From contig MGWK01000046.1 in assembly GCA_001800975.1 (NCBI GenBank), positions 1 through 64,000 on the forward strand: a DNA stretch of 64,000 nucleotides, given 5' to 3'. Of the stretch, positions 1-64,000 are shown piece after piece; the stretch's first letter is position 1; the number at the start of each line of letters is the position of its first letter. Under the pieces are notes generated by a model. The model was not told the origin of the DNA. It did no database searches and saw nothing but the letters and a program-made list of their open reading frames with translations. This stretch comes from Flavobacteria bacterium RIFCSPLOWO2_12_FULL_35_11 (GTDB lineage Bacteria > Bacteroidota > Bacteroidia > Flavobacteriales > Flavobacteriaceae). A program made the translations under genes and the position numbers.

Positions 1-137
1 ACTTCATCAAATAAATTGGCATTTTTTGTTGCTTCATAGGTTCTTAAAATAACCGTTTTTCCCGCCAAATCTTTCATTAGTTTCCCCGGAAATCGGCTTG
101 CTTCGAAGCGAGCAGGAATCATTGCTATTATTTTCAT
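1..137 (-). CDS. kdsB: 3-deoxy-manno-octulosonate cytidylyltransferase, 5' part only
   Basis: The minus strand reads [19 protein letters not shown] and continues to the window edge, so only about 45 N-terminal residues are present. The opening IPARxxxxRFPGK is the nucleotide-binding start of KdsB, which activates Kdo with CTP for lipopolysaccharide inner-core synthesis in the cytoplasm. The ATG (137-135) overlaps the TGA of the BrkB-like gene upstream of it in an ATGA arrangement, so the two genes are probably co-transcribed and translationally coupled. The rest of the gene lies outside the window. Confidence 0.85.
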
Positions 138-1144
138 TTAAGGATGTCTTTTAATTCCTTTAATTCTTTTTCCTTTTCTATTAATTCCGCTTCTTTTAAT
201 TCTATTTCTAGCAATTCTTTTTCTTTTAAATAATTTCTTTTAAGTCGGTTGATGCTTGCATTTAACTCAAAACCCAACAACAATATGATGGCATTTAACC
301 ACACAAAAAGCATTAATACCAACAAGGTGCCGATAGATCCATAAAGTTTATTGTAGGTGGCAAATTTCAACACATAAAGGGCAAATAATTTGAACATTAA
401 GATTGTTAACAACGTAGTTAAGACAGATCCCGGCGTAAAAAAAGTGTTGTGTTTTATCTCTTTTGCGCCATATTTATACAATACTGATACCGAAAAAAAT
501 ATTAACACCACCAATAAAAAATACCTGCCTTTTTCAATCCAATACACATCGTTTTCAAGCCATCCGTGTGCCTTTAAATCGTTTATTCCTATCTCAAAGT
601 AAACATTAAATGCGACAACGCTGACTAAAATAACCGACAGCACGATTGCCAATAGCATGGAAATAAAATACTGACGTAAAATGCTGCGCATTTCCACCAC
701 ATGATACGAATATTCAAATCCGGCAAAAACAGCGCTGACACCGTTGGCCATTAAAAAAATCGAGGCTATAAACCCGAAAGAAAGCAATCCGCTATACTTA
801 TTATTTATAATATCGCGTATAACACTCTCAAAAGAACTGGCTGTGTTTGGAGGCAACAGACGTTCAATCATAAACAAAAAATCTTGTTGAAATCCTTCAA
901 TTGGCACATATGGAATTAGGGTAAGCATAAAAAGTAAAAATGGAAACAAGGCCATAAAAAAACTAAAGGCAATTCCGCCTGCACGCGATGTTAATGCACC
1001 TTTTATGATTCCAAGGGTATATATTTTAAAGACCTCATAAACCGACATGCCCAATAAACCTGGAATTTTAACATTTTTTCCAAATTTAACAATCCACTTT
1101 CGTGTTTTAATTTTATTTAATATTGCTTTTAGGTATTTCCTCAT
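134..1144 (-). CDS. YihY/BrkB family inner membrane protein
   Basis: A 336-residue integral membrane protein with about six hydrophobic segments, the first near residues 60-82. It has the family's typical pattern of a gap after the first helix and a late block of hydrophobic helices (about 240-295). The C-terminal 40 residues are almost entirely Lys, Glu and Leu and probably form a cytoplasmic coiled coil. The molecular function of the YihY/BrkB family is not settled (older names such as ribonuclease BN are wrong). It precedes kdsB with a 4-base stop/start overlap, which suggests an envelope-related operon. Confidence 0.85.
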
Positions 1145-1209
1145 TTTTTTTAAATAGGTTCAAAGGCGTTTCTTTACGATTTACGATTTAAGATATCCGA
1201 TTTTAGAAT

Positions 1210-1256
1210 TTTTAATCCTATCCCCAACCCTTTCCAAAGGAAAGGGAGTTTGATTG
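1210..1256 (+). repeat. Dispersed repeat family A, short copy
   Basis: The block carries TCCTATCCCCAACCC followed by a perfect 8-bp hairpin (CCCTTTCC, loop AAA, GGAAAGGG, 1228-1246) and TTTGATT. The same order of words occurs at 20625-20752 and, inverted, at 32461-32600. It lies between nadC and the BrkB-like gene, outside any coding sequence. Confidence 0.75.
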
Positions 1257-1286
1257 GATAAAATATTTTAATAAATAACTTTTAAC

Positions 1287-1326
1287 TTTTAATTATCAAT
1301 TGACAACAGTTAATTGATAATTAAAA
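1287..1326 (-). terminator. Hairpin at the end of nadC
   Basis: Perfect 15-bp inverted repeat, TTTTAATTATCAATT (1287-1301) against AATTGATAATTAAAA (1312-1326), overlapping the nadC stop codon. It is AT-only apart from two pairs and lacks a clear long U-tract, so terminator function is plausible rather than shown. Confidence 0.4.
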
Positions 1327-2178
1327 TGCTTTCAAACTCAGATCCATATTGTAAACTGAATGCGTTAAAGCGCCTGAGGAAACATAATCAACACCGCATT
1401 CGGCATATTTTCTGACGCTTTCCAAATTAATGCCGCCAGAAGATTCTGTTTGACATTTGTCGCCAATTAACTGAACTGCCTTGCGGGTTTCCTCAAAATC
1501 AAAATTATCAATTAAAATTCTGTGTATGCCTTCATGTGCCAATATTTCCTTTATTTCTTCAAGGCTTCTGGCTTCAACAATAATTTTTAAATCTAAGTTA
1601 TTGACTTTTAAATAGTTTTTTGTTTTTTCAATGGCTTTTGAAACGCCGCCGGCAAAATCGATGTGGTTGTCCTTTAGCATAATCATATCATACAATGCAA
1701 ACCGATGATTTTCACCGCCTCCAATTTTAACCGCCCATTTTTCTATGGCCCTGATGCCCGGGGTAGTTTTTCTGGTGTCTAAAATTTTTGTTTTTGTTCC
1801 TTCCAGCAATTTCGCGAATTCTTTGGTTTTTGTGGCTATGGCGCTCATTCGCTGCATCACGTTCAAAACCAGACGTTCCGATTTTAAAATGGATTGCGAG
1901 CTTCCTTCAACAAAAAAAACCACATCGCCATATTTTACAGATTCTCCGTCGTTGATCAATGTTTCCACTTTTAAATCGGCATCCACATAACTAAAGATTC
2001 TCTTTGCCATTTCCACGCCAGCAATAATTCCGGCTTCCTTAACCAACAATTTTGCTTTCCCTTTTGCGTCTTTTGGTATACATGCCAAAGAGCTGTGATC
2101 GCCGTCGCCCACATCCTCTCTAATGGCATTGGAAATGATAATATCAAGTTCTTTTTCAAATTGCTGCTGTGAAATCAT
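1321..2178 (-). CDS. nadC: Nicotinate-nucleotide pyrophosphorylase (carboxylating)
   Basis: A 285-residue quinolinate phosphoribosyltransferase, which converts quinolinate and PRPP to nicotinate mononucleotide, CO2 and PPi in de novo NAD synthesis. Family signatures are visible: DTRKTTPGIR near residue 133, KIGGGENHR with MLKDNHI following, EARSLEE, and the C-terminal SSGGINLESVRKYA. Length matches the family. nadA and nadB are not in the window. A TAnnTTTG element lies at 2199-2206 just upstream. The divergent neighbour is rlmH. Confidence 0.95.
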   Translation of the reverse strand: MISQQQFEKELDIIISNAIREDVGDGDHSSLACIPKDAKGKAKLLVKEAGIIAGVEMAKRIFSYVDADLKVETLINDGESVKYGDVVFFVEGSSQSILKSERLVLNVMQRMSAIATKTKEFAKLLEGTKTKILDTRKTTPGIRAIEKWAVKIGGGENHRFALYDMIMLKDNHIDFAGGVSKAIEKTKNYLKVNNLDLKIIVEARSLEEIKEILAHEGIHRILIDNFDFEETRKAVQLIGDKCQTESSGGINLESVRKYAECGVDYVSSGALTHSVYNMDLSLKAF

Positions 2179-2198
2179 GGGATTTATCTATTATCAAA

Positions 2199-2206
2199 CA
2201 AAAATA
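2199..2206 (-). promoter_or_regulatory. Bacteroidota -7 promoter element, nadC
   Basis: TATTTTTG on the minus strand, 21 bases before the nadC ATG. It matches TAnnTTTG, the -7 element of the primary sigma factor in Bacteroidota. No good -33 TTG partner was noted. Confidence 0.5.
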
Positions 2207-2344
2207 ACTTTTTTATTTTCAAAAAATTCATCTTTAATTCTTTTTATATTTACCGAATGAAACAAGCATTGCAAATTTTGACACACAAAGTAATGAATAA
2301 TAGCGAACTGCATCTGTTACTGCTGAAAAATAAAATTTAAACAG

Positions 2345-2818
2345 ATGAAAATTAAACTGTTGGCCATTGGCAAAACCGATGATAAAAATTTACATACCTT
2401 AATTGAAGCTTATCAAAACAGACTAAAGCATTATGTCAATTTTGACATTGAGCTTATTGCTGATATCAAGAATGTTAAAAACCTAACCGATGCGCAGCAA
2501 AAGGAAAAGGAAGGCGAACTCATTTTAAAAAAATTAACGGCAACAGACGTATTAATTTTGTTGGATGAAAAAGGAACCGCATTCAGTTCTGTCACTTTTT
2601 CTGAATACCTTCAAAAAAAAATGAATGCCGGCGTTAAACAATTGGTGTTGGTTATTGGCGGTCCATACGGATTTTCAGAAGCCGTTTACAAACAGGCGCA
2701 AGGGAAAATATCCCTGTCGAAAATGACCTTTTCGCACCAGATGATTCGGTTGTTTGTTGTTGAACAATTGTATAGGGCTTACACTATTTTAAAAAATGAA
2801 CCGTATCACCATGAATAA
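2345..2818 (+). CDS. rlmH: 23S rRNA (pseudouridine1915-N3)-methyltransferase RlmH
   Basis: A 157-residue SPOUT methyltransferase that methylates pseudouridine 1915 in helix 69 of 23S rRNA, using S-adenosylmethionine. The knotted cofactor-binding region is seen as [10 protein letters not shown] (about 101-110), and the usual C-terminus [10 protein letters not shown]...EQLYRAYTI...PYHHE is intact. Length is typical. It overlaps the start of rdgB by 8 bases, so the two are coupled. Confidence 0.95.
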
Positions 2819-3398
2819 ATTAAAACTGGTTTTTGCCACAAATAATAAACACAAACTCGAAGAAGTTCAGGCGATGCTCACCAATTTCGAAATTGTTAGC
2901 TTGGCAGATATCAATTGTTTTGAGGATATTCCTGAAACTGCCGATACTTTGGAAGGAAACGCCATTTTAAAGGCAAATTTTATTACTGAAAAATATGGAT
3001 TGGATTGTTTTGCTGATGATACCGGACTGGAAGTTGAAGCTTTAAATAAGGAACCGGGCGTTTATTCGGCCCGTTATGCAGGAGAAAACAACAATGCTGA
3101 AGCGAACATGAATAAATTATTGAAGAATCTTGAAAACACTCAAAACCGGAAAGCGCAATTTAAGACCGCAATCGCCTTAAATATTCAAGGAAAACAGTTT
3201 ATATTTGAAGGTGTTTGCAAAGGCACCATTTTAACAGAAAAACGGGGAGACAGCGGTTTTGGCTACGACCCTATTTTTATGCCTGACGGCTTTAACCGCT
3301 CATTTGCCGAAATGAATTTGGCTGAAAAAGGCAACATTAGCCATCGCGGAAAAGCAGTAGAAAAATTAGTTACATTTTTAAAAGAGCATCATTGGTAA
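2811..3398 (+). CDS. rdgB: Non-canonical purine NTP pyrophosphatase (RdgB/HAM1)
   Basis: Hydrolyses dITP, ITP and XTP to monophosphates, keeping deaminated purines out of nucleic acids. Start chosen at the ATG at 2811, which gives the family opening [18 protein letters not shown]; an in-frame ATG 15 bases upstream adds five non-conserved residues. Motifs: [34 protein letters not shown] and the C-terminal ISHRGKAV. It overlaps rlmH upstream and the permease gene downstream (TTG at 3392), so all are one transcription unit. Confidence 0.95.
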
Positions 3399-4426
3399 AT
3401 CCGATTAAATCATATAGAAACACGTTTATTATTTTGGTGGCTGCCCTCCTGCTTATTTTTATCATGAACATAAGTTTGGGTTCGGTTTATATTCCCTTAA
3501 AACAATTGTTTCTGGCTTTTATGGATGGTGACGTTGAAAAAGAATCGTGGAAATCCATCGCGATTAATTACAGGTTGCCAAAGGCAATTACGGCAATTAT
3601 CGTTGGATCTGGATTATCGATTAGCGGATTGTTGATGCAAACCCTGTTCAGGAATCCGTTAGCCGGTCCCTATGTTTTGGGCATAAGTTCGGGCGCCAGT
3701 TTGGGCGTTGCCATATTGATATTGGGCGCCTCATTTTTTGGCGGAACGATAGCCGGTTTTGCATTTAGCAGTTGGGGACATGCCATTGCGGCAAGCATCG
3801 GCGCTTTTTTGGTGCTTTCGGCTGTGATGATGGCGGCCATAAAAGTGAGAAACACCATGTCTATCTTAATTATCGGATTGATGTTTGGGAGTTTAACCGC
3901 CTCCGTGATTAGCGTGTTGGCCTATTTCAGCAGCGCAAACCAATTACAGCAGTATTTATTCTGGAGTTTTGGCAGTCTGGGAAACTTAAGCTGGAATGAA
4001 ATTTTAACCCTTTTAATCATTTTTTTAATTGGAATCACCTTCGTAATATTCATTATAAAACCATTAAACAGTTTGCTTTTAGGAGAAAATTATGCAAAAA
4101 GCATGGGCGTTAACGTGAAAAGAACCCGAAATATAACATTAATTTCAACAAGCATATTAACCGGTGCAATTACAGCTTTTTCAGGGCCTATTGCTTTTAT
4201 CGGTCTGGCAGTTCCTCATTTAACAAAACTGCTTTTCAGCACTTCCAACCATAAAATATTGGTTCCCGCAGTTGCCATAAGCGGCGCCATCATTATGCTG
4301 ATTTGCGACAGCATTGCCCAATTGCCAACCAGCGAATATACCCTGCCCATTAACGCAATAACTTCGTTATTTGGTGCGCCCATAATTATCTGGTTGCTGG
4401 TCAGAAAACGAAAAATAACTTATTAA
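3392..4426 (+). CDS. FecCD-family ABC transporter permease (iron-siderophore/cobalamin type)
   Basis: A 344-residue permease with about nine to ten membrane helices. FecCD/BtuC features include [37 protein letters not shown] and the coupling motif [13 protein letters not shown]. It would move a metal chelate or vitamin B12 across the inner membrane together with the ATPase downstream. The start is a TTG overlapping the rdgB stop; the next Met lies inside the first membrane helix, so TTG is preferred. No periplasmic binding protein or TonB receptor lies nearby, so the substrate cannot be stated. Confidence 0.9.
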
Positions 4427-5224
4427 GTGGATTTAAAAAACCAACATATCATTAAAACTACCAATTTAAGCATAGGGTACACTTCCAAAAAGAACGTGAA
4501 CACCATTGCCTCCGGCTTAAACATTGAACTGGGCAAAGGTAAATTGGTGTGTTTGTTAGGAAAAAACGGCATTGGGAAATCTACATTGTTAAGAACTTTA
4601 ACCAAAGTTCAACCTGCATTAAGCGGTGAAATTTTCATCAATAATAACAATTTAAAAACTTTAAACAGCGTTGATTTGGCTAAATCACTCAGTTTGGTTT
4701 TAACCGAGCATTTGCCCGAAAGCAATTTATCGGTTTATGAGTTGGTGGCTTTAGGCCGGCAGCCTTATACAAATTGGGTTGGCAATTTATCCGAAACGGA
4801 TTTAAAATTTATCGACAGCGCTTTAGAACAAACCAACACCAAACATTTAATCAACTCAAAATACTACGAATTAAGCGACGGACAACTTCAAAAAGTGTTA
4901 ATTGCCAGAGCATTGGCCCAAAATACCGATATCATTATTTTAGATGAGCCTACGGCGCATTTAGACATTCACCATACCATTGAAACGCTGGCCTTGTTAA
5001 AAAAATTAGCCGCAACGTGTAACAAAACCATCATCGTTTCTACCCATGAAATAAATTTGGCTTTGCAGCTTGCTGACATATTGTGGCTGATGACACCGTC
5101 AAACTTTATGGCGGACACTACCGAAAATTTAATAGAAAACGATAGCCTGGACCAACTTTTTGAATCAGATTTGATAAGCTTTAACAAAACTTTAAAACAG
5201 TTTACGCTCTCTAATTCCTACTAA
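4427..5224 (+). CDS. ABC transporter ATP-binding protein (FecE/BtuD type)
   Basis: A 265-residue ATPase partner of the upstream FecCD permease. Walker A is GKNGIGKST (45-53), the signature is LSDGQLQKV, Walker B is IIILDEPTAHLD, and the switch His is in VSTHE. The GTG start directly follows the permease TAA, so the two are translationally coupled. The most likely role is energising uptake of a siderophore, haem or corrinoid; the sequence does not decide which. Confidence 0.92.
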   Translation: MDLKNQHIIKTTNLSIGYTSKKNVNTIASGLNIELGKGKLVCLLGKNGIGKSTLLRTLTKVQPALSGEIFINNNNLKTLNSVDLAKSLSLVLTEHLPESNLSVYELVALGRQPYTNWVGNLSETDLKFIDSALEQTNTKHLINSKYYELSDGQLQKVLIARALAQNTDIIILDEPTAHLDIHHTIETLALLKKLAATCNKTIIVSTHEINLALQLADILWLMTPSNFMADTTENLIENDSLDQLFESDLISFNKTLKQFTLSNSY

Positions 5225-5238
5225 TTTTGATATATTTG
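5222..5238 (+). promoter_or_regulatory. Two adjacent -7 elements before the M28 peptidase
   Basis: TAATTTTG (5222-5229) and TATATTTG (5231-5238) both match TAnnTTTG, 21-30 bases before the ATG. This suggests the peptidase has its own promoter rather than depending on the transporter operon. Confidence 0.5.
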
Positions 5239-5259
5239 AGAAGTTTATAAAATCATAAA

Positions 5260-6285
5260 ATGGGAAAAAATTATTTTATCTTCATATTTATAAGCCTATT
5301 GAGTTCTGGCTTTAACAATACTGTTGTCGCCCAGGCAGCGGAAAATGTTGAAATTACCGGGAAATTCGCGCAAAAATTTGCTGCCGGAATTACAGAATCC
5401 GATTTGAAAACACATTTATATACAATTGCTTCCGATGAATTTGAAGGAAGAAACACAGGTGAATCCGGACAAAAATTGGCTGCAGCATATATTAAAGATT
5501 TTTACCTAGCAAGAAATATCGCATCGCCTTTGGGCGGAAATAATTATTTTCAAACAATTTCTGCGGAACATATGCAACGAAATTTAAAACCATCCGAAAA
5601 TGTGGTAGCCTTTATTAAAGGTTCAGAAAAACCGGATGAAATTGTGGTGATTTCAGCACATTATGACCATCTAGGAATGAATGAGGATGGTGATGTCTAT
5701 AACGGCGCCGATGATGATGGTTCAGGAACTGTGGCTGTGATGGCGATTGCCGAGGCTTTTCAGAAAGCGGTTGAAAATGGAAACGGACCAAAACGCTCGA
5801 TTTTATTTTTACATGTAACCGGCGAAGAAAAAGGACTGCTTGGTTCTAAATATTATGTGAATTTTCCTATTTTTCCGCTAGCAAATACCGTTTCAAATTT
5901 GAATATTGATATGATTGGCCGCTCGGATGAAGCCCATGAAAACGATCCAAACTATGTTTATTTAATTGGTTCCGACAAGCTAAGCAAGGAATTGCACAAT
6001 TTATCCGAAGAAATGAATCACAAATTCACCAAATTAGATTTAGACTACACCTATAATCTGGACAGCGATCCAAATCGTTTTTATTACCGATCAGACCATT
6101 ATAATTTTGCAAAAAATAACATTCCTGTCATTTTCTATTTCAACGGAACCCACGAAAATTATCACCGCATAAGCGATACACCCGATAAAATTAATTATGA
6201 ATTATTGGCAAAAAGAACCCAATTGGTATTTTATACCGCCTGGGAAATAGCCAATAGGGAAAACCGTATTACCGTTGATAAATAG
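5260..6285 (+). CDS. Secreted M28-family zinc aminopeptidase
   Basis: A 341-residue protein with an N-terminal signal peptide (hydrophobic 5-17, cleavage likely near AQA at 25-27). The M28 catalytic domain shows the zinc ligands and catalytic residues in order: HYDHLG, NGADDDGSG, GEEKGLLGS, NIDMIGR and the late His in NGTHENYHRISDTPDKI. It should act in the periplasm or outside the cell, removing N-terminal residues from peptides. It lacks a T9SS C-terminal domain. It follows the ABC transporter genes after 35 bases but has its own promoter-like elements. Confidence 0.9.
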   Translation: MGKNYFIFIFISLLSSGFNNTVVAQAAENVEITGKFAQKFAAGITESDLKTHLYTIASDEFEGRNTGESGQKLAAAYIKDFYLARNIASPLGGNNYFQTISAEHMQRNLKPSENVVAFIKGSEKPDEIVVISAHYDHLGMNEDGDVYNGADDDGSGTVAVMAIAEAFQKAVENGNGPKRSILFLHVTGEEKGLLGSKYYVNFPIFPLANTVSNLNIDMIGRSDEAHENDPNYVYLIGSDKLSKELHNLSEEMNHKFTKLDLDYTYNLDSDPNRFYYRSDHYNFAKNNIPVIFYFNGTHENYHRISDTPDKINYELLAKRTQLVFYTAWEIANRENRITVDK

Positions 6286-6636
6286 CTAGTTGTTCACTTC
6301 TACTGCGCTCAGGGTAAAGGTTGTTGGTTGTTAGTTTTGAGTGTTTAATATAACGAGTAAACAGTTCAACAATTAGACGATTTGTCACCCTGAGGTATAA
6401 TTTTTATTCTAAAAAAAGCAATATAAAATGAAGTTAACTTTGTATAAAATCTGAATTAGAATTAGGCAGTGTGGCAGTAGCATAACTAGTGTAAATTACC
6501 TGATCCTGAGCTTTGTTTCAAAGTATTATAGTAAGCAATATTGGTGAGTTCAATAATGATGAATTTCCCCCATGGTGGCAATATCTTTTCACATAATATA
6601 CTTTGAGCCTATTTCTATTTCATTAAATCATAAGCA
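6286..6636 (+). other. Gene-free gap before the IS110 remnant
   Basis: No coding sequence was recognised. The left part holds two facing fragments of a dispersed repeat, GCTCAGGGT near 6308 and ACCCTGAG near 6388, which could pair over 8 bases. The right part (about 6400-6636) is AT-rich and may be the non-coding left end of the IS110 element; no terminal repeats are visible, as expected for that family. Confidence 0.4.
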
Positions 6637-7797
6637 ATGAGTAGTTTAGAAAAAAATCATTAAAAATTGTGCAGACATCAATATTGGAAGCGAAAAAGTA
6701 TTTGTTGCCATTGAAGGAGAGGAAGCAAGGAGTTTTAGAACCTTTACGAGAAGTTACAAAGAGTTGGGTGTTTATATGCAGGAATATGGAATAACTCATG
6801 TAGCAATGGGTTTTGATGTTTATTTAGTTAATCCAGCAGACAGTAAAAACTTGCCCAGCAGAAAAACGGATGTGCAAGATTGTCAATGGATACAACAGTT
6901 ATTCAGTTATGGTTTATTAAGAAAAAGTTTTGTTCCTGAGAATATTGTTCGAAAGTTGAGAGTTTATACTCGTATGCGTGAAGATAAATTGCAAATGGCA
7001 TCTTCCCATATACTTCATATGCAAAAGGCATTGGTACAAATGAATATTCGACTTCCGGAAGTTTTGTCACAAACACACGGAGCAAGCGGAATGGCAATGA
7101 TAGAAGCTATTTTAGAAGAAGAAAGAGACGCCCAAGTTTTATTGAACTATTGCACAACAGATTTAAGAAAAAGAAAGGGAGCAGATATTTTATTGGCTTT
7201 GGAAGGTAATTATAAAGTGGAATATATTTTTGAACTTCAACAAGCATATGATGGCTATATGTTTTATTTAAACCAAGTCCAACTATGTGATAAAGAGACC
7301 TAAAAAATATTAATTGAATTTAAGAATAAATCTAATAATGATTATAAAGACGATAATAGAATAAAACCGATACGACATAACAAACCAGATATAAAAAACT
7401 TGCATGATTTATTAATGGGGATTCATGGCGCAAATCCAACCGTTCTACCCGGTTTGACCGATTATAGTCTTATGCGATTAACGGCAGAACTTGGCAACAA
7501 TATAGAACAATGGCCAAATATGTTAAGGCTTTTATATCTTGGTTAGGATTGACTCCTGGGAAGAATCAATCAGGCAAGATGAATAAAAGAAGTAAGAAAA
7601 AAGCAATGACACGATCTGGTCAAATATTTAAACAAGCCGCCCAAAGTTTATTAGTCAGCAAACAACCAAGCTTGGGAGCTTTTGCAAGAAAATTAGCGGA
7701 TCTCTGTTACAAAACATTTAACAATGGAATGCAATATGTGGAAAAGGAGTATAAATATATTTACAAAAACAAAAGGAACAACAAATTAGATTTCTAA
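6637..7797 (+). pseudogene. IS110-family transposase, degraded
   Basis: Reading across frames gives an IS110-type transposase: MSSLEK, then NIGSEKVFVAIEGEEARSF, THVAM, GFDVYLVNPADSKNLPSRKTDVQD, and the C-terminal transposase-20 part with HDLLMGIHGANPTVLPGLTDYS, FISWLGLTPGKNQSGKM and NGMQYVEKEYKY. It is broken by a frameshift in the A-run at 6650-6656, a stop at 7301-7303 and another frameshift near 7510. From my knowledge of the family, two in-frame deletions are likely: the EATGVYW-containing segment is missing after THVAM, and a stretch is missing after GAFARKL. The first catalytic Asp (usual DIG) reads Asn at 6680-6682. It cannot encode an active enzyme. Confidence 0.9.
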
Positions 7798-7892
7798 CAA
7801 AAAAAACAATTGAGCTAAATATACAACTTATTGATATTAAGTGATATATATATATAAACGTCAATGGTAGCCGAGCTGAAAGGAAACAATAA

Positions 7893-8390
7893 TTAAAGTG
7901 GCAATTTCTTTTTCAGGGCTTCGACAATATTATAAACTGCCGGGCAAATCTCAGTGTTTTTCATCGTTAAATTGGTGAGCTGGATAAATTTTCGTCGGTT
8001 GGTGTGCGGATATTCATTGCAGGCTTTTGGGCGCACATCATAAATGGTGCACCTATTGTCGTTTAAATCCAAAAAGGAACAGGGGGAAGTTTTTAACACA
8101 TAAAAATCATCGGGATCCCTTTCCAAATAGGTCGAAATAAAAAAATGCTCCTTCATTTTCACATACTTGGCAATGCGCTGAATGTCCTTCTCCGTAAAAA
8201 TAGGGCTGGTGGTTTTACAGCAATTCCCGCAGGTTAAGCAATCTGTTCGCTTAAACTCACTGACATGCAATTCCTGCACCACAAAATCCAAATTGTTAGG
8301 CGTGCGCTTTTTCAATTTTTCGAAATACTTTTTGGTTTCCTGGTATTTTTCTTTCGCCAAACCCGGCAATTCTTTTAAAAACGCTTCCAT
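7893..8390 (-). CDS. YkgJ-family cysteine cluster protein
   Basis: A 165-residue protein of the YkgJ/CxxCxxCC family. Metal-binding cysteines are in DCLTCGNCCKT (about 55-65) and in SPCSFLD, NRCTIYDVRPKACNEYP. The family is predicted to bind an iron-sulfur cluster or zinc, and its biochemical role is unknown. The N-terminal 40 residues are a charged helix (KEKYQETKKYFEKLKKR). It faces away from argS, and the two genes share an 84-base region with back-to-back promoter elements. Confidence 0.85.
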   Translation of the reverse strand: MEAFLKELPGLAKEKYQETKKYFEKLKKRTPNNLDFVVQELHVSEFKRTDCLTCGNCCKTTSPIFTEKDIQRIAKYVKMKEHFFISTYLERDPDDFYVLKTSPCSFLDLNDNRCTIYDVRPKACNEYPHTNRRKFIQLTNLTMKNTEICPAVYNIVEALKKKLPL

Positions 8391-8406
8391 CTATTTAATT
8401 TATTGG

Positions 8407-8414
8407 CAAAAATA
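8407..8414 (-). promoter_or_regulatory. -7 promoter element, ykgJ-like gene
   Basis: TATTTTTG on the minus strand, 16 bases before the ATG at 8390. Matches TAnnTTTG. Confidence 0.5.
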
Positions 8415-8439
8415 CAATTTAAACTTTTAAAAATTATCG

Positions 8440-8447
8440 TACTTTTG
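8440..8447 (+). promoter_or_regulatory. -7 promoter element, argS
   Basis: TACTTTTG matches TAnnTTTG and lies 27 bases before the argS ATG at 8475. It sits inside a longer open frame beginning at 8403, which argues against any start upstream of 8475. Confidence 0.6.
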
Positions 8448-8474
8448 CTCCTTAACAGATTTCAGCAAAAAAAG

Positions 8475-10244
8475 ATGCAAAACAGTTTAGAAATAGCCAT
8501 TAAAAAAGGGTTCAAAGAAATTTACGATGTCGATGTGGATTCTGTAGAATTTCAGGCAACCAACAAAGATTTTGAGGGGGACATCACCGTGGTTATTTTC
8601 GCATTTTTACGCTATGTAAAAGGAAATCCTGTTGAAATTGGCACCAAACTGGGCGCCTATTTAAAAGAAAACGTACTGGAGGTGGCCGATTTTAACGTGG
8701 TAAAAGGCTTTTTGAATTTGGTGATTTCAGATGAATTCTTCCTGAATTCCTTCAATGAAATTTATGCGACCCCAAACTTCGGATTTGTAACAGCCAATCC
8801 GGCCGAAAAAGCCGTTATGGTCGAGTATTCTTCGCCAAATACGAATAAACCGCTGCATTTGGGGCATATCAGAAATAATTTATTGGGGTATTCCGTGGCC
8901 GAAATTATGAAGGCTTCAGGAAAAAAAGTATACAAAACACAAATCATCAACGACCGTGGCATCCATATTTGCAAAAGCATGCTGGCATGGCAACGTTTTG
9001 GAAATGGCGCAACGCCGGAAAGCACCGGTTTAAAAGGCGACAAATTGGTAGGAAACTACTATGTGGCCTTCGACAAAACCTATAAAGAAGAAATTTCCCA
9101 ATTAATTGCGGCAGGAAAAACGGAAGAAGAAGCAAAAAAACAGGCCCCAATTTTGTTGGAAGCCCAGGAAATGCTACTTAAATGGGAAGCCGGAGATGAA
9201 GCTGTCGTTTCTCTTTGGAAAACCATGAACGCTTGGGTTTATGAGGGTTTCAACAAAACGTACCAAGAATTGGGCGTTGATTTCGATAAAAATTATTACG
9301 AAAGCATCACTTATTTACTGGGAAAAGACGTGGTTGCAGACGGACTCAAAAAAGGGGTCTTTTATAAAAAGGAAGATGGCTCGGTATGGATTGATTTAAC
9401 CGCCGACGGCCTGGACGAAAAAATTGTGTTGAGAGCAGATGGCACCGCGGTGTATATGACGCAGGACATAGGAACTGCCATTGAGCGTTTTAAGGATTTT
9501 GATTTAAGCGAATTGGTGTATACTGTTGGAAATGAGCAGGATTACCATTTTAAAGTATTGTTCTTAATTCTTAAAAAACTGGGTTTTGAATGGGCCAATA
9601 ACCTATACCATTTGTCGTATGGCATGGTAGATTTGCCAAGCGGAAAAATGAAATCTCGTGAAGGAACCGTGGTGGATGCCGATGATTTAATGCAGGAAAT
9701 GGTAGATACCGCAAGAAATATTTCTCAGGAATTGGGAAAACTGGAAGGTTATTCCGAACCAGATAAAGAGGCTTTGTACAAAATAATTGGAATGGGCGCC
9801 CTGAAATACTATATTTTAAAGGTAGATCCAAAAAAACGAATCTTGTTCGATCCGGAAGAGTCTGTCGATTTTAACGGAAACACGGGTCCGTTCATACAAT
9901 ACACCTATGCCCGGATTCAATCCATCATCAGAAAAGCCGATTTTGATTTTTCAAAAGCAATAACAACCATCGACTTGCACGAAAAGGAACGCGAATTGAT
10001 CAAACAAATACAGCAGTTTCCTGAAATCATACAAAATGCCGCCAAAAATCACAGTCCGGCCATACTCGCAAATTACACCTACGATTTGGTAAAAGAATAC
10101 AATTCATTGTACCAAAGTTTGCCTATTTTAGGAAGCGAAAATGAAAGCGAAAAAATACTGAGAACACAACTTTCGGCAAAAGTGGGAGAAATCATCAAAG
10201 CAGCGTTTAAGCTATTGGGGATTGAAGTTCCTGAGAGAATGTAA
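8475..10244 (+). CDS. argS: Arginyl-tRNA synthetase
   Basis: A class I aminoacyl-tRNA synthetase of 589 residues that charges tRNA-Arg in the cytoplasm. The order is an N-terminal Add-1 domain (about 1-100), the HIGH-type motif as PLHLGHIRNN, the KMSKS-type loop as SGKMKSREGT, and a C-terminal anticodon-binding DALR domain. The ATG at 8475 gives the usual MQNSLEIAIKKGF; the 24 codons upstream contain the promoter element and do not look like the family. It is probably monocistronic, with repeats following. Confidence 0.96.
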   Translation: MQNSLEIAIKKGFKEIYDVDVDSVEFQATNKDFEGDITVVIFAFLRYVKGNPVEIGTKLGAYLKENVLEVADFNVVKGFLNLVISDEFFLNSFNEIYATPNFGFVTANPAEKAVMVEYSSPNTNKPLHLGHIRNNLLGYSVAEIMKASGKKVYKTQIINDRGIHICKSMLAWQRFGNGATPESTGLKGDKLVGNYYVAFDKTYKEEISQLIAAGKTEEEAKKQAPILLEAQEMLLKWEAGDEAVVSLWKTMNAWVYEGFNKTYQELGVDFDKNYYESITYLLGKDVVADGLKKGVFYKKEDGSVWIDLTADGLDEKIVLRADGTAVYMTQDIGTAIERFKDFDLSELVYTVGNEQDYHFKVLFLILKKLGFEWANNLYHLSYGMVDLPSGKMKSREGTVVDADDLMQEMVDTARNISQELGKLEGYSEPDKEALYKIIGMGALKYYILKVDPKKRILFDPEESVDFNGNTGPFIQYTYARIQSIIRKADFDFSKAITTIDLHEKERELIKQIQQFPEIIQNAAKNHSPAILANYTYDLVKEYNSLYQSLPILGSENESEKILRTQLSAKVGEIIKAAFKLLGIEVPERM

Positions 10245-10353
10245 AGCCCAATTAACAATGAACAATTAACAATTGAATATTAAGAATAAAGAAATATTAA
10301 AGAATAAAGAACAGTGTATAAAGAAGAAAAAACTAAAGAGAATAAAATCAAAT

Positions 10354-10410
10354 ATTCCCCTCTTGAGAAGCCTGTCCCGTTTTTAGTACGGGAGGGTTAG
10401 GGGTGTGTTT
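10354..10410 (-). repeat. Dispersed repeat family B, variant copy
   Basis: Reads ATTCCCCTCTTGAGA, then a small hairpin (TCCCGTTTTTAGTACGGGA), then GGGTTAGGGGTGTG. It is the inverse of the block at 34536-34570 and of the interrupted block at 17421-17596, but with the hairpin in place of the second GAGAGGGG arm. It lies in the 212-base gap between argS and lpdA, whose remainder is AT-rich without a gene. Confidence 0.65.
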
Positions 10411-10456
10411 TTCTTTTTACTTTGAATTAACAAATAAACGATTAAACAAATAAAAC

Positions 10457-11845
10457 ATGAAATACGACATCATAATTTTAGGAAGTGGTCCGGGAGGCTA
10501 CGTTACTGCCATTAGAGCATCACAACTTGGTTTTAAAGTTGCTATTGTAGAAAAAGAAAATTTAGGCGGCATTTGTTTAAACTGGGGTTGTATTCCAACC
10601 AAAGCCTTGCTAAAAAGCGCCCAGGTTTATGACTATTTAAAACATGTGGATGAATACGGTTTAAAGGCCGAAGCCATTGACAAAGATTTTGGCGCCGTGA
10701 TCAAACGCAGCAGAAATGTAGCGGATGGCATGAGCAAAGGCGTTCAGTTTTTGATGAAAAAAAATAAAATTGACGTCATTGATGGTTTTGGAAAACTAAA
10801 AACGGGCAAAAAAATGGATGTGACCGATGCGGAAGGAAAAGTGACCGAGTACAGTGCCGACCATATTATTATTGCCACTGGCGCACGTTCCAGGGAACTT
10901 CCAAACTTGCCACAGGACGGGAAGAAAGTGATTGGATACAGAGAAGCCATGACTTTGCCTGCGCAACCTAAAAAAATGATTGTGGTGGGCTCAGGCGCTA
11001 TCGGCGTTGAGTTTGCCCATTTTTACAATTCCATGGGAACAGAAGTGACCATTGTGGAATTTTTGCCAAACTTGGTGCCTTTGGAAGATGCAGACATTTC
11101 CAAACAATTTGAACGCTCCTTTAAAAAATCGGGTGTAAAAGTGATGACCAGTTCCTCTGTGGAATCTGTGGATACCTCTGGCGATGGCGTTAAAGCGGTG
11201 GTAAAAACCAAAAAAGGTGAGGAAATATTGGAAGCCGACATCTTGCTTTCTGCCGTGGGCATCAAATCAAATATAGAAAATATTGGATTGGAAGAAGTGG
11301 GTATCGTAACCGACCGTGATAAAATCATCGTCAATGATTTTTACCAAACCAATATTCCGGGCTATTATGCCATTGGGGATGTTGTTCCGGGTCCTGCCCT
11401 GGCGCATGTCGCTTCCGCAGAAGGTATTACCTGTGTGGAAAAAATTGCAGGCTTGCACACCGAAGCCATTGACTATGGAAACATTCCGGGCTGTACCTAT
11501 GCAACACCAGAAATTGCCAGCGTGGGACTGACAGAAGCGCAAGCCCTGGAAAAAGGTTATGAACTGAAAATTGGAAAATTCCCTTTTTCTGCCTCAGGAA
11601 AAGCGAAAGCCGCCGGCACGCCGGACGGATTCGTGAAAGTAATTTTCGATGCGAAATATGGAGAATGGTTGGGTTGCCATATGATTGGCGCCGGCGTTAC
11701 CGATATGATTGCTGAAGCTGTTTTGGGGAGAAAACTAGAAACAACTGGGCACGAAGTGCTTAAAACCATCCATCCGCATCCAACAATGAGCGAAGCGGTT
11801 ATGGAAGCTGTTGCCGATGCTTACGGGGAAGTGATTCATTTGTAG
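10457..11845 (+). CDS. lpdA: Dihydrolipoyl dehydrogenase
   Basis: A 462-residue FAD enzyme, the E3 component that reoxidises lipoamide in 2-oxoacid dehydrogenase complexes or the glycine cleavage system. The FAD site is IILGSGPGGYVTA (5-17), the redox-active disulfide is GGICLNWGCIPTK, the NAD site is VVGSGAIGVEFA, and the dimer-interface catalytic HPHPTMSEA is intact near 437. No E1 or E2 gene is adjacent, so it is likely a shared E3. A strong hairpin terminator follows at 11891. Confidence 0.95.
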   Translation: MKYDIIILGSGPGGYVTAIRASQLGFKVAIVEKENLGGICLNWGCIPTKALLKSAQVYDYLKHVDEYGLKAEAIDKDFGAVIKRSRNVADGMSKGVQFLMKKNKIDVIDGFGKLKTGKKMDVTDAEGKVTEYSADHIIIATGARSRELPNLPQDGKKVIGYREAMTLPAQPKKMIVVGSGAIGVEFAHFYNSMGTEVTIVEFLPNLVPLEDADISKQFERSFKKSGVKVMTSSSVESVDTSGDGVKAVVKTKKGEEILEADILLSAVGIKSNIENIGLEEVGIVTDRDKIIVNDFYQTNIPGYYAIGDVVPGPALAHVASAEGITCVEKIAGLHTEAIDYGNIPGCTYATPEIASVGLTEAQALEKGYELKIGKFPFSASGKAKAAGTPDGFVKVIFDAKYGEWLGCHMIGAGVTDMIAEAVLGRKLETTGHEVLKTIHPHPTMSEAVMEAVADAYGEVIHL

Positions 11846-11890
11846 GATGATTAGTATCAAGTATTTGGTAACTGGTGTTTTAGGAAATAT

Positions 11891-11930
11891 AAAAAGGGCA
11901 ATTTTTAATTAATTAAAAATTGCCTTTTTT
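11891..11930 (+). terminator. Bidirectional terminator between lpdA and the S1-domain gene
   Basis: Stem AAGGGCAATTTTTAATT against AATTAAAAATTGCCTTTTTT with A-runs before and T-runs after. It lies between convergent genes, so it can serve both strands. Confidence 0.8.
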
Positions 11931-12023
11931 ATATTTAATTTTTTTGAAAAACTTCTTGTGAAAAAATTGATTAATTAGATTATTGACAACAAAAAAACCA
12001 ACAACCAACAACTAAAAATTGAC

Positions 12024-12458
12024 TTATTGGCCAATTGACCAATCAGATAATCGAATTCCTTCCTCAGAAATGGTGATTAATTTTTGTCTGAACAATCCGC
12101 CAACGGCATTTTTAAAGGCCTTTTTACTCATTCCCAACTGGTATTTTATTTCTTCCGGAGCCGTTTTATCGGTCAATGGCAAAAAACCCTCGTTTTCTTT
12201 GAGTACCTTCAACAATTTAATTTCGTAGCTCAAAATCGTTTGTTTAAAACCGATAGGCTGCAAACTCACGTCGAGCTTTTCGTCTTCCCTAATTTTTTTA
12301 ATGTAGCCGGTTAATTGCTGACCTTCATGAATTTTTTGAAAGAGCTCATTTTTGTAAAGCAATCCCTCAAATTCGTGATTTACCATAACTGTAAAACCCA
12401 ATGTTGTGGCTTTCACAACCAACAAATCTACCTTATCCCCTATGTTTAATTCTTCCAT
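12024..12458 (-). CDS. S1 RNA-binding/winged-helix protein, short CvfB-like
   Basis: A 144-residue protein with an S1-like domain (about 5-68; GDKVDLLVVKATTLGFTVMVNHEFEGLLYKNE split over two strands) and a C-terminal winged helix (about 80-140; PEEIKYQLGMSKKAFKNAVG). This is the architecture of the end of CvfB/YitL proteins, which are usually about twice as long with extra N-terminal S1 domains. It begins three bases after the menD stop and is probably co-transcribed with it. RNA binding is an inference from the S1 fold. Confidence 0.75.
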   Translation of the reverse strand: MEELNIGDKVDLLVVKATTLGFTVMVNHEFEGLLYKNELFQKIHEGQQLTGYIKKIREDEKLDVSLQPIGFKQTILSYEIKLLKVLKENEGFLPLTDKTAPEEIKYQLGMSKKAFKNAVGGLFRQKLITISEEGIRLSDWSIGQ

Positions 12459-12461
12459 GAT

Positions 12462-14150
12462 TTATGCCTTTAAATTGTTGAAATATGCTTTTAATATATC
12501 GTCGTTTTCCAGCCTTGGCGTGAAGATTTCCAACACTTTCGGATGGCTGGCAGCTTCATAAAAGTTAGCAAGCTGTTTTTGCAATTCAGCTTCGTCATTT
12601 GCTGCGCTGTATTCAAAATGATACATTTTGCACAAATGTTCTGCGGTTAAATGATGTGGTGTTTCAAAATAAACCAGCGCATCCGACTGTTTCGGGCCCG
12701 GAATGAATCTGAAAATACCGCCTCCGCCATTGTTAATCACTATAATTCTGAAATTATTTGGTATGTAATTGTTCCACAGCGCATTGCTGTCGTATATAAA
12801 ACTGATGTCGCCTGAAATGAACAAAGTATTTTCCTTTACCGCATAAGCCGCGCCAATGGCGGTGCTCGTGCATCCGTCAATTCCACTTGTGCCTCTGTTG
12901 CAGAAAATTCGCCAGGTTTTATTGCTGTCGAACAGCTGTGCATACCGAATAACGGAGCTGTTGCCCAATTGCAGTTGTGTGTGGTCTGGAATTGCTGCCA
13001 TAATGATGTTGAATACTTTCAGATCGGAAAAAGGACAAGTTTCCATATATTCCTGATGCTTTTGCAATCGGAATTCTTTTTTATGAAGCCAAAAATGTTG
13101 GTAATTGCTCTCCCTTTTTTTTGTCAAAAAGAAAAATTGGCTGAAAAACAATTGCGGCGATACCTTAAAATGATGTTCCAAACAATGAAAAGTATCATAC
13201 GCCCTTAAAGCATCTGCATGCCAATGGTGTTTTGGTTTGTAGTTTCGAAGCTGTTCCTTTATTTTTTTTGAAACAATCATTCCGCCTAAAGTCAGCAAGA
13301 TGTCCGGTTTAAATTCCTCCAACTCATCTTCCCCAAAGGGAAAAATTAATTTATCGATGCTGTTAATGAATTTCGGATGGGAAACATTGGCCGTATTTTC
13401 AATCAGCACCAATACCGATGGATCTTTTACAAAATGTTCCAATTGGATTTGCAGCAATTCATCGGGAAAATGTTCGCCGACCAACACCATTTTTTTTGCG
13501 GAAGCATTCCAGAGATCCGCGAATTTCTGAAGTGACTCAACCTCCAGCGGAATTTCCTTCAACAAAGATTTTTCTTCAATTTTGACGCTTTGCGATTTTA
13601 ATTTTTCAATGGCATCCTCAATAGCTTCTGCCGTTATTTTTTCATATAAAGGATCCTCAAAAGGCACATTGATATGCACGGGACCTTTTTTGTTTATTGC
13701 TGTCTGCAACGCTTTTTCTATAAGTTCCCGGTCATTTCCGCATCCTAAATTTGCGCTGAACAGAATGTGATTTTCAAACACGTTTTCCTGCCGAATCGTT
13801 TGTCCGTCCCCCACATCAATCAGATGCGCAGGCCTGTCTGCAGAAATCACCACCAAAGGTATGTTGCTGTAAAAAGCTTCGGCGATTGCCGGATAATAAT
13901 TTAGCAACGCTGAGCCCGATGTGCATACCAAAGCCACGGGATTTCTGGTTTGCTGTGCAATTCCCAAAGCAAAAAAAGCAGCACTGCGCTCATCAACCAC
14001 AGACAATATTTTGCTGTTTTTTGACCCGTTAAAACCAATAATCAGCGGTGCATTTCTTGAACCTGGAGATATAACGACTGTATTTATGGAATAATTTTCG
14101 CAACTTTTTACAATCAGCTGCGCCAATTTATTTTTAGGAAATTCCTGCAT
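12462..14150 (-). CDS. menD: 2-succinyl-5-enolpyruvyl-6-hydroxy-3-cyclohexene-1-carboxylate synthase
   Basis: A thiamine-diphosphate enzyme of 562 residues that joins isochorismate and 2-oxoglutarate, the second step of menaquinone synthesis. Seen are SPGSRNAPL near the N-terminus, the region VGDGQTIRQENVF, the ThDP/Mg site ISGDISFIYDSNALWNN and INNGGGGIFRFIPG. The ATG at 14150 is preferred to a GTG two codons upstream. Two tandem TAACTTTG elements precede it. Neighbours include isochorismate synthase and a hotdog thioesterase, making a menaquinone cluster. Confidence 0.95.
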   Translation of the reverse strand: MQEFPKNKLAQLIVKSCENYSINTVVISPGSRNAPLIIGFNGSKNSKILSVVDERSAAFFALGIAQQTRNPVALVCTSGSALLNYYPAIAEAFYSNIPLVVISADRPAHLIDVGDGQTIRQENVFENHILFSANLGCGNDRELIEKALQTAINKKGPVHINVPFEDPLYEKITAEAIEDAIEKLKSQSVKIEEKSLLKEIPLEVESLQKFADLWNASAKKMVLVGEHFPDELLQIQLEHFVKDPSVLVLIENTANVSHPKFINSIDKLIFPFGEDELEEFKPDILLTLGGMIVSKKIKEQLRNYKPKHHWHADALRAYDTFHCLEHHFKVSPQLFFSQFFFLTKKRESNYQHFWLHKKEFRLQKHQEYMETCPFSDLKVFNIIMAAIPDHTQLQLGNSSVIRYAQLFDSNKTWRIFCNRGTSGIDGCTSTAIGAAYAVKENTLFISGDISFIYDSNALWNNYIPNNFRIIVINNGGGGIFRFIPGPKQSDALVYFETPHHLTAEHLCKMYHFEYSAANDEAELQKQLANFYEAASHPKVLEIFTPRLENDDILKAYFNNLKA

Positions 14151-14170
14151 GTACACTTGACATTAATTTG

Positions 14171-14188
14171 CAAAGTTAAACAAAGTTA
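14171..14188 (-). promoter_or_regulatory. Tandem -7 elements before menD
   Basis: TAACTTTG occurs twice on the minus strand, at 14178-14171 and 14188-14181, both matching TAnnTTTG and lying 21-38 bases before the ATG. Confidence 0.5.
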
Positions 14189-14359
14189 CGTTCATATTTT
14201 AATGAATATGCAGTACTTTTTAGGGAAGATTTTGAACTTTTATTATTTAAAAAATAGCGCTTGAAGGCTTTTTGGACTTGTTAAGAATCCGTTTGCAACT
14301 ATGGAAAACACCAAGTTTCAAAAGAAAAATAAAAATTCTAATTTTTTAAGACCGCAGAT

Positions 14360-14869
14360 TTAGTCAATTCTTTTGCCCTGAGTTGAAAATGACAAACCTT
14401 GTTGGCCTGATGTTGAAATCATTACTGCTTCAAAAAAAGGTTCGTTGGCGTTCTTGCCAACCTTCCAGTCAAACAAGAAATTGGCTCCTGTCCCTCCTTC
14501 TTTGTCAATTTCATCAATGACAATTTCTGCAGTTTCCATCGGTGCAAGGAAAATGGGTTTTTTAAGGTAAGACCTGATTTCTTTGCCATTTGTGTCGAAA
14601 TAGGTTGCTTTAAAAACATAAACAGTGTCAGTTAAATTGATGTTTCTCATACTTACCGTTACTGTCAAGTCTTGGGTTCTGTGCTCCGATTGGCTATAGA
14701 TTTGAGAATAAACAGCCAAATAGGTATTTCCCGATGTTAGTGAATCATTTAGCTTAAAGTCAATGGTCCTATTTTCCCAATTTTCTTGGTGTATGGAACT
14801 AATGCCTTTCTTTTGGTCACAGGAATTAATTGTGAGAGCGATACAAAGTATTAAAATAATTCGTGCCAT
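14360..14869 (-). CDS. DUF3124-type lipoprotein
   Basis: A 169-residue predicted lipoprotein: signal sequence MARIILILCIALTINSC with the lipobox Cys at residue 17. The rest resembles DUF3124, with AVYSQIYSQSE, MRNINLTDTVYV, YFDTNGKEIRSYLKKPI, GGTGANFLFDW and EAVMISTSGQQG. Its function is unknown. It sits between menF and menD on the same strand but has its own promoter element at 14901-14908 and wide spacing, so it is probably not part of the menaquinone operon. The ATG at 14869 is chosen since it opens the signal peptide. Confidence 0.7.
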   Translation of the reverse strand: MARIILILCIALTINSCDQKKGISSIHQENWENRTIDFKLNDSLTSGNTYLAVYSQIYSQSEHRTQDLTVTVSMRNINLTDTVYVFKATYFDTNGKEIRSYLKKPIFLAPMETAEIVIDEIDKEGGTGANFLFDWKVGKNANEPFFEAVMISTSGQQGLSFSTQGKRID

Positions 14870-14900
14870 ATTCTTTATAATTTCATCCAATTGGATCTAA

Positions 14901-14908
14901 CAAATATA
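14901..14908 (-). promoter_or_regulatory. -7 promoter element, DUF3124 lipoprotein
   Basis: TATATTTG on the minus strand, 31 bases before the ATG at 14869. Matches TAnnTTTG. Confidence 0.55.
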
Positions 14909-14986
14909 CATTTTTATCCTTAAATCGCTTACTTAAAACCAATTTCCGGCCTGTTTCATGAGCGTTTTTAGACAAAAGTAGCTATT

Positions 14987-16072
14987 TCACAACAACACTT
15001 TTTTCATGACTTCCGCCTTGGAAACGGTTTCCTCCCACTCATTTTCAGGAATGCTGTCTGACGTAATTCCACCTCCAACATAAATGGAAGCTAACTTATT
15101 TTCCAGTTGCATACAGCGCAAATTCACGAATAAATTGGTGCTTTCATTTATATTTAACACGCCCAAATAGCCCGAATAATATGCCCGGTCATAGCCTTCG
15201 TTTTCCATAATAAAAGCTGCGGCAACGTCTTTTGGCAATCCGCAAACCGCAGGTGTCGGATGCAGGATTTTTATGAGGTTTTCCAACGAATCGGCGGACT
15301 TTAATTTACCGGAAATGTCGGTTCTGATGTGCAGCAAATTTCCGGCTTGAACTGTAAAAGGTGCAGTAACTTCCAAAGCTTCAATAGATTCTTTTAAATT
15401 TTCCAGCATAAAATCCGTAACATATTGCTGTTCCTGTTTTTCTTTATTTCCCCAGATAACTTTTGTCGTCCCAGTATATTTTTGGGTTCCCGCCAAAGCC
15501 ATCGTTTTAAAATTGCCCTCAAAACTGGTGAGCAATTTTTCAGGCGTTGCACCCATCCAAAGTCCGACCGCCGGATGAAACCACAGATACACAAATGCAT
15601 TTTTGTAGGCATCCAACATTTTTTTGAAAATGACAAAGACCTCTAAACTGGTGAATTCCAAGGTCTCTTTTCGCGACAAAACAATTTTTTCAGCTTTTTT
15701 ATTTTTTATGAAATCGATGCCTTTTTGCACCAAGGCCATATGTTTTTCCTTTAAAGAACCCGATTCCGAACAATTGATAAACTGAAGTTTATCCGGATTA
15801 ATTTCATTGTTGACCAACAAATCAACCTGATTGATTGCTGCCTTAAATGAGTCGCATTTTTCCAATGGAAACAATACTTTTTTCTCCCCTGAACCAAACG
15901 GCGCAAATACAAAACCCGATTCTTTGTAGGATTTCAACTCACGCAATTCCTGCGTTCGCTGCACAAAAGCAGTCACCAAATCTTCGTCCGGTTTTCTAAA
16001 CACCACAAATGGCTTTTTTGAGTGGTAAACACTTTCTATATCACTAAAAAATGCCGCTATATCTTTATGCAA
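14987..16072 (-). CDS. menF: Isochorismate synthase
   Basis: A 361-residue chorismate-binding enzyme that converts chorismate to isochorismate, the entry step to menaquinone. Family marks are KAEKIVLSRKE, FHPAVGLWMGATPEKLL, ALAGTQKY, HPTPAVCGLPK, the Glu-rich AAFIMENEGYDRAYYSGYLG and YVGGGITSDSIPENEWEE. No ATG is in frame near the 5' end, and the TTG at 16072 directly after an in-frame stop region is the best start. The thioesterase gene lies 37 bases upstream and menD is downstream, which favours menaquinone over siderophore synthesis. Confidence 0.9.
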   Translation of the reverse strand: MHKDIAAFFSDIESVYHSKKPFVVFRKPDEDLVTAFVQRTQELRELKSYKESGFVFAPFGSGEKKVLFPLEKCDSFKAAINQVDLLVNNEINPDKLQFINCSESGSLKEKHMALVQKGIDFIKNKKAEKIVLSRKETLEFTSLEVFVIFKKMLDAYKNAFVYLWFHPAVGLWMGATPEKLLTSFEGNFKTMALAGTQKYTGTTKVIWGNKEKQEQQYVTDFMLENLKESIEALEVTAPFTVQAGNLLHIRTDISGKLKSADSLENLIKILHPTPAVCGLPKDVAAAFIMENEGYDRAYYSGYLGVLNINESTNLFVNLRCMQLENKLASIYVGGGITSDSIPENEWEETVSKAEVMKKVLL

Positions 16073-16109
16073 TTGCTGTAAATTAAATGGTTATAATTTA
16101 GTGAAAACC

Positions 16110-16529
16110 CTATTCTTTTGGCAAAATAATATTGGTGAGCCTGCAGGTTGAAATTAGTTTTCCGAAATCATCTTCAACCCTGATATCGATTAAATGCGTG
16201 GTCCTTCCTTTGTGAATAAATTTTGCGGTCGCCGTCACATTTCCGCTTTTGGCGCTTCCCAAATGATTGGCTGAAAAAGCTATGCCCCGCACCATAAATT
16301 TATCGTTGTCGATTACGAGCATGGAAGCCGGACTCCCAACACTTTCCGCCAAAGCCATGGTAGCGCCGCCGTTTAAAACGCCGTCTGGCTGAAAAACGCT
16401 TGTGTTTACAGGCATTTTTGCCACCAAATAATCATCGCCAACATCGGTGTAAGTGATGTGCAACGTTTCCATCAAGGTGTTTTTGCACAAAGAATTTAAT
16501 GTCTGCAATGTTTTTTCTTTCTGATTCAT
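16110..16529 (-). CDS. Hotdog-fold thioesterase (PaaI family), candidate DHNA-CoA thioesterase
   Basis: A 139-residue PaaI/YdiI-like hotdog protein: VNTSVFQPDGVLNGGATMALAES holds the catalytic GxxxxLAE region, followed by GIAFSANHLGSA. Enzymes of this kind hydrolyse aromatic acyl-CoA thioesters. It lies 37 bases upstream of isochorismate synthase on the same strand, and that context suggests the 1,4-dihydroxy-2-naphthoyl-CoA thioesterase step of menaquinone synthesis (MenI-like). The family is seen directly; the substrate is inferred. Confidence 0.85.
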   Translation of the reverse strand: MNQKEKTLQTLNSLCKNTLMETLHITYTDVGDDYLVAKMPVNTSVFQPDGVLNGGATMALAESVGSPASMLVIDNDKFMVRGIAFSANHLGSAKSGNVTATAKFIHKGRTTHLIDIRVEDDFGKLISTCRLTNIILPKE

Positions 16530-16666
16530 TTGTTGGTATTATTTGTTAAAATAAATTGTGCTTATTTGTACGAATTTTTTATGGTTTAGCGATAAAAAAA
16601 ATTTGTTTTTGGCTATTTTATATAAAAAAGTCAGACCGTAAAAATAAGAATTAAAACTTTAAATAG

Positions 16667-16674
16667 TACATTTG
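16667..16674 (+). promoter_or_regulatory. -7 promoter element, pRiA4b-like gene
   Basis: TACATTTG matches TAnnTTTG and lies 21 bases before the ATG at 16696. Its final TTG is in frame with the gene and could be mistaken for a start. Confidence 0.6.
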
Positions 16675-16695
16675 TATTTTAAATCTGTTTATAAA

Positions 16696-17196
16696 ATGGC
16701 TTACAAAATTAGGGTAGTTTTAGATGTTGAAAAAGATGTAATAAGAGATATTCTTGTTAATGAAACCATTAATCTAGAAGATTTACATTTTATTATCGCA
16801 AAATCATTTGGTTTTCAAGGGCTTGAAATGGCTTCTTTCTACAAAACCAATGAAGATTGGGAACAAGGGGAAGAAATTCCGCTTTTTGACATGTCGGAAG
16901 ACGGGACAGCCTTATGCATGAGTAATTGTTTGCTGAAGGATGTGCTGACTAAAGAAGGTGAAAAACTGATTTATGTGTATGATTTTCTTTCTATGTGGAC
17001 ATTTTTTGTTGAATTGTCCAAAATTATACCTATTGAAGAAAGTGACCTGCCAAAAGTCATGTTGTCCATAGGAGATAAGCCTGATAAAGCGCCAGAAAAA
17101 GAATTTACCGCCGAAGAGGAGTTTGATGAGTTAAATGAATTTGACGACGAAGCCGATATAGAAAATTTGGACGAGTTTGATTATGACAATTATTAA
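16696..17196 (+). CDS. Plasmid pRiA4b ORF-3 family protein
   Basis: A 166-residue protein of the pRiA4b ORF-3-like family (also named IS1096 passenger TnpR-like). It shows YKIRVVLDVEKDVIRDILV, the LEDLHFIIAKSFGFQG helix, a region with SFYKTNEDWEQGEEIPL and LIYVYDFLSMWTFFVEL. Function is unknown. The last 40 residues are strongly acidic (Asp/Glu about half). No transposase or inverted repeats flank it, so it looks like a resident chromosomal gene. ATG 16696 is chosen, since an upstream TTG falls inside the promoter element. Confidence 0.8.
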   Translation: MAYKIRVVLDVEKDVIRDILVNETINLEDLHFIIAKSFGFQGLEMASFYKTNEDWEQGEEIPLFDMSEDGTALCMSNCLLKDVLTKEGEKLIYVYDFLSMWTFFVELSKIIPIEESDLPKVMLSIGDKPDKAPEKEFTAEEEFDELNEFDDEADIENLDEFDYDNY

Positions 17197-17242
17197 AGGT
17201 TAAATCTCCTAAATGGCAGTAATATAAGGCTAAAAATGTTTT

Positions 17243-17327
17243 GAGCGTTTCCTTTCAGGTCTGGCTATCGCTACTCGCTTCGCGTAAAAACGGAAGAGCT
17301 CTAACAAGCCGCTCTATCCTTAACGCA
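17243..17327 (+). repeat. Palindromic repeat family C, copy 1
   Basis: Begins GAGCGTTTCCTTTCAGG and ends CTATCCTTAACGCA, with outer arms GCGTT and AACGC able to pair. The same layout occurs at 28550-28640 and 52442-52531. This copy has a diverged middle (CTCGCTTCGCG). Confidence 0.65.
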
Positions 17328-17420
17328 GTTTAAATGAATAATAGAAATCTTTAGACTTGAACTTCTCGGGTTAGTATTGACTGGTTTTTACTAATTTTTT
17401 ATTCCTTATCATGTTTTTTT

Positions 17421-17596
17421 ACACACCCCTAGCCCCCAATGTCATTAAGTTAAGGATATTTGTCATTCCGACAAAGGAGGAATCACATCAAACTAGCTAA
17501 CCATTATGAGATTCCTCGTGCCTCGGAAGGACAAAAAAAGAGCATCAAAGTCTTAACTTAATGACATTGCCCTAGCCCCTCTCAAGAGGGGAATTT
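17421..17596 (+). repeat. Repeat family B, split by a MITE-like insertion
   Basis: Left part ACACACCCCTAGCCCC (17421-17436) and right part CCCTAGCCCCTCTCAAGAGGGGAATTTT (from 17570; the 8-bp arms CCCCTCT and AGAGGGG pair). Joined, they match the intact block at 34536-34570. The repeated CCCTAGCCCC on both sides of the insert is its target duplication. Confidence 0.8.
17437..17569. mobile_element. 133-bp MITE-like element with 18-bp inverted termini
   Basis: The ends are perfect inverted repeats, CAATGTCATTAAGTTAAG (17437-17454) and its complement (17552-17569). A 10-bp direct repeat CCCTAGCCCC flanks it at 17427-17436 and 17570-17579. The interior is itself an imperfect palindrome (TTTGTCATTCCGA with TCGGAAGGACAAA; GGAGGAATC with GATTCCTCG). 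It has no coding capacity, so it would need a transposase supplied in trans. The source family is not identified. It lies between the pRiA4b-like gene and the hypothetical gene at 17666. Confidence 0.85.
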
Positions 17597-17665
17597 TAAG
17601 GTTGAATTTTGAACTGAACTTTACGTTTTACCATATAACATTTTGAACTTAAGATACTTATTTAA

Positions 17666-18730
17666 TTAACGAATAATATAGGTATTCACGTTTTCATAAT
17701 TTCTGACCACAAAGTCGAATCCCACTTTTAAAATTTCACCCATAGTCTTGCATTTCTTGAAATTTTTATCGTTGGTATATTTCACCAAATCCATTTTTAA
17801 TTGCTGCACTTTTTCAGGCGTTGAAATGGTATCGTTCGCCATACATTTCATTAAATTATTTATCCGGTTATGAGACCCTTTAATTCTGCGGGCAATTGCA
17901 GAACGTTCCTCTTTTTTATATTGCTCTACAGATTCTTTCTGAAGATTGTCGGCCACCATTTTAACAAACGGGTAATTTTCTTTGAAATATTGCGGAAAAT
18001 AAACCTTTAAATTCCCTTCATAACATTGCTGGTCAAAATCCATCGCACGAATTCGGTATTCAACCTGGTCAAAATCATAGGAGGCCACAATCACGTAATT
18101 ATAGGCCCGCATATCGCCCAAAAGGCGAATGACACAGCGTTCGTTAAATTTCACAAACTCTTTCGAAAGTCTTTTTTTACCGCTGGCCGACACATTTTTA
18201 AGATTTTCCTCGATAAAGATATCGCCCGGAATTCCCAATACATGCTCCTCAATCAACGTATCCTTATAAACCAAAAAATTAATATTATTGGGCGACAGAA
18301 TATGCTCCAATTCGAGTCCGTACACCCTTGAAGCATCCGCTTTTTTAATATAAATATACGTGTGGTTATCGTTTAAAATATTCCTGACTTTTACCCTAAA
18401 TGGCTTTGAATTTCCAAAAGTGCAATAGTCAATGGCATCAACATTCAAAAAAGAGATGGATTCTTCACTCCCGTCGCCATGCAAAATAATATACATCCGC
18501 TTCAGGCTTAAATCAATTTCATCGCGCTCGTGATCGGAATAATATACCCTGATCCACAACGAATCTTCTCCCTTTTTATCATACACGGCAATGCCGCCCG
18601 CAAAGCGAAGCAGATCGTCATAAAAAATAGGAATTTTAATATTTCTGTTGTATTCGGTTAGGTACGCATACAACTGATCGTTAATTGGATAAGAAGGTTT
18701 TTTTCGCGAAATTAATTTTTCTTCCATCAT
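17666..18730 (-). CDS. Conserved hypothetical protein
   Basis: A 354-residue soluble protein without signal peptide or membrane segments. I do not recognise a named domain. The first two thirds look like mixed alpha/beta (IPIFYDDLLRFAGG, SLWIRVYYSDHERDEIDLSLKR, RLLGDMRAYNYVIVASYDFDQVEYRIRAMDFDQQ), where the last segment resembles the DFDxQ ends of some kinase-like folds. The C-terminal 110 residues are helical and Lys-rich. It is divergent from the ABC transporter genes, with a TAAATTTG element 19 bases upstream. Confidence 0.75.
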   Translation of the reverse strand: MMEEKLISRKKPSYPINDQLYAYLTEYNRNIKIPIFYDDLLRFAGGIAVYDKKGEDSLWIRVYYSDHERDEIDLSLKRMYIILHGDGSEESISFLNVDAIDYCTFGNSKPFRVKVRNILNDNHTYIYIKKADASRVYGLELEHILSPNNINFLVYKDTLIEEHVLGIPGDIFIEENLKNVSASGKKRLSKEFVKFNERCVIRLLGDMRAYNYVIVASYDFDQVEYRIRAMDFDQQCYEGNLKVYFPQYFKENYPFVKMVADNLQKESVEQYKKEERSAIARRIKGSHNRINNLMKCMANDTISTPEKVQQLKMDLVKYTNDKNFKKCKTMGEILKVGFDFVVRNYENVNTYIIR

Positions 18731-18749
18731 AAAAATAACTGGTAAAGCC

Positions 18750-18757
18750 CAAATTTA
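18750..18757 (-). promoter_or_regulatory. -7 promoter element, hypothetical gene at 17666
   Basis: TAAATTTG on the minus strand, 19 bases before the ATG at 18730. A TTTG lies 14 bases further upstream, shorter than the usual -33 to -7 spacing. Confidence 0.5.
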
Positions 18758-18818
18758 GTATATTGCCGTAACAAATGTTGTTAATAAACGTCTAAAATTC
18801 ATACTAAACCATAAAAAT

Positions 18819-19721
18819 TTGGAAACTATCCTCTCCTTAAAAAACCTTCATAAAAAATTTGGCGCCGCCATCCACGCTGTAAATGATTTGTCCTTTGATA
18901 TTAAGAAAGGCAATGTTTATGGCATTCTTGGCCCAAACGGAAGCGGAAAATCGACCACGCTGGGCATTATTTTAAATGTTGTCAATAAAACCTCCGGAAG
19001 TTTCAACTGGTACGGCGGCAATTTAACAACGCACCAGGCATTGAAAAAAGTGGGCGCCATTATTGAACGACCTAATTTTTATCCGTATATGACCGCAACA
19101 CAAAACTTAGCATTGGTCTGCAAAATAAAAAGAATCCCGTTCACAAAAATTGAAGAAAAGCTTAAAGCCGTTAATTTATACGAACGCCGAAACAGTAAAT
19201 TCTCCACCTATTCTTTGGGAATGAAACAACGGCTGGCGATTGCTTCCGCCTTGTTGAATGACCCTGAAATTTTGATTTTGGATGAACCTACCAACGGATT
19301 GGATCCGCAGGGAATTCACGAAATTAGGGTGCTCATTAAAGAAATTGCCCAAAACGGCACCACCATTTTATTGGCATCTCATTTATTGGATGAAGTGGAA
19401 AAAGTGTGTTCGCATGTGGTGGTTATTCGGGAAGGCGTAAAATTATATTCGGGAACCGTGGATGAAATGGTTGCTTCTCAAGGACTTTTTGAATTAAAAG
19501 TGGATACCGACTCGGAAAAATTAATGGAATTGCTTACTAAATTTGAAGGAATTGCCTCCATCAAAACAGAAGACGATAAAATAATCGCCACTTTGAACAA
19601 ATCTGTTTCAGCTTCAGAAATAAACAATTATTTATTCCATAACGGCATTGTATTGTCGCATTTGGTTAAGCGCAAACCAAGTTTAGAACAACAATTTTTA
19701 ACCTTAACCAACAAAAATTAA
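18819..19721 (+). CDS. ABC transporter ATP-binding protein
   Basis: A 300-residue ATPase: Walker A GPNGSGKST, signature YSLGMKQRLAIA, Walker B LILDEPTNGLDP, switch His in LASHLLDE. The CcmA/NatA-type layout with a C-terminal 80-residue extension is that of ATPases driving two-component exporters. The start is TTG (METILSLKNL), since no ATG is in frame nearby. The permease begins three bases after its stop, so the pair forms one transporter. Substrate unknown. Confidence 0.9.
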   Translation: METILSLKNLHKKFGAAIHAVNDLSFDIKKGNVYGILGPNGSGKSTTLGIILNVVNKTSGSFNWYGGNLTTHQALKKVGAIIERPNFYPYMTATQNLALVCKIKRIPFTKIEEKLKAVNLYERRNSKFSTYSLGMKQRLAIASALLNDPEILILDEPTNGLDPQGIHEIRVLIKEIAQNGTTILLASHLLDEVEKVCSHVVVIREGVKLYSGTVDEMVASQGLFELKVDTDSEKLMELLTKFEGIASIKTEDDKIIATLNKSVSASEINNYLFHNGIVLSHLVKRKPSLEQQFLTLTNKN

Positions 19722-19724
19722 GAC

Positions 19725-20552
19725 ATGCTACGATTGTTAAACATAGAAATTCATAAATTAAAATACAGCAGGGCCAGCAGGGTTTTGGTATTCATTTATT
19801 TTATTTTACTGACGTCCATAGCCTTAATTGCAGCCATAAAATTTGATATCGGTCCGGTTAAATTTCATTTGGCTGATCAAGGCATATTCAATTTCCCTTA
19901 TATCTGGCATTTCAACACCTATATCGCGTCTATTTTAAAATTTTTCTTATTGCTTGTTATCGTTTCCATGATGGCCAATGAATACAGCAACAAAACCTTG
20001 AAACAAAATTTGATAGATGGTTTAAGCAAGAAAGAGTTTGTGCTTTCCAAATTTTATACGGTGGTATTGCTGGCTTTAGTTTCAACCATATTTGTGTTTG
20101 TGGTGTCCTTAATTCTCGGTTACAGTTATTCCGATTTTAACGAAATTTCCATCGTAACCACAGATCTGGAATATTTATTTGCCTTTTTTGTAAAACTTGT
20201 TGCTTTTTTCTCCTTCGGATTGTTCTTGGGAATTTTAGTAAAAAGATCGGCTTTTGCTGTTGGCGCGATGTTGGTTTGGGCAATGGTTGAAGGTTTTGCC
20301 AAAGGAATGCTTTACTGGAAATTCGATACAATGGTTGCCAATGTGATGCAATTTTTTCCTTTGGAAGCCATGAGCAACTTGATAAAAGAACCTTTTACCC
20401 GTTTGGGCGCCGTTAAAACAGTGGCGAAACAGGTGGGCGAAGATTTATCGAAGGATTTTTCGGTACAGCCCCTAGACATTGTTATTGTATTGGTTTGGAC
20501 TGCCATCTTTGTTTATGCTTCCTATGTTTTGCTTAAAAAGCGGGATTTGTAA
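19725..20552 (+). CDS. ABC transporter permease (ABC-2 type)
   Basis: A 275-residue membrane protein with about six helices and the ABC-2 layout: an N-terminal helix (17-38), an extracellular loop, then helices to the C-terminus. The motif NEYSNKTLKQNLIDGLSKKEF in the first cytoplasmic loop is the typical coupling segment of ABC-2 permeases that follow a NatA-like ATPase. The partner ATPase lies directly upstream. The substrate is not apparent. Confidence 0.87.
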   Translation: MLRLLNIEIHKLKYSRASRVLVFIYFILLTSIALIAAIKFDIGPVKFHLADQGIFNFPYIWHFNTYIASILKFFLLLVIVSMMANEYSNKTLKQNLIDGLSKKEFVLSKFYTVVLLALVSTIFVFVVSLILGYSYSDFNEISIVTTDLEYLFAFFVKLVAFFSFGLFLGILVKRSAFAVGAMLVWAMVEGFAKGMLYWKFDTMVANVMQFFPLEAMSNLIKEPFTRLGAVKTVAKQVGEDLSKDFSVQPLDIVIVLVWTAIFVYASYVLLKKRDL

Positions 20553-20624
20553 TTGGTTTTTGAGTTGTGAGTTTTTAGTTTTCAGTTTTCAGTCGCGGTA
20601 AGCAGTTTTTTTTGAACTTTTAAC

Positions 20625-20752
20625 TTTTAATCCTATCCCCAACCCTTTCCTTGGGAAAGGGGGTTTTATTTGATTCTAGAAATGAACTTTTAACTTTGAC
20701 CTTAAACTTCGGTCTTCGGACTTCCATCTTCAGACTATATTTTTAACATTTA
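20625..20752 (+). repeat. Compound repeat family A, long copy
   Basis: Order of parts: ATCCTATCCCCAACCC, hairpin CCCTTTCCTTGGGAAAGGG, TTTGATT, GAAATGAACTT, CTTCGGTCTTCGGACTTCC, CAGACTATA. The inverse complement of 32461-32600 has the same parts in the same order. It lies in the 276-base gap after the permease; the rest of that gap is AT-rich simple sequence. Confidence 0.75.
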
Positions 20753-20797
20753 ACTTCTAATAATATTTAACTTCTAAAATTAACTTTTAATTTTTTA

Positions 20798-20805
20798 TAT
20801 ATTTG
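20798..20805 (+). promoter_or_regulatory. -7 promoter element, T9SS cargo gene
   Basis: TATATTTG, 23 bases before the ATG at 20829. Matches TAnnTTTG. Confidence 0.55.
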
Positions 20806-20828
20806 AATGTTGCAACTGATTCATCCAA

Positions 20829-23800
20829 ATGAAAAATTTAATTTACATATTGCTGCTTTTTGCCACTATTGGTGCATTGGCGCAAGGTGAAGCTAACTTT
20901 TGGTATTTTGGAAGTCAGGGAGGTTTGAATTTTAACAATGGAACTGCAACTGTCGCATTAGGCAGCAGTATAAATACGAATGAAGGTTGTGCCTCCTTTT
21001 CGAATGCCAGCGGAAATTTACTTTTTTATACTGACGGCATAAAAGTTTGGAATAAAAACCATGCCGTTATGCCAAATGGCACTAACTTATTGGGAAATCC
21101 TTCCAGTTCCCAATCTGCCATCATCGTTCCCCATCCGGGAAACAGCAACTTATTTTATATTTTTACGGTAGGCGCCAATGAATATAATAGCGATGGTGTA
21201 TTAACTAGGGTAACAGACGGTTTGAATTCCTATACCGTTGATATGCGATTAAATTTCGGACTTGGAGATGTTGTTCTTAATTCCAGGATTGATTTATCAA
21301 TTGGTCAAAATGCACAATGGACAGAGAAAGTGACTTCCGTAAAAGGTGCCGAATGCAATACTTTTTGGGTCATTTCTTTGGTGAACAATACCTTTATTTC
21401 TTATAAAATTGATGAGACAGGTTTAATCAATTCAGCAATAATTTCAACCGTTAATTTTTATCCAAATGACCTGAGAGGCTATTTAAAAGTTTCCCCTGAC
21501 GGAAAAAAATTGGCAAGTGCCACCCAAAGTAACCAAGGAAATTTATTGCTTTACAGTTTTGACGACACCAATGGAAAAGTTTCCAATGACGGTCAGATTC
21601 TAATTTCGAATATTCAGCAAGACGGACAACCCTACGGTGTTGAATTTTCCCCACGAACTTCAAAATTGTACTGTTCTACTTATAACTACACGACCCAGAT
21701 TAATAAACTGTTTCAATTTGATTTAGAAAATCCGAATATTGGTTCTAGCAAATTTCTTGTTAAAGCAAAATCTGGTTTCAGAGGCGCTTTGCAATTAGCG
21801 CCAAACGGAAAAATTTATGCCACCGTGCCTCCTGACTACGATCACGGAACACAATTTTTAGATGCCGTAAATTTGCCTGATGAGTTGGGTATAAATTGCA
21901 ATTACCAGGAAAACGCCATGGATTTGGGTTCGGGAAGGGCCATGCAAGGATTGCCGCCTTTTATCGCCTCAATTTTACTGCCTGTTGAAATTACGGATGG
22001 CATCACAACACAAAATTTGAACAATACCACGGCAAAACGTTGTTTGGCTGAAAATTATCAGTTAACGCCCATAAATATTTCGGGAACTTCAACGTATAAA
22101 TGGGCTTTCAATGGACTTCAAATAAGCACTTCTGCCTCGCTCAACTTAAATAATCTGGCCTTTTCAGATGCAGGAATTTATAAACTGGAAGTCGAAAATA
22201 TTGATGCCTGCGGATTTAGAATCGTTTATAAAGGGGAAGTAAAATTGGAAGTTTACACGCCGCCAACCATCACAAGGTCGACAAATATTTTGCAGTGTGA
22301 TGACAATACTGACGGCTATGTTGCATTTGATTTACACAGTTTAAGGGATGCTGAAATTTTGAACCTACAAAGTGCGACAGTATTTGAAGTCGTTTATTTT
22401 AAAAATCAGGCAGATGCCGATGCCAATACCAATCCAATTCCAAATCTTTACACCAATTCAGTTCCTTTCGGTACAAACACTTTGTTTGCCCGCATCCAAA
22501 ATATCCAAAATCCGATTTGCTATGAAACTGCAAGTTTTACCGTTCAGGTATTTGAATCGCCAAAACCGCCAGCAACCATTTCAAATTTAGCTTTGTGCGA
22601 TTCAAATTTAACAGGCACAGATACCGATGGCATTGAAAAATTTAATTTAAAGAGCAAAGAAACAGAAATTTTAAACGGACAGTCGGCCACAAAATTTACG
22701 ATTACCTATTTTAGGGATCCCGCTTTAACCGACCAAATTATTGGCAATCTGACTTCTTTTCAAAATACCACGGCCAATTTACAGCCCATTTATGTTAAAA
22801 TAGTGAACAACAGCAATCCGACTTGTGTGGTCACAAAATCATTCAATCTTGAAGTTTTTGCGTTGCCGGTGATCAATTCAACCTTTATATTTAAACAATG
22901 TGACGAAGATGGCGTGGTAGATGGTTTCACCGATTTTAACTTGAATGAAGCAAATGCCTATTTAACACTTGGCGCTACTTCCTTATTTGTAACTTATCAT
23001 TTAAGCCTTTCCGAAGCAAATTCAGGGGCAAATATAGTTACTGCAAGTCCGTTTTCAAACGCAACGCAATCCACTGTTTTTGCCAGAATATCGAATACAA
23101 ATGGCTGTTTCAGGGTTACCCCAGTAAATTTGTTGGTTTCTTCAACCTCTTTTGACGAAAGTTATTTAAAGACGGCAAGTGCTTGCGACAACGATGGAGA
23201 AATAGATGGCTTCAGGCTCTTTAATTTGGCGGAAAATTCGAACGAAATTATGGCACAATTTCCAACAGGGCAAAATTTAAGCGTTTCCTATTATCAAAAT
23301 TTATCAGACGCGCAATTGGAAGAAAATGAAATCAGCCAAACCCAATCCTTTAGAAATGAAACTGCATTTAGCCAAACGCTTTATGTTCGGGTTGAAAGCG
23401 ATGATAACGGCGCATGTTTCGGATTTGGCCCTCATTTAAAATTGGTAGTGGAACCTCGGCCAGATTTTGATTTGGATGAAAGTATCATTTATTGTTTGAA
23501 CTTGCCTCCCTTCACGGTTTCAACCTTCAATGCGCAAGGAAATTATACCTATGAATGGAAAAATGAAAACGGAACGGTGGTTGGCAACAATCCGTTCTTG
23601 GAAATTTTCGCAGCAGGCGACTACAGTGTTATTGCAACTTCTGCTGAAGGATGCGAATCCTTTTCCAAAACCATCAAAGCAATTCCTTCCGTAATTGCAA
23701 CCATTTCGCAAAATGACATTACCGTTGTTGACGATTCCGCAAACAATTCCATCACCATCAACACCAACAATCTGGGCATTGGGGATTATGAATTTTCTTT

Positions 23801-24200
23801 CAACGATCCCAATGGAACTTATCAGGAGGAACCGTATTTTGAAAACGTAATCCCAGGCATTCACACCATTTATGTTCAGGATAAAAACAATTGTGGCATT
23901 GCCCCCATTGAGGTTTCTGTGATTGGCTATCAAAAATTTTTCACGCCAAATAACGATGGCCAAAATGATACCTGGAATGTTTTGGGTGTCAGTGAAAACT
24001 TTTACCAGAGTGCCACCGTTTATATTTTTGACCGGTTTGGAAAACTCATCACTAAAATTGATTTGTACAGCGACGGCTGGAACGGATTGTTAAACGGCCA
24101 AATTTTGCCGTCAACCGATTATTGGTTTTCAGTTGAATTAGTTGACTTAAAAGGAAACATCAGGGTGAAAAAAGGGCATTTTAGCCTGATAAGAAGGTAA
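20829..24200 (+). CDS. Large secreted protein with T9SS type-B sorting domain
   Basis: A 1123-residue protein with a signal peptide (MKNLIYILLLFATIGALAQ) and a type-B C-terminal sorting domain (about the last 90 residues: FFTPNNDGQNDTW, VYIFDRFGKLI, DGWNGLLNG, DYWFSVEL, KKGHFSLIRR), so it should be exported by the T9SS. The first 390 residues look like a beta-propeller-like domain (EANFWYFGSQGGLNF, NLLFYTDGIKVWNKN, PYGVEFSPRTSKLYCS). Four repeats of about 100 residues follow, each opening with a CDxxxDG...FxL motif, then an Ig-like part. Probably a surface adhesin or sheath-like protein. Confidence 0.9.
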   Translation: MKNLIYILLLFATIGALAQGEANFWYFGSQGGLNFNNGTATVALGSSINTNEGCASFSNASGNLLFYTDGIKVWNKNHAVMPNGTNLLGNPSSSQSAIIVPHPGNSNLFYIFTVGANEYNSDGVLTRVTDGLNSYTVDMRLNFGLGDVVLNSRIDLSIGQNAQWTEKVTSVKGAECNTFWVISLVNNTFISYKIDETGLINSAIISTVNFYPNDLRGYLKVSPDGKKLASATQSNQGNLLLYSFDDTNGKVSNDGQILISNIQQDGQPYGVEFSPRTSKLYCSTYNYTTQINKLFQFDLENPNIGSSKFLVKAKSGFRGALQLAPNGKIYATVPPDYDHGTQFLDAVNLPDELGINCNYQENAMDLGSGRAMQGLPPFIASILLPVEITDGITTQNLNNTTAKRCLAENYQLTPINISGTSTYKWAFNGLQISTSASLNLNNLAFSDAGIYKLEVENIDACGFRIVYKGEVKLEVYTPPTITRSTNILQCDDNTDGYVAFDLHSLRDAEILNLQSATVFEVVYFKNQADADANTNPIPNLYTNSVPFGTNTLFARIQNIQNPICYETASFTVQVFESPKPPATISNLALCDSNLTGTDTDGIEKFNLKSKETEILNGQSATKFTITYFRDPALTDQIIGNLTSFQNTTANLQPIYVKIVNNSNPTCVVTKSFNLEVFALPVINSTFIFKQCDEDGVVDGFTDFNLNEANAYLTLGATSLFVTYHLSLSEANSGANIVTASPFSNATQSTVFARISNTNGCFRVTPVNLLVSSTSFDESYLKTASACDNDGEIDGFRLFNLAENSNEIMAQFPTGQNLSVSYYQNLSDAQLEENEISQTQSFRNETAFSQTLYVRVESDDNGACFGFGPHLKLVVEPRPDFDLDESIIYCLNLPPFTVSTFNAQGNYTYEWKNENGTVVGNNPFLEIFAAGDYSVIATSAEGCESFSKTIKAIPSVIATISQNDITVVDDSANNSITINTNNLGIGDYEFSFNDPNGTYQEEPYFENVIPGIHTIYVQDKNNCGIAPIEVSVIGYQKFFTPNNDGQNDTWNVLGVSENFYQSATVYIFDRFGKLITKIDLYSDGWNGLLNGQILPSTDYWFSVELVDLKGNIRVKKGHFSLIRR

Positions 24201-24731
24201 TCAATACTTTCTCAAAACTGCTTTTTGCCGGCCATTCACCACATACGATTTTACTTCTGGAATATCCTCGGATTCAAATTTTGCGTTTCCTGAACTATTT
24301 GGATTTTTGCCATCTGCGGAAATAATTTCAAAGATTAATCCGTCGTTCATTTTGGTGTAAGTGGAAATTATATAGGAATCCATGACTTCAAAAAAACTGG
24401 TTAAAATGCCCATTTTATAAAAAGCATCGATCACAATGGTGTATTTTTCGTCTATCAAATATTTCCCACTTTTGGTGTCAACTATTTTAAGTTCATAATC
24501 GCGAATATCTTCTTTACCCTTAAAATCATAGCTGATTTTAAATTGATATACGGAATCTGATTTTTGCAAAATATCCAGTTTCATCAAAAGTTTCATTTTA
24601 ACGGAATCCACCCCAAAAATTTGCAGTTCCCCTTTGTAATTGCCCTCCCACGATTTTGGAAAGGCTATTTGGGAAAACAAATTGCTGCTTAACAGCATAA
24701 ATACCAAACCAAGTTTTATCGTAATTTTCAT
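24201..24731 (-). CDS. Hypothetical exported protein
   Basis: A 176-residue protein with signal peptide MKITIKLGLVFMLLSSNLFSQ (cleavage near residue 20). The mature part is beta-rich (SWEGNYKGELQIFG, VYQFKISYDFKG, GLIFEIISADG) and may be a small lipocalin-like or barrel fold. I do not recognise a family. Its stop abuts the stop of the T9SS cargo gene, with no bases between the two convergent genes. Confidence 0.7.
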   Translation of the reverse strand: MKITIKLGLVFMLLSSNLFSQIAFPKSWEGNYKGELQIFGVDSVKMKLLMKLDILQKSDSVYQFKISYDFKGKEDIRDYELKIVDTKSGKYLIDEKYTIVIDAFYKMGILTSFFEVMDSYIISTYTKMNDGLIFEIISADGKNPNSSGNAKFESEDIPEVKSYVVNGRQKAVLRKY

Positions 24732-24862
24732 CGATTTAAATTTTTTTATCTGAATCCTATTTGAAATTTAAAAATACCCATTTTTTTGAATTGGCTATTT
24801 TTTGAGGTGCATTAAAGATTCGTTAAATATGTTTCAGCCCTAAAAAAATTGAGAATTTAGTT

Positions 24863-24870
24863 TATTTTTG
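24863..24870 (+). promoter_or_regulatory. -7 promoter element, uvrB
   Basis: TATTTTTG ends only four bases before the uvrB ATG at 24875. A transcript from it would have almost no leader. Confidence 0.5.
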
Positions 24871-24874
24871 CAAA

Positions 24875-26863
24875 ATGCTATTTAAATTAGAATCGAATTT
24901 CAAACCTACCGGAGACCAGCCCGAAGCAATCAAACAATTGGTTGAAGGCTTGAATTCCCATGAAAAATTCCAAACTTTGTTGGGTGTTACGGGTTCGGGG
25001 AAAACATTTACCGTAGCAAACGTGATTCAGGAAGTGCAAAAACCTACCTTGGTGTTGGCGCATAACAAAACATTGGCGGCACAACTTTATTCGGAATTTA
25101 AACAGTTTTTTCCCAGCAACAGCGTCGAATATTTTGTTTCCTATTACGATTATTATCAGCCCGAAGCTTTTCTTCCCGTTACGGGAACCTATATAGAAAA
25201 AGATTTGTCCATCAACGAGGACATTGAAAAATTGCGTATCAGCGCTTCTTCTGCCCTGCTTTCAGGAAGAAGAGACGTGATTATCGTGGCTTCCGTTTCA
25301 TGTATCTACGGAATCGGGAATCCGGTAGAATTCAAGAAAAACATCATTTATGTTGAAGTGGGCCAGGCCATTTCGCGCACCAAATTTTTGCACCTGCTGG
25401 TGGCGAGTTTGTATTCGAGAACCGAAGCTGAAATCAGCAGCGGAACCTTTAAAGTGAAGGGAGACACCATTACGGTTTATCCCTCTTATGGCGAACACGC
25501 CTTCAGAATTCACTTCTTTGGCGATGAAATTGAGGAAATTGAAAGCTTCGACGTGACCAACAATCTGGTGGTGGAAAAATTTGAACAAATCACCATTTAT
25601 CCGGCCAATTTATTCGTGACTTCCCCAGATGTGTTGCAGGATGCCATTCACAGGATTCAGGAGGATTTGGTGAAACAATGCGACTATTTCAAGGAAATCG
25701 GTAAGCACTTAGAGGCAAAACGACTCAAAGAACGCACGGAATTCGATTTGGAAATGATTCGAGAATTGGGCTATTGCAGCGGCATTGAAAATTATTCCCG
25801 CTATCTCGACGGCAGGGAAGCCGGAACGCGACCTTTCTGTCTGCTCGACTATTTTCCTAAAGATTATTTGATGGTGATTGACGAAAGCCATGTGACCATT
25901 CCGCAAGTTCATGCCATGTACGGCGGCGACCGCTCGCGCAAGGAAAATTTGGTCGAATACGGATTCCGATTGCCGGCAGCGATGGACAACCGACCGTTGA
26001 AATTTGACGAATTCGAAGAAATTCAAAATCAGGTAATTTTTGTGAGTGCCACTCCGGCCGATTATGAATTGCAAAAAACAGAAGGTGTTTTTGTGGAACA
26101 GGTCATTCGTCCGACCGGATTGCTGGATCCCGAAATTCAGGTGCGTCCGAGCATCAACCAAATAGACGATTTAATTGAAGAAATACAGTTAAGGGTTGAA
26201 AAAGACGAACGCACGCTGGTGACCACTTTAACCAAAAGAATGGCGGAAGAGTTGACAAAATATTTAAGCAGAATCCAGATTCGCTGCCGTTACATTCACT
26301 CTGATGTGGATACTTTGGAGCGTATTGAAATTATGCGCGATTTGCGTTTGGGTATTTTTGACGTGTTGATTGGCGTGAATCTTTTAAGGGAAGGTCTCGA
26401 TTTACCGGAAGTTTCTTTGGTGGCCATTTTGGATGCCGATAAAGAAGGTTTTTTGCGTTCACACCGCTCCCTTACCCAAACCATTGGCCGTGCCGCTAGA
26501 AATATCAACGGAATTGCCATTATGTACGCCGATAAAATGACGAACAGCATGCAACTCACCATCGACGAAACCAACCGTCGCCGCGAAAAACAAATTGCCT
26601 ACAATACCGAAAATAAGATCACGCCAACCCAAATTATAAAGAGCATCGAAAATATTATGGGTCAAAACACGGCTTCAACCTATAATTTTGAAAATTTGGC
26701 GAACATTGCCGCCGAAGAAAAAATGGATTATATGACGAAGGCCGAATTGGAAAACAACATTCGAGAAAAACGAAAACTCATGGAAGAGGCCGCAAAAGCA
26801 CTCGACTTTATCGCTGCCGCAAAATTGCGTGATACCATTAAAAAACTGAAAGAGCGGATTTAG
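24875..26863 (+). CDS. uvrB: Excinuclease ABC subunit B
   Basis: The 662-residue helicase-like damage-verification subunit of nucleotide excision repair, loaded by UvrA and cut by UvrC. Walker A is GVTGSGKTF (about 38-46), the beta-hairpin region is YYDYYQPEAF, the DEAD-type box is DESHVTIPQ, motif VI is QTIGRAARN, and the C-terminal UVR domain is near 625-660. Length is normal. The promoter element sits unusually close to the start codon. uvrA and uvrC are not in the window. Confidence 0.97.
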   Translation: MLFKLESNFKPTGDQPEAIKQLVEGLNSHEKFQTLLGVTGSGKTFTVANVIQEVQKPTLVLAHNKTLAAQLYSEFKQFFPSNSVEYFVSYYDYYQPEAFLPVTGTYIEKDLSINEDIEKLRISASSALLSGRRDVIIVASVSCIYGIGNPVEFKKNIIYVEVGQAISRTKFLHLLVASLYSRTEAEISSGTFKVKGDTITVYPSYGEHAFRIHFFGDEIEEIESFDVTNNLVVEKFEQITIYPANLFVTSPDVLQDAIHRIQEDLVKQCDYFKEIGKHLEAKRLKERTEFDLEMIRELGYCSGIENYSRYLDGREAGTRPFCLLDYFPKDYLMVIDESHVTIPQVHAMYGGDRSRKENLVEYGFRLPAAMDNRPLKFDEFEEIQNQVIFVSATPADYELQKTEGVFVEQVIRPTGLLDPEIQVRPSINQIDDLIEEIQLRVEKDERTLVTTLTKRMAEELTKYLSRIQIRCRYIHSDVDTLERIEIMRDLRLGIFDVLIGVNLLREGLDLPEVSLVAILDADKEGFLRSHRSLTQTIGRAARNINGIAIMYADKMTNSMQLTIDETNRRREKQIAYNTENKITPTQIIKSIENIMGQNTASTYNFENLANIAAEEKMDYMTKAELENNIREKRKLMEEAAKALDFIAAAKLRDTIKKLKERI

Positions 26864-26910
26864 TGAGCAGTTTTTAGTTGCAGTTGGCAGTTTTTGATTT
26901 TTGGTTAAAT

Positions 26911-26949
26911 AAAAAAAGTTTTATGAAACGAATTTCATAAAACTTTTTA
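26911..26949 (+). terminator. Bidirectional terminator between uvrB and the aldolase gene
   Basis: Stem AAAAAGTTTTATGAAA, loop CGAA, TTTCATAAAACTTTTT, with A and T runs at the ends, between convergent genes. Confidence 0.8.
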
Positions 26950-27000
26950 TTATTTTTATTTGAAAAGAAAACTTTTAACTTTTAACCTTTAACAAAAAAA

Positions 27001-27654
27001 CTAGTTTCCTTTTTTATAATCTGCCAAAAACTGGGCCAAGCCAATATCTGTCAATGGGTGTTTCAACAATCCCATAATGGCTGATAAAGGACCTGTCATT
27101 ACATCGGCGCCTAATTTTGCGCAATCGATAATATGCATGGTGTGACGAACCGATGCCGCCAAAATTTCTGTTTCATAACCATAGTTGTCGTAAATAAGTC
27201 TTATTTCAGTAATAAGATTTAATCCGTCTGTAGAAATATCATCCAACCTTCCAATAAAAGGAGACACATAAGTTGCGCCTGCTTTAGCGGCCAACAATGC
27301 TTGTCCCGCCGAAAAAACCAAGGTCATATTCACCCTGATTCCTTTATCGGTAAAGTATTTACAGGCTTTAATTCCATCGGCAATCATTGGTAATTTAACC
27401 ACAATTTGCGGATGCAAATCGGCCAATGCTTCCCCTTCTCTCACCATTCCGTCGAAATCAGTTGCAATCACTTCGGCACTTACATCGCCATCAACAATAT
27501 TGCAAATTGCCACATAATGTTTTAAAATATTGTCTTTTCCCGTAATGCCTTCTTTAGCCATTAATGAAGGATTTGTGGTTACGCCATCCAAAACACCCAA
27601 TGCTTGTGCTTCTTTAATTTGCTCGAGGTTTGCTGTATCAATAAAAAATTTCAT
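27001..27654 (-). CDS. Transaldolase / fructose-6-phosphate aldolase family protein
   Basis: A 217-residue small transaldolase-type enzyme: [35 protein letters not shown] with the Schiff-base Lys, [19 protein letters not shown] and SPFIGRLDD. Short members act either as transaldolases in the pentose phosphate pathway or as fructose-6-phosphate aldolases (FsaA), and sequence alone does not separate these. A TACTTTTG element lies 40 bases upstream. Confidence 0.92.
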
Positions 27655-27693
27655 GTGTTGTGATTATTAGTTTATACTGAATTGTTTCTTCTG

Positions 27694-27701
27694 CAAAAGT
27701 A
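27694..27701 (-). promoter_or_regulatory. -7 promoter element, transaldolase gene
   Basis: TACTTTTG on the minus strand, 40 bases before the ATG at 27654; matches TAnnTTTG. Confidence 0.5.
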
Positions 27702-27710
27702 CTTAAATGA

Positions 27711-28517
27711 TTACAATTTGTAGTGATTCATCAATAACTTTTCATAAACTTTATCAGGTAAAATTCTTTTCAATAAAATCGAGAATTTTTGCATAAAATC
27801 GCCCACTTTGTAATGAATTTCAGGTTTTGGCGTGTTTATGATTTTAAAAATAGCTTCAGCCATTTGGATCGGATTGCTTCCGCTGTCCACGTGCGCATCC
27901 ATTAAATCCAGATTTTTTTGATAGTTCTTTTTGTAGGGAGATTCGTGAATAATAGGCGTATGGTATCTGCCCGATGCAATATTTGTGGCAAAATCGCCCG
28001 GAGCTACGTTGGTCACTTCAATGCCAAAACCTTTAACTTCCATCCGAATGGCTTCCGTCACAATTTCCAAGGCGCCTTTTGTTGCAGAATAAATGCCCCT
28101 AAACGGCAAACCCATATAACCGGCAATAGAAGTCACATTAATAATTAATCCGCTATTTTGCTTGCGCATTTGCGGCAATACCGCTTTCATCATTTCAATC
28201 GCCCCAAAAAAATTGGTTTCAAAAACGTTTCGCATTTCATCAGTCGGCGTTTCTTCAATGGCACCGGTAATACCCATTCCTGCGTTGTTTATCAAAATAT
28301 CGATACGGCCTTCCGCAGCAATGATGTCGTCAATAACTTTGAGTATGGTTTCCTTATTATTGACATCCAAAGCAATTAAACGAAACGGATGATTTGTGAT
28401 ATTGGCTGGATTTCTGCTGGTTCCGTACACGATAAATCCTTTTTGTGTTAAAAATTCACCGACAGATTTTCCGATTCCCGAAGAACCTCCCGTAATTAAA
28501 ACGACTTTATTTCTCAT
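27711..28517 (-). CDS. SDR family oxidoreductase
   Basis: A 268-residue classical short-chain dehydrogenase: the cofactor motif TGGSSGIGKS (8-17), NNAGMG, the catalytic Ser in NVTSIAGYMG, and YSATKGALE with the catalytic Tyr and Lys. The substrate is unknown. It ends upstream of the transaldolase gene on the same strand, but that gene has its own promoter element. Confidence 0.9.
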   Translation of the reverse strand: MRNKVVLITGGSSGIGKSVGEFLTQKGFIVYGTSRNPANITNHPFRLIALDVNNKETILKVIDDIIAAEGRIDILINNAGMGITGAIEETPTDEMRNVFETNFFGAIEMMKAVLPQMRKQNSGLIINVTSIAGYMGLPFRGIYSATKGALEIVTEAIRMEVKGFGIEVTNVAPGDFATNIASGRYHTPIIHESPYKKNYQKNLDLMDAHVDSGSNPIQMAEAIFKIINTPKPEIHYKVGDFMQKFSILLKRILPDKVYEKLLMNHYKL

Positions 28518-28549
28518 TGAAAAATTAAAATATTAAATAATTGAAAATT

Positions 28550-28640
28550 GGGCGTTACCACAAGGGTCGGGCTATGCGCTTCAATCTTTTTTATCGGCAA
28601 AAAGCCTCAAAAAAGGATTTCCTCTACTATCCCTAACGCA
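28550..28640. repeat. Palindromic repeat family C, copy 2
   Basis: Begins GGGCGTTACCACAAGGGTCG and ends CTATCCCTAACGCA. Outer arms GCGTTA and TAACGC (28634-28639) pair, and the inner arms AATCTTTTTT and AAAAAAGGATT can also pair. The copy at 52442-52531 has GCATTA and TAATGC in the same places, a compensatory change. Confidence 0.8.
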
Positions 28641-28758
28641 AAATACTGTGCTAATTAGCATTCAGCTAAAATTGCAATCTCTAATAAGAAATCAAAAGTA
28701 AGTTATTTATGGAGATTTAAAAAGCCCTTTCCTTCGGATAGGAGATGGGAGAAAAAAA

Positions 28759-28856
28759 GGGCAAGCGACCTACATCACACCGCTACAACCTAATACCTTT
28801 GCTGCGTTCCCGCCCTGGAGGGTTCAAAGGGAGCTGGTTGTGCAGGACTTGCCCGG
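28759..28856 (-). ncRNA. ffs: Signal recognition particle RNA, small bacterial type
   Basis: The minus strand encodes an RNA of about 98 nt. GGGCAAG at the 5' end pairs with CTTGCCC at the 3' end, and the apical domain holds the conserved Ffh-binding segment CCAGGGCGGGAACGCAGC with a GGAA-type tetraloop. It scaffolds Ffh for co-translational targeting of membrane proteins. A TATTTTTG promoter element lies immediately upstream and a run of seven Us follows the 3' stem, so both ends are well supported to within a few bases. Confidence 0.92.
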
Positions 28857-28858
28857 CG

Positions 28859-28866
28859 CAAAAATA
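28859..28866 (-). promoter_or_regulatory. -7 promoter element, SRP RNA
   Basis: TATTTTTG on the minus strand, three bases before the RNA's mature 5' stem. Matches TAnnTTTG and helps fix the 5' end. Confidence 0.65.
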
Positions 28867-28945
28867 CAATCATTTTTTTAATTTTACCACTATTTTTTTT
28901 CTAATTTTAGTGTAACAAATCTAAATTAGTGTTTACTAATAAATT

Positions 28946-29106
28946 AGGCTCTGTAAAGAAATAAATGGTGCAGAATTAGCGAAGTAATTTTGTGCGTTTT
29001 CAAGGCGTGAATGAGACGAATGGCCTCAGCTATTTAACGATTTTACAACGCAGAAAAAGCGCAAAAGAACGAGATAAAATGTATCAGTCATTTCTTTACA
29101 AAGCCT
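28946..29106. mobile_element. 161-bp MITE-like element with 19-bp imperfect inverted ends
   Basis: Left end AGGCTCTGTAAAGAAATAA (28946-28964) matches the complement of the right end TCATTTCTTTACAAAGCCT (29088-29106) at 17 of 19 positions. The interior is weakly palindromic (TTTTGTGCGTTTTC against the complement of GAAAAAGCGCAAAA). No clear target duplication is seen and there is no credible gene inside. Its right end lies about 60 bases from the promoter of the DUF4199 gene. Confidence 0.65.
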
Positions 29107-29164
29107 TGGTTAAAAATAACCATTATTGTTGGCATTTAACCGCCAATGGTAATAAGGTATTTAC

Positions 29165-29172
29165 TATATTTG
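29165..29172 (+). promoter_or_regulatory. -7 promoter element, DUF4199 gene
   Basis: TATATTTG, 25 bases before the ATG at 29198; matches TAnnTTTG. Confidence 0.55.
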
Positions 29173-29197
29173 TTCAACCAAAAATCAATCAATTATC

Positions 29198-29734
29198 ATG
29201 GAAAATCAAGAAATCACGCCAAAGCAAATTATGTTAAACTACGGTTTACTGTTAGGATTTGCAGCAGTATTAATCAATGTTGCACTTTATTCAATGGGAA
29301 AAACATACGAACCGCATTGGTCCGTGGGGGTTATCAGTATTGGGGTAACCGTTGTAATCATCATTCTGGGTATCAAAAAAATTAAGGAACTTAATAATGG
29401 TTTTTTATCCTTGTCAGAAGCGTTAAAAACCGGATTGGGCATTGCGCTAATCTCCGGAATTATTAGCGTAGTCTACATGTTAATTTTCAGCAATTTTATT
29501 GAGCCTGAATACTTTGCAAGAATGATGGAAGTGCAACAACAAAAAATGCTGGAAACCTATCCTAATTTTACAGATGAGCAATTGGAAGCATCTATGGAAA
29601 TGGCTAAAAAAATGTCCGGACCTATGATTACTTCCGCTATCACAATCATCGGAAGTTTGTTTTTTGGATTCATCATTGCGCTTATTGGCGGATTGATTAT
29701 GAAAAGATCTGACGAAGAAATCAACAGTATCTAA
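29198..29734 (+). CDS. DUF4199 family membrane protein
   Basis: A 178-residue protein with four membrane helices (about 12-33, 42-60, 79-101, 145-170) typical of DUF4199, a Bacteroidota family of unknown function. The long loop between helices 3 and 4 holds the family-like stretch EYFARMMEVQQQKMLE. It lies 11 bases before a glycosyltransferase gene and is probably co-transcribed with it; this pairing may indicate a shared envelope role. Confidence 0.85.
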   Translation: MENQEITPKQIMLNYGLLLGFAAVLINVALYSMGKTYEPHWSVGVISIGVTVVIIILGIKKIKELNNGFLSLSEALKTGLGIALISGIISVVYMLIFSNFIEPEYFARMMEVQQQKMLETYPNFTDEQLEASMEMAKKMSGPMITSAITIIGSLFFGFIIALIGGLIMKRSDEEINSI

Positions 29735-29745
29735 AACAAATTTTA

Positions 29746-30693
29746 ATGGATATATCCATCGTCATTCCACTGCTTAACGAAGATGAATCTTTAAATGAAT
29801 TACACGATTGGATTGTAATAGTGATGCAATCCAATCGTTATTCTTATGAATTGCTTTTTATTGATGACGGCAGCACCGACGATTCCTGGAAGGTGATCAA
29901 GTCGTTGTCCGAAAGAAACCCAAATGTAAAAGGCATTCGATTTCAAAAAAATTACGGAAAATCACAGGCATTAAATGCCGGGTTCAAACAAGTGACCGGC
30001 GACGTTGTGATTACCATGGACGCCGATTTGCAAGACAGTCCGGATGAAATTCCCGAATTGTACCAATTAATTAAAAGCGGCGATTTCGATTTGGTTTCAG
30101 GCTGGAAAAAAAAGCGGTTCGATTCAAAAATCAGAAAAAACATACCCTCAAAATTATTCAATGCTGCTGCCAGAAAAACTTCCGGCTTAAAATTGCACGA
30201 TTTTAATTGCGGATTGAAAGCCTACAAAAATGAAGTGGTAAAAAATATTGACGTGAACGGCGAAATGCACCGCTACATTCCTGTGCTCGCCAAAAATGCG
30301 GGATTTAATAAAATTACAGAGAAAGTGGTGGCACACCAGGCCAGAAAATACGGTGTGACAAAATTTGGCATGGAACGTTTCATCAACGGATTTCTGGACT
30401 TGATTACCATTTGGTTTTTGTCGAAATTCGGCAAAAGGCCTATGCATTTGTTTGGATTGTTGGGGACACTGACTTTTTTCATCGGATTTTGTTTTGCGCT
30501 CTACTTAGGAATTGACAAGCTGTTTTTCAACCCCTTAGGACGATTAATTACTGAAAGGCCCCACTTTTATTTGGCAATAGTCGCCATGATTATTGGAACA
30601 CAACTATTTTTGGCCGGATTTTTAGGAGAACTCATTTTACGCACAAAATCGAATACCAAACGTTACAACATTTCAGATAAAATCAACAATTGA
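29746..30693 (+). CDS. Family 2 glycosyltransferase, DPM1/GtrB type
   Basis: A 315-residue polyprenol-phosphate glycosyltransferase: N-terminal GT2 domain with VIPLLNEDESL, FIDDGSTDDSW, the DxD motif in TMDADLQD and the later HRYIPVLA, followed by two C-terminal membrane helices (about 240-262 and 278-305). Such enzymes load a sugar onto undecaprenyl phosphate at the inner membrane. It follows the DUF4199 gene and precedes the phosphosugar mutase. Confidence 0.88.
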   Translation: MDISIVIPLLNEDESLNELHDWIVIVMQSNRYSYELLFIDDGSTDDSWKVIKSLSERNPNVKGIRFQKNYGKSQALNAGFKQVTGDVVITMDADLQDSPDEIPELYQLIKSGDFDLVSGWKKKRFDSKIRKNIPSKLFNAAARKTSGLKLHDFNCGLKAYKNEVVKNIDVNGEMHRYIPVLAKNAGFNKITEKVVAHQARKYGVTKFGMERFINGFLDLITIWFLSKFGKRPMHLFGLLGTLTFFIGFCFALYLGIDKLFFNPLGRLITERPHFYLAIVAMIIGTQLFLAGFLGELILRTKSNTKRYNISDKINN

Positions 30694-30713
30694 TCTTTTT
30701 AACATAATTGAAC

Positions 30714-30721
30714 TATTTTTG
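30714..30721 (+). promoter_or_regulatory. -7 promoter element, phosphosugar mutase
   Basis: TATTTTTG, 20 bases before the ATG at 30742, with an upstream TTG (30690-30692) at a 21-base spacing, within the range seen for Bacteroidota promoters. Confidence 0.6.
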
Positions 30722-30741
30722 CATTATTAAATTCTTACGAC

Positions 30742-32457
30742 ATGACTGAAATCTTAAATAAAGCCCAACTTTGGCTGACCGATACTTTTGATGCAAAAAC
30801 AAAAGAGGAAGTGCAACAATTGATTGCCGGAAATGAAAGCCAATTAACGGAACATTTTTATCAGGATTTAGAATTTGGGACCGGAGGAATGCGCGGCATT
30901 ATGGGTGCCGGAACAAACAGAATCAATAAATACACTTTGGGCAGGGCAACTCAAGGATTGTGCAATTACTTAACCCAAACTTTTCCAAATAAACCTTTGA
31001 AAGCCGTTATTGCTTTTGACTGCCGGCATAACAGCAAGGAATTTGCAAAAATTGTGGCCGATGTGTTTTCGGCAAACAACATTAAAGTATACTTATTTGA
31101 AGATTTACGTCCCACCCCAGAACTTTCTTTTGCGGTAAGACATTTAGGATGCGATGCGGGAATTGTATTGACCGCTTCTCACAATCCGCCGGAATACAAC
31201 GGCTACAAAGTGTATTGGAATGATGGCGGACAAATTGTTCCGCCGCAGGACAATGAAATCATTGCGGAGGTCAACCGTTTGGATTTTTCCCAAATCAACT
31301 TCAAAGCCAATGAAAACTTAATTGAAATTATCGGCAAAGAAGTCGATGAAGCTTTCATAAATGCCAGCGTAAAAAATGGCACCTTCAATACAAAAGGCAA
31401 AGAAAACCTTAAGATTGTTTTCACTTCATTGCATGGAACTTCCATTACTTCCATCCCGGAAGCATTTAAAAGAGCAGGTTATACAGATGTGCACATTGTT
31501 GAAGAACAACGCGTGCCTAACGGCGATTTTCCAACCGTTAAATCTCCCAATCCAGAAGAACCGGATGCCCTAAAAATGGCCACGGATCTGGCTGAAAAAA
31601 TCCATGCGGATATCGTCATCGGAACCGATCCTGATTGTGACCGATTGGGCATTGCAGTGAGAAATTTAGAAGGAAAAATGACCTTGTTAAACGGAAATCA
31701 AACCATGTGTCTGATGACCGATTTTTTAATCAGAAAATGGAAGGAAGCAGGCAAACTAAACGGCAAACAATTTGTGGGTTCCACCATTGTTTCCACCAAT
31801 TTGGTGAACGAAATTGCGGCCCGATACGGTGTTGAAACAAAAGTTGGCCTGACCGGATTTAAATGGATTGCCAAAATGGTTCGTGAAGCCGAAGGCAAAC
31901 AAGATTTTATTGGCGGCGGAGAGGAAAGTTTTGGTTATATGATTGGCGATTTTGTGCGCGATAAAGATGCGGTAACCGCTACCCTGTTGGCCTGTGAAAT
32001 TGCGGCAAATGCAAAAGCAAACGGAAGTTCTGTGTATCAGGAATTGCTGCAAATTTATGCCGACAATCATTTTTACAAAGAGCACTTAATCTCTGTTGTC
32101 AAAAAGGGAATGGACGGCGCCGACCAGATTAAGCAAATGATGGTTGCGTTGCGTGAAAATCCGGTTACGGAAATCGACGGTTCAAAAGTGACTTATCTTT
32201 TTGATTATGACGCTTCAACAAGAAAAAATATAGCAACCGGAAAGATAGAAAGCATCGACACTCCCAAATCCAATGTATTGATTTATCATACGGAAGACGG
32301 CACAAAAATAGCCGCAAGGCCAAGCGGAACAGAGCCTAAAATTAAATTTTATTTCAGTGTAAAAGGAAATTTAGATGCCCTTGAAAACGCCAAAAAAGTT
32401 GAAGCGGAACTAGATGCAAAAATTCAACGTATTATTGCCGAACTCAAATTGAGTTAA
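30742..32457 (+). CDS. Phospho-sugar mutase (phosphoglucomutase/phosphomannomutase family)
   Basis: A 571-residue alpha-D-phosphohexomutase of the PGM2-like group: FGTGGMRGIMG near residue 46, the phosphoserine loop TASHNPPEYNGYK, the Mg site GTDPDCDRLG, the sugar loop GGGEESFGYM and the phosphate-binding RPSGTEPKIKFYF. It interconverts hexose or pentose 1- and 6(5)-phosphates, supplying precursors for glycans. Exact substrate is not resolved by sequence. Confidence 0.93.
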   Translation: MTEILNKAQLWLTDTFDAKTKEEVQQLIAGNESQLTEHFYQDLEFGTGGMRGIMGAGTNRINKYTLGRATQGLCNYLTQTFPNKPLKAVIAFDCRHNSKEFAKIVADVFSANNIKVYLFEDLRPTPELSFAVRHLGCDAGIVLTASHNPPEYNGYKVYWNDGGQIVPPQDNEIIAEVNRLDFSQINFKANENLIEIIGKEVDEAFINASVKNGTFNTKGKENLKIVFTSLHGTSITSIPEAFKRAGYTDVHIVEEQRVPNGDFPTVKSPNPEEPDALKMATDLAEKIHADIVIGTDPDCDRLGIAVRNLEGKMTLLNGNQTMCLMTDFLIRKWKEAGKLNGKQFVGSTIVSTNLVNEIAARYGVETKVGLTGFKWIAKMVREAEGKQDFIGGGEESFGYMIGDFVRDKDAVTATLLACEIAANAKANGSSVYQELLQIYADNHFYKEHLISVVKKGMDGADQIKQMMVALRENPVTEIDGSKVTYLFDYDASTRKNIATGKIESIDTPKSNVLIYHTEDGTKIAARPSGTEPKIKFYFSVKGNLDALENAKKVEAELDAKIQRIIAELKLS

Positions 32458-32460
32458 AAT

Positions 32461-32600
32461 ATAGTCCGAAGACGGGAGCCTGCCGGCAGGCAGGCAGGCA
32501 GGCATGACCGAAGACGGAAGTTCAAATTCAAGTTCATTTCTTAATCAAATCAAGCTCCCTTTCCTTGGGAAAGGGCGGGGGGATAGGATAAAAACGATAA
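32461..32600 (-). repeat. Compound repeat family A, inverted copy with GGCA tandem
   Basis: On the minus strand this repeats the parts seen at 20625-20752, including the CCCTTTCC hairpin (here TCCCTTTCCTTGGGAAAGGG on the plus strand) and TCTTCGG words. It also carries the perfect palindrome GCCTGCCGGCAGGC (32478-32491) running into five tandem GGCA units (32485-32504). No gene lies here. Confidence 0.75.
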
Positions 32601-32607
32601 AAAAATA

Positions 32608-34431
32608 ATGAAGTACTTCAGACAGATATTGGTTTATGCCAAACCTTATAAAATATACGGTGTTTTAAACATTGTCAGCAATGTTTTTTATGCGTTGTTT
32701 GGCACCTTGGCCTTTGTTTCGCTGATGCCCATGCTAAAAGTGCTTTTTAAAACTGCGGAACCCATCACCACAAAACCTTCTTATGAGGGAGTCGCCAAAC
32801 TAGGCGACTATATTGAAAATTACATCAATTACTTCATCACTTTAAAAATAAATACAGAAGGCGAAATGAAAGCCTTGCTATTTATGATCGTGATTGTCAT
32901 CAGCACTTTTTTGCTCAAAAACATCTTCGGTTATTTGGCCATGTACTTTATCACCTTTTTAAGAAATGGTGTTTTAAAGGATGTTCGAAATGACTTGTAT
33001 GAAAAAACAGTTGATTTGCCACTGGCCTATTTTTCTGAAAAAAGAAAAGGCGATATTATTGCCCGTATTTCTACAGATGTGTTGGAAATCCAGCATTCCT
33101 TTTTGTCCATTTTAGAATTGATTGTCAGAGAACCCTTGATGATTTTGTTCACCATTTTTGCGATGCTGGCCTTAAGTCCGCAATTGACCTTATTTGTGTT
33201 CATCTTTATTCCGATTGCGGGATTCGTGATATCATTGGTAGGAAAAAAATTAAAAAAACAATCGGATAAAGTTCAAAAAGAACAGGGACTGTTTTTATCC
33301 ATTTTAGAAGAAACGTTGGGCGGATTAAGGGTGATTAAAGGATTTAATGCAGAAGGTTATTTCAATTCGAAATTCAGGGAATCAACCTCACGGTTTTACA
33401 GATTCTCCAATTCTTTGCTGAACAGACAAAATTTGGCTTCCCCATTGAGTGAGTTTTTGGGGATTGGAGTCATTGCTATTTTACTTTGGTATGGCGGCTC
33501 CTTGGTTTTGGTGTCAAACACTTTGGCTCCCGATGCTTTTATTATTTATATGGGATTGGCTTACAATATTTTAACCCCGGCAAAAGCCATTTCAAAAGCG
33601 GTTTATGGCGTGAAAAAAGGAGATGCCGCCGCGGAACGCGTACTGGAGATTTTACATACCACCTCGCCATTGGCTGACAAGCCAAATGCCCTGGTTAAAG
33701 AAGGATTTAATTCGGCCATCAGCATTGAAAATATTTCATTTAAATATGAAGAAGAATACGTGCTTAAAAATTTCTCATTGGAAATACCCAAAGGAAAAAC
33801 GGTTGCTTTTGTGGGACAATCGGGCAGCGGAAAATCGACAATTGCAAATTTGCTGACACGTTTTTATGACGTGAATGAAGGCAGTATTAAAATTGATGGC
33901 ATCGACATTCGCGACATCACAAAAAAATCATTACGCAGTCTGCAAGGCCTTGTTTCCCAAGATTCCATTTTATTTAACGACAGCATCAAAAATAATATTT
34001 TGTTGGGCATCGAAAATAAATCGGAGGCCGAAATTGTGGACGCCGCAAAAATTGCGAATGCCCATGAATTTATACATGAGATGCCAAATGGCTACGATTC
34101 CAACATAGGCGACAGCGGTAACAAACTCTCTGGCGGACAAAAACAGCGGTTGAGCATTGCGCGTGCGGTGCTTAAAAATCCGCCAATCATGATTTTGGAT
34201 GAAGCCACTTCAGCGTTGGACACTGAATCTGAACGTTTGGTGCAGGATGCATTGGAAAAAATGATGAAAAACAGAACTTCGGTGGTGATAGCACACCGAC
34301 TTTCCACGGTTCAAAAAGCGGATCTTATAGTGGTTTTGCTAAAAGGAAAAATCATTGAGCAAGGAAACCACGAGGAATTGATCGCCAAAAATGGTGTTTA
34401 CACCAAGTTGGTTGAAATGCAGACGCTTTAG
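32608..34431 (+). CDS. ABC exporter with fused membrane and ATPase domains
   Basis: A 607-residue half-transporter of the MsbA/lipid exporter type. Six membrane helices lie within residues 20-340, followed by the ATPase: Walker A GQSGSGKST, Q-loop VSQD, signature LSGGQKQRLSIA, Walker B MILDEATSALD, H-loop AHR. It acts as a homodimer, likely flipping lipids or lipid-linked molecules or exporting drugs. The substrate is unproven; no neighbouring gene settles it. Confidence 0.92.
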   Translation: MKYFRQILVYAKPYKIYGVLNIVSNVFYALFGTLAFVSLMPMLKVLFKTAEPITTKPSYEGVAKLGDYIENYINYFITLKINTEGEMKALLFMIVIVISTFLLKNIFGYLAMYFITFLRNGVLKDVRNDLYEKTVDLPLAYFSEKRKGDIIARISTDVLEIQHSFLSILELIVREPLMILFTIFAMLALSPQLTLFVFIFIPIAGFVISLVGKKLKKQSDKVQKEQGLFLSILEETLGGLRVIKGFNAEGYFNSKFRESTSRFYRFSNSLLNRQNLASPLSEFLGIGVIAILLWYGGSLVLVSNTLAPDAFIIYMGLAYNILTPAKAISKAVYGVKKGDAAAERVLEILHTTSPLADKPNALVKEGFNSAISIENISFKYEEEYVLKNFSLEIPKGKTVAFVGQSGSGKSTIANLLTRFYDVNEGSIKIDGIDIRDITKKSLRSLQGLVSQDSILFNDSIKNNILLGIENKSEAEIVDAAKIANAHEFIHEMPNGYDSNIGDSGNKLSGGQKQRLSIARAVLKNPPIMILDEATSALDTESERLVQDALEKMMKNRTSVVIAHRLSTVQKADLIVVLLKGKIIEQGNHEELIAKNGVYTKLVEMQTL

Positions 34432-34535
34432 AAAGAAAGTTATTTGTTATTGGTTATTCGTTGAATTGTTAAGTGTTGAATTGTTTTAGTGTGTAGCTGT
34501 TTGTTTCTCGAAGGATTGTGAAATTATTTTGATGT

Positions 34536-34570
34536 TTTTACACACCCCAACCCCTCTCAAGAGGGGAATT
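34536..34570 (+). repeat. Dispersed repeat family B, intact copy
   Basis: TTACACACCCCAACCCCTCT followed by CAAGAGGGGAATT; the arms CCCCTCT and AGAGGGG form a hairpin after the exporter gene. Two other copies lie at 10354 and 17421. Confidence 0.7.
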
Positions 34571-34613
34571 AATTGTATTGAATTTATATTTTAGACTTCT
34601 AACATTTTTAACT

Positions 34614-36038
34614 TTAATTTTTAACCAATCCCAACTTCTCCCCTTTTTTCAGCATAAAAACATACGCTTCTTCATAATCGTTGGCGATTTCACCTTCTAA
34701 AATTGCTTCTTTAATGGCTTCTTTTAAAACGCCGATTTCACGGCAGGGTTTTAAATTAAAGGTTTCCATAATCAGTTCACCGGAGATTGGCGGCTGAAAA
34801 TTGCGGACATGGTCGCGTTCTTCCACTTCCTTTATTTTTTGGCGCACCAATTCAAAATTTTGGTGGTATTTTTTAAATTTCGACGGATTTTTAGTGGTAA
34901 TGTCCTCTTCACACAAAGTCATTAAGCTTTCAATGTCATCACCGGCATCAAAAACCAAACGTCGCACTGCAGAATCGGTCACTTCGGTTGCCAACACAAT
35001 CGGACGAGAACTTAACAATACCATTTTTTGAACGAATTTCATTTTCTCGTTCATGGGCATTTTCAAACGCTTAAACAGTTTGTAAACCATTTTTGACCCC
35101 ACATATTCATGTCCGTGAAAGGTCCAGCCCAGTATTGGATGAAATTTTTTGGTGGGCGCTTTTCCAATATCGTGCAGCAGTGCAGCCCAGCGCAACCATA
35201 CATCTTCGGTGTTTTTTGAAATATTGTCCACCACTTCCAAGGTATGGTAAAAATTGTCTTTATGCTTTTGTCCTTCCACGTCCTCCACACCTTCCAAATT
35301 GGTCAGTTCAGGCAAAAAACGTTTCAGCAACTGCGCTTTGTGCAATAAAACAAATCCGACCGAAGGCACTGGAGCGCTCATTATTTTGTTGAGTTCTTCC
35401 ACAATTCTTTCACGCGTAATAATGTCCAGTCGCTCGGCATTTCTGGCAATGGCTTCAAAGGATTTCTTTTCAATATCGAAATTCAGCTGGGTAGCAAAGC
35501 GAATGGCGCGCATCATACGCAAAGGATCGTCAGAATAGGTAATATCCGGACTCAGCGGCGTTTTGATAATTCTGGCTTCCAAATCTTTCAATCCGTTAAA
35601 AGGATCCAATAAATTGCCATAATCGGCTTTATTTAAACTCATGGCCAAGGCATTTATGGTGAAATCCCGGCGGTTTTGGTCATCTTCCAACGTTCCGTCT
35701 TCCACTACAGGATTCCGGCTGTTTTCATTGTAAGATTCCTTTCTCGCGCCCACAAATTCCACTTCAACCTCTTTATACCTTAACATCGCCGTTCCGTAGG
35801 TTTTAAAAACCTGCACTTTGGGTTTGTTCGGCAATAATTTGGCGACAGCCTGCGCCAATTCAATGCCGCTTCCAACGGCAACAATGTCTATATCTTGCTT
35901 ATTGTCCCTTTTTAAAAAGTAATCCCGCACAAATCCGCCGATGACGTAGGTTTCCAATTGCAAATCGGCAGCCGCTTGTGAGATATATTCAAAAATCGGA
36001 TGGCTTATCGCCTCCGTATGAAGATTTTTTTTAGTCAT
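34614..36038 (-). CDS. CCA tRNA nucleotidyltransferase / polyA polymerase-type enzyme with HD domain
   Basis: A 474-residue class II nucleotidyltransferase: [12 protein letters not shown] near residue 31, the metal-binding [33 protein letters not shown] and the HD domain at [11 protein letters not shown] (about 285). It adds or repairs the CCA end of tRNA, or a tRNA-related poly(A) tail; the domain content favours CCA addition. It shares its strand with the threonylcarbamoyl-AMP synthase gene, whose stop lies three bases upstream, so the two form a tRNA-maturation operon. Confidence 0.92.
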
Positions 36039-36041
36039 TTT

Positions 36042-36605
36042 TTAGTTGCGTAGCACGGTTATTTTACCTTTTTCATTGACCTTCAAAATAGTTGAAGATT
36101 TTTCATTCACTTCATTACGCTGCAAATTTACAACATAATCAACGCTATCCAAAATGGACTTTTCAATTTCATCAAAACTTTTAGGGGTAGGATTTCCGCT
36201 GATATTTGCAGAAGTGGAAACTATAGGTTTTCCGAACATACGAATCAATTCCCTGCAAAACTCATTTTGCACAATGCGAATAGCCACTGTGTCGTCAGCC
36301 GCCACCACGTTTTTGGCCAGTCCAACCGGATTGTCGTAAATAATGGTTGTTGGATTTTTTGTTTTTGACAGCAATTCTAAGACTGCTTTTGGAACTTTGG
36401 GAATGTATTTTTGAAGCATTTCGAAACTATCAACCAAAATAACCAAACTTTTGCTCTCTGAACGCTGTTTGATTTCAAAAACCTTGGCAACGGCTTCTTC
36501 GGAAGTCGCATCACAGCCAATTCCCCATACCGTATCGGTTGGATAAAGCAATAGCTTCTGTTGGTTCAATATTTTAAGGCTGTTCTTAATTTCGGCATCC
36601 ATCAT
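36042..36605 (-). CDS. tsaC: L-threonylcarbamoyladenylate synthase
   Basis: A 187-residue YrdC/Sua5-type enzyme making threonylcarbamoyl-AMP for t6A37 of tRNA. Visible are LLYPTDTVWGIGCDAT, KQRSESKSLVILV, NPTTIIYDNP, IVSTSANISGNPTPKSFDEI. It lacks the C-terminal Sua5 domain, so the short TsaC/YwlC-like form is present. It precedes the CCA enzyme gene by three bases, both acting on tRNA. Confidence 0.92.
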   Translation of the reverse strand: MMDAEIKNSLKILNQQKLLLYPTDTVWGIGCDATSEEAVAKVFEIKQRSESKSLVILVDSFEMLQKYIPKVPKAVLELLSKTKNPTTIIYDNPVGLAKNVVAADDTVAIRIVQNEFCRELIRMFGKPIVSTSANISGNPTPKSFDEIEKSILDSVDYVVNLQRNEVNEKSSTILKVNEKGKITVLRN

Positions 36606-36644
36606 TCAATAACTCAATTTTAGGTTGTTTTAAATTACGAAAAA

Positions 36645-37490
36645 TTACTTATAAAGTCCGATAAACTTTTTAAAATCCTTATAATAACAAGCAGACAGTG
36701 AACTCAATTTGTTTGAAAAGCTTAGCAATCGCCAGGAATTGTAATTTGAAATCCCTTTTATTATTTCATCTGCTTTCAATTTGGAAATATGAAATTTACT
36801 GATTATTTCAGGATTTACCCTGCCATAACCTTCAAACTTATTTACCTTATTTTTTGAGTGGATGATGCCCAGCCACAATCTTTTATTTTTTACCCTAACG
36901 ATATTTTTTTCATATTTCCAGGATCCGTGGCGGCTTCTGAACCAAACGGTTTTAAAATTATCCTCTTTCTTTTCTATCAGACTTATAAACGGATTGTACA
37001 AATGCTTTTGAAAACCCAATCGTATTTTTTCTCCAATTTGAAGCGTATAGCCATCAATTAAATCAATCGCAAGGTGATTTTGTTTGTCGAAATAACTTTG
37101 AATAACATCCACATAATCTTCATGAATGCTGTCGTCATTGTCCAATCTTGATGTAATGATATATTTTTCATTGTCCAGCAGTTTGATATTTTTGACGATT
37201 TCCGGCAAAAAATTAGGCATTCCGTCTATAAAAAACGGATAGAAATTATCATAAGATTTGCGGCATTCTTCCACTTTAATTTTATAGGATTCCGGCGTAT
37301 TCACATCAAAAAACACCAGCCATTTAAAATTTTGGTTGGACTGGTTTTTTACCGAACTGAAGCAAAAATTTTCAAATAAATCAAATCGTTCTTTCAGCCA
37401 TTCTTCGGTCAGTACCTTTTCCTTGTTTTTTGTGACGGTCCAATCGGTGGCCCTTAAATTGAATCGCGTAAGAATATAATGCTGAAACAT
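36645..37490 (-). CDS. Putative rhamnosyltransferase-type glycosyltransferase (PF11316-like)
   Basis: A 281-residue protein resembling the putative rhamnosyl transferase family: FQHYILTRFNLRATDW at the start, FKWLVFFDVNTPES, and the DxD-bearing ITSRLDNDDSIHEDYVDVIQ. It probably adds a sugar to a surface polysaccharide or glycoprotein in the cytoplasm. The next gene upstream, a TagF-like transferase, is on the same strand 54 bases away, and the two are likely an operon. Confidence 0.75.
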   Translation of the reverse strand: MFQHYILTRFNLRATDWTVTKNKEKVLTEEWLKERFDLFENFCFSSVKNQSNQNFKWLVFFDVNTPESYKIKVEECRKSYDNFYPFFIDGMPNFLPEIVKNIKLLDNEKYIITSRLDNDDSIHEDYVDVIQSYFDKQNHLAIDLIDGYTLQIGEKIRLGFQKHLYNPFISLIEKKEDNFKTVWFRSRHGSWKYEKNIVRVKNKRLWLGIIHSKNKVNKFEGYGRVNPEIISKFHISKLKADEIIKGISNYNSWRLLSFSNKLSSLSACYYKDFKKFIGLYK

Positions 37491-37544
37491 GGGTTGATTT
37501 TGTTATATTTTATTGAAATGTAAGGTCATAAAAACAAACCTGAT

Positions 37545-38585
37545 TTAAAACTTAAAGTAATTCAGCTTCTTTCTCATTTTAAATTTCCTTAGCAGATTCA
37601 GCGGTTTTTTCTTTAAGTAAGACCTGTCTTTCTCTAAAAAAGCCAAAGTTGCATCCACAATTCTTTTGCTTGATTTTCCATCTCTGTAAGGATGCGTAAA
37701 TTCAATATATGCATCAATCTCCTTCATCACTTCCTTAGGATACGTAAATGCTTTTTCTATGATTTTTTCAATATCCTCCACCTTTTCAATATTCATTAAA
37801 TGAGGCATCGGTTTGGTATTTCTGAAAGTTACCACCGGTTTTCGCTGCAATATGAATTCAGGTATGGCCGATGTGGTGTCGGAAAACATCACATCCGCTA
37901 TTTTTAAAATAGGAATAATATCGGTGGTGTCGAAATACTTCAGATTTTCGTTTTCCAGATTTTTGAATTTTTCAACAATGGAAGGATCCATCATTGGGTG
38001 AAGAATCACCAAAAATTGCCATTTTCCCAAAAGTGACAATCTTTTTATTTCATCATAAACTTCAGGGATTTTGGCCAAGCTGTATCGTGTAGTAAAGGTT
38101 GAAGAAATAAGCACCGTTGGCTTTTCGTTAATTCTTTGCATCGTATTGGTTTCTTCAAACAAGGGATCCACTTTTGACCAGCCGGTTTCCACCACTTCAA
38201 AATAGCCGTGTTTCTTTTTTAACTCATTAAAAGGACCTGTTGTAGACGGACCCTGGGTGCAATACAAATCGAAAAATCCCCTGATTCTGAAATGTCCCTT
38301 TTTAAAACTCCATTTATTAACCAAAAAACCATGAAAAATTTCAACTTTGATTCCGGGAAAAAAATGAGGAACCGAATCTGTGGCCACCAAAACAATGTGC
38401 GGATTGTAATCCATAACCTCCTGCACTGTTTCCAACAATTCTTCCTCGTCTGTCAGATACTTTTTTGCGTTTTCAGATTCAGAAAACCATTTTACTTCAT
38501 AGCCCCTTTCCCTTATTTCTTTTTGAAGCGGTTTGCCAATAGGAATGCTGTATCCTTGCGAAATATGAATTAAAAATCGTTTCAT
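37545..38585 (-). CDS. CDP-glycerol glycerophosphotransferase (TagF)-like protein
   Basis: A 346-residue GT-B-like protein resembling the TagB/TagF family: IEIFHG-type loop seen as VEIFHGFLVNKW, LVILHPMMDPS, and the C-terminal IADVMFSDTTSAIPEFILQRKPVV with SFRNT-like VTFRNTKPM. In Gram-negatives these enzymes transfer glycerol phosphate or sugars in capsule or O-antigen synthesis. A TATCTTTG element lies 22 bases upstream. Confidence 0.8.
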   Translation of the reverse strand: MKRFLIHISQGYSIPIGKPLQKEIRERGYEVKWFSESENAKKYLTDEEELLETVQEVMDYNPHIVLVATDSVPHFFPGIKVEIFHGFLVNKWSFKKGHFRIRGFFDLYCTQGPSTTGPFNELKKKHGYFEVVETGWSKVDPLFEETNTMQRINEKPTVLISSTFTTRYSLAKIPEVYDEIKRLSLLGKWQFLVILHPMMDPSIVEKFKNLENENLKYFDTTDIIPILKIADVMFSDTTSAIPEFILQRKPVVTFRNTKPMPHLMNIEKVEDIEKIIEKAFTYPKEVMKEIDAYIEFTHPYRDGKSSKRIVDATLAFLEKDRSYLKKKPLNLLRKFKMRKKLNYFKF

Positions 38586-38607
38586 TTATGTGGAATAAAA
38601 TTTTTAA

Positions 38608-38615
38608 CAAAGATA
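38608..38615 (-). promoter_or_regulatory. -7 promoter element, TagF-like gene
   Basis: TATCTTTG on the minus strand, 22 bases before the ATG at 38585; matches TAnnTTTG. Confidence 0.45.
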
Positions 38616-38621
38616 TAAAAA

Positions 38622-39437
38622 TTATACCGCCACATCATTTTCTCGAAGCGCATCATTTAATGATGTTTTTTTGTCGGTGCTTTCCTTGCGTTGCCCAATA
38701 ATTAAGGCACAAGGAACCTGATAGTCGCCTGCAGGAAATTTTTTGGTATAACTTCCCGGAATGACCACAGAGCGCGCCGGAACGTATCCTTTAATAATTT
38801 TAGGTTCGCTGCCTGTTACGTCTATTATTTTAGTGGAACCTGTAAGCACCACATTGGCGCCCAAAACAGCTTCCCTTTCCACGCGAATTCCTTCCACCAC
38901 AATACAGCGTGAACCCACGAAAACATTGTCTTCAATTATCACTGGCGCTGCCTGTAAAGGTTCCAAAACGCCGCCAATGCCAACGCCACCGCTCAAATGC
39001 ACATTTTTGCCAATTTGGGCGCAGCTTCCAACGGTTGCCCAAGTGTCGACCATCGTGCCTTCATCAATATATGCCCCAATATTTACATAGCTGGGCATTA
39101 AAATAGTTCCTGCAGAAATGTAGGAGCCATAACGTGCCACAGCATGTGGCACCACGCGGATTCCTTTTTCTTTATAGCCTCTTTTTAAAGGTATTTTATC
39201 GTGATATTCAAAAATTCCCACTTCAAAAGTTTCCATTTTTTGAATAGGAAAATACAGCACCACGGCTTTTTTTATCCATTCATTTACCTGCCATCCATTT
39301 TCTGTTGGTTCCGCAACCCTTAAAACTCCTCTATCCAACAAATCAACAACTTCGCGAATAGCGTTTTGGGTAATTTCTTCTTTTAACAATTCCCTGTTTT
39401 CCCAAGCTTGTGCTATGAGTTCTTTAAGTGCTTTCAT
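38622..39437 (-). CDS. dapD: 2,3,4,5-tetrahydropyridine-2,6-dicarboxylate N-succinyltransferase
   Basis: A 271-residue left-handed beta-helix acyltransferase in the succinylase branch of lysine/diaminopimelate synthesis, using succinyl-CoA. Seen are AWENRELL at the start, RVVPHAVARYGSYI, MPSYVNIGAYIDEGTMVDTWATVGS and GGVGIGGVLEPLQA. The ATG at 39437 gives the usual MKALKELIAQAWENR; a promoter element lies inside the longer open frame upstream. It is divergent from ruvX. Confidence 0.95.
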   Translation of the reverse strand: MKALKELIAQAWENRELLKEEITQNAIREVVDLLDRGVLRVAEPTENGWQVNEWIKKAVVLYFPIQKMETFEVGIFEYHDKIPLKRGYKEKGIRVVPHAVARYGSYISAGTILMPSYVNIGAYIDEGTMVDTWATVGSCAQIGKNVHLSGGVGIGGVLEPLQAAPVIIEDNVFVGSRCIVVEGIRVEREAVLGANVVLTGSTKIIDVTGSEPKIIKGYVPARSVVIPGSYTKKFPAGDYQVPCALIIGQRKESTDKKTSLNDALRENDVAV

Positions 39438-39459
39438 TCCTTTAAATTTCTGTTCAGCA

Positions 39460-39467
39460 CAAATATA
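39460..39467 (-). promoter_or_regulatory. -7 promoter element, dapD
   Basis: TATATTTG on the minus strand, 22 bases before the dapD ATG at 39437, back to back with the ruvX element at 39501-39508. Confidence 0.6.
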
Positions 39468-39500
39468 TTGCTTTAAAAAAAAATTTCCGTCCAAAATACC

Positions 39501-39508
39501 TAAATTTG
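39501..39508 (+). promoter_or_regulatory. -7 promoter element, ruvX
   Basis: TAAATTTG matches TAnnTTTG and lies 27 bases before the TTG at 39536. Its own TTG is in frame with ruvX and could be mistaken for the start. Confidence 0.6.
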
Positions 39509-39535
39509 CACAACTTTATTAATTATGTTAACATT

Positions 39536-39952
39536 TTGGCGCGGATTTTAGCTTTGGATTACGGTGAAAAAAGGACGGGAATCGCCATAACGGACGAATT
39601 GCAAATTATTGCTTCCGGGTTGACCACTGTTGAAACAAAAAACATTTTTTCATTTTTAACAGATTATTTAAAAAAGGAAAAAGTCGAGTTGTTTTTGGTT
39701 GGCGAACCCAAACAAATGAACAATGCCGAAAGTGAAAGCGAACAATTTATCAGGCCATTTGTCGAAAAATTAAGTCTGACGTTCCCTAAAATCCCAATAA
39801 AACGCGTGGATGAACGTTTTACTTCAAAAATGGCTTTTCAATCGATGATTGACAGCGGCTTGAAGAAAAAACAACGGCAAAACAAATCGCTTATTGACGA
39901 AATCAGCGCAACGATTATATTGCAGACTTATTTATATTCAGAAAAAAAATGA
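39536..39952 (+). CDS. ruvX: Holliday junction resolvase-like / pre-16S rRNA nuclease YqgF
   Basis: A 138-residue RNase H-fold protein: MARILALDYGEKRTGIAITD with the catalytic Asp, VGEPKQMNN, VDERFTSKMA and the last acidic motif in KSLIDEISATIILQTYL. The family matures the 5' end of 16S rRNA and may act on Holliday junctions. The start is set at the TTG 39536, which yields the family's MARILALDYG and lies downstream of the promoter element; no ATG is in frame. The stop overlaps the next ATG by four bases. Confidence 0.9.
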   Translation: MARILALDYGEKRTGIAITDELQIIASGLTTVETKNIFSFLTDYLKKEKVELFLVGEPKQMNNAESESEQFIRPFVEKLSLTFPKIPIKRVDERFTSKMAFQSMIDSGLKKKQRQNKSLIDEISATIILQTYLYSEKK

Positions 39953-40602
39953 TTCGGAAAATCAACGTATTTATCAGAAGAAAATTTAGAAGAATTTTCC
40001 AGGACCAGCTCTGCAAAAAGGATATTGAACTTTTAAAGAATAAAAAATTCGTCATCATTGCAAACAATTGTTGGGGTGGTGAAATTTATAGTTGGTTTAA
40101 AAGGCCTTATAATTCGCCATTTGTCGGACTTTATCTTCACGGTCCCTGCTTTGTGAAATTGCTTTCAAATTTCAACCATTATATGTCCCAGGAATTAAAA
40201 TTTGTCAATTCCACCGAATATTCAGCCATTGTGCCCAATTATCCGGTAGCGCTGTTAGACGACGTGGAAATCCACTTTTTGCATTATAAATCGGAAAATG
40301 AAGCCCGGGAAAAATGGACCCGCAGAACTTCCAGAATGTTGGAGGAATCCAATTTGGACAACTATTTTTTTAAAATTTGTGATTTAAATGGCGGATGTGA
40401 AAACGTTTTGAAAAAATTCCACAACCTTCCCTTCAGAAATAAAGTATCATTTGGCGTAAAAAATTATGCCTCGCTAAAAGATAAAAATCACATCAAGATT
40501 AAGGAATCGGGCAAAAATAAAGGGCTGCATGTACCGAACGGCGTAAAACTGTTTAAGCTCACCTTTTTATATTTTGACATTCCAAAATGGTTAACTAATT
40601 AA
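39949..40602 (+). CDS. DUF1919 family protein (exopolysaccharide-associated)
   Basis: A 217-residue protein matching the pattern of DUF1919: FVIIANNCWGGEIYSWF, SPFVGLYLHGPCFVKLLSNF, YPVALLDDVEIHFLHYKSE, WTRRTSRM. Family members are linked to exopolysaccharide synthesis and may be transferases, with no proven activity. It overlaps the ruvX stop, so it is translated from the same mRNA, an unusual partner for a nuclease gene. Confidence 0.8.
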   Translation: MIRKINVFIRRKFRRIFQDQLCKKDIELLKNKKFVIIANNCWGGEIYSWFKRPYNSPFVGLYLHGPCFVKLLSNFNHYMSQELKFVNSTEYSAIVPNYPVALLDDVEIHFLHYKSENEAREKWTRRTSRMLEESNLDNYFFKICDLNGGCENVLKKFHNLPFRNKVSFGVKNYASLKDKNHIKIKESGKNKGLHVPNGVKLFKLTFLYFDIPKWLTN

Positions 40603-40608
40603 TTTTTC

Positions 40609-40637
40609 TTTGTTTTAGAAAATCTTTTGTAATTTTG
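40609..40637 (+). promoter_or_regulatory. -33/-7 promoter of def
   Basis: TTTG (40609-40612) and TAATTTTG (40630-40637) are spaced by 17 bases, the best full match to the Bacteroidota TTTG/TAnnTTTG promoter in the window. It lies 18 bases before the def ATG at 40656. Confidence 0.7.
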
Positions 40638-40655
40638 CAAACCAAAAAAAAGAGT

Positions 40656-41243
40656 ATGATATTACCGATTATAGCTTATGGCGATCCTGTTTTGAGAAAA
40701 ATGGGAGTTGATATTGACAAAGAGTATCCAAATTTAAATGAACTCATTGAAAATATGAAAGAAACCATGATAAATGCCCGCGGCGTCGGATTGGCAGCGC
40801 CACAAATTGGCAAAGCTATCAGGCTTTTTATTGTGGACACGTCTCCTTTTGGGGAAGATGAAGATTTAAGCGACAAAGAGCGCGCCTATTTGGGCAGCTT
40901 CAAAAAAATATTTATCAATGCCAAAATCCTTAGTGAAGAAGGAGTTGAATGGGCTTTTAATGAAGGATGCCTAAGCATTCCGCACATTACGGAAGATGTT
41001 TTCAGAAAGGAAAAAATCACCCTTGAATATTTTGATGAAAATTTTGAAAAACACACTGAAGTAATTGACGGTATGGCGGCAAGAGTGATACAACATGAAT
41101 ATGACCACATCGAAGGTGTGTTGTTTATTGATAAAATCGCCTCATTAACAAAACGACTGATTAAAAAGAAACTGGAAAATATTTCAAAAGGACTTGTAAA
41201 CACCGATTACAAAATGAAATTTTATACAGTGAAGAAGAAGTAG
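40656..41243 (+). CDS. def: Peptide deformylase
   Basis: A 195-residue metalloenzyme that removes the formyl group from nascent proteins. All three motifs are present: GVGLAAPQIG, EGCLSIP with the metal-binding Cys, and QHEYDHIEGVLF with HExxH-like QHEYDH. The ATG at 40656 gives MILPIIAYGDPVLRK; a TTG seven codons upstream lies inside the promoter element and is not used. No fmt gene is adjacent. Confidence 0.96.
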   Translation: MILPIIAYGDPVLRKMGVDIDKEYPNLNELIENMKETMINARGVGLAAPQIGKAIRLFIVDTSPFGEDEDLSDKERAYLGSFKKIFINAKILSEEGVEWAFNEGCLSIPHITEDVFRKEKITLEYFDENFEKHTEVIDGMAARVIQHEYDHIEGVLFIDKIASLTKRLIKKKLENISKGLVNTDYKMKFYTVKKK

Positions 41244-41298
41244 AAAACTTTCAACTTTTCAACGAATAAAAGATTAAACAGATAATAAAAAATAAAAA

Positions 41299-41718
41299 AT
41301 GGAATTAAAAGACATTGTAGCCATCAACGGAAAACCGGGATTGTATGAGATTAAAGCGCAATCAAAAGGCGGAATCATCGTGGAATCATTAATTGACTCA
41401 AAAAGAATTCCCATCACCGTAACGCACAATATTAGTGCCTTGAATGAAATTGCCATTTACACTTATGAAGAAGAAATTCCGTTACGCATTGTTTTAAAAT
41501 CAATTGGCGAAAAAGAAAACGGAAAAGAAGCGTTAAGCCATAAAGAAAACGATAAAGTACTGACTTCCTATTTCAGGGAAGTTTTGCCAAATTTTGATGA
41601 AGAACGTGTTTATACCTCAAACATTAAAAAAATAGTGCAATGGTATAATTTATTGGCTTCAAAAAATTTCGATTTCGCTGCCATTAAAGAAGTGGAAGAG
41701 GAAACCAAAGAAGCCTAA
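41299..41718 (+). CDS. DUF5606 family protein
   Basis: A 139-residue Bacteroidota protein of DUF5606: MELKDIVAINGKPGLYEIKAQ, GGIIVESLIDSKRIPIT, YTYEEEIPLRIVLKSI. The N-terminal 55 residues suggest a small barrel and the rest is helical. Function unknown. Its TAA is followed at once by the mazG ATG, so it is co-transcribed with mazG, and the 55-base gap to def suggests a def-DUF5606-mazG operon. Confidence 0.88.
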   Translation: MELKDIVAINGKPGLYEIKAQSKGGIIVESLIDSKRIPITVTHNISALNEIAIYTYEEEIPLRIVLKSIGEKENGKEALSHKENDKVLTSYFREVLPNFDEERVYTSNIKKIVQWYNLLASKNFDFAAIKEVEEETKEA

Positions 41719-42501
41719 ATGATGAATACCCGGGAACAACAACTCCAAGCTTTTGGCCGATTGCTGGATATTATGGACGAGTTGCGCTTAAAATGCCCGT
41801 GGGACAAAAAACAAACTTTTGAATCGCTTCGTCATCTAACCATTGAGGAAACTTATGAATTGGGTGATGCCATACTGGACAACGACCTTCAAGAAATTAA
41901 AAAAGAACTGGGTGATTTAATGCTTCACCTGGTTTTTTATGCAAAAATTGGTTCTGAAACCAACGATTTCGACATTGGCGATGTCGCCAATTCAATTTCC
42001 GAAAAACTGATTCACCGCCATCCGCACATTTATGGCGACGTGGTTGTGAAAGATGACGAAGAAGTAAAACAAAACTGGGAAAAATTAAAACTGCAGGAAG
42101 GAAAGACTTCCGTTTTGGAAGGCGTTCCAAAAGCGCTTCCCGCCATGGTAAAAGCCAGCAGAATTCAGGAAAAAGTTGCCGGAGTGGGATTTGACTGGGA
42201 AAAACCTGAGCAAGTCTGGGAAAAGGTTCAGGAAGAAATGAATGAATTAAATGCAGAACTTGTCAAAGGAAATACCGACGCCATAGAATCAGAATTTGGA
42301 GATGTCCTGTTTTCGCTGATTAACTATGCGCGATTTATCAAGGTAAATCCGGAAAATGCGCTGGAGCGCACCAATAAAAAATTTATCGGCCGCTTTCAGT
42401 TTTTGGAAAACGAAGCCAAAAAAATCAACAAGTCACTACACGATATGTCGCTTGCCGAAATGGACGTATTTTGGAACGAAGCCAAAAAATTAGATAAATA
42501 A
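41719..42501 (+). CDS. mazG: Nucleoside triphosphate pyrophosphohydrolase
   Basis: A 260-residue two-domain MazG that hydrolyses NTPs to NMP and PPi, a house-cleaning enzyme that may also affect ppGpp. Each half carries the helical EExxE..D motif: RLKCPWDKKQTFESLRHLT with EETYE and ELGDLMLHLVFYA, then VQEEMNELNAEL with EFGDVLFSLINYA. Two ATGs in tandem (MMNTREQQ) make the exact start uncertain by one codon. Confidence 0.94.
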   Translation: MMNTREQQLQAFGRLLDIMDELRLKCPWDKKQTFESLRHLTIEETYELGDAILDNDLQEIKKELGDLMLHLVFYAKIGSETNDFDIGDVANSISEKLIHRHPHIYGDVVVKDDEEVKQNWEKLKLQEGKTSVLEGVPKALPAMVKASRIQEKVAGVGFDWEKPEQVWEKVQEEMNELNAELVKGNTDAIESEFGDVLFSLINYARFIKVNPENALERTNKKFIGRFQFLENEAKKINKSLHDMSLAEMDVFWNEAKKLDK

Positions 42502-42549
42502 CCAACGTTGTTCTCAAAATTTGCTAAATTGGTATTTCAAATTGGTCAA

Positions 42550-43281
42550 ATGGAAAAAATACTTATTATTACCGGTGGCAGCAAGGGTTTAGGCCTTGGC
42601 TTGGCAAAAGAATATCATAAAAACGGCTACAGGGTCATTTCAATTTCAAGAAGCAAGGCGGAAAAATTATACTTTGAAGAGCAATACCAATGCAATTTAA
42701 GCAAAGGCGAAACCATTGAAAGCGCTCTCGCTGAAATATTCTCGCATCTCGACAAAAATAACACAAAACAGTTGACACTCATCAACAATGCTGGCGATTT
42801 GGGGACCGTAAATACCCTTGAAAATTTGACGCCTACAGAAATCAGCTATACCATTCAGGTAAATTTAACAGCACCTATGATTTTAAGTTCCCAGTTCATT
42901 AAATTGTCGAAAGACTGGAACTGCAAAAAGCAAATTTTTAATATTTCATCGGGTGCCGCAATAAATCCTTACGAAAGCTGGGTGATGTATTGCGCTTCAA
43001 AAGCCGGATTGGACATGATGACCAAGGTGGTTTCAAAAGAACAAAAAGAATTGGCAAACGGCGTTTCCATTGTTTCGATTTATCCTGGAATCGTTGATAC
43101 CGATATGCAGGAAAAAGCAAGGAATACCCCAAAAGAACACTTTAAAGCGGTACAGCGGTTCATTGATTTCTATGAACACGGCGATTTATTTTCTCCGGAA
43201 CAGGTTGCCAAAAAGATTTATCATTTGGATGTTGAAGGCGAATTAAAAAGCGGAAATATTTTAGATGTCAGGAATGTATAA
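42550..43281 (+). CDS. SDR family oxidoreductase, sepiapterin reductase-like
   Basis: A 243-residue short-chain dehydrogenase: TGGSKGLGLGLAKEY (7-21), INNAGDLG, the catalytic Ser in FNISSGAAINPYESW and YCASKAGLD with Tyr and Lys, then IYPGIVDTDMQ. The layout resembles sepiapterin/benzil reductases; substrate unknown. The ATG at 42550 is preferred because it opens at the first strand of the Rossmann fold. It ends at a strong terminator shared with lon. Confidence 0.87.
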   Translation: MEKILIITGGSKGLGLGLAKEYHKNGYRVISISRSKAEKLYFEEQYQCNLSKGETIESALAEIFSHLDKNNTKQLTLINNAGDLGTVNTLENLTPTEISYTIQVNLTAPMILSSQFIKLSKDWNCKKQIFNISSGAAINPYESWVMYCASKAGLDMMTKVVSKEQKELANGVSIVSIYPGIVDTDMQEKARNTPKEHFKAVQRFIDFYEHGDLFSPEQVAKKIYHLDVEGELKSGNILDVRNV

Positions 43282-43316
43282 AAAAAGGCTGCCAAAAATT
43301 ATGGCAGCCTTTTTTT
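43281..43316. terminator. Bidirectional terminator between the SDR gene and lon
   Basis: AAAAAAGGCTGCCA, loop AAAATTA, TGGCAGCCTTTTTT: a perfect GC-rich stem with A and T tracts, between convergent genes, overlapping the last base of the SDR stop codon. Confidence 0.92.
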
Positions 43317-43337
43317 GATGGTATAATTTACAGAAAT

Positions 43338-45821
43338 TTAGGTGGTTGGTTTAACAATCGGTGTGATTGTTAAATTTTTTGCATTTTTAACTTTCTCGTT
43401 GGTCAAGGCAATGTCAATCACTTCTTTCATCGTGTTCACATAATGAAATTTCAAACCTTTTAAATAGGATTCCTTAATTTCCTCAATATCTTTTTTATTT
43501 TCGATACAAAGCACTATTTCTTTGATATTGGCGCGTTTTGCGGCCAGTATTTTCTCTTTGATTCCGCCAACAGGCAACACTTTTCCACGCAATGTTATTT
43601 CACCGGTCATCGCCAATTTGGCTTTCACCCTGCGTTGCGTAAATACGGAAACTATGGAAGTCAGCAAAGCAACTCCGGCACTTGGTCCGTCTTTTGGTGT
43701 TGCGCCTTCCGGCACGTGAATATGTATTTTATATTCATCCAGCAGTTTTGGATCGATGCCAAAATCGCTTGCATTTGCCCTGATGTATTCCATCGCAATG
43801 GTTGCCGATTCTTTCATCACATCACCCAACATTCCGGTAATGGTAAGACCTTTTCCCTTGGAAATGATGGATTCAATAAATAAAATATCGCCTCCAACAC
43901 TTGTCCATGCCAAGCCAGTCACAACGCCCGCAATCTCATTGGTTTCGTATTTGTCTCGTTCCATATGAGAAGGTCCCAATACTTTTTCAATAATTTCTGT
44001 GGTAATGTTTACCACATATTCTTCTTCCATGGCAATTGATTTTGCCGCATAACGCACTATTTTGGCAATTTGTTTTTCCAATCCCCTAACGCCGGATTCA
44101 CGGGTATAAGCTTCCACAATTTTTTCCAATTGTTTTTTTCCAATTTGCAAATGCGCACTTGTCAATCCGTGTTCTTTTAACTGTTTCGGCAACAAATGAC
44201 GTTTGGCAATTTCAATTTTTTCTTCCGTGGTATAGCCTGAAACATTGATGATTTCCATACGGTCGCGCAAAGCCCAAGGAATGGTTGACAAACTGTTTGC
44301 CGTGGCGATAAACAACACTTTGGACAGGTCATAGTCCAACTCTAAATAATTGTCGTAGAATGTGGTGTTTTGTTCAGGATCCAGCACTTCCAACATGGCA
44401 GAAGACGGATCTCCGTTATGGCTTGAAGAACCCATTTTATCTATTTCATCCAACACAAAAACCGGATTTGAAGTGCCTGCCTTTTTCATATCTTTAATGA
44501 TCCGGCCAGGCATGGCGCCAATATACGTTTTTCTGTGGCCTCTAATTTCAGCTTCATCTCGCAAACCTCCCAAAGACATGCGGATATATTTTCTGCCAAG
44601 TGCTTCAGCAACCGATTTTCCCAAAGAAGTTTTGCCTACACCCGGAGGACCGTACAAACAAATAATCGGGGATTTCATATCGCCTCTCAATTTCAATACT
44701 GCCAAATGCTCAATAATGCGTTCCTTTACTTTTTCCAATCCGAAATGATCTCTGTCCAGTATTCTTTGGGCCCTTTTTAAATCGAATTTGTCTTCAGAAT
44801 ATTCATTCCAAGGCAATTCCAGCAACAGGTCCAAATAATTTCGCTGCACAGAATATTCCGCAACCTGCGGATTCATGCGTTGCAAGCGTCCCAATTCTTT
44901 CTCAAACGTTTCTTTTACTTCATCATTCCATTTCTTCGCTTTCGCCCTTTCGCGCATTTCTTCCAATTCTTCATCGTACGAAACACCGCCCAATTCTTCC
45001 TGAATTGTTTTTAATTGTTGATTTAAGTAATATTCACGTTGCTGCTGATCCATATCAGAACGTGTTTTAGACTGAATATCATTGCGCAAAGCCAATCTTT
45101 GCAATTCAATATCCATCTTTTTTAAGGTCAGCAATGCCCTTTCTTTCAAGTTATCGGATTGCAATAATTCTTGCTTCTCCTCCACTTTTAAATTCATATT
45201 TGAAGAAACAAAATTGATCAAAAACGGGTTGCTCTCAATATTTTTAATGGCGAATGTGGCTTCGGAAGGTAAGTTCGGATTCTCTTTTATGATGCGCACC
45301 GCCATCTCTTTGATGGATTCAATAATGGCTTCAAATTCGGGTTCCTTTTCTTCCGAACGATCTTCAATGCGTTCTTTTGTGGTCGCCTGCATATAGGGTT
45401 TTTCCTGAACAAAAGCGTCGATTTCAAAACGCTTTTTGCCTTGGATAATGACTGTTGTATTTCCGTCGGGCATTTTCAGCATTCGTAAAATACGGGCCAC
45501 CGTGCCCACTTTATAAATATCGTTGGTGCTTGGATCTTCGATGCTTTCATCTTTTTGCGCAACCACCCCAATAATTTTATTTCCCTTATACGCTTCCTCT
45601 ATCAATCGAATCGACTTGTCGCGGCCTGCGGTAATTGGAATTACAACACCCGGAAACAACACCGTATTTCGCAAAGGCAATATGGGCAATACAGACGGAA
45701 TGTCCTCATTATTTATTTCTTCTTCATCTTCCGGAGTCATCAATGGAATCAAATCAGCATCCTCATCTAACATGTGCTGTAATGACAGATTGTCCAGTTT
45801 AAAAAATTTCGATTTGCTCAT
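43338..45821 (-). CDS. lon: ATP-dependent protease La
   Basis: An 827-residue LonA protease that degrades misfolded and regulatory proteins in the cytoplasm. It has an N-terminal substrate domain (about 40-240; [17 protein letters not shown]), an AAA+ domain with Walker [10 protein letters not shown] and Walker [10 protein letters not shown], and the C-terminal protease with the catalytic Ser in KDGPSAGVA and Lys in the [13 protein letters not shown] segment. A TAATTTTG promoter element lies about 60 bases upstream; no heat-shock (CIRCE-like) element was noticed. Confidence 0.97.
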
Positions 45822-45879
45822 AGTATTTTATTGGGTCATTTTGTCATTAATAATTTCTTGACTTAAAAAGTGATTTATG

Positions 45880-45887
45880 CAAAATTA
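45880..45887 (-). promoter_or_regulatory. -7 promoter element, lon
   Basis: TAATTTTG on the minus strand, 59 bases before the lon ATG at 45821; matches TAnnTTTG. Confidence 0.5.
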
Positions 45888-46057
45888 ATTTATATTTCTG
45901 GTTTTCAATAATTTATATTGATAACAACTATGTTATCTCCTAATAAATTTCAATTGTTGTGCCAAAAATCTTATTCAACCTTATTATTTTTTCAGTAATT
46001 TTAAATATTAAAGTGTAACACTCTAAAAATAAAGTAGTCTTTTAATAGAAATCAGTT

Positions 46058-46606
46058 TTGAACGTGGCGAATCAAGATATTAACCAACTTATGGAAGGAT
46101 GTAAAAAAGGCGATGCCAAAGCCCAATTTACGATTTATAAACTTTACTATAAAGCGATGTATAATACTGCTTTTAGAATTGTGAACTATCCATTTGAAGC
46201 GGAAGATGTGATGCAAGAATCGTTTTTATCGGCTTTTACAAAATTAGATTCCTTTAGCGGACAGGTGACTTTTGGTGCCTGGCTAAAAAAAATAGTGATT
46301 AACAACAGCATTACTGCTTTAAAAAAGAACAATAAATATGAAATGGTCCCTCTTGAAAAAGTTGCCATAACAGCTATTGAGGAAGATGGTGCCGATTACA
46401 GCGAACTGGATGTAAGTGCGGTTTTAAATAAACTGTCAGCGTTAAAAAATAATTATAAAGTGGCATTGACCTTAAATTTAATTGAAGGTTATGATTGTGA
46501 AGAAATTGCCCAAATTATGGATATCAGTTACGAAAATACCCGAACCACCATTTCAAGGGCAAAAAATAAATTAAGACAACTTTTATCAGAATCTTATGCA
46601 AAATAA
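46058..46606 (+). CDS. ECF-type RNA polymerase sigma factor
   Basis: A 182-residue sigma-70 family protein with region 2 (YKLYYKAMYNTAFRIV, AEDVMQESFLSAF, FGAWLKKIVIN) and region 4 (KVALTLNLIEGYDCEEIAQIM, SYENTRTTISRAKNKLRQ). The start is either the TTG at 46058 or the GTG at 46064; there is no ATG. It overlaps the next gene by 11 bases, which encodes a single-pass membrane protein in the position of an anti-sigma factor. The operon likely responds to an envelope signal. Confidence 0.9.
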   Translation: MNVANQDINQLMEGCKKGDAKAQFTIYKLYYKAMYNTAFRIVNYPFEAEDVMQESFLSAFTKLDSFSGQVTFGAWLKKIVINNSITALKKNNKYEMVPLEKVAITAIEEDGADYSELDVSAVLNKLSALKNNYKVALTLNLIEGYDCEEIAQIMDISYENTRTTISRAKNKLRQLLSESYAK

Positions 46607-47132
46607 TTTAGAAAAAATATTTAAGGAACTGGAAAATCAATTTGATGTGAATGAGCCAAATGTGGGTCATTTCAGCAGATTTGAAGCAAAATTGAACAAA
46701 GGCACCAAACCAAATATTCTTTTAAAACTATGGCCTTTCATTGCTATTGCTGCTTCCGTAATTTTAATTTTTGGTGTTTGGCTCGGCGCATCATTTTCAA
46801 AACAGGGAATGGAATTGGCGAAAGTCTCATCAGAAATGGGTGAAACCCAAAATTATTTTGTTGCCACCATTGAAAAAGAACTTGAAATCATCGAAAAAGA
46901 ACGAAATCCCAGTACCGAACAAATCATCAATGATGGTTTGCAGCAGTTAAATAAACTTGAAATCCAATATCAGGTACTTACTTTAGAGCTCAAAGAAAGT
47001 ACGGAAGACAAAAGAATTATTTACGCAATGATTGAAAATTTTCAACAGCGCATTGAAGTGTTGCAAAGCTTATTAACTCAAATAGAAGATGTTAAACAAT
47101 TAAAAATACAAAACAATGAAAAATTCAGCTAA
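46596..47132 (+). CDS. Single-pass membrane protein, putative anti-sigma factor
   Basis: A 178-residue protein with a cytoplasmic N-terminus of about 48 residues, one membrane helix (about 49-69, WPFIAIAASVILIFGVWLG) and a helical, coiled-coil-like periplasmic part. The position directly after an ECF sigma gene, with overlapping frames, supports an anti-sigma role. No zinc-binding HxxxCxxC motif is visible, so this is inference from gene order and topology. It also overlaps the downstream gene by 17 bases. Confidence 0.65.
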   Translation: MQNNLEKIFKELENQFDVNEPNVGHFSRFEAKLNKGTKPNILLKLWPFIAIAASVILIFGVWLGASFSKQGMELAKVSSEMGETQNYFVATIEKELEIIEKERNPSTEQIINDGLQQLNKLEIQYQVLTLELKESTEDKRIIYAMIENFQQRIEVLQSLLTQIEDVKQLKIQNNEKFS

Positions 47133-48192
47133 ACTTTTTCTTCTTTTTTTACTGATCCCGTTGTCCATTTTAGCTGCGGAAAAAAAAGGAAAATACACCA
47201 AAAATAAAACGATTTCCAAAGAGTTTAAAGTTACCAAAGACGCCACTTTAAATGTTTCAAACAAGTATGGAAATATTGATATTGTCACCTGGAATGAAAA
47301 TAAAATAGAAGTCATTGTAAAAATTACAACCAACGGTGATGATGAAGACAAAGTTAAAAGGCGTTTGGAAGAAATTACTATTGAATTCGATGCTAATTCA
47401 ACCTATGTTTCTGCAAAAACCATGATTGAGAAGAGTTCTGCTTCCTGGAGTTGGTGGGGAAACAAAAATAATGTGAACATGGAAATTAATTACCAGATTA
47501 AAATGCCAATCACCAACCATGTGAATTTAACCAATGATTACGGCGGTATTAACCTCAACAAACTGGAAGGAAAAGCAACCATTAATTGCGATTATGGCAA
47601 ATTAAATATTGGTGAATTGTTAAATGCATCAAACAGTATTAATATAGATTACACCAACAATTCCATTATTTCTTATATGAGAAATGGTACTATAAATGCC
47701 GATTATTCAACCCTAAAAATTGATAAGGCAAATAAGATTGAATTAAATGCGGACTATTCACATGTATCTTTTGGTACCGTTGACCGTTTAAATTATTCGT
47801 GCGATTATGGCAGCTTAAAAATTGACGATGCTGAAAATATTAATGGAACAAGCGATTATATGAATTTAAACATTGGTAAATTACTTATTTCAGGCGTCTT
47901 CAATTTAGATTATGGTTCATTAAAAATTGAGGAATTGGGCCAGCGTTTTAAAGAATTAAAAATCCAATCGTCCTACACCCACGTAAAACTTGGTTTGCAT
48001 CCAAATGCTTCATTTGATTTTACGGCAGCATTGAGTTATAGCGGATTTAAACATGGAGATCGTTTTACGTTCAACAAGGAAATTGAAAAGCCTACTTCAA
48101 AATATTATGAAGGCTATTACAATTCACCAAATTCAGGTTCCCTAATTTCAATAAAATCCAGTTACGGAAGCATTTCTTTTAGCAACAATTAA
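47116..48192 (+). CDS. Secreted DUF4097-like beta-solenoid protein
   Basis: A 358-residue protein with signal peptide MKNSAKLFLLFLLIPLSILA. The mature part has about nine strand-turn repeats of some 20 residues built on DYG/DYS words: DYGGINLNKLEG, DYGKLNIGEL, DYSTLKIDKA, DYSHVSFGTV, DYGSLKIDDA, DYMNLNIGKL, DYGSLKIEEL, SYTHVKLG. This pattern is typical of DUF4097/GIN-type right-handed beta-solenoids. It probably sits in the periplasm or on the surface and is co-transcribed with the sigma factor. Confidence 0.8.
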   Translation: MKNSAKLFLLFLLIPLSILAAEKKGKYTKNKTISKEFKVTKDATLNVSNKYGNIDIVTWNENKIEVIVKITTNGDDEDKVKRRLEEITIEFDANSTYVSAKTMIEKSSASWSWWGNKNNVNMEINYQIKMPITNHVNLTNDYGGINLNKLEGKATINCDYGKLNIGELLNASNSINIDYTNNSIISYMRNGTINADYSTLKIDKANKIELNADYSHVSFGTVDRLNYSCDYGSLKIDDAENINGTSDYMNLNIGKLLISGVFNLDYGSLKIEELGQRFKELKIQSSYTHVKLGLHPNASFDFTAALSYSGFKHGDRFTFNKEIEKPTSKYYEGYYNSPNSGSLISIKSSYGSISFSNN

Positions 48193-48200
48193 AAAACATT

Positions 48201-48932
48201 ATGATGAAAGCATTTATCAGTATTTTAGCATTATTCATTATTGGCACCAACCTTAATGCCCAAGTATTTACATTTACAAAAAATATAAATGGAAACGGCA
48301 AACTTATTACAGAAAACAGGAACTTATCCGATTATGATAAAATTGATGTCGCCGGTTCTTTTGAGGTAAAATTGGTAAAAGGAAAAGAAGGCGCAATATC
48401 TATTACTTCCGATGAGAATTTAATAGAATATATTGAAACTGACGTTGAAAATGGCCATTTAAAAATTCAGCCTAAAAAAGGCTATCAGTTAAAATCAACC
48501 AAAACAATTGGAATCACGATTTCATTTGAAACGATTGATGCTATTTCGTTGGCAGGATCTGGGAACGTACATTCTGAAGATGTATTGAACGCTACGAATT
48601 TAAATTTAAACTTGGCCGGTTCGGGAGAAATCAATTTGCCAGTTTCAACAAAAAACCTGACTTCACATATTGCAGGTTCAGGAAACATTAAATTATCAGG
48701 AAATTCCGAGGTGTTTCGTAGTGAAATTGCAGGTTCTGGAAACTTGGAAGGTGATGGTTTAAAAGCAACAGTTTCCCATATAAATATTGCCGGATCTGGC
48801 AATGTGAAAATTCATGCGGTTTCTGAAATCCATGCCAATATTGTTGGTTCAGGCGATGTCATCTATACCGGAAATCCGGCCATTGAAAAATCCAAGTCTG
48901 TAGGATCCGGATCGATTCGCAAGAAAAGCTAA
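48201..48932 (+). CDS. GIN-domain (DUF2807) secreted protein
   Basis: A 243-residue exported protein (signal peptide ending near NLNAQ at 20) of the GIN/DUF2807 family. Seven AGSGN or VGSG repeats about 20 residues apart (LAGSGNVHSED, LAGSGEINLP, IAGSGNIKLSG, IAGSGNLEGDG, IAGSGNVKIHA, VGSGDVIYTG, VGSGSIRKKS) form the solenoid. Function is unknown; GIN proteins are thought to be adhesin-like. Only eight bases separate it from the DUF4097-like gene, so it belongs to the sigma-factor operon. Confidence 0.88.
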   Translation: MMKAFISILALFIIGTNLNAQVFTFTKNINGNGKLITENRNLSDYDKIDVAGSFEVKLVKGKEGAISITSDENLIEYIETDVENGHLKIQPKKGYQLKSTKTIGITISFETIDAISLAGSGNVHSEDVLNATNLNLNLAGSGEINLPVSTKNLTSHIAGSGNIKLSGNSEVFRSEIAGSGNLEGDGLKATVSHINIAGSGNVKIHAVSEIHANIVGSGDVIYTGNPAIEKSKSVGSGSIRKKS

Positions 48933-48970
48933 TTTAGATTAAAATCGTTACCTAAAAAGTTTTGAAGACC

Positions 48971-49048
48971 GTCATTCTGAACTTGGTTCAGAATCATATC
49001 ATGCTGATTGCCAATTATTATGAGAACCTGAACCAAGTTCAGGTTGAC
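48971..49048. repeat. Palindromic repeat family D
   Basis: GTCATTCTGAACTTGGTTCA (from 48971) pairs with the facing arm ending at 49048 at 21 of 25 positions, giving a 78-bp element with a central loop. Its GTCATTC start resembles the inner part of the MITE-like element at 17437-17569 and the fragments at 6300-6400 and 50528-50556. Confidence 0.65.
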
Positions 49049-49049
49049 G

Positions 49050-49081
49050 AAAAAAAACGTTGCAATTGCGACGTTTTTTTT
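49050..49081 (+). terminator. Terminator after the GIN-domain gene
   Basis: AAAAAAACGTTGCAATTGCGACGTTTTTTT, a near-perfect palindrome with A and T tracts, 118 bases after the GIN stop codon. It can end the sigma-factor operon transcript and may also serve the convergent pentapeptide gene. Confidence 0.75.
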
Positions 49082-49087
49082 ATGAAA

Positions 49088-49183
49088 TTATTCCACTTCA
49101 ATCTGATATTTTCCCAACAATCCTGCCAAGCCCTGCAATGAAAATTTGGCTTTTTTCATCCGATTCATTTCAGGATCAATACT
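49088..49183 (-). pseudogene. Severed C-terminal tail of the pentapeptide protein
   Basis: Directly after the TAA at 49186-49184 the same frame continues for 31 codons (SIDPEMNRMKKAKFSLQGLA, then GLLGKYQIEVE) to a second TAA at 49090-49088. The tail fits a natural C-terminus after NY, so the TAA replaces what was probably a Tyr codon (TAT or TAC). Confidence 0.7.
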
Positions 49184-49657
49184 TTAATTATACGAAGTTC
49201 TAAAATCGGCTTTTTCCAACATTGAAGTCTTGAAAATGCTTCCAATCAAATCACAATTGTTAAATAAAGCATTGGATAAATCGGTTTCCGAAAAATCAAC
49301 TTCCTGCAATTTGCATTTGTTGAATTTTGTGTTTTTGAGTTTCAGTTTATAAAACGAAATGATGTTTAAATGACATTCTTCAAAGCCAAGCGACAATAAA
49401 AAAGGATTGCAATCATTAAATTGAAGTCCCAACAATTTGCAATTTTTGAAAATTACGGACCTGAATGAGGTGTTTTTGAAATAGGTATTGCTGAAATTAC
49501 AATTCACAAATTCACAATCTATAAAAGTAAGTTCGGAAACATCCGCATTCAAAAACAGGCAGTTTTTAAAAGTACAATCGTCATATTCCCCTTTTGCCAA
49601 GGTTGCTTTTGAATAATCGATTTTTTCAAAAATTTCATTTTCAACAAATACACTCAT
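49184..49657 (-). CDS. Pentapeptide-repeat protein, truncated by an in-frame stop
   Basis: A 157-residue right-handed quadrilateral beta-helix protein with A(D/N)LXX-type repeats (CTFKNCLFLNADVSELTFID, FVNCNFSNTYFKN, VDFSETDLSNALFNNCDLIG, SMLEKADFRTSYN). Pentapeptide proteins often mimic DNA shape and can protect gyrase, but small members mostly have no known role. It ends at a TAA after TSYN, and 31 further codons of the same frame follow (49088-49183). It is three bases from the lgt stop, on the same strand, so the two are co-transcribed. Confidence 0.85.
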   Translation of the reverse strand: MSVFVENEIFEKIDYSKATLAKGEYDDCTFKNCLFLNADVSELTFIDCEFVNCNFSNTYFKNTSFRSVIFKNCKLLGLQFNDCNPFLLSLGFEECHLNIISFYKLKLKNTKFNKCKLQEVDFSETDLSNALFNNCDLIGSIFKTSMLEKADFRTSYN

Positions 49658-49659
49658 AA

Positions 49660-50502
49660 TTATTTAGCGCCAACCTTTTTAGTTTCATTCGTTTTTCGAA
49701 ACATAAAATACAGACCAATTAAAATAAGCGGAATGCTTAAAACCTGTCCGGTATTCAATCCGAACATCCAATTTTCGCCACCTTCAACCTGTTTTTCCTT
49801 GAAAAATTCAACAAAAAACCGAACCGACCAAAGCAGCGCAAAAAACAATCCAAAAAGATAACCTGATTTCTTCATTTTATCGGTTTTCCAATACACGAAC
49901 CAAAGCAGGATAAATACAAAAAGATAGCCGACTGCTTCGTACAATTGTGAAGGATGGCGCGGAAAATCTTCCCCTAATTTTCTGAAGATAAAACCATAAT
50001 CCGAGTTTGTTGGTTTTCCGATAATTTCAGAATTCATTAAATTTCCCAATCGGATAAAAACGCCTGCGATGGCCACCGGAATCACAATTCTGTCCAATAT
50101 AAAAAGTATTGGTTTTTTCAGCACATTTTTACTGTAAAAATACATGGCCAAAATAATTCCGATAGCCGCACCGTGACTTGCCAATCCAGCATAACCGGTA
50201 AATTGGAATTTTGGCGAAAAACGGAAAGGAAGCAACACTTCCAAGGGTTTACTGAATAAAAACGCAGGCTCATAAAACAAAAAATGCCCAATTCTTGCGC
50301 CCAATAAGGTTGCTACAATCGTGTAAATAAATAAAGAATCTAATTTTTCAATTGGAACATTGTCATTAATGAATATCTTTTTCATCAAGTAAAGCCCTAA
50401 CATAAAGGCAATTACAAACATTAAACTGTAGTACCGAACGGCAAACGAGCCAATTTTAAAAATTTCCGGTGAAGGATTCCAATCTATTTGAAGTAGTATC
50501 AT
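49660..50502 (-). CDS. lgt: Phosphatidylglycerol-prolipoprotein diacylglyceryl transferase
   Basis: A 280-residue inner membrane enzyme that transfers diacylglycerol to the lipobox Cys of prolipoproteins, the first step of lipoprotein maturation. Seven hydrophobic segments and the family motifs are seen: LLGARIGHFLFYEP, YAGLASHGAAIGI, RLGNLMNSEIIGKPT, RHPSQLYEAVGYL and FVEFFKEKQ. Its stop is three bases before the pentapeptide gene. Several predicted lipoproteins in this window depend on this step. Confidence 0.95.
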   Translation of the reverse strand: MILLQIDWNPSPEIFKIGSFAVRYYSLMFVIAFMLGLYLMKKIFINDNVPIEKLDSLFIYTIVATLLGARIGHFLFYEPAFLFSKPLEVLLPFRFSPKFQFTGYAGLASHGAAIGIILAMYFYSKNVLKKPILFILDRIVIPVAIAGVFIRLGNLMNSEIIGKPTNSDYGFIFRKLGEDFPRHPSQLYEAVGYLFVFILLWFVYWKTDKMKKSGYLFGLFFALLWSVRFFVEFFKEKQVEGGENWMFGLNTGQVLSIPLILIGLYFMFRKTNETKKVGAK

Positions 50503-50527
50503 GTATCTTATTTGTTTATTCGTTTAT

Positions 50528-50556
50528 AGGTTCCCTTCGACTCCGCTCAGGGTGAC
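50528..50556 (+). repeat. Fragment of GTCAC-type dispersed repeat
   Basis: GGTTCCCTTCGACTCCGCTC followed by AGGGTGAC; the motif CTCAGGGT also occurs near 6308, and ACCCTGAG near 6388. It lies in the 110-base gap between yidD and lgt. Confidence 0.5.
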
Positions 50557-50612
50557 AATTTGTTTAATTGTTGATTTATTCAGTCGCTTATTCGTACAAC
50601 TTTTAACTTTTA

Positions 50613-50843
50613 TTATGGAACCGGATCATGCCCATGGCCGCCCCAAGGATTGCAGCTAACAATTCTCTTTATCGACAGCCAGCCTCCTTTAAAAATTCCA
50701 TGCTTTTTTAGCGCTTCCACCGTGTATTGTGAACAGGTTGGCGTATACCGGCAACTTGGCGGCAAATAAGGTGAAATTGCTGCCTGATAAAACCGCACCA
50801 GCCAAATAAATGGAATCGCTAATATTTTAGTAAATGTTTTCAA
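50613..50843 (-). CDS. yidD: Membrane protein insertion efficiency factor
   Basis: A 76-residue YidD protein: hydrophobic N-terminus (about 5-25), [27 protein letters not shown] split across the conserved Cys pair, and the end [17 protein letters not shown]. It assists YidC in membrane protein insertion. Its ATG starts one base after the cysS stop, so it is translated from the cysS mRNA. Confidence 0.95.
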
Positions 50844-50844
50844 T

Positions 50845-52323
50845 TTAATTTATCGAGAAGGTTGTTCCTTCTTTTCCGTCTTTTAACTGGATTCCCAACA
50901 CGGCGAGTTCATCGCGAATTTTGTCGGAAAGTGCCCAATCCCTGTTGTCACGCGCTTCTTTTCGCATCTTAATCAGCATTTCGACCACGCCGTTTAATTT
51001 TTCCGAAGCGTTTTCTTCTAACTCATTTTTCAATCCCAAAACATCAAAAACAAAAGTATTCATCGTGTTTTTAAGTGCCTCAAAATCGGCCACCGAAATG
51101 GTTTCCTTCTTTTCAACCAGCAAATTCACATATTTCACCGCTTCAAATAAATTGGCAATCAACACCGGACTGTTAAAATCATCGTTCATGGCCTCGTAAC
51201 ATCTTTGTTTCCAGTCGCTAATGTTGATAGATGATGCTTTTCCCGCTTCAATTTTGTTAAAGTTGTTTAAAGCTTCCATCAACTTTATATAGCCTTTTTC
51301 GGCAGCTTCCAAGGCATCGCTTGAAAAATCCAACACGCTGCGGTAATGCGCCTGCATCATAAAAAATCGGGTGGCGCTTGGCGAAAAAGCCTTGCTTAAG
51401 ATGGTGTTTTCACCCGTAAAAATTTCATTGGGCAAAATATAATTTCCTGTCGATTTTGCCATTTTTTGGCCATTTAAAATCAGCATATTCGCGTGCATCC
51501 AATAGTTCACCGGATTCACCTTATTTTTTACTTTTGATTGCGCAATTTCACATTCGTGATGCGGAAATTTTAAATCCATTCCGCCACCGTGAATGTCGAA
51601 TGTTTCACCCAAATATTTGGTGCTCATTGCTGTACATTCCAAATGCCAGCCGGGAAAACCTTCTCCCCAGGGCGAAGGCCAGCGCATAATATGTTTTTCT
51701 TCCGCTCTTTTCCAAAGCGCAAAATCCTGCGGATTTTTCTTTTCCGATTGCCCGTCCAGTTCCCGTGTATTGTGAATGGAATCTTCAATATTTCTGCCGG
51801 AAAGGATTCCGTAATGTTCTGTTTCATTGTATTTTAACACATCAAAATACACCGACCCATTGATTTCATAGGCCATTCCTTTCTGCAAAATATCTTTAAT
51901 AATTTCAATTTGCTCTACGATATGTCCGGTTGCCGTAGGCTCAATACTGGGCGGCAAATTGTTTATTTTTTGAAGTGTTTCATGAAAATCGACCGTATAG
52001 CGCTGCACCACTTCCATCGGCTCAATTTTTTCCAGCCTTGCTTTTTTGGCAATCCGGTCTTCGCCTTCATCAGCATCATTTTCCAAATGCCCGGCATCGG
52101 TAATATTGCGCACGTAACGCACTTTATAGCCCAACTGTTTTAAATAACGGAAAACCAAATCAAACGACATAAAAGTCCGCACATTTCCCAAATGCACATT
52201 GCTGTATACCGTTGGTCCGCACACATACATCCCAACATTTCCTTCAACAATGGGTTTGAAAATTTCTTTAGATTTGCTTAAAGAATTGTATATTTTGAGC
52301 TGATTTGTTTTGTATAATTCCAT
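50845..52323 (-). CDS. cysS: Cysteinyl-tRNA synthetase
   Basis: A 492-residue class I tRNA synthetase: the first zinc ligand in [13 protein letters not shown]-type [11 protein letters not shown], the zinc/Cys region [11 protein letters not shown] and [11 protein letters not shown], and the KMSKS-type loop as QKMAKSTGN. The C-terminal DALR and anticodon regions are present ([16 protein letters not shown]). The KMAKS variant replaces a Ser by Ala. yidD follows directly. Confidence 0.95.
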
Positions 52324-52673
52324 TAAAAATCCTCTTAATTTAAAAGCGTAAATATACTAAAAATCCTGAACGCAAATTGTAAGGATGATGAATATTGGCT
52401 AAATTCCAATTTGAACCGCAAATAAAATAATCACTATTTTTGGCATTACCGCAAGGGTCAGGCTTTCCGCTCCAATCTTTTTAGCAATAAAAAATCGCTA
52501 AAAAGGATTTTCACGCCAATCCTTAATGCAATAGGCAACACTCCTCATAATTTGGCCAAACAATTAAGCAAAACATTATTGGCCGCGCAATCCTTTTATC
52601 TTAATAAATAAATTAAATTTACGGCGAATATAGATTTCAACAGTTAAAGATTTCAACTAAGCAGAACGCCTTC
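52324..52673 (+). other. Gene-free gap upstream of the glycosyltransferase locus
   Basis: Besides the palindromic repeat at 52442-52531, no feature is seen. TATATTTA on the minus strand near 52355 is one base off the promoter consensus and could serve cysS. No TAnnTTTG match was found for the plus-strand gene at 52674. Confidence 0.4.
52442..52531. repeat. Palindromic repeat family C, copy 3
   Basis: GGCATTACCGCAAGGGTCAG to CCAATCCTTAATGCA. Outer arms GCATTA and TAATGC pair, and inner arms TTTTTAGC and GCTAAAAA pair perfectly. Compared with 28550-28640, the outer G-C pair is replaced by an A-T pair. Confidence 0.8.
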
Positions 52674-53432
52674 ATGTACAATTTGTCCACCGTAAAAAAT
52701 AATGTTTGCATCATCATTCCCTGCTACAATGAAGAAAAAGGCTTGGCGGTGCAGGAATACAGCCATTTTATTGAAGAAAATCCGACTATTTTAGTCTGTT
52801 TTGTCAACGATGGTTCTTCAGACAATACGCTTTCTATTCTTGAAGGCCTAAAATCTCGCTTTCCAAATCAGGTGATTGTGCATTCCTACATTAAAAATAT
52901 GGGGAAAGCCGAAGCCATCAGAAGTGGTTTTCACTTTTGTAATTACCATCACAATTTCGAATATATTGCCTATTTGGATGCCGATTTGGCAACTTCGCTG
53001 GAAGAATGTCTGGCGATGACCAGCTTTTTAAATGAAAAAATAACGTTTGTTTTTGGCTCAAGAATAAAAAGAATCGGCGCTGTGATTGAAAGAAGCCACT
53101 ACCGGTTTTTTATCGGCAGAATTATTGCCACTGTTATTTCTTATATTTTAAAATTAAACGTTTACGACACCCAGTGCGGCTGCAAAGTTTTCTCCAAAGA
53201 ACTGGCTGAAGTTGTTTTTAAGGATGTTTTTGTTTCCAAATGGTTGTTTGACGTGGAGATTTTTGACAGAATCATCAAATTTTACGGACGCGACAAGGTA
53301 TTGGAAAAAATGCTGGAAGTGCCGTTATTAAGATGGGTAGACAGAGGAGATTCAAAAGTAAAAGCAAGCTATTTTTTAAAATTATGGATTGATTTATTCC
53401 GAATCCATAAAATTGTCAATTCAAAAAAATAA
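52674..53432 (+). CDS. Family 2 glycosyltransferase, DPM1-like
   Basis: A 252-residue GT2 enzyme: CIIIPCYNEEKGLAV, FVNDGSSDNTL, the DxD motif in YLDADLATS, and the acceptor-domain motif DTQCGCKVFSKE. It lacks C-terminal membrane helices, unlike the GT2 at 29746. Its likely job is to form polyprenyl-phosphate sugar, which the GT39 enzyme 28 bases downstream would use as donor. Confidence 0.88.
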   Translation: MYNLSTVKNNVCIIIPCYNEEKGLAVQEYSHFIEENPTILVCFVNDGSSDNTLSILEGLKSRFPNQVIVHSYIKNMGKAEAIRSGFHFCNYHHNFEYIAYLDADLATSLEECLAMTSFLNEKITFVFGSRIKRIGAVIERSHYRFFIGRIIATVISYILKLNVYDTQCGCKVFSKELAEVVFKDVFVSKWLFDVEIFDRIIKFYGRDKVLEKMLEVPLLRWVDRGDSKVKASYFLKLWIDLFRIHKIVNSKK

Positions 53433-53459
53433 TTCCAAACGCTAACAAACGCTTCTAAA

Positions 53460-54884
53460 ATGGACTTAAAAAACTATAAAAACACTTCTTTTTATCTGTT
53501 TATTTCTGTGCTTGTCATTGTGATTTTCCGATTGATCCTTACGGCTGTAATTCCATTATTGGACAAAACCGAGTCGCGCTATGGCGAAATTGCCAGAATC
53601 ATGCACGAAACTAAAAACTGGGTGGTGCTGCAAATTGATTATGGTATTCCTTTTTGGGCAAAACCACCAATGTCAACCTGGCTTTCCGCTTTAAGTTTTG
53701 AAACTTTCGGGGTGAGCGAAATGGCCGTAAGGTTTCCTTCCTATTTATTGGCTTTGGTTTTATTGCTCATTTTAGGAAAACTGGCAAAAACAGCAGGCGT
53801 TTCCTTTTATTTACCGGCATTTATTTTGCTGACCATGCCCGAATTTTTGATTCATACCGGCGTTGTTTCAACCGACAGCGCGCTGTCTTTTTGCATTGCA
53901 TTGATTATGATTTCTTTTTGGAAATCAATGCAAGATGAAAAATATTCATTTTGGAATTATTTGTTTTTTATAGCACTCGGACTCGGATTTTTGTCCAAAG
54001 GGCCTATCATTTTAGTACTGACGGTTCCCCCTATTTTCCTTTGGATTCTGATTCAGAAAATATCATTTAAAACGCTCTATTTAAAATTGCCCTGGTTTAC
54101 CGGATTGCTGCTTACCGCAATCATTTCAATTCCCTGGTATGTGCTTGCAGAGCAACGGTCGCCCGGATTTCTGGATTACTTCATTGTAGGCGAACATTTT
54201 AAACGGTTTTTGGAACCGGGATGGAAAGGTGATTTGTACGGCAGCGGCCACTCGCAGCCGCTGGGAATGATTTGGGTGTTTTTATTCGCGTTTGCTTTTC
54301 CCTGGATACAAATTGTGTTGTATAAAATTTGGAAAGAAAGAAGAACAATTTTTAAGGACAAATATGTTTCTTATCTGGTTTTTTGGTTGTTTTGGACACC
54401 GCTGTTTTTTACGATTTCAAAAAATATTTTACATACCTACATCCTTCCGGTAACCATTCCTATTGCACTTTTAATGGTACATTGGTGGAAAACTTACGAA
54501 AAGAAAGACACCATGTTGACGGTTGCTTCCATTTTTCCGGCGGTGGCCATATTGCTGTTTTTTGGCGCTTTTGTAACCGGTAAATTGGATTTTTATATGA
54601 ATTCGGATAAATATTTGATTGAAAACCAACAGATTGATTTCTGCAAAAATGAAGCCCTGTATTATTGGAAAGACAAATCCTATTCCGGACAGTTTTATTC
54701 CAATGGGAAAGCAAAAACCATTGCCGATGCCAAGCAACTGGATTCCGTTTTGGGAATTGCCGGAAAGTCCTATTTTGTAATTACAAACAAAAAAATAAAA
54801 GACATTCCTTCAGCATACATGGAGAAAATGAAACTTTTGGACACCAATTTTAAAAGTTCCATCTATTTGTTGAAAGGGGAATAA
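53460..54884 (+). CDS. GT39/ArnT-like glycosyltransferase
   Basis: A 474-residue membrane protein of the PMT/ArnT superfamily with about eleven helices. The catalytic acidic motif is in DKTESRYGEIARIMHET near residue 36, then the typical FWAKPPMSTWLSA, and GLGFLSKGPI. Such enzymes transfer a sugar from polyprenyl phosphate to lipid A or another periplasmic acceptor. It follows a GT2 gene, and a second GT39 gene lies at 57434, which suggests the locus modifies envelope lipids. Confidence 0.85.
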   Translation: MDLKNYKNTSFYLFISVLVIVIFRLILTAVIPLLDKTESRYGEIARIMHETKNWVVLQIDYGIPFWAKPPMSTWLSALSFETFGVSEMAVRFPSYLLALVLLLILGKLAKTAGVSFYLPAFILLTMPEFLIHTGVVSTDSALSFCIALIMISFWKSMQDEKYSFWNYLFFIALGLGFLSKGPIILVLTVPPIFLWILIQKISFKTLYLKLPWFTGLLLTAIISIPWYVLAEQRSPGFLDYFIVGEHFKRFLEPGWKGDLYGSGHSQPLGMIWVFLFAFAFPWIQIVLYKIWKERRTIFKDKYVSYLVFWLFWTPLFFTISKNILHTYILPVTIPIALLMVHWWKTYEKKDTMLTVASIFPAVAILLFFGAFVTGKLDFYMNSDKYLIENQQIDFCKNEALYYWKDKSYSGQFYSNGKAKTIADAKQLDSVLGIAGKSYFVITNKKIKDIPSAYMEKMKLLDTNFKSSIYLLKGE

Positions 54885-54957
54885 ACATCAATTAACGACT
54901 TAAAATCGCAAAATTTTACCTAATTTTATTTGAATTATTTTTTCCGATTAAATATTT

Positions 54958-54965
54958 TAAATTTG
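54958..54965 (+). promoter_or_regulatory. -7 promoter element, meaB
   Basis: TAAATTTG, 24 bases before the ATG at 54990; matches TAnnTTTG. A TTTG lies 25 bases upstream (54929-54932), slightly beyond the usual spacing. Confidence 0.55.
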
Positions 54966-54989
54966 TCAATCCTATTGAACAATCAATAA

Positions 54990-56075
54990 ATGCGTAATAA
55001 AAAGTCATCAGAATCTGCCTTGCATGAGGTTGAAGGCATCAAACCGCCTTCTTCCGTCAGTGACAATTCCATAAAAAAAATAAAACTAAAAAGAAGCGAG
55101 CAACCTTCTGAAGCAGCGTTTGTTGAAAAAATACTGGCGGGTGATATTTCCTATTTAAGTCGTGCCATTACTTTAATCGAAAGCACAAATCCCAAACATC
55201 AGGAAAAAGCAACTGCCATTATTGAGCACTGTTTGCCTTATGCAAATAAATCGGTAAGAATAGGAATTACAGGTGTTCCGGGTGTCGGGAAAAGCACTTT
55301 TATTGAAGTGTTCGCAAAACAGTTCACCAGTAAAGGAAAAAAAGTGGCCGTTTTGGCCATTGACCCAAGCAGTTCCATCAACAAAGGAAGTATTTTGGGC
55401 GATAAAACCCGAATGGAAGAACTGGTGAAAGATCCAAATGCTTATATTCGTCCTTCCCCAAGCGGTGAATCTTTGGGCGGTGTGGCGCAAAAAACCCGCG
55501 AAACGATTATTTTATGTGAAGCTGCAGGTTTTGATGTTATCTTAATTGAAACCGTGGGTGTCGGCCAAAGTGAAATTGCCGTGCATTCCATGGTAGATTT
55601 CTTTTTATTGCTGAAATTGGCCGGAGCCGGTGACGAATTGCAGGGAATCAAACGCGGAATTATTGAAATGGCCGATGCCATTGTGATCAACAAAGCCGAC
55701 CAGGACAATATAAAAAGCGCCAATTTGGCAAAAGCAGAATTTTCCCGGGCCTTGCATTTGTATCCGCTGAAAGAAAGCAGCTGGCAGCCGCTCGTGACCA
55801 CCTGCAGCGCTTTTTATAATGAAGGAATTGACGCCATTTATGAAATAATTCAGGACTATTTGAGTTTAACCATGTCGAACGGCTATTTTGAAAAAAGAAG
55901 AAATGAACAAAACAAGTATTGGCTGCTGGAAACCATTAACCAACAATTGAAAAATAATTTTTACAACAAGCCAGCCGTTAAGGAAGCCCTAAAAAAATAT
56001 ATGGACGCCATCCAAAAATTAAAAACGACACCGTTTAAAGCTGCCGAAGAATTACTAAAATTGGCTCAAAAATAA
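54990..56075 (+). CDS. meaB: Methylmalonyl-CoA mutase-associated GTPase MeaB
   Basis: A 361-residue G3E GTPase that loads and protects adenosylcobalamin-dependent methylmalonyl-CoA mutase. Walker A is GVPGVGKST (about 95), followed by DPSSSINKGSILGDKTRM, ETVGVGQSE, the base motif NKAD and a helical C-terminus. No mutase gene is in the window. It has its own promoter element, and the last base of its stop overlaps the ATG of the following glycosyltransferase, so it heads that operon in transcription terms. Confidence 0.93.
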   Translation: MRNKKSSESALHEVEGIKPPSSVSDNSIKKIKLKRSEQPSEAAFVEKILAGDISYLSRAITLIESTNPKHQEKATAIIEHCLPYANKSVRIGITGVPGVGKSTFIEVFAKQFTSKGKKVAVLAIDPSSSINKGSILGDKTRMEELVKDPNAYIRPSPSGESLGGVAQKTRETIILCEAAGFDVILIETVGVGQSEIAVHSMVDFFLLLKLAGAGDELQGIKRGIIEMADAIVINKADQDNIKSANLAKAEFSRALHLYPLKESSWQPLVTTCSAFYNEGIDAIYEIIQDYLSLTMSNGYFEKRRNEQNKYWLLETINQQLKNNFYNKPAVKEALKKYMDAIQKLKTTPFKAAEELLKLAQK

Positions 56076-56788
56076 TGAAATACGAATTTACCATTATTGT
56101 TCCTGTTTACAATGAAGAGGACAATTTAAAACGCGTGGAACAGGAGCTTTCCGACTATCTGAAAATTGCCTCAAAAAAAACAAACATCCTTTTTGTAAAT
56201 GACGGAAGCAAGGACAACAGCCAGCTATTGATAGAAGAAATTTGCGTCAATAACCCTGATTTCTCCTATATTTCATTTGAACAAAACCAGGGATTAAGCG
56301 CTGCCATTGCAGCCGGATTTAAACAGGTGGATGCAGAACTGGTAGGGTATATAGATTCCGATCTGCAAACCGCTCCGGAAGATTTTAATTTGTTGCTGGC
56401 GCATATTGGAGAATACGATTTGGTTACGGGTGTTAGAACTGGCAGAAAAGATTCTTTTGTAAAAAATATGTCATCCACAATTGCGAACGGAATTAGACGG
56501 GCTTTCACCCATGATGGAATGGACGATACCGGTTGTCCTTTAAAAGTGATTAAAACGGAATATGCCAAAAATATTCCCATGTTTAACGGGTTGCATCGCT
56601 TTTTACCCGCTATGATTTTATTGCAAAATGGCAAAATAAAACAAATACCCGTGCAGCATTTCCCAAGAATTGCGGGTGTGGCAAAATATGGCTTGTGGAA
56701 CCGATTGATCGGTCCGCTTATCGATTGTTTTGCCTATGTATGGATGAAAAAAAAATACTTAAACTACAAAATAGTTAAAAAAGGGTAA
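56075..56788 (+). CDS. Family 2 glycosyltransferase, ArnC/DPM1-like
   Basis: A 237-residue GT2 enzyme: TIIVPVYNEEDNLK, FVNDGSKDNSQ, the DxD in YIDSDLQTAPED, GMDDTGCPLKV and the HRFLPAMILLQNG segment. The motifs agree with undecaprenyl-phosphate sugar transferases such as ArnC. It overlaps meaB and is immediately followed by the LAB_N gene (ATG overlapping its last base), so the three are tightly coupled. Confidence 0.87.
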   Translation: MKYEFTIIVPVYNEEDNLKRVEQELSDYLKIASKKTNILFVNDGSKDNSQLLIEEICVNNPDFSYISFEQNQGLSAAIAAGFKQVDAELVGYIDSDLQTAPEDFNLLLAHIGEYDLVTGVRTGRKDSFVKNMSSTIANGIRRAFTHDGMDDTGCPLKVIKTEYAKNIPMFNGLHRFLPAMILLQNGKIKQIPVQHFPRIAGVAKYGLWNRLIGPLIDCFAYVWMKKKYLNYKIVKKG

Positions 56789-57441
56789 TGAGTAATTGGA
56801 TCATTTACAGTATCGGTTTTTTGGCGCAGCTGTTATTTTCCGTAAGGCTCATTTTGCAATGGATATTATCCGAAAAAAGCAAAAAGGTGTTAACGCCTGC
56901 CATATTTTGGAAAATAAGTCTGTTTGCCTCCTTTCTATTATTTGTTTATGGATATTTGCGTGAGGATTTTTCCATTATGTTGGGCCAGGCCCTCACCTAT
57001 TTCATTTATATCCGGAACTTGCAACTGCAGGGTGAATGGAAAAAAGCGCCAAATTATGTGCGTATTTTCCTATGGATTTTTCCATTGCTTATTGTTATTT
57101 ACTATTTCAACAACAATACCTACGATATGGCCAAATTGCTGAAAAATGAGGACATCCCGAAATGGTTATTAATCATGGGAATTGCTGCGCAAACCATTTT
57201 TGCGTTACGGTTTGTGTACCAATGGATTTATTCCGAAAAAAACAAACAATCGCTGTTGCCTTATGGGTTTTGGCTGTTGAGTTTCATTGGCTCAGTAATG
57301 ATTTTAATTTATGCGATTTTAAGAAAAGATCCGGTGCTTTTGCTTGGCCATTTAATGGGTTCCGTAATTTATTTCAGAAATCTCATTTTATCAAAAAGGG
57401 AAAATTTAACTAACATTCTAAAGGCAACTTCAGATGATTAA
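56788..57441 (+). CDS. Membrane protein with two tandem LAB_N domains
   Basis: A 217-residue protein built as two copies of the lipid-A-biosynthesis N-terminal (LAB_N) membrane domain. Copy 1 (about 1-82) and copy 2 (about 124-205) share GFLAQLLFSVRLILQWILSE against IAAQTIFALRFVYQWIYSE, the SxxPxxFW turn, LxxFxSxxxxxYxxLRxD, and the final YFIYIRNL against SVIYFRNL. LAB_N proteins occur beside ArnT/ArnC-type genes and may carry or flip lipid-linked sugars. It overlaps the GT39 gene by eight bases. Confidence 0.85.
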   Translation: MSNWIIYSIGFLAQLLFSVRLILQWILSEKSKKVLTPAIFWKISLFASFLLFVYGYLREDFSIMLGQALTYFIYIRNLQLQGEWKKAPNYVRIFLWIFPLLIVIYYFNNNTYDMAKLLKNEDIPKWLLIMGIAAQTIFALRFVYQWIYSEKNKQSLLPYGFWLLSFIGSVMILIYAILRKDPVLLLGHLMGSVIYFRNLILSKRENLTNILKATSDD

Positions 57442-59059
57442 AATCTTTGAAAAATATCCGTTAGCCCTATTGTCAGGTGTTGTTTTATTGATGCTCCTGA
57501 TTCACCTGGAAGTGCCTAACATCACCATTATGGAAGCCCGTAATTTTATTACGGCACGTGAAATGGTGCAGGATAATCATTGGATTTTAACCACCATCAA
57601 CGGCGAAGCGCGCTACCAAAAACCGCCATTACCGACTTGGTTAACGGCTGTCTCAGGAATGCTTTTTGGTATCAACAATGTTTGGGCTTTAAGGCTTCCG
57701 GCTGTATTGATGGTTTTATTTTCGGGTATTTGTATTTATTATTTGTCATTGAAATTAAATCTTTCAAAAATTCAAAGTTTACATAACAGTTTAATTTTGG
57801 TAACTTCATTTTATATTTTCGCCATCATTATTGAAGCACCCTGGGATATTTTTGCGCACGGTTTTATGCTTGCCGGACTCTATTTTCTGTTTCTGTTTTT
57901 TGAAGAAAATAATGCACGATGGAAAAACGCTTTGTTGGCCGCATTTTTTGTCGGATTGTCATTATTGAGTAAAGGTCCGGTATCGCTATACGTTTTGTTT
58001 TTGCCGTTTTTAATTTCTTACGGAATTGTATTTAAATTTAAAGACCTAAAATCGAGAATACTTCCATTGCTCATCTTTCTTATTTTATTTTTGGTGATTG
58101 GGGGCTGGTGGTTTGTATATGTGAGATTGGCAGATCCGGAAGCATTTTTGGAAATTGCCACAAAAGAAACAGAAAATTGGAGCAGCTACAACATAAAACC
58201 AATTTATTACTATTGGAACTTTTTTATCCAGTCCGGTTTGTGGGCAATTCCGGCATTTATCAGTTTGCTGTATCCTTATTTGATTAAGCGCGTTGCATAT
58301 AAAAAAGCCTATCAATTTTCATTTTGGTGGACGATTATTGCGGTAATTTTATTATCCTTGATTCCCGAGAAAAAAGCGCGTTATCTGGTTCCTGCATTGA
58401 TTCCGCTGGCCATAAATTCCGGTTTTTATATTCAATATTTAATGGCTGATTTTTCAAAAATTACTGCTAAAAAAGAGACAATTCCTGTTTATTTTAACTT
58501 CGGATTGATTGCCGCCTTAAGCCTGGCCGTTCCGTTCGCCTTGTTCTTTTTGTTGAAAGACGGATTGCAAAACCATTTAATAAGTTATTTATTGACTTCA
58601 TTGGCAACACTTTTAATCGGAATTCTGTTAATCAGAAATTTGTATGTTAAAAAGTTTTCGACCGTTTTTTATTTAACCATTTTGTTTGTGGTTTCTTTAG
58701 GCGCTTTTGGCTTGCCCCTGTCGAAAAGTTTGAATAATAACGCGGAATTCAGGTCCATCAACACATTGCATCAATTTGAAAAAAGCAATAAGATTACCAG
58801 TTATTCCATAGGCGAAATGGCCCCGGAATTGCTTTGGGATTATAACGGCATTCTAAAAGATATTTATAAAAACGAAACGCTAAAAATTCCTGCTGAACCA
58901 AATTTTGGCTTGTTGCTGATGAATGAGGATACCGAAATTATTGCGGCTCAATTGCGCCAAGATTACAATTTAAAACGCATTGAAACCTATAATTTGAATG
59001 TTGGTTCAAAAAGCAAAGAACGATTGATCAGAGAATTTTATTTAGTTTCAAAAAAATAG
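57434..59059 (+). CDS. GT39/ArnT-like glycosyltransferase, second copy
   Basis: A 541-residue PMT-like membrane protein with many helices: the catalytic acidic motif NITIMEARNFITAREM near residue 32, YQKPPLPTWLTAV, and GLSLLSKGPV as in the first copy. It overlaps the LAB_N gene by eight bases. Both GT39 enzymes share these motifs but differ clearly in sequence, so they may use different acceptors or sugars. Confidence 0.85.
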   Translation: MIKIFEKYPLALLSGVVLLMLLIHLEVPNITIMEARNFITAREMVQDNHWILTTINGEARYQKPPLPTWLTAVSGMLFGINNVWALRLPAVLMVLFSGICIYYLSLKLNLSKIQSLHNSLILVTSFYIFAIIIEAPWDIFAHGFMLAGLYFLFLFFEENNARWKNALLAAFFVGLSLLSKGPVSLYVLFLPFLISYGIVFKFKDLKSRILPLLIFLILFLVIGGWWFVYVRLADPEAFLEIATKETENWSSYNIKPIYYYWNFFIQSGLWAIPAFISLLYPYLIKRVAYKKAYQFSFWWTIIAVILLSLIPEKKARYLVPALIPLAINSGFYIQYLMADFSKITAKKETIPVYFNFGLIAALSLAVPFALFFLLKDGLQNHLISYLLTSLATLLIGILLIRNLYVKKFSTVFYLTILFVVSLGAFGLPLSKSLNNNAEFRSINTLHQFEKSNKITSYSIGEMAPELLWDYNGILKDIYKNETLKIPAEPNFGLLLMNEDTEIIAAQLRQDYNLKRIETYNLNVGSKSKERLIREFYLVSKK

Positions 59060-59158
59060 TACTTTTGATAGAGGAAATAAGCATAACGGGAACAACCGGC
59101 AAACACTTATCAAAATTAATGCGAATTCCATATGACCTTAAAATAAAACAAAATTTAT

Positions 59159-59830
59159 ATGAAAACATTAACCTACATAGATAAAGCAGCCTATCTATTA
59201 TTAATCGTTCTATTCGGATTTGGAATATACTTTGCAAACACAAATCTTCCCTATTTTGATGAAGTATATACGGTGGAAGATGGCTTTATTGAAAATGGTT
59301 CCGCTATTTTTCTATTGAGTTCAAGCCTGCTTTTGCTTTATCGCCTTTTTAAGCTTTTTAAACACAAAGATTTGTTATGGAAAATTGGAATTCTGGCCAT
59401 GTCGCTTGTTTTCTTTTTTGGTGCCGGTGAAGAAATTTCTTGGGGACAACGCATTTTTAATGTGGAATCTTCCCAATATTTTATAGAAAACAATGCGCAG
59501 GGAGAAACCAATTTGCACAATTTAGTCGTTGAGGACACCAAAATAAATAAGTTAATTTTCAGTCAGCTTTTAACCGTTGTTTTGGTTATTTATTTAATCA
59601 TAGCCCCTTTTTTATACAGAAAGTTTGATTGGGTTAAAAAATTGGCGAACAAATTTGCGGTGCCAATTGTGCAATGGCACCATACCATTTCATTTTTAAC
59701 AGGTACGGTTTTACTATTATTTATTTCCTCAAACAGGAAATGGGAAATCTACGAATTGGCTTTCAGTGTCATTTTTTTGCTGATATTTATAAATCCTTTC
59801 AACAAAGAAATTTACGCCGCTAATTCATAA
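59159..59830 (+). CDS. Uncharacterised multi-pass membrane protein
   Basis: A 223-residue protein with about six hydrophobic segments (near 13-26, 48-62, 74-88, 137-153, 180-196, 200-212). I do not recognise a family. Conserved-looking soluble patches are DEVYTVEDGFIENG, GAGEEISWGQRIFNVES and ETNLHNLVVED, which hold acidic and His residues that could form a site in the membrane loops. It follows the GT39 gene by 99 bases, and its 3' end overlaps that of the convergent PAP2 gene by 11 bases. Confidence 0.65.
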   Translation: MKTLTYIDKAAYLLLIVLFGFGIYFANTNLPYFDEVYTVEDGFIENGSAIFLLSSSLLLLYRLFKLFKHKDLLWKIGILAMSLVFFFGAGEEISWGQRIFNVESSQYFIENNAQGETNLHNLVVEDTKINKLIFSQLLTVVLVIYLIIAPFLYRKFDWVKKLANKFAVPIVQWHHTISFLTGTVLLLFISSNRKWEIYELAFSVIFLLIFINPFNKEIYAANS

Positions 59831-60389
59831 ACTTTTTCAAAAAAGCTTTAAAAAAAACATAAAACAGCGAACCGTAAATTAGTCCGAACAGCATTCCCGT
59901 CAACACATCCAGAGGAAAATGCACGCCCATATAAATGCGGCTGTAAGACACTGCCAACGCCCATATAATTAGTATGGAAAATAAATAGTCCCGTTTACTT
60001 TTTAACAACAAACCAAAAAATACCGCCATTGCCATCGTATTGGCGGCATGTGCCGAAAAATAGCCGTACAAACCGCCGCACCGGTTGCCCACCAGCCGAA
60101 TTAAATCAGAAATATTTTCATTGTGGCAAGGACGCAATCTTTTAAAACCGTATTTAAATAAATTGCTTGTTTGATCAGAAGTGATTATGAGTAAAACGAC
60201 AAAAAAAACCGCAACAAACGTTTTCTTTAATCCAAATTGTTTGTAGGTAAAATAAAGCAGCACCAAATACAAAGGAATGGCGCTATACTTATTTGACATA
60301 AACAGCCAAAAACCATCCCATTGCGGTGTTCCTAAATTATTTAAGTAAATAAGCAATTCAATGTCTCTAGTCAGCAGTGAATCTATCAT
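59820..60389 (-). CDS. PAP2-family membrane phosphatase
   Basis: A 189-residue protein of the PAP2/LpxE-like family with several helices. The phosphatase triad is visible: KYGFKRLRPC (KxxxxxxRP), YGYFSAHAANTMA (PSGH-like, here FSAH) and SRIYMGVHFPLDVLTG (SRxxxxxHxxxD). It would remove phosphate from a lipid such as lipid A or undecaprenyl diphosphate in the outer leaflet. Its place at the end of the sugar-transfer locus fits that. The 3' end overlaps the hypothetical gene by 11 bases on the opposite strand. Confidence 0.88.
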   Translation of the reverse strand: MIDSLLTRDIELLIYLNNLGTPQWDGFWLFMSNKYSAIPLYLVLLYFTYKQFGLKKTFVAVFFVVLLIITSDQTSNLFKYGFKRLRPCHNENISDLIRLVGNRCGGLYGYFSAHAANTMAMAVFFGLLLKSKRDYLFSILIIWALAVSYSRIYMGVHFPLDVLTGMLFGLIYGSLFYVFFKAFLKKFMN

Positions 60390-60415
60390 TGGATTATCCT
60401 TGATTATTTATAGGT

Positions 60416-61519
60416 TTAATTTGCCAAGCCAACCAATTCCAGTTCAAAAACCAAATCGGTATTTGGCGGAATGACATTGGCAGCACCCTGTACTCCGTAA
60501 CCCAAATGAAAAGGGATAAACAACATTGCTTTATCACCAATTCTCATTTTTTGCAGACCTTCTTTAAAACCGGCAATTAACTTTGCATCCGGACCATAAA
60601 TTGTTGTAAAAGGCGCGTAGCCATTTTGTTTGTCCCGGCCTTCTTCATAAGTTCCATAAGCCTTGGCGACTTCAACAAAACTGGTGTCAAATAATCTTCC
60701 ATCGGTAAAATACCCTGCATAATTCACTTTTACATTGCTTCCTTTAGGAGGATATTCGCCATTTTTTGTTTCAGTAATCACCAATTTTAATCCGGTAGGA
60801 AGTTCTTTTGCTTCAGGTGCATATTTATTTATTCTGGCTAAAGTTGCCTCAGCAGCCTGTTGCCTTTTTTCTTCCTGGTCTTTTATGTCTTTCAGATACT
60901 TTTCATAAAATGTAGAAAATTCTTTTTGTGCATCAAATTTTTTGGCAATTTTTCCAATTGTGATGATTTCAATGTTTCTGATGGTGTCATTTTGCATGAT
61001 AGAATCAACCACAGCCTGCCCGGAAACGACATTTCCAAACACGGTATGTTTGCCGTCTAACCAGGGAGTTTCTTTATGCGTAATAAAAAACTGGCTTCCA
61101 TTGGTGGCCAGACCTGAATTTGCCATCGACAAAATACCTGCTTTGTCATGTTTCAATAAAAGACTTCCGATACTGTCTCTAGGGAATTCATCACTAAATT
61201 TGTAGCCTGGATCTCCTTCTCCTGTGCCTGTTGGGTCACCGGTCTGAATCATAAATGCCTTAATGACTCTATGAAAAATAATGCCATTATAATATTTTTT
61301 CCCTTTTAGTGGACCAACAACATACTTGTTTGTGCCTGTTGCCAGAGAAACAAAATTAGCCACCGTAATCGGCGTTTTCTCAAATTCAAGTTTCAACAAT
61401 ATGTCCCCTTTATTTGTTTCCATATTTGCATACAAACCATCATCTAAATTGGCATACTTGGTTGGCTTGCAAGAAATAACAAGCAATGACAACACTATAA
61501 TCATAAGTTTAACTTTCAT
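60416..61519 (-). CDS. Two-domain peptidyl-prolyl isomerase lipoprotein (cyclophilin + FKBP)
   Basis: A 367-residue predicted lipoprotein (MKVKLMIIVLSLLVISC, lipobox Cys at 17). The cyclophilin domain is at about 30-200: IIFHRVIKAFMIQTGDPTG, NGSQFFIT and HTVFGNVVSG. The FKBP domain is in the last 120 residues: VKVNYAGYFTDGRLFDTS, GFKEGLQKMRIGDKAMLFIP, GVQGAANVIPPNTDLVFELEL. It should help fold exported proteins. Two more FKBP-type genes lie just upstream, separated by a hairpin terminator. Confidence 0.9.
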   Translation of the reverse strand: MKVKLMIIVLSLLVISCKPTKYANLDDGLYANMETNKGDILLKLEFEKTPITVANFVSLATGTNKYVVGPLKGKKYYNGIIFHRVIKAFMIQTGDPTGTGEGDPGYKFSDEFPRDSIGSLLLKHDKAGILSMANSGLATNGSQFFITHKETPWLDGKHTVFGNVVSGQAVVDSIMQNDTIRNIEIITIGKIAKKFDAQKEFSTFYEKYLKDIKDQEEKRQQAAEATLARINKYAPEAKELPTGLKLVITETKNGEYPPKGSNVKVNYAGYFTDGRLFDTSFVEVAKAYGTYEEGRDKQNGYAPFTTIYGPDAKLIAGFKEGLQKMRIGDKAMLFIPFHLGYGVQGAANVIPPNTDLVFELELVGLAN

Positions 61520-61552
61520 CGGTAGATTTTATTTGTTTTAATTAATCAATAG

Positions 61553-61607
61553 AAAATGCCTTTTAAAAACATAAAGATAGCTTTAAATATGTTTTAAAAG
61601 GCATTTT
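61553..61607 (-). terminator. Hairpin between the FKBP gene and the two-domain isomerase gene
   Basis: AAAATGCCTTTTAAAAACAT (61553-61572) pairs with ATGTTTTAAAAGGCATTTT (61589-61607), 44 bases after the FKBP stop codon on the minus strand. The U-tract is only four bases, so its strength is uncertain. Confidence 0.6.
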
Positions 61608-61650
61608 ATAGGTCGATTATATTACAGCTTGTGCCCGAACAAATAATCGT

Positions 61651-62379
61651 TTATTTTTTTACTTCTAACAATTCCACTTCAAAAATTAAAGGCATAAAAG
61701 GTTTGATTGGTCCGCCTTCACGTGGAAAAGCGCCATAAGCCAATTCTTGAGGGATGAAAAATTTATATTTTGAACCTACGCTCATCAATTGAAGACCTTC
61801 AGTCCATCCTTTAATTACGCCGTTTACCGCAAACTCAATTGGCTCTTTTCTTTCAACTGAACTGTCGAATACAGTACCGTCAATTAAGGTTCCATGATAA
61901 TGAACTTTTACAGTTGAAGTCCCAAGTGGTTTCTCTCCTTTTCCTTCTTTCAAAACAATATACTGCAAACCGCTTGCAGTAACTTGCACGCCTTTGGCTG
62001 TTTTATTGGCTTCTAAAAATTTAACCCCTTCTGCTTTTACGCCAGCAAATTCAGTTTCCATTTTTTTTGTTTGCTCATCTTGTTGTTTTTTCATGGCTTC
62101 TTCTTGCTTTTTTTGAAAAAACGCTCTTAAAATTGGTTCGGTATTTTCAGCAGTGATCAAAATATTTGTGGAATCAATTCCATTCATAACGCCTTGAATA
62201 AATAGATCTTTATTTATTTCAGGGAAATTGGCCTTTAATTTAGAGGCAATGTCTATTCCTAATGAATAACTTACCGTATCCACTTCGGTTTTTAATGCTT
62301 TTTGTGCGGTGCCTTTATTGTTGCACGACAACATTGTTGAAATTAATGTAATTACTGTTAAAATTTTAATTGCTTTCAT
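61651..62379 (-). CDS. FKBP-type peptidyl-prolyl isomerase lipoprotein
   Basis: A 242-residue predicted lipoprotein ([19 protein letters not shown], lipobox Cys at 19) of the FkpA/Mip type. An N-terminal helical part (about 30-130; [34 protein letters not shown]) precedes the FKBP domain with [40 protein letters not shown] and [14 protein letters not shown]. It overlaps gldI by 14 bases and is co-transcribed with it, so it probably folds proteins of the same export pathway. Confidence 0.9.
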
Positions 62380-62911
62380 TTTTCTTATTGATTTTTATTA
62401 ATTGAACTTTAAATATTAATGGTTGATTTATTTCTATTTTATTGCTGTCACCTATATATCCATAGGCTTTGTGTGATGGAAACAGGAAAGTTACAACCTC
62501 TCCGGCACCCATTAATTTTAATCCGTTTCGCAGGCCTTCCACTATTTCCTGCTTATCAACGATATAGGTTTGTTCCCCAATTTCTTCAGCACTATAAATT
62601 AAATTGTTATTTATGTCGAAAACATCATAGGTAAACAAAAGCTGATCGCCAACTTTAGGCAAATAGGAATCTGGATTTTTTTGATTATAGGTATACCAAA
62701 ATCCGTTTGTTGAAGCCAAATATTCGGTAAGTGAATCTTTTTCCATAAGCGCCCTGAAAGCATTTTCTTCTGAAGCGTTCATCGTTTTATTTAAAATAAC
62801 CGATTCTTTCAAAAAAGTACTCGTTTTTCCTAAAACTGGTTTGCGCGGAATTGGATTTGCACACGAAACCGTCAGCACCAAAAAAATATAAAGAAAATAT
62901 TTATACTTCAT
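62366..62911 (-). CDS. gldI: Gliding motility-associated peptidyl-prolyl isomerase GldI
   Basis: A 181-residue predicted lipoprotein ([17 protein letters not shown], Cys at 17) with the GldI layout: [54 protein letters not shown], and the FKBP end [20 protein letters not shown]. GldI is needed for gliding in Flavobacterium johnsoniae, presumably as a chaperone of T9SS or motility proteins. It overlaps the DHH phosphoesterase gene by 11 bases. The T9SS cargo at 20829 shows the same system is used here. Confidence 0.88.
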
Positions 62912-63932
62912 AAGAGGTCAGCAATTCGTTTTGGTAAGCGGGAAGCAATTTTAAAAATTTTGAAACCGTGGCATCCAACGAAATTTTAGATTTTCCGCCA
63001 GCGGCGTTGTCGTGGCCTCCTCCATCAAAATGTTCCCGGGCAAATTTATTAACCGAAAAACTTCCTTTGGATCTCAATGAAATTTTTATGATTTTTTGTT
63101 CGATATCTTCAATAAAAATAGCCGCAAAAATAATGTTTTCAAGAGACAATGCATAATTCACCACGCCTTCCGTATCTCCTTTTTGATAATCAAATTCATC
63201 TAATTCTACCTGCGATAACGTTATATAGGCCGTTTTTAGCTTGTCGATAACCACCATATTGGTCAATGCTCTGCCCAAAAGCTGCAATCGCGCATAGGAA
63301 TTGGTATCATATACATGGTTGTATATTTTGGCATTGTCTGCGCCTTTATCAATTAAATCGGCTATTATTTTGTGTGTGGTACTTGTGGTTGAAGGAAATC
63401 GAAACGACCCTGTATCGGTCATAATTCCCGTGTAAATACAAGTGGCAATATCCTCGTTGATCGCTTCAACATCATTTAACTTTTCCAAAAAATGATACAA
63501 CATCTGACAGGTTGAACAAACTGAAGTATCTGAAAATAAGTATTTTGCAATGTCTTCAGGTTGCTGATGATGGTCAATCATCATAAAAATGCCCTTGAAT
63601 TCTTTCAGGGTATTTTCCATATCATCACCCACGCGGTTCAAAGCATTAAAATCCAATAAAAAAATGATGGAAGCTTCTGCAATGGCCTTTTTTGATTGCC
63701 TGTTTTGCATATCAAATTTCAAAGCATTTTTTGATCCCGGCAGCCATTTTAGAAAATTAGGATAATCATTTGGCGAAACCACCGTTGCTTTATGTCCCTT
63801 ACTATTAAGATAATGATACATTGCTAAACTTGAGCCAATAGCATCTCCATCAGGGTTTTTATGTGGCACAATCACTACATTTTTAGGCGTAGAAAGCAAC
63901 TCTTTTATTTCCTTAATCTCACTTCTGTTCAT
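62901..63932 (-). CDS. DHH/DHHA1 phosphoesterase, NrnA-like oligoribonuclease
   Basis: A 343-residue bifunctional oligoribonuclease/pAp phosphatase-type protein: VIVPHKNPDGDAIGSSLA near residue 22, FLLDFNALNRVG, MIDHHQQPED, YTGIMTDTGSFRFPSTT and the DHHA1 end HFDGGGHDNAAGG. It degrades short RNAs and may dephosphorylate pAp. The ATG at 63932 is chosen, because a TATATTTG promoter element overlaps the longer open frame upstream. gldI follows with overlapping frames. Confidence 0.93.
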   Translation of the reverse strand: MNRSEIKEIKELLSTPKNVVIVPHKNPDGDAIGSSLAMYHYLNSKGHKATVVSPNDYPNFLKWLPGSKNALKFDMQNRQSKKAIAEASIIFLLDFNALNRVGDDMENTLKEFKGIFMMIDHHQQPEDIAKYLFSDTSVCSTCQMLYHFLEKLNDVEAINEDIATCIYTGIMTDTGSFRFPSTTSTTHKIIADLIDKGADNAKIYNHVYDTNSYARLQLLGRALTNMVVIDKLKTAYITLSQVELDEFDYQKGDTEGVVNYALSLENIIFAAIFIEDIEQKIIKISLRSKGSFSVNKFAREHFDGGGHDNAAGGKSKISLDATVSKFLKLLPAYQNELLTSYEV

Positions 63933-63939
63933 ACGGCTG

Positions 63940-63947
63940 CAAATATA
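63940..63947 (-). promoter_or_regulatory. -7 promoter element, NrnA-like gene
   Basis: TATATTTG on the minus strand, seven bases before the ATG at 63932; it probably drives the nrnA-like/gldI/FKBP operon with a very short leader. Confidence 0.55.
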
Positions 63948-64000
63948 CAATTTTATACTATATTTTATTTCATTATTTTTTCTTGAACATCGCTATATTT
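63948..64000. other. AT-rich window end without a visible gene
   Basis: About 50 bases, almost all A and T, upstream of the NrnA-like gene. Nothing else can be called at this length. Confidence 0.3.

Follow-up and report, generated by a model that had tools for sequence, protein, structure and literature searches.

A short element in a 64,000-nucleotide stretch of DNA from Flavobacteria bacterium RIFCSPLOWO2_12_FULL_35_11 (the window) appears to interrupt a copy of a different repeat, which raises the question of what this element is, what moved it and why it came to rest inside another repeat. The initial annotation described an element of 133 bp whose 18-bp inverted termini match perfectly and whose flanks share a 10-bp duplication, and both features are reproduced here. 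The element occupies positions 17437-17569 with ends (CAATGTCATTAAGTTAAG) that are inverted copies of each other at 18/18 positions, and CCCTAGCCCC stands at both of its borders (17427-17436 and 17570-17579). With up to three mismatches allowed, the end 18-mer occurs at two sites in the whole window, both of them the ends of this element (shuffle mean 0.10). The strand folds at -48.9 kcal/mol versus -20.6 kcal/mol (sd 3.2) in shuffles (z = -8.85). The element has the hallmarks of a MITE: it is short (its 133 bp are far below the size of a transposase gene), carries no transposase, has inverted ends that match those of an IS, is bordered by a target duplication and exists in multiple copies. 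Judged from its sequence, it is very probably a MITE, brought into a copy of another repeat by transposition. The features of the locus, and of the uninterrupted repeat elsewhere in the window, are as follows.

17427-17436, no strand: left copy of the target duplication, CCCTAGCCCC (from the window sequence)
17437-17454, plus strand: left 18-bp terminal inverted repeat, CAATGTCATTAAGTTAAG (from the window sequence)
17437-17569, no strand: the MITE, 133 bp, the whole element foldable into one hairpin (from the fold and other copies)
17458-17540, no strand: core hairpin, approximate limits, related to a repeat present in congeners without IS4 ends
17552-17569, minus strand: right 18-bp terminal inverted repeat (from the window sequence)
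17570-17579, no strand: right copy of the target duplication, CCCTAGCCCC (from the window sequence)
17576-17594, plus strand: repeat B hairpin, CCCCTCTCAAGAGGGGAAT, undamaged by the insertion
34541-34569, plus strand: uninterrupted near-copy of repeat B, differing from the restored site by one deleted and one substituted base

Removal of the insert together with one duplicate restores the site CACACCCCTAGCCCCTCTCAAGAGGGGAAT. This sequence had been equated with the exact form of repeat B at 34536-34570, and the close resemblance stands but the identity does not: the window copy at 34541-34569 (CACACCCCAACCCCTCTCAAGAGGGGAAT) is one base shorter and carries one substitution. Four further copies of repeat B in the genome (CACACCCCTAACCCCTCTCAAGAGGGGAAT) show a single G/A difference from the restored site. 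Repeat B holds CCCTAACCCC or CCCTAGCCCC next to a GC hairpin and is therefore an expected target.

The initial annotation suggested searching the genome with the unit and its ends. In the own genome (3.56 Mb, 98 contigs), whose genus is probably Lutibacter, this recovers seven full copies of the MITE and one core-only match on contig C42, and the other copies carry the same ends. An exact 10-bp duplication flanks four of the seven, and two have near-exact duplications with one mismatch (10 bp and 9 bp). The remaining copy, on contig C29, has none and is the most diverged of the seven. At C60:46327-46603, two MITE copies lie in tandem with CCCCTAACCC on either side of each and another GC repeat adjoining; the arrangement looks as if the second MITE had inserted into the duplicate created by the first.

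The sole larger element with these ends found in the own genome is a 1437-bp IS at C93:48301-49737, which has an open 441-aa transposase frame and ends (TAATGTCATTAAGTTAAG / CAATGTCATTAAGTTAAG) that match those of the MITE at 17/18 and 18/18 positions. It is a candidate for the autonomous IS with the same ends that the search was meant to find. It also supplies the family that could not be named before: its ends and its size, together with its DDE spacing and YREK motif, point to the IS4 family and the IS4 subgroup. The transposase just passes the cut-off of the IS4-family model NCBIfam NF033592 (117.9 bits, cut-off 115), and it scores 14.1 bits against Pfam DDE_Tnp_1, under the cut-off of 23. 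Two criteria of the IS4 family agree with this protein: its YREK motif (YYMRWGVETSYGADK) fits Y(2)R(3)E(6)K, while its spacing as read from the motif positions (D-D 74 and D-E 114 residues) fits D(60-110)D(100-150)E. For the IS4 subgroup, Table 1 of PMC2266710 lists ends of the form -AATR--------WTW----, a length of 1400-1650 bp and direct repeats of 10-13 bp; the ends and the 1437 bp of the resident IS agree with this pattern and range. By these features the MITE ends and the resident IS are assigned to the IS4 family, IS4 subgroup. In place of the 10-13 bp direct repeats of the subgroup, the resident IS has no target duplication, so a recent transposition of its own is unsupported, and a single copy cannot define its habit. 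At MITEs with these ends, most duplications measure 10 bp. The short reading frames flanking the IS have no Pfam match, and one side of it may have been rearranged. A sequence search of solved structures gave no credible match for the transposase. Across the genus, a transposase match occurs in 7/38 genomes, and it is full-length and unbroken in the own genome only.

Textbook MITEs arise by internal deletion of an IS, and the window element could have arisen in this way from the resident IS on C93, since the ends match and both elements occur in one genome. However, similarity between the two is confined to the 18-19 bp ends, the other BLAST matches being 7-8-base words with E >=2, and other Lutibacter-group genomes contain the core without those ends. 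Such a derivation is accordingly improbable. The core instead resembles a hairpin repeat that is present without the ends both in the own genome (C42) and, as judged by eye, in congeners. Two of the congener core loci inspected have decayed ends rather than no ends. In the genomes G010 and G015 the core hairpin (GTCATTCCGACAAAGGAGGAATC...) occurs in clusters, and no IS4 ends are visible there.

The flanks of the copies indicate how targets are chosen. A duplication of 9-11 bp with at most one mismatch borders 48/67 copies (63 from Lutibacter and 4 others) versus 6.1% for randomly paired flanks, and no duplication fits within one mismatch at 19/67. The Lutibacter statistics cover 56 fetched copies, comprising near-full-unit alignments and six long variants, with partial and contig-edge copies dropped. 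The target set has 44 members (21 distinct), with orthologous copies of sister genomes kept in. The pattern SSSNNNNSSS fits 39/44 duplicated Lutibacter targets versus 0.66% of window 10-mers, and the consensus is roughly SSCTNNAGSS. The MITE would be nested in repeat B because of this preference, as a site of the form SSSNNNNSSS is present there.

The same targets bear on whether the element might be a structure maintained by the host, such as a terminator or an RNA-stabilising hairpin, that was spread by recombination. Both the very stable hairpin and the location of the MITE and the repeat B hairpin between convergent reading frames (16672-17196 on the plus strand and 17666-18730 on the minus strand) would suit such a role. 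Transposition is the better account of the many different duplicated targets, with 21 distinct sequences among 44, and of the recurrence of the same ends on elements with a transposase; an Rfam search of 17000-18000 with E up to 1 gave no match. We regard this explanation as very improbable, even more so than internal deletion. The MITE hairpin may have taken on a structural role later.

GC stems of at least five pairs are touched by 21/42 rejoined sites versus 19/249 nearby controls, which were not GC-matched. Among unoccupied SSSNNNNSSS sites in the window, 32/421 touch such a stem. Outside reading frames of at least 120 aa the figure is 7/26, which suggests that GC-clamped intergenic sites are rich in hairpins anyway. 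Nesting in hairpins can stem from the targeting of GC-clamped intergenic sites alone, which leaves any additional preference for hairpins unproven.

Strains with an empty site had been proposed as a further check. The flanking gene is found in 38/38 genomes, and loci are given for 30, of which 29 belong to relatives. In the same gene neighbourhood, read as the stretch beside the flanking gene, 28/29 congeners have no exact 18-bp end, and five of them (G017, G021, G023, G030 and G032) have a similar GC hairpin in the same convergent intergenic region without the MITE. No base-for-base empty site of the window locus was found among the congeners, whose hairpins differ in sequence. In another congener (G013, contig C170, at the contig edge), the GC hairpin beside the same flanking gene carries an IS end that matches 94 bp of the resident IS at 94.7% identity. 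The congener loci support an insertion in the lineage of the window and the repeated use of such sites. The earlier view that the locus holds internal evidence of transposition is thus sustained by the ends, the duplications, a resident IS with the same ends and the 28/29 congener neighbourhoods in which that end is missing.

Beyond this locus, some match to the MITE occurs in 19/38 genomes of the genus, a count that includes the own genome and core-only matches. An even draw from the family contains an element of 111-141 bp with exact ends in 3/397 genomes (own genome included), and its occurrence is therefore sporadic. Scanning for pairs of exact ends that lie 111-141 bp apart gives at least 118 copies, with 80 of 117 stretches listed by name, and the record titles include Bacteroidota, Clostridia, Lachnospiraceae, Methylococcales, Caldilineaceae, Limnohabitans and a Woesearchaeota assembly; many of these genomes are MAGs, in which contamination is possible. 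Duplications among the 118 copies listed are exact over 10 bp in 38, over 9 bp in 22 and over 11 bp in three, and 55 have no exact duplication. The plasmid collection has no match to the window MITE, and viral contigs have no exact-end element 81-171 bp long. The 18-mer CAATGTCATTAAGTTAAG is absent from the main text of the papers searched.

Between such ends, the core of the MITE varies from lineage to lineage. Among the 118 cores listed, 32 contain both core motifs of the window MITE within six mismatches, seven contain one and 79 contain neither. At the threshold used they form 18 clusters, the two largest of which span several lineages. Relatives of the core without ends occur in the fetched loci for 9/31 cores tried, and three of these nine hit one Lutibacter locus. 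Together these patterns suggest that resident repeats may have been captured between the ends; the case is best for Lutibacter, and for most lineages capture is only a possibility.

The 118 copies listed fall into two length groups (38 of 122-125 bp and 80 of 129-141 bp), with none of 111-121 or 126-128 bp. Exact-end elements overall occur in length classes of 122-125, 129-136, 143 and 158-162 bp, which are partly reminiscent of helical turns, with 160-162 bp out of phase. Helical length constraints have reportedly been found for IS50 (Goryshin 1994, as cited in PMC3464196). A 119-bp copy and out-of-phase copies of 160-162 bp with duplications in two lineages speak against helical phasing of MITE length, and the length classes may also reflect shared ancestry. 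The longer MITEs contain an extra core segment, which is about 21 bp in G040 (hairpin-like by eye) and about 27 bp in Lutibacter.

The same end occurs on other ISs. Elements with these ends (0-1 mismatch) and an exact 10-bp duplication are found in Aquimarina (two copies with identical flanks, which count as one site), Flavivirga (with a split ORF) and Caldilineaceae (two copies, of which one is decayed and sits in a repetitive site). In a Clostridia MAG, one element carries the ends without a target duplication, and the G005 element likewise has no duplication. A plasmid protein search returned 219 records, from which five elements were read: IS1675 matches at 18/18 positions at both ends, one matches at 18/18 at one end with no left end located, and the other three differ at 2-4 positions per end. 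Transposase identity to the resident IS is 36.9% for Aquimarina, 30.8% for Caldilineaceae, 26.2% for IS1675 and 17.0% for E. coli IS4. A near-identical end is found in three phyla or more, on elements whose transposases share about 26-37% identity. With the exception of the elements taken from plasmids, of E. coli IS4 and of the transposase-matched congeners, the ISs read came from genomes selected for the exact end, and this limits the strength of the shared-end pattern. Matching IS ends are expected in the 25 partner-IS genomes, which were picked for exact-end MITEs; the plasmid protein search is free of this bias.

These elements also raise the possibility that visiting ISs of this end type did most of the moving of the MITE, and the resident IS on C93 less. 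An identical or near-identical end on ISs with such different transposases, one of them on a plasmid, favors this variant, as does the distribution of transposases: a match at E 0.001 is present in 5/25 other MITE-bearing genomes, one of the five having fragments only, and 20/25 have none. Against it, the own genome itself carries an IS whose ends match and whose transposase frame is open. IS copies can also go missing from draft assemblies, and distant transposases may escape the query. We consider visiting ISs as the main movers plausible but the less likely arrangement.

The best explanation, in which we place high confidence, is that the element is an IS4-subgroup MITE moved in trans, nested by way of GC-clamped target choice, with a core from a hairpin of the host lineage. 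The MITE would be non-autonomous and depend on IS4-subgroup transposases, which would read its 18-bp ends and mobilise it in trans. Excision and insertion (cut-and-paste) would be carried out by the resident IS or a relative, with cuts staggered by about 10 bp at GC-clamped sites that are roughly SSCTNNAGSS. Intergenic sites of this kind would often fall within repeat B and similar GC-rich repeats, and this would lead to nesting. The MITE itself may have been assembled when a resident hairpin of the host lineage became flanked by two ends.

A broader and more tentative reading is that the 18-bp end CAATGTCATTAAGTTAAG acts as a shared "socket", such that unrelated hairpins of each lineage are repeatedly fitted between ends and can then be moved by any IS of the group. 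If so, a genome that lacks a partner IS could still retain its MITEs. The combination of near-invariant ends, diverged transposases and different cores would allow MITEs to move across lineages. It also makes this a tractable case of MITEs other than internal deletions of a neighbouring IS.

The window MITE is an additional representative of the IS4-subgroup MITEs, a type already known. Its closest counterpart in the ends is IS1675 of Lactococcus (named from the PLSDB annotation), which has both ends identical to the MITE ends at 18/18 positions, an exact 10-bp duplication and a YREK motif; it differs in being autonomous and in having a transposase 26% identical to that of the resident IS. The IS4 of E. 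coli K-12 has the same end pattern (-AATR...WTW), the run AGTTAAG, a length of 1426 bp and a YREK motif, but its ends have 5 and 4 mismatches in 18 positions and its transposase is 17% identical. ISPa1635-type elements of Pseudomonas have a transposase that is 29.7% identical and ends that start with CAATGTCATCAAC; these ends have 4 and 3 mismatches in 18 positions, and the one copy read has no clean duplication. MIC231 cassettes of IS231, from the Bacillus cereus group, are non-autonomous elements of an IS4-family IS, and IS231A prefers GGG-N5-CCC-like targets, so that both the dependence on an IS4-family IS and the GC-type target preference resemble the situation described here. The IS231 ends, given as CAT-------AA--TAA--- in Table 1 of PMC2266710, follow a pattern that neither the window MITE nor the resident IS shares. 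In the IS231 subgroup, according to PMC2266710, conservation of the ends and of the transposase go together, and for this reason a near-fixed end on elements with diverged transposases may be unexpected to a specialist.
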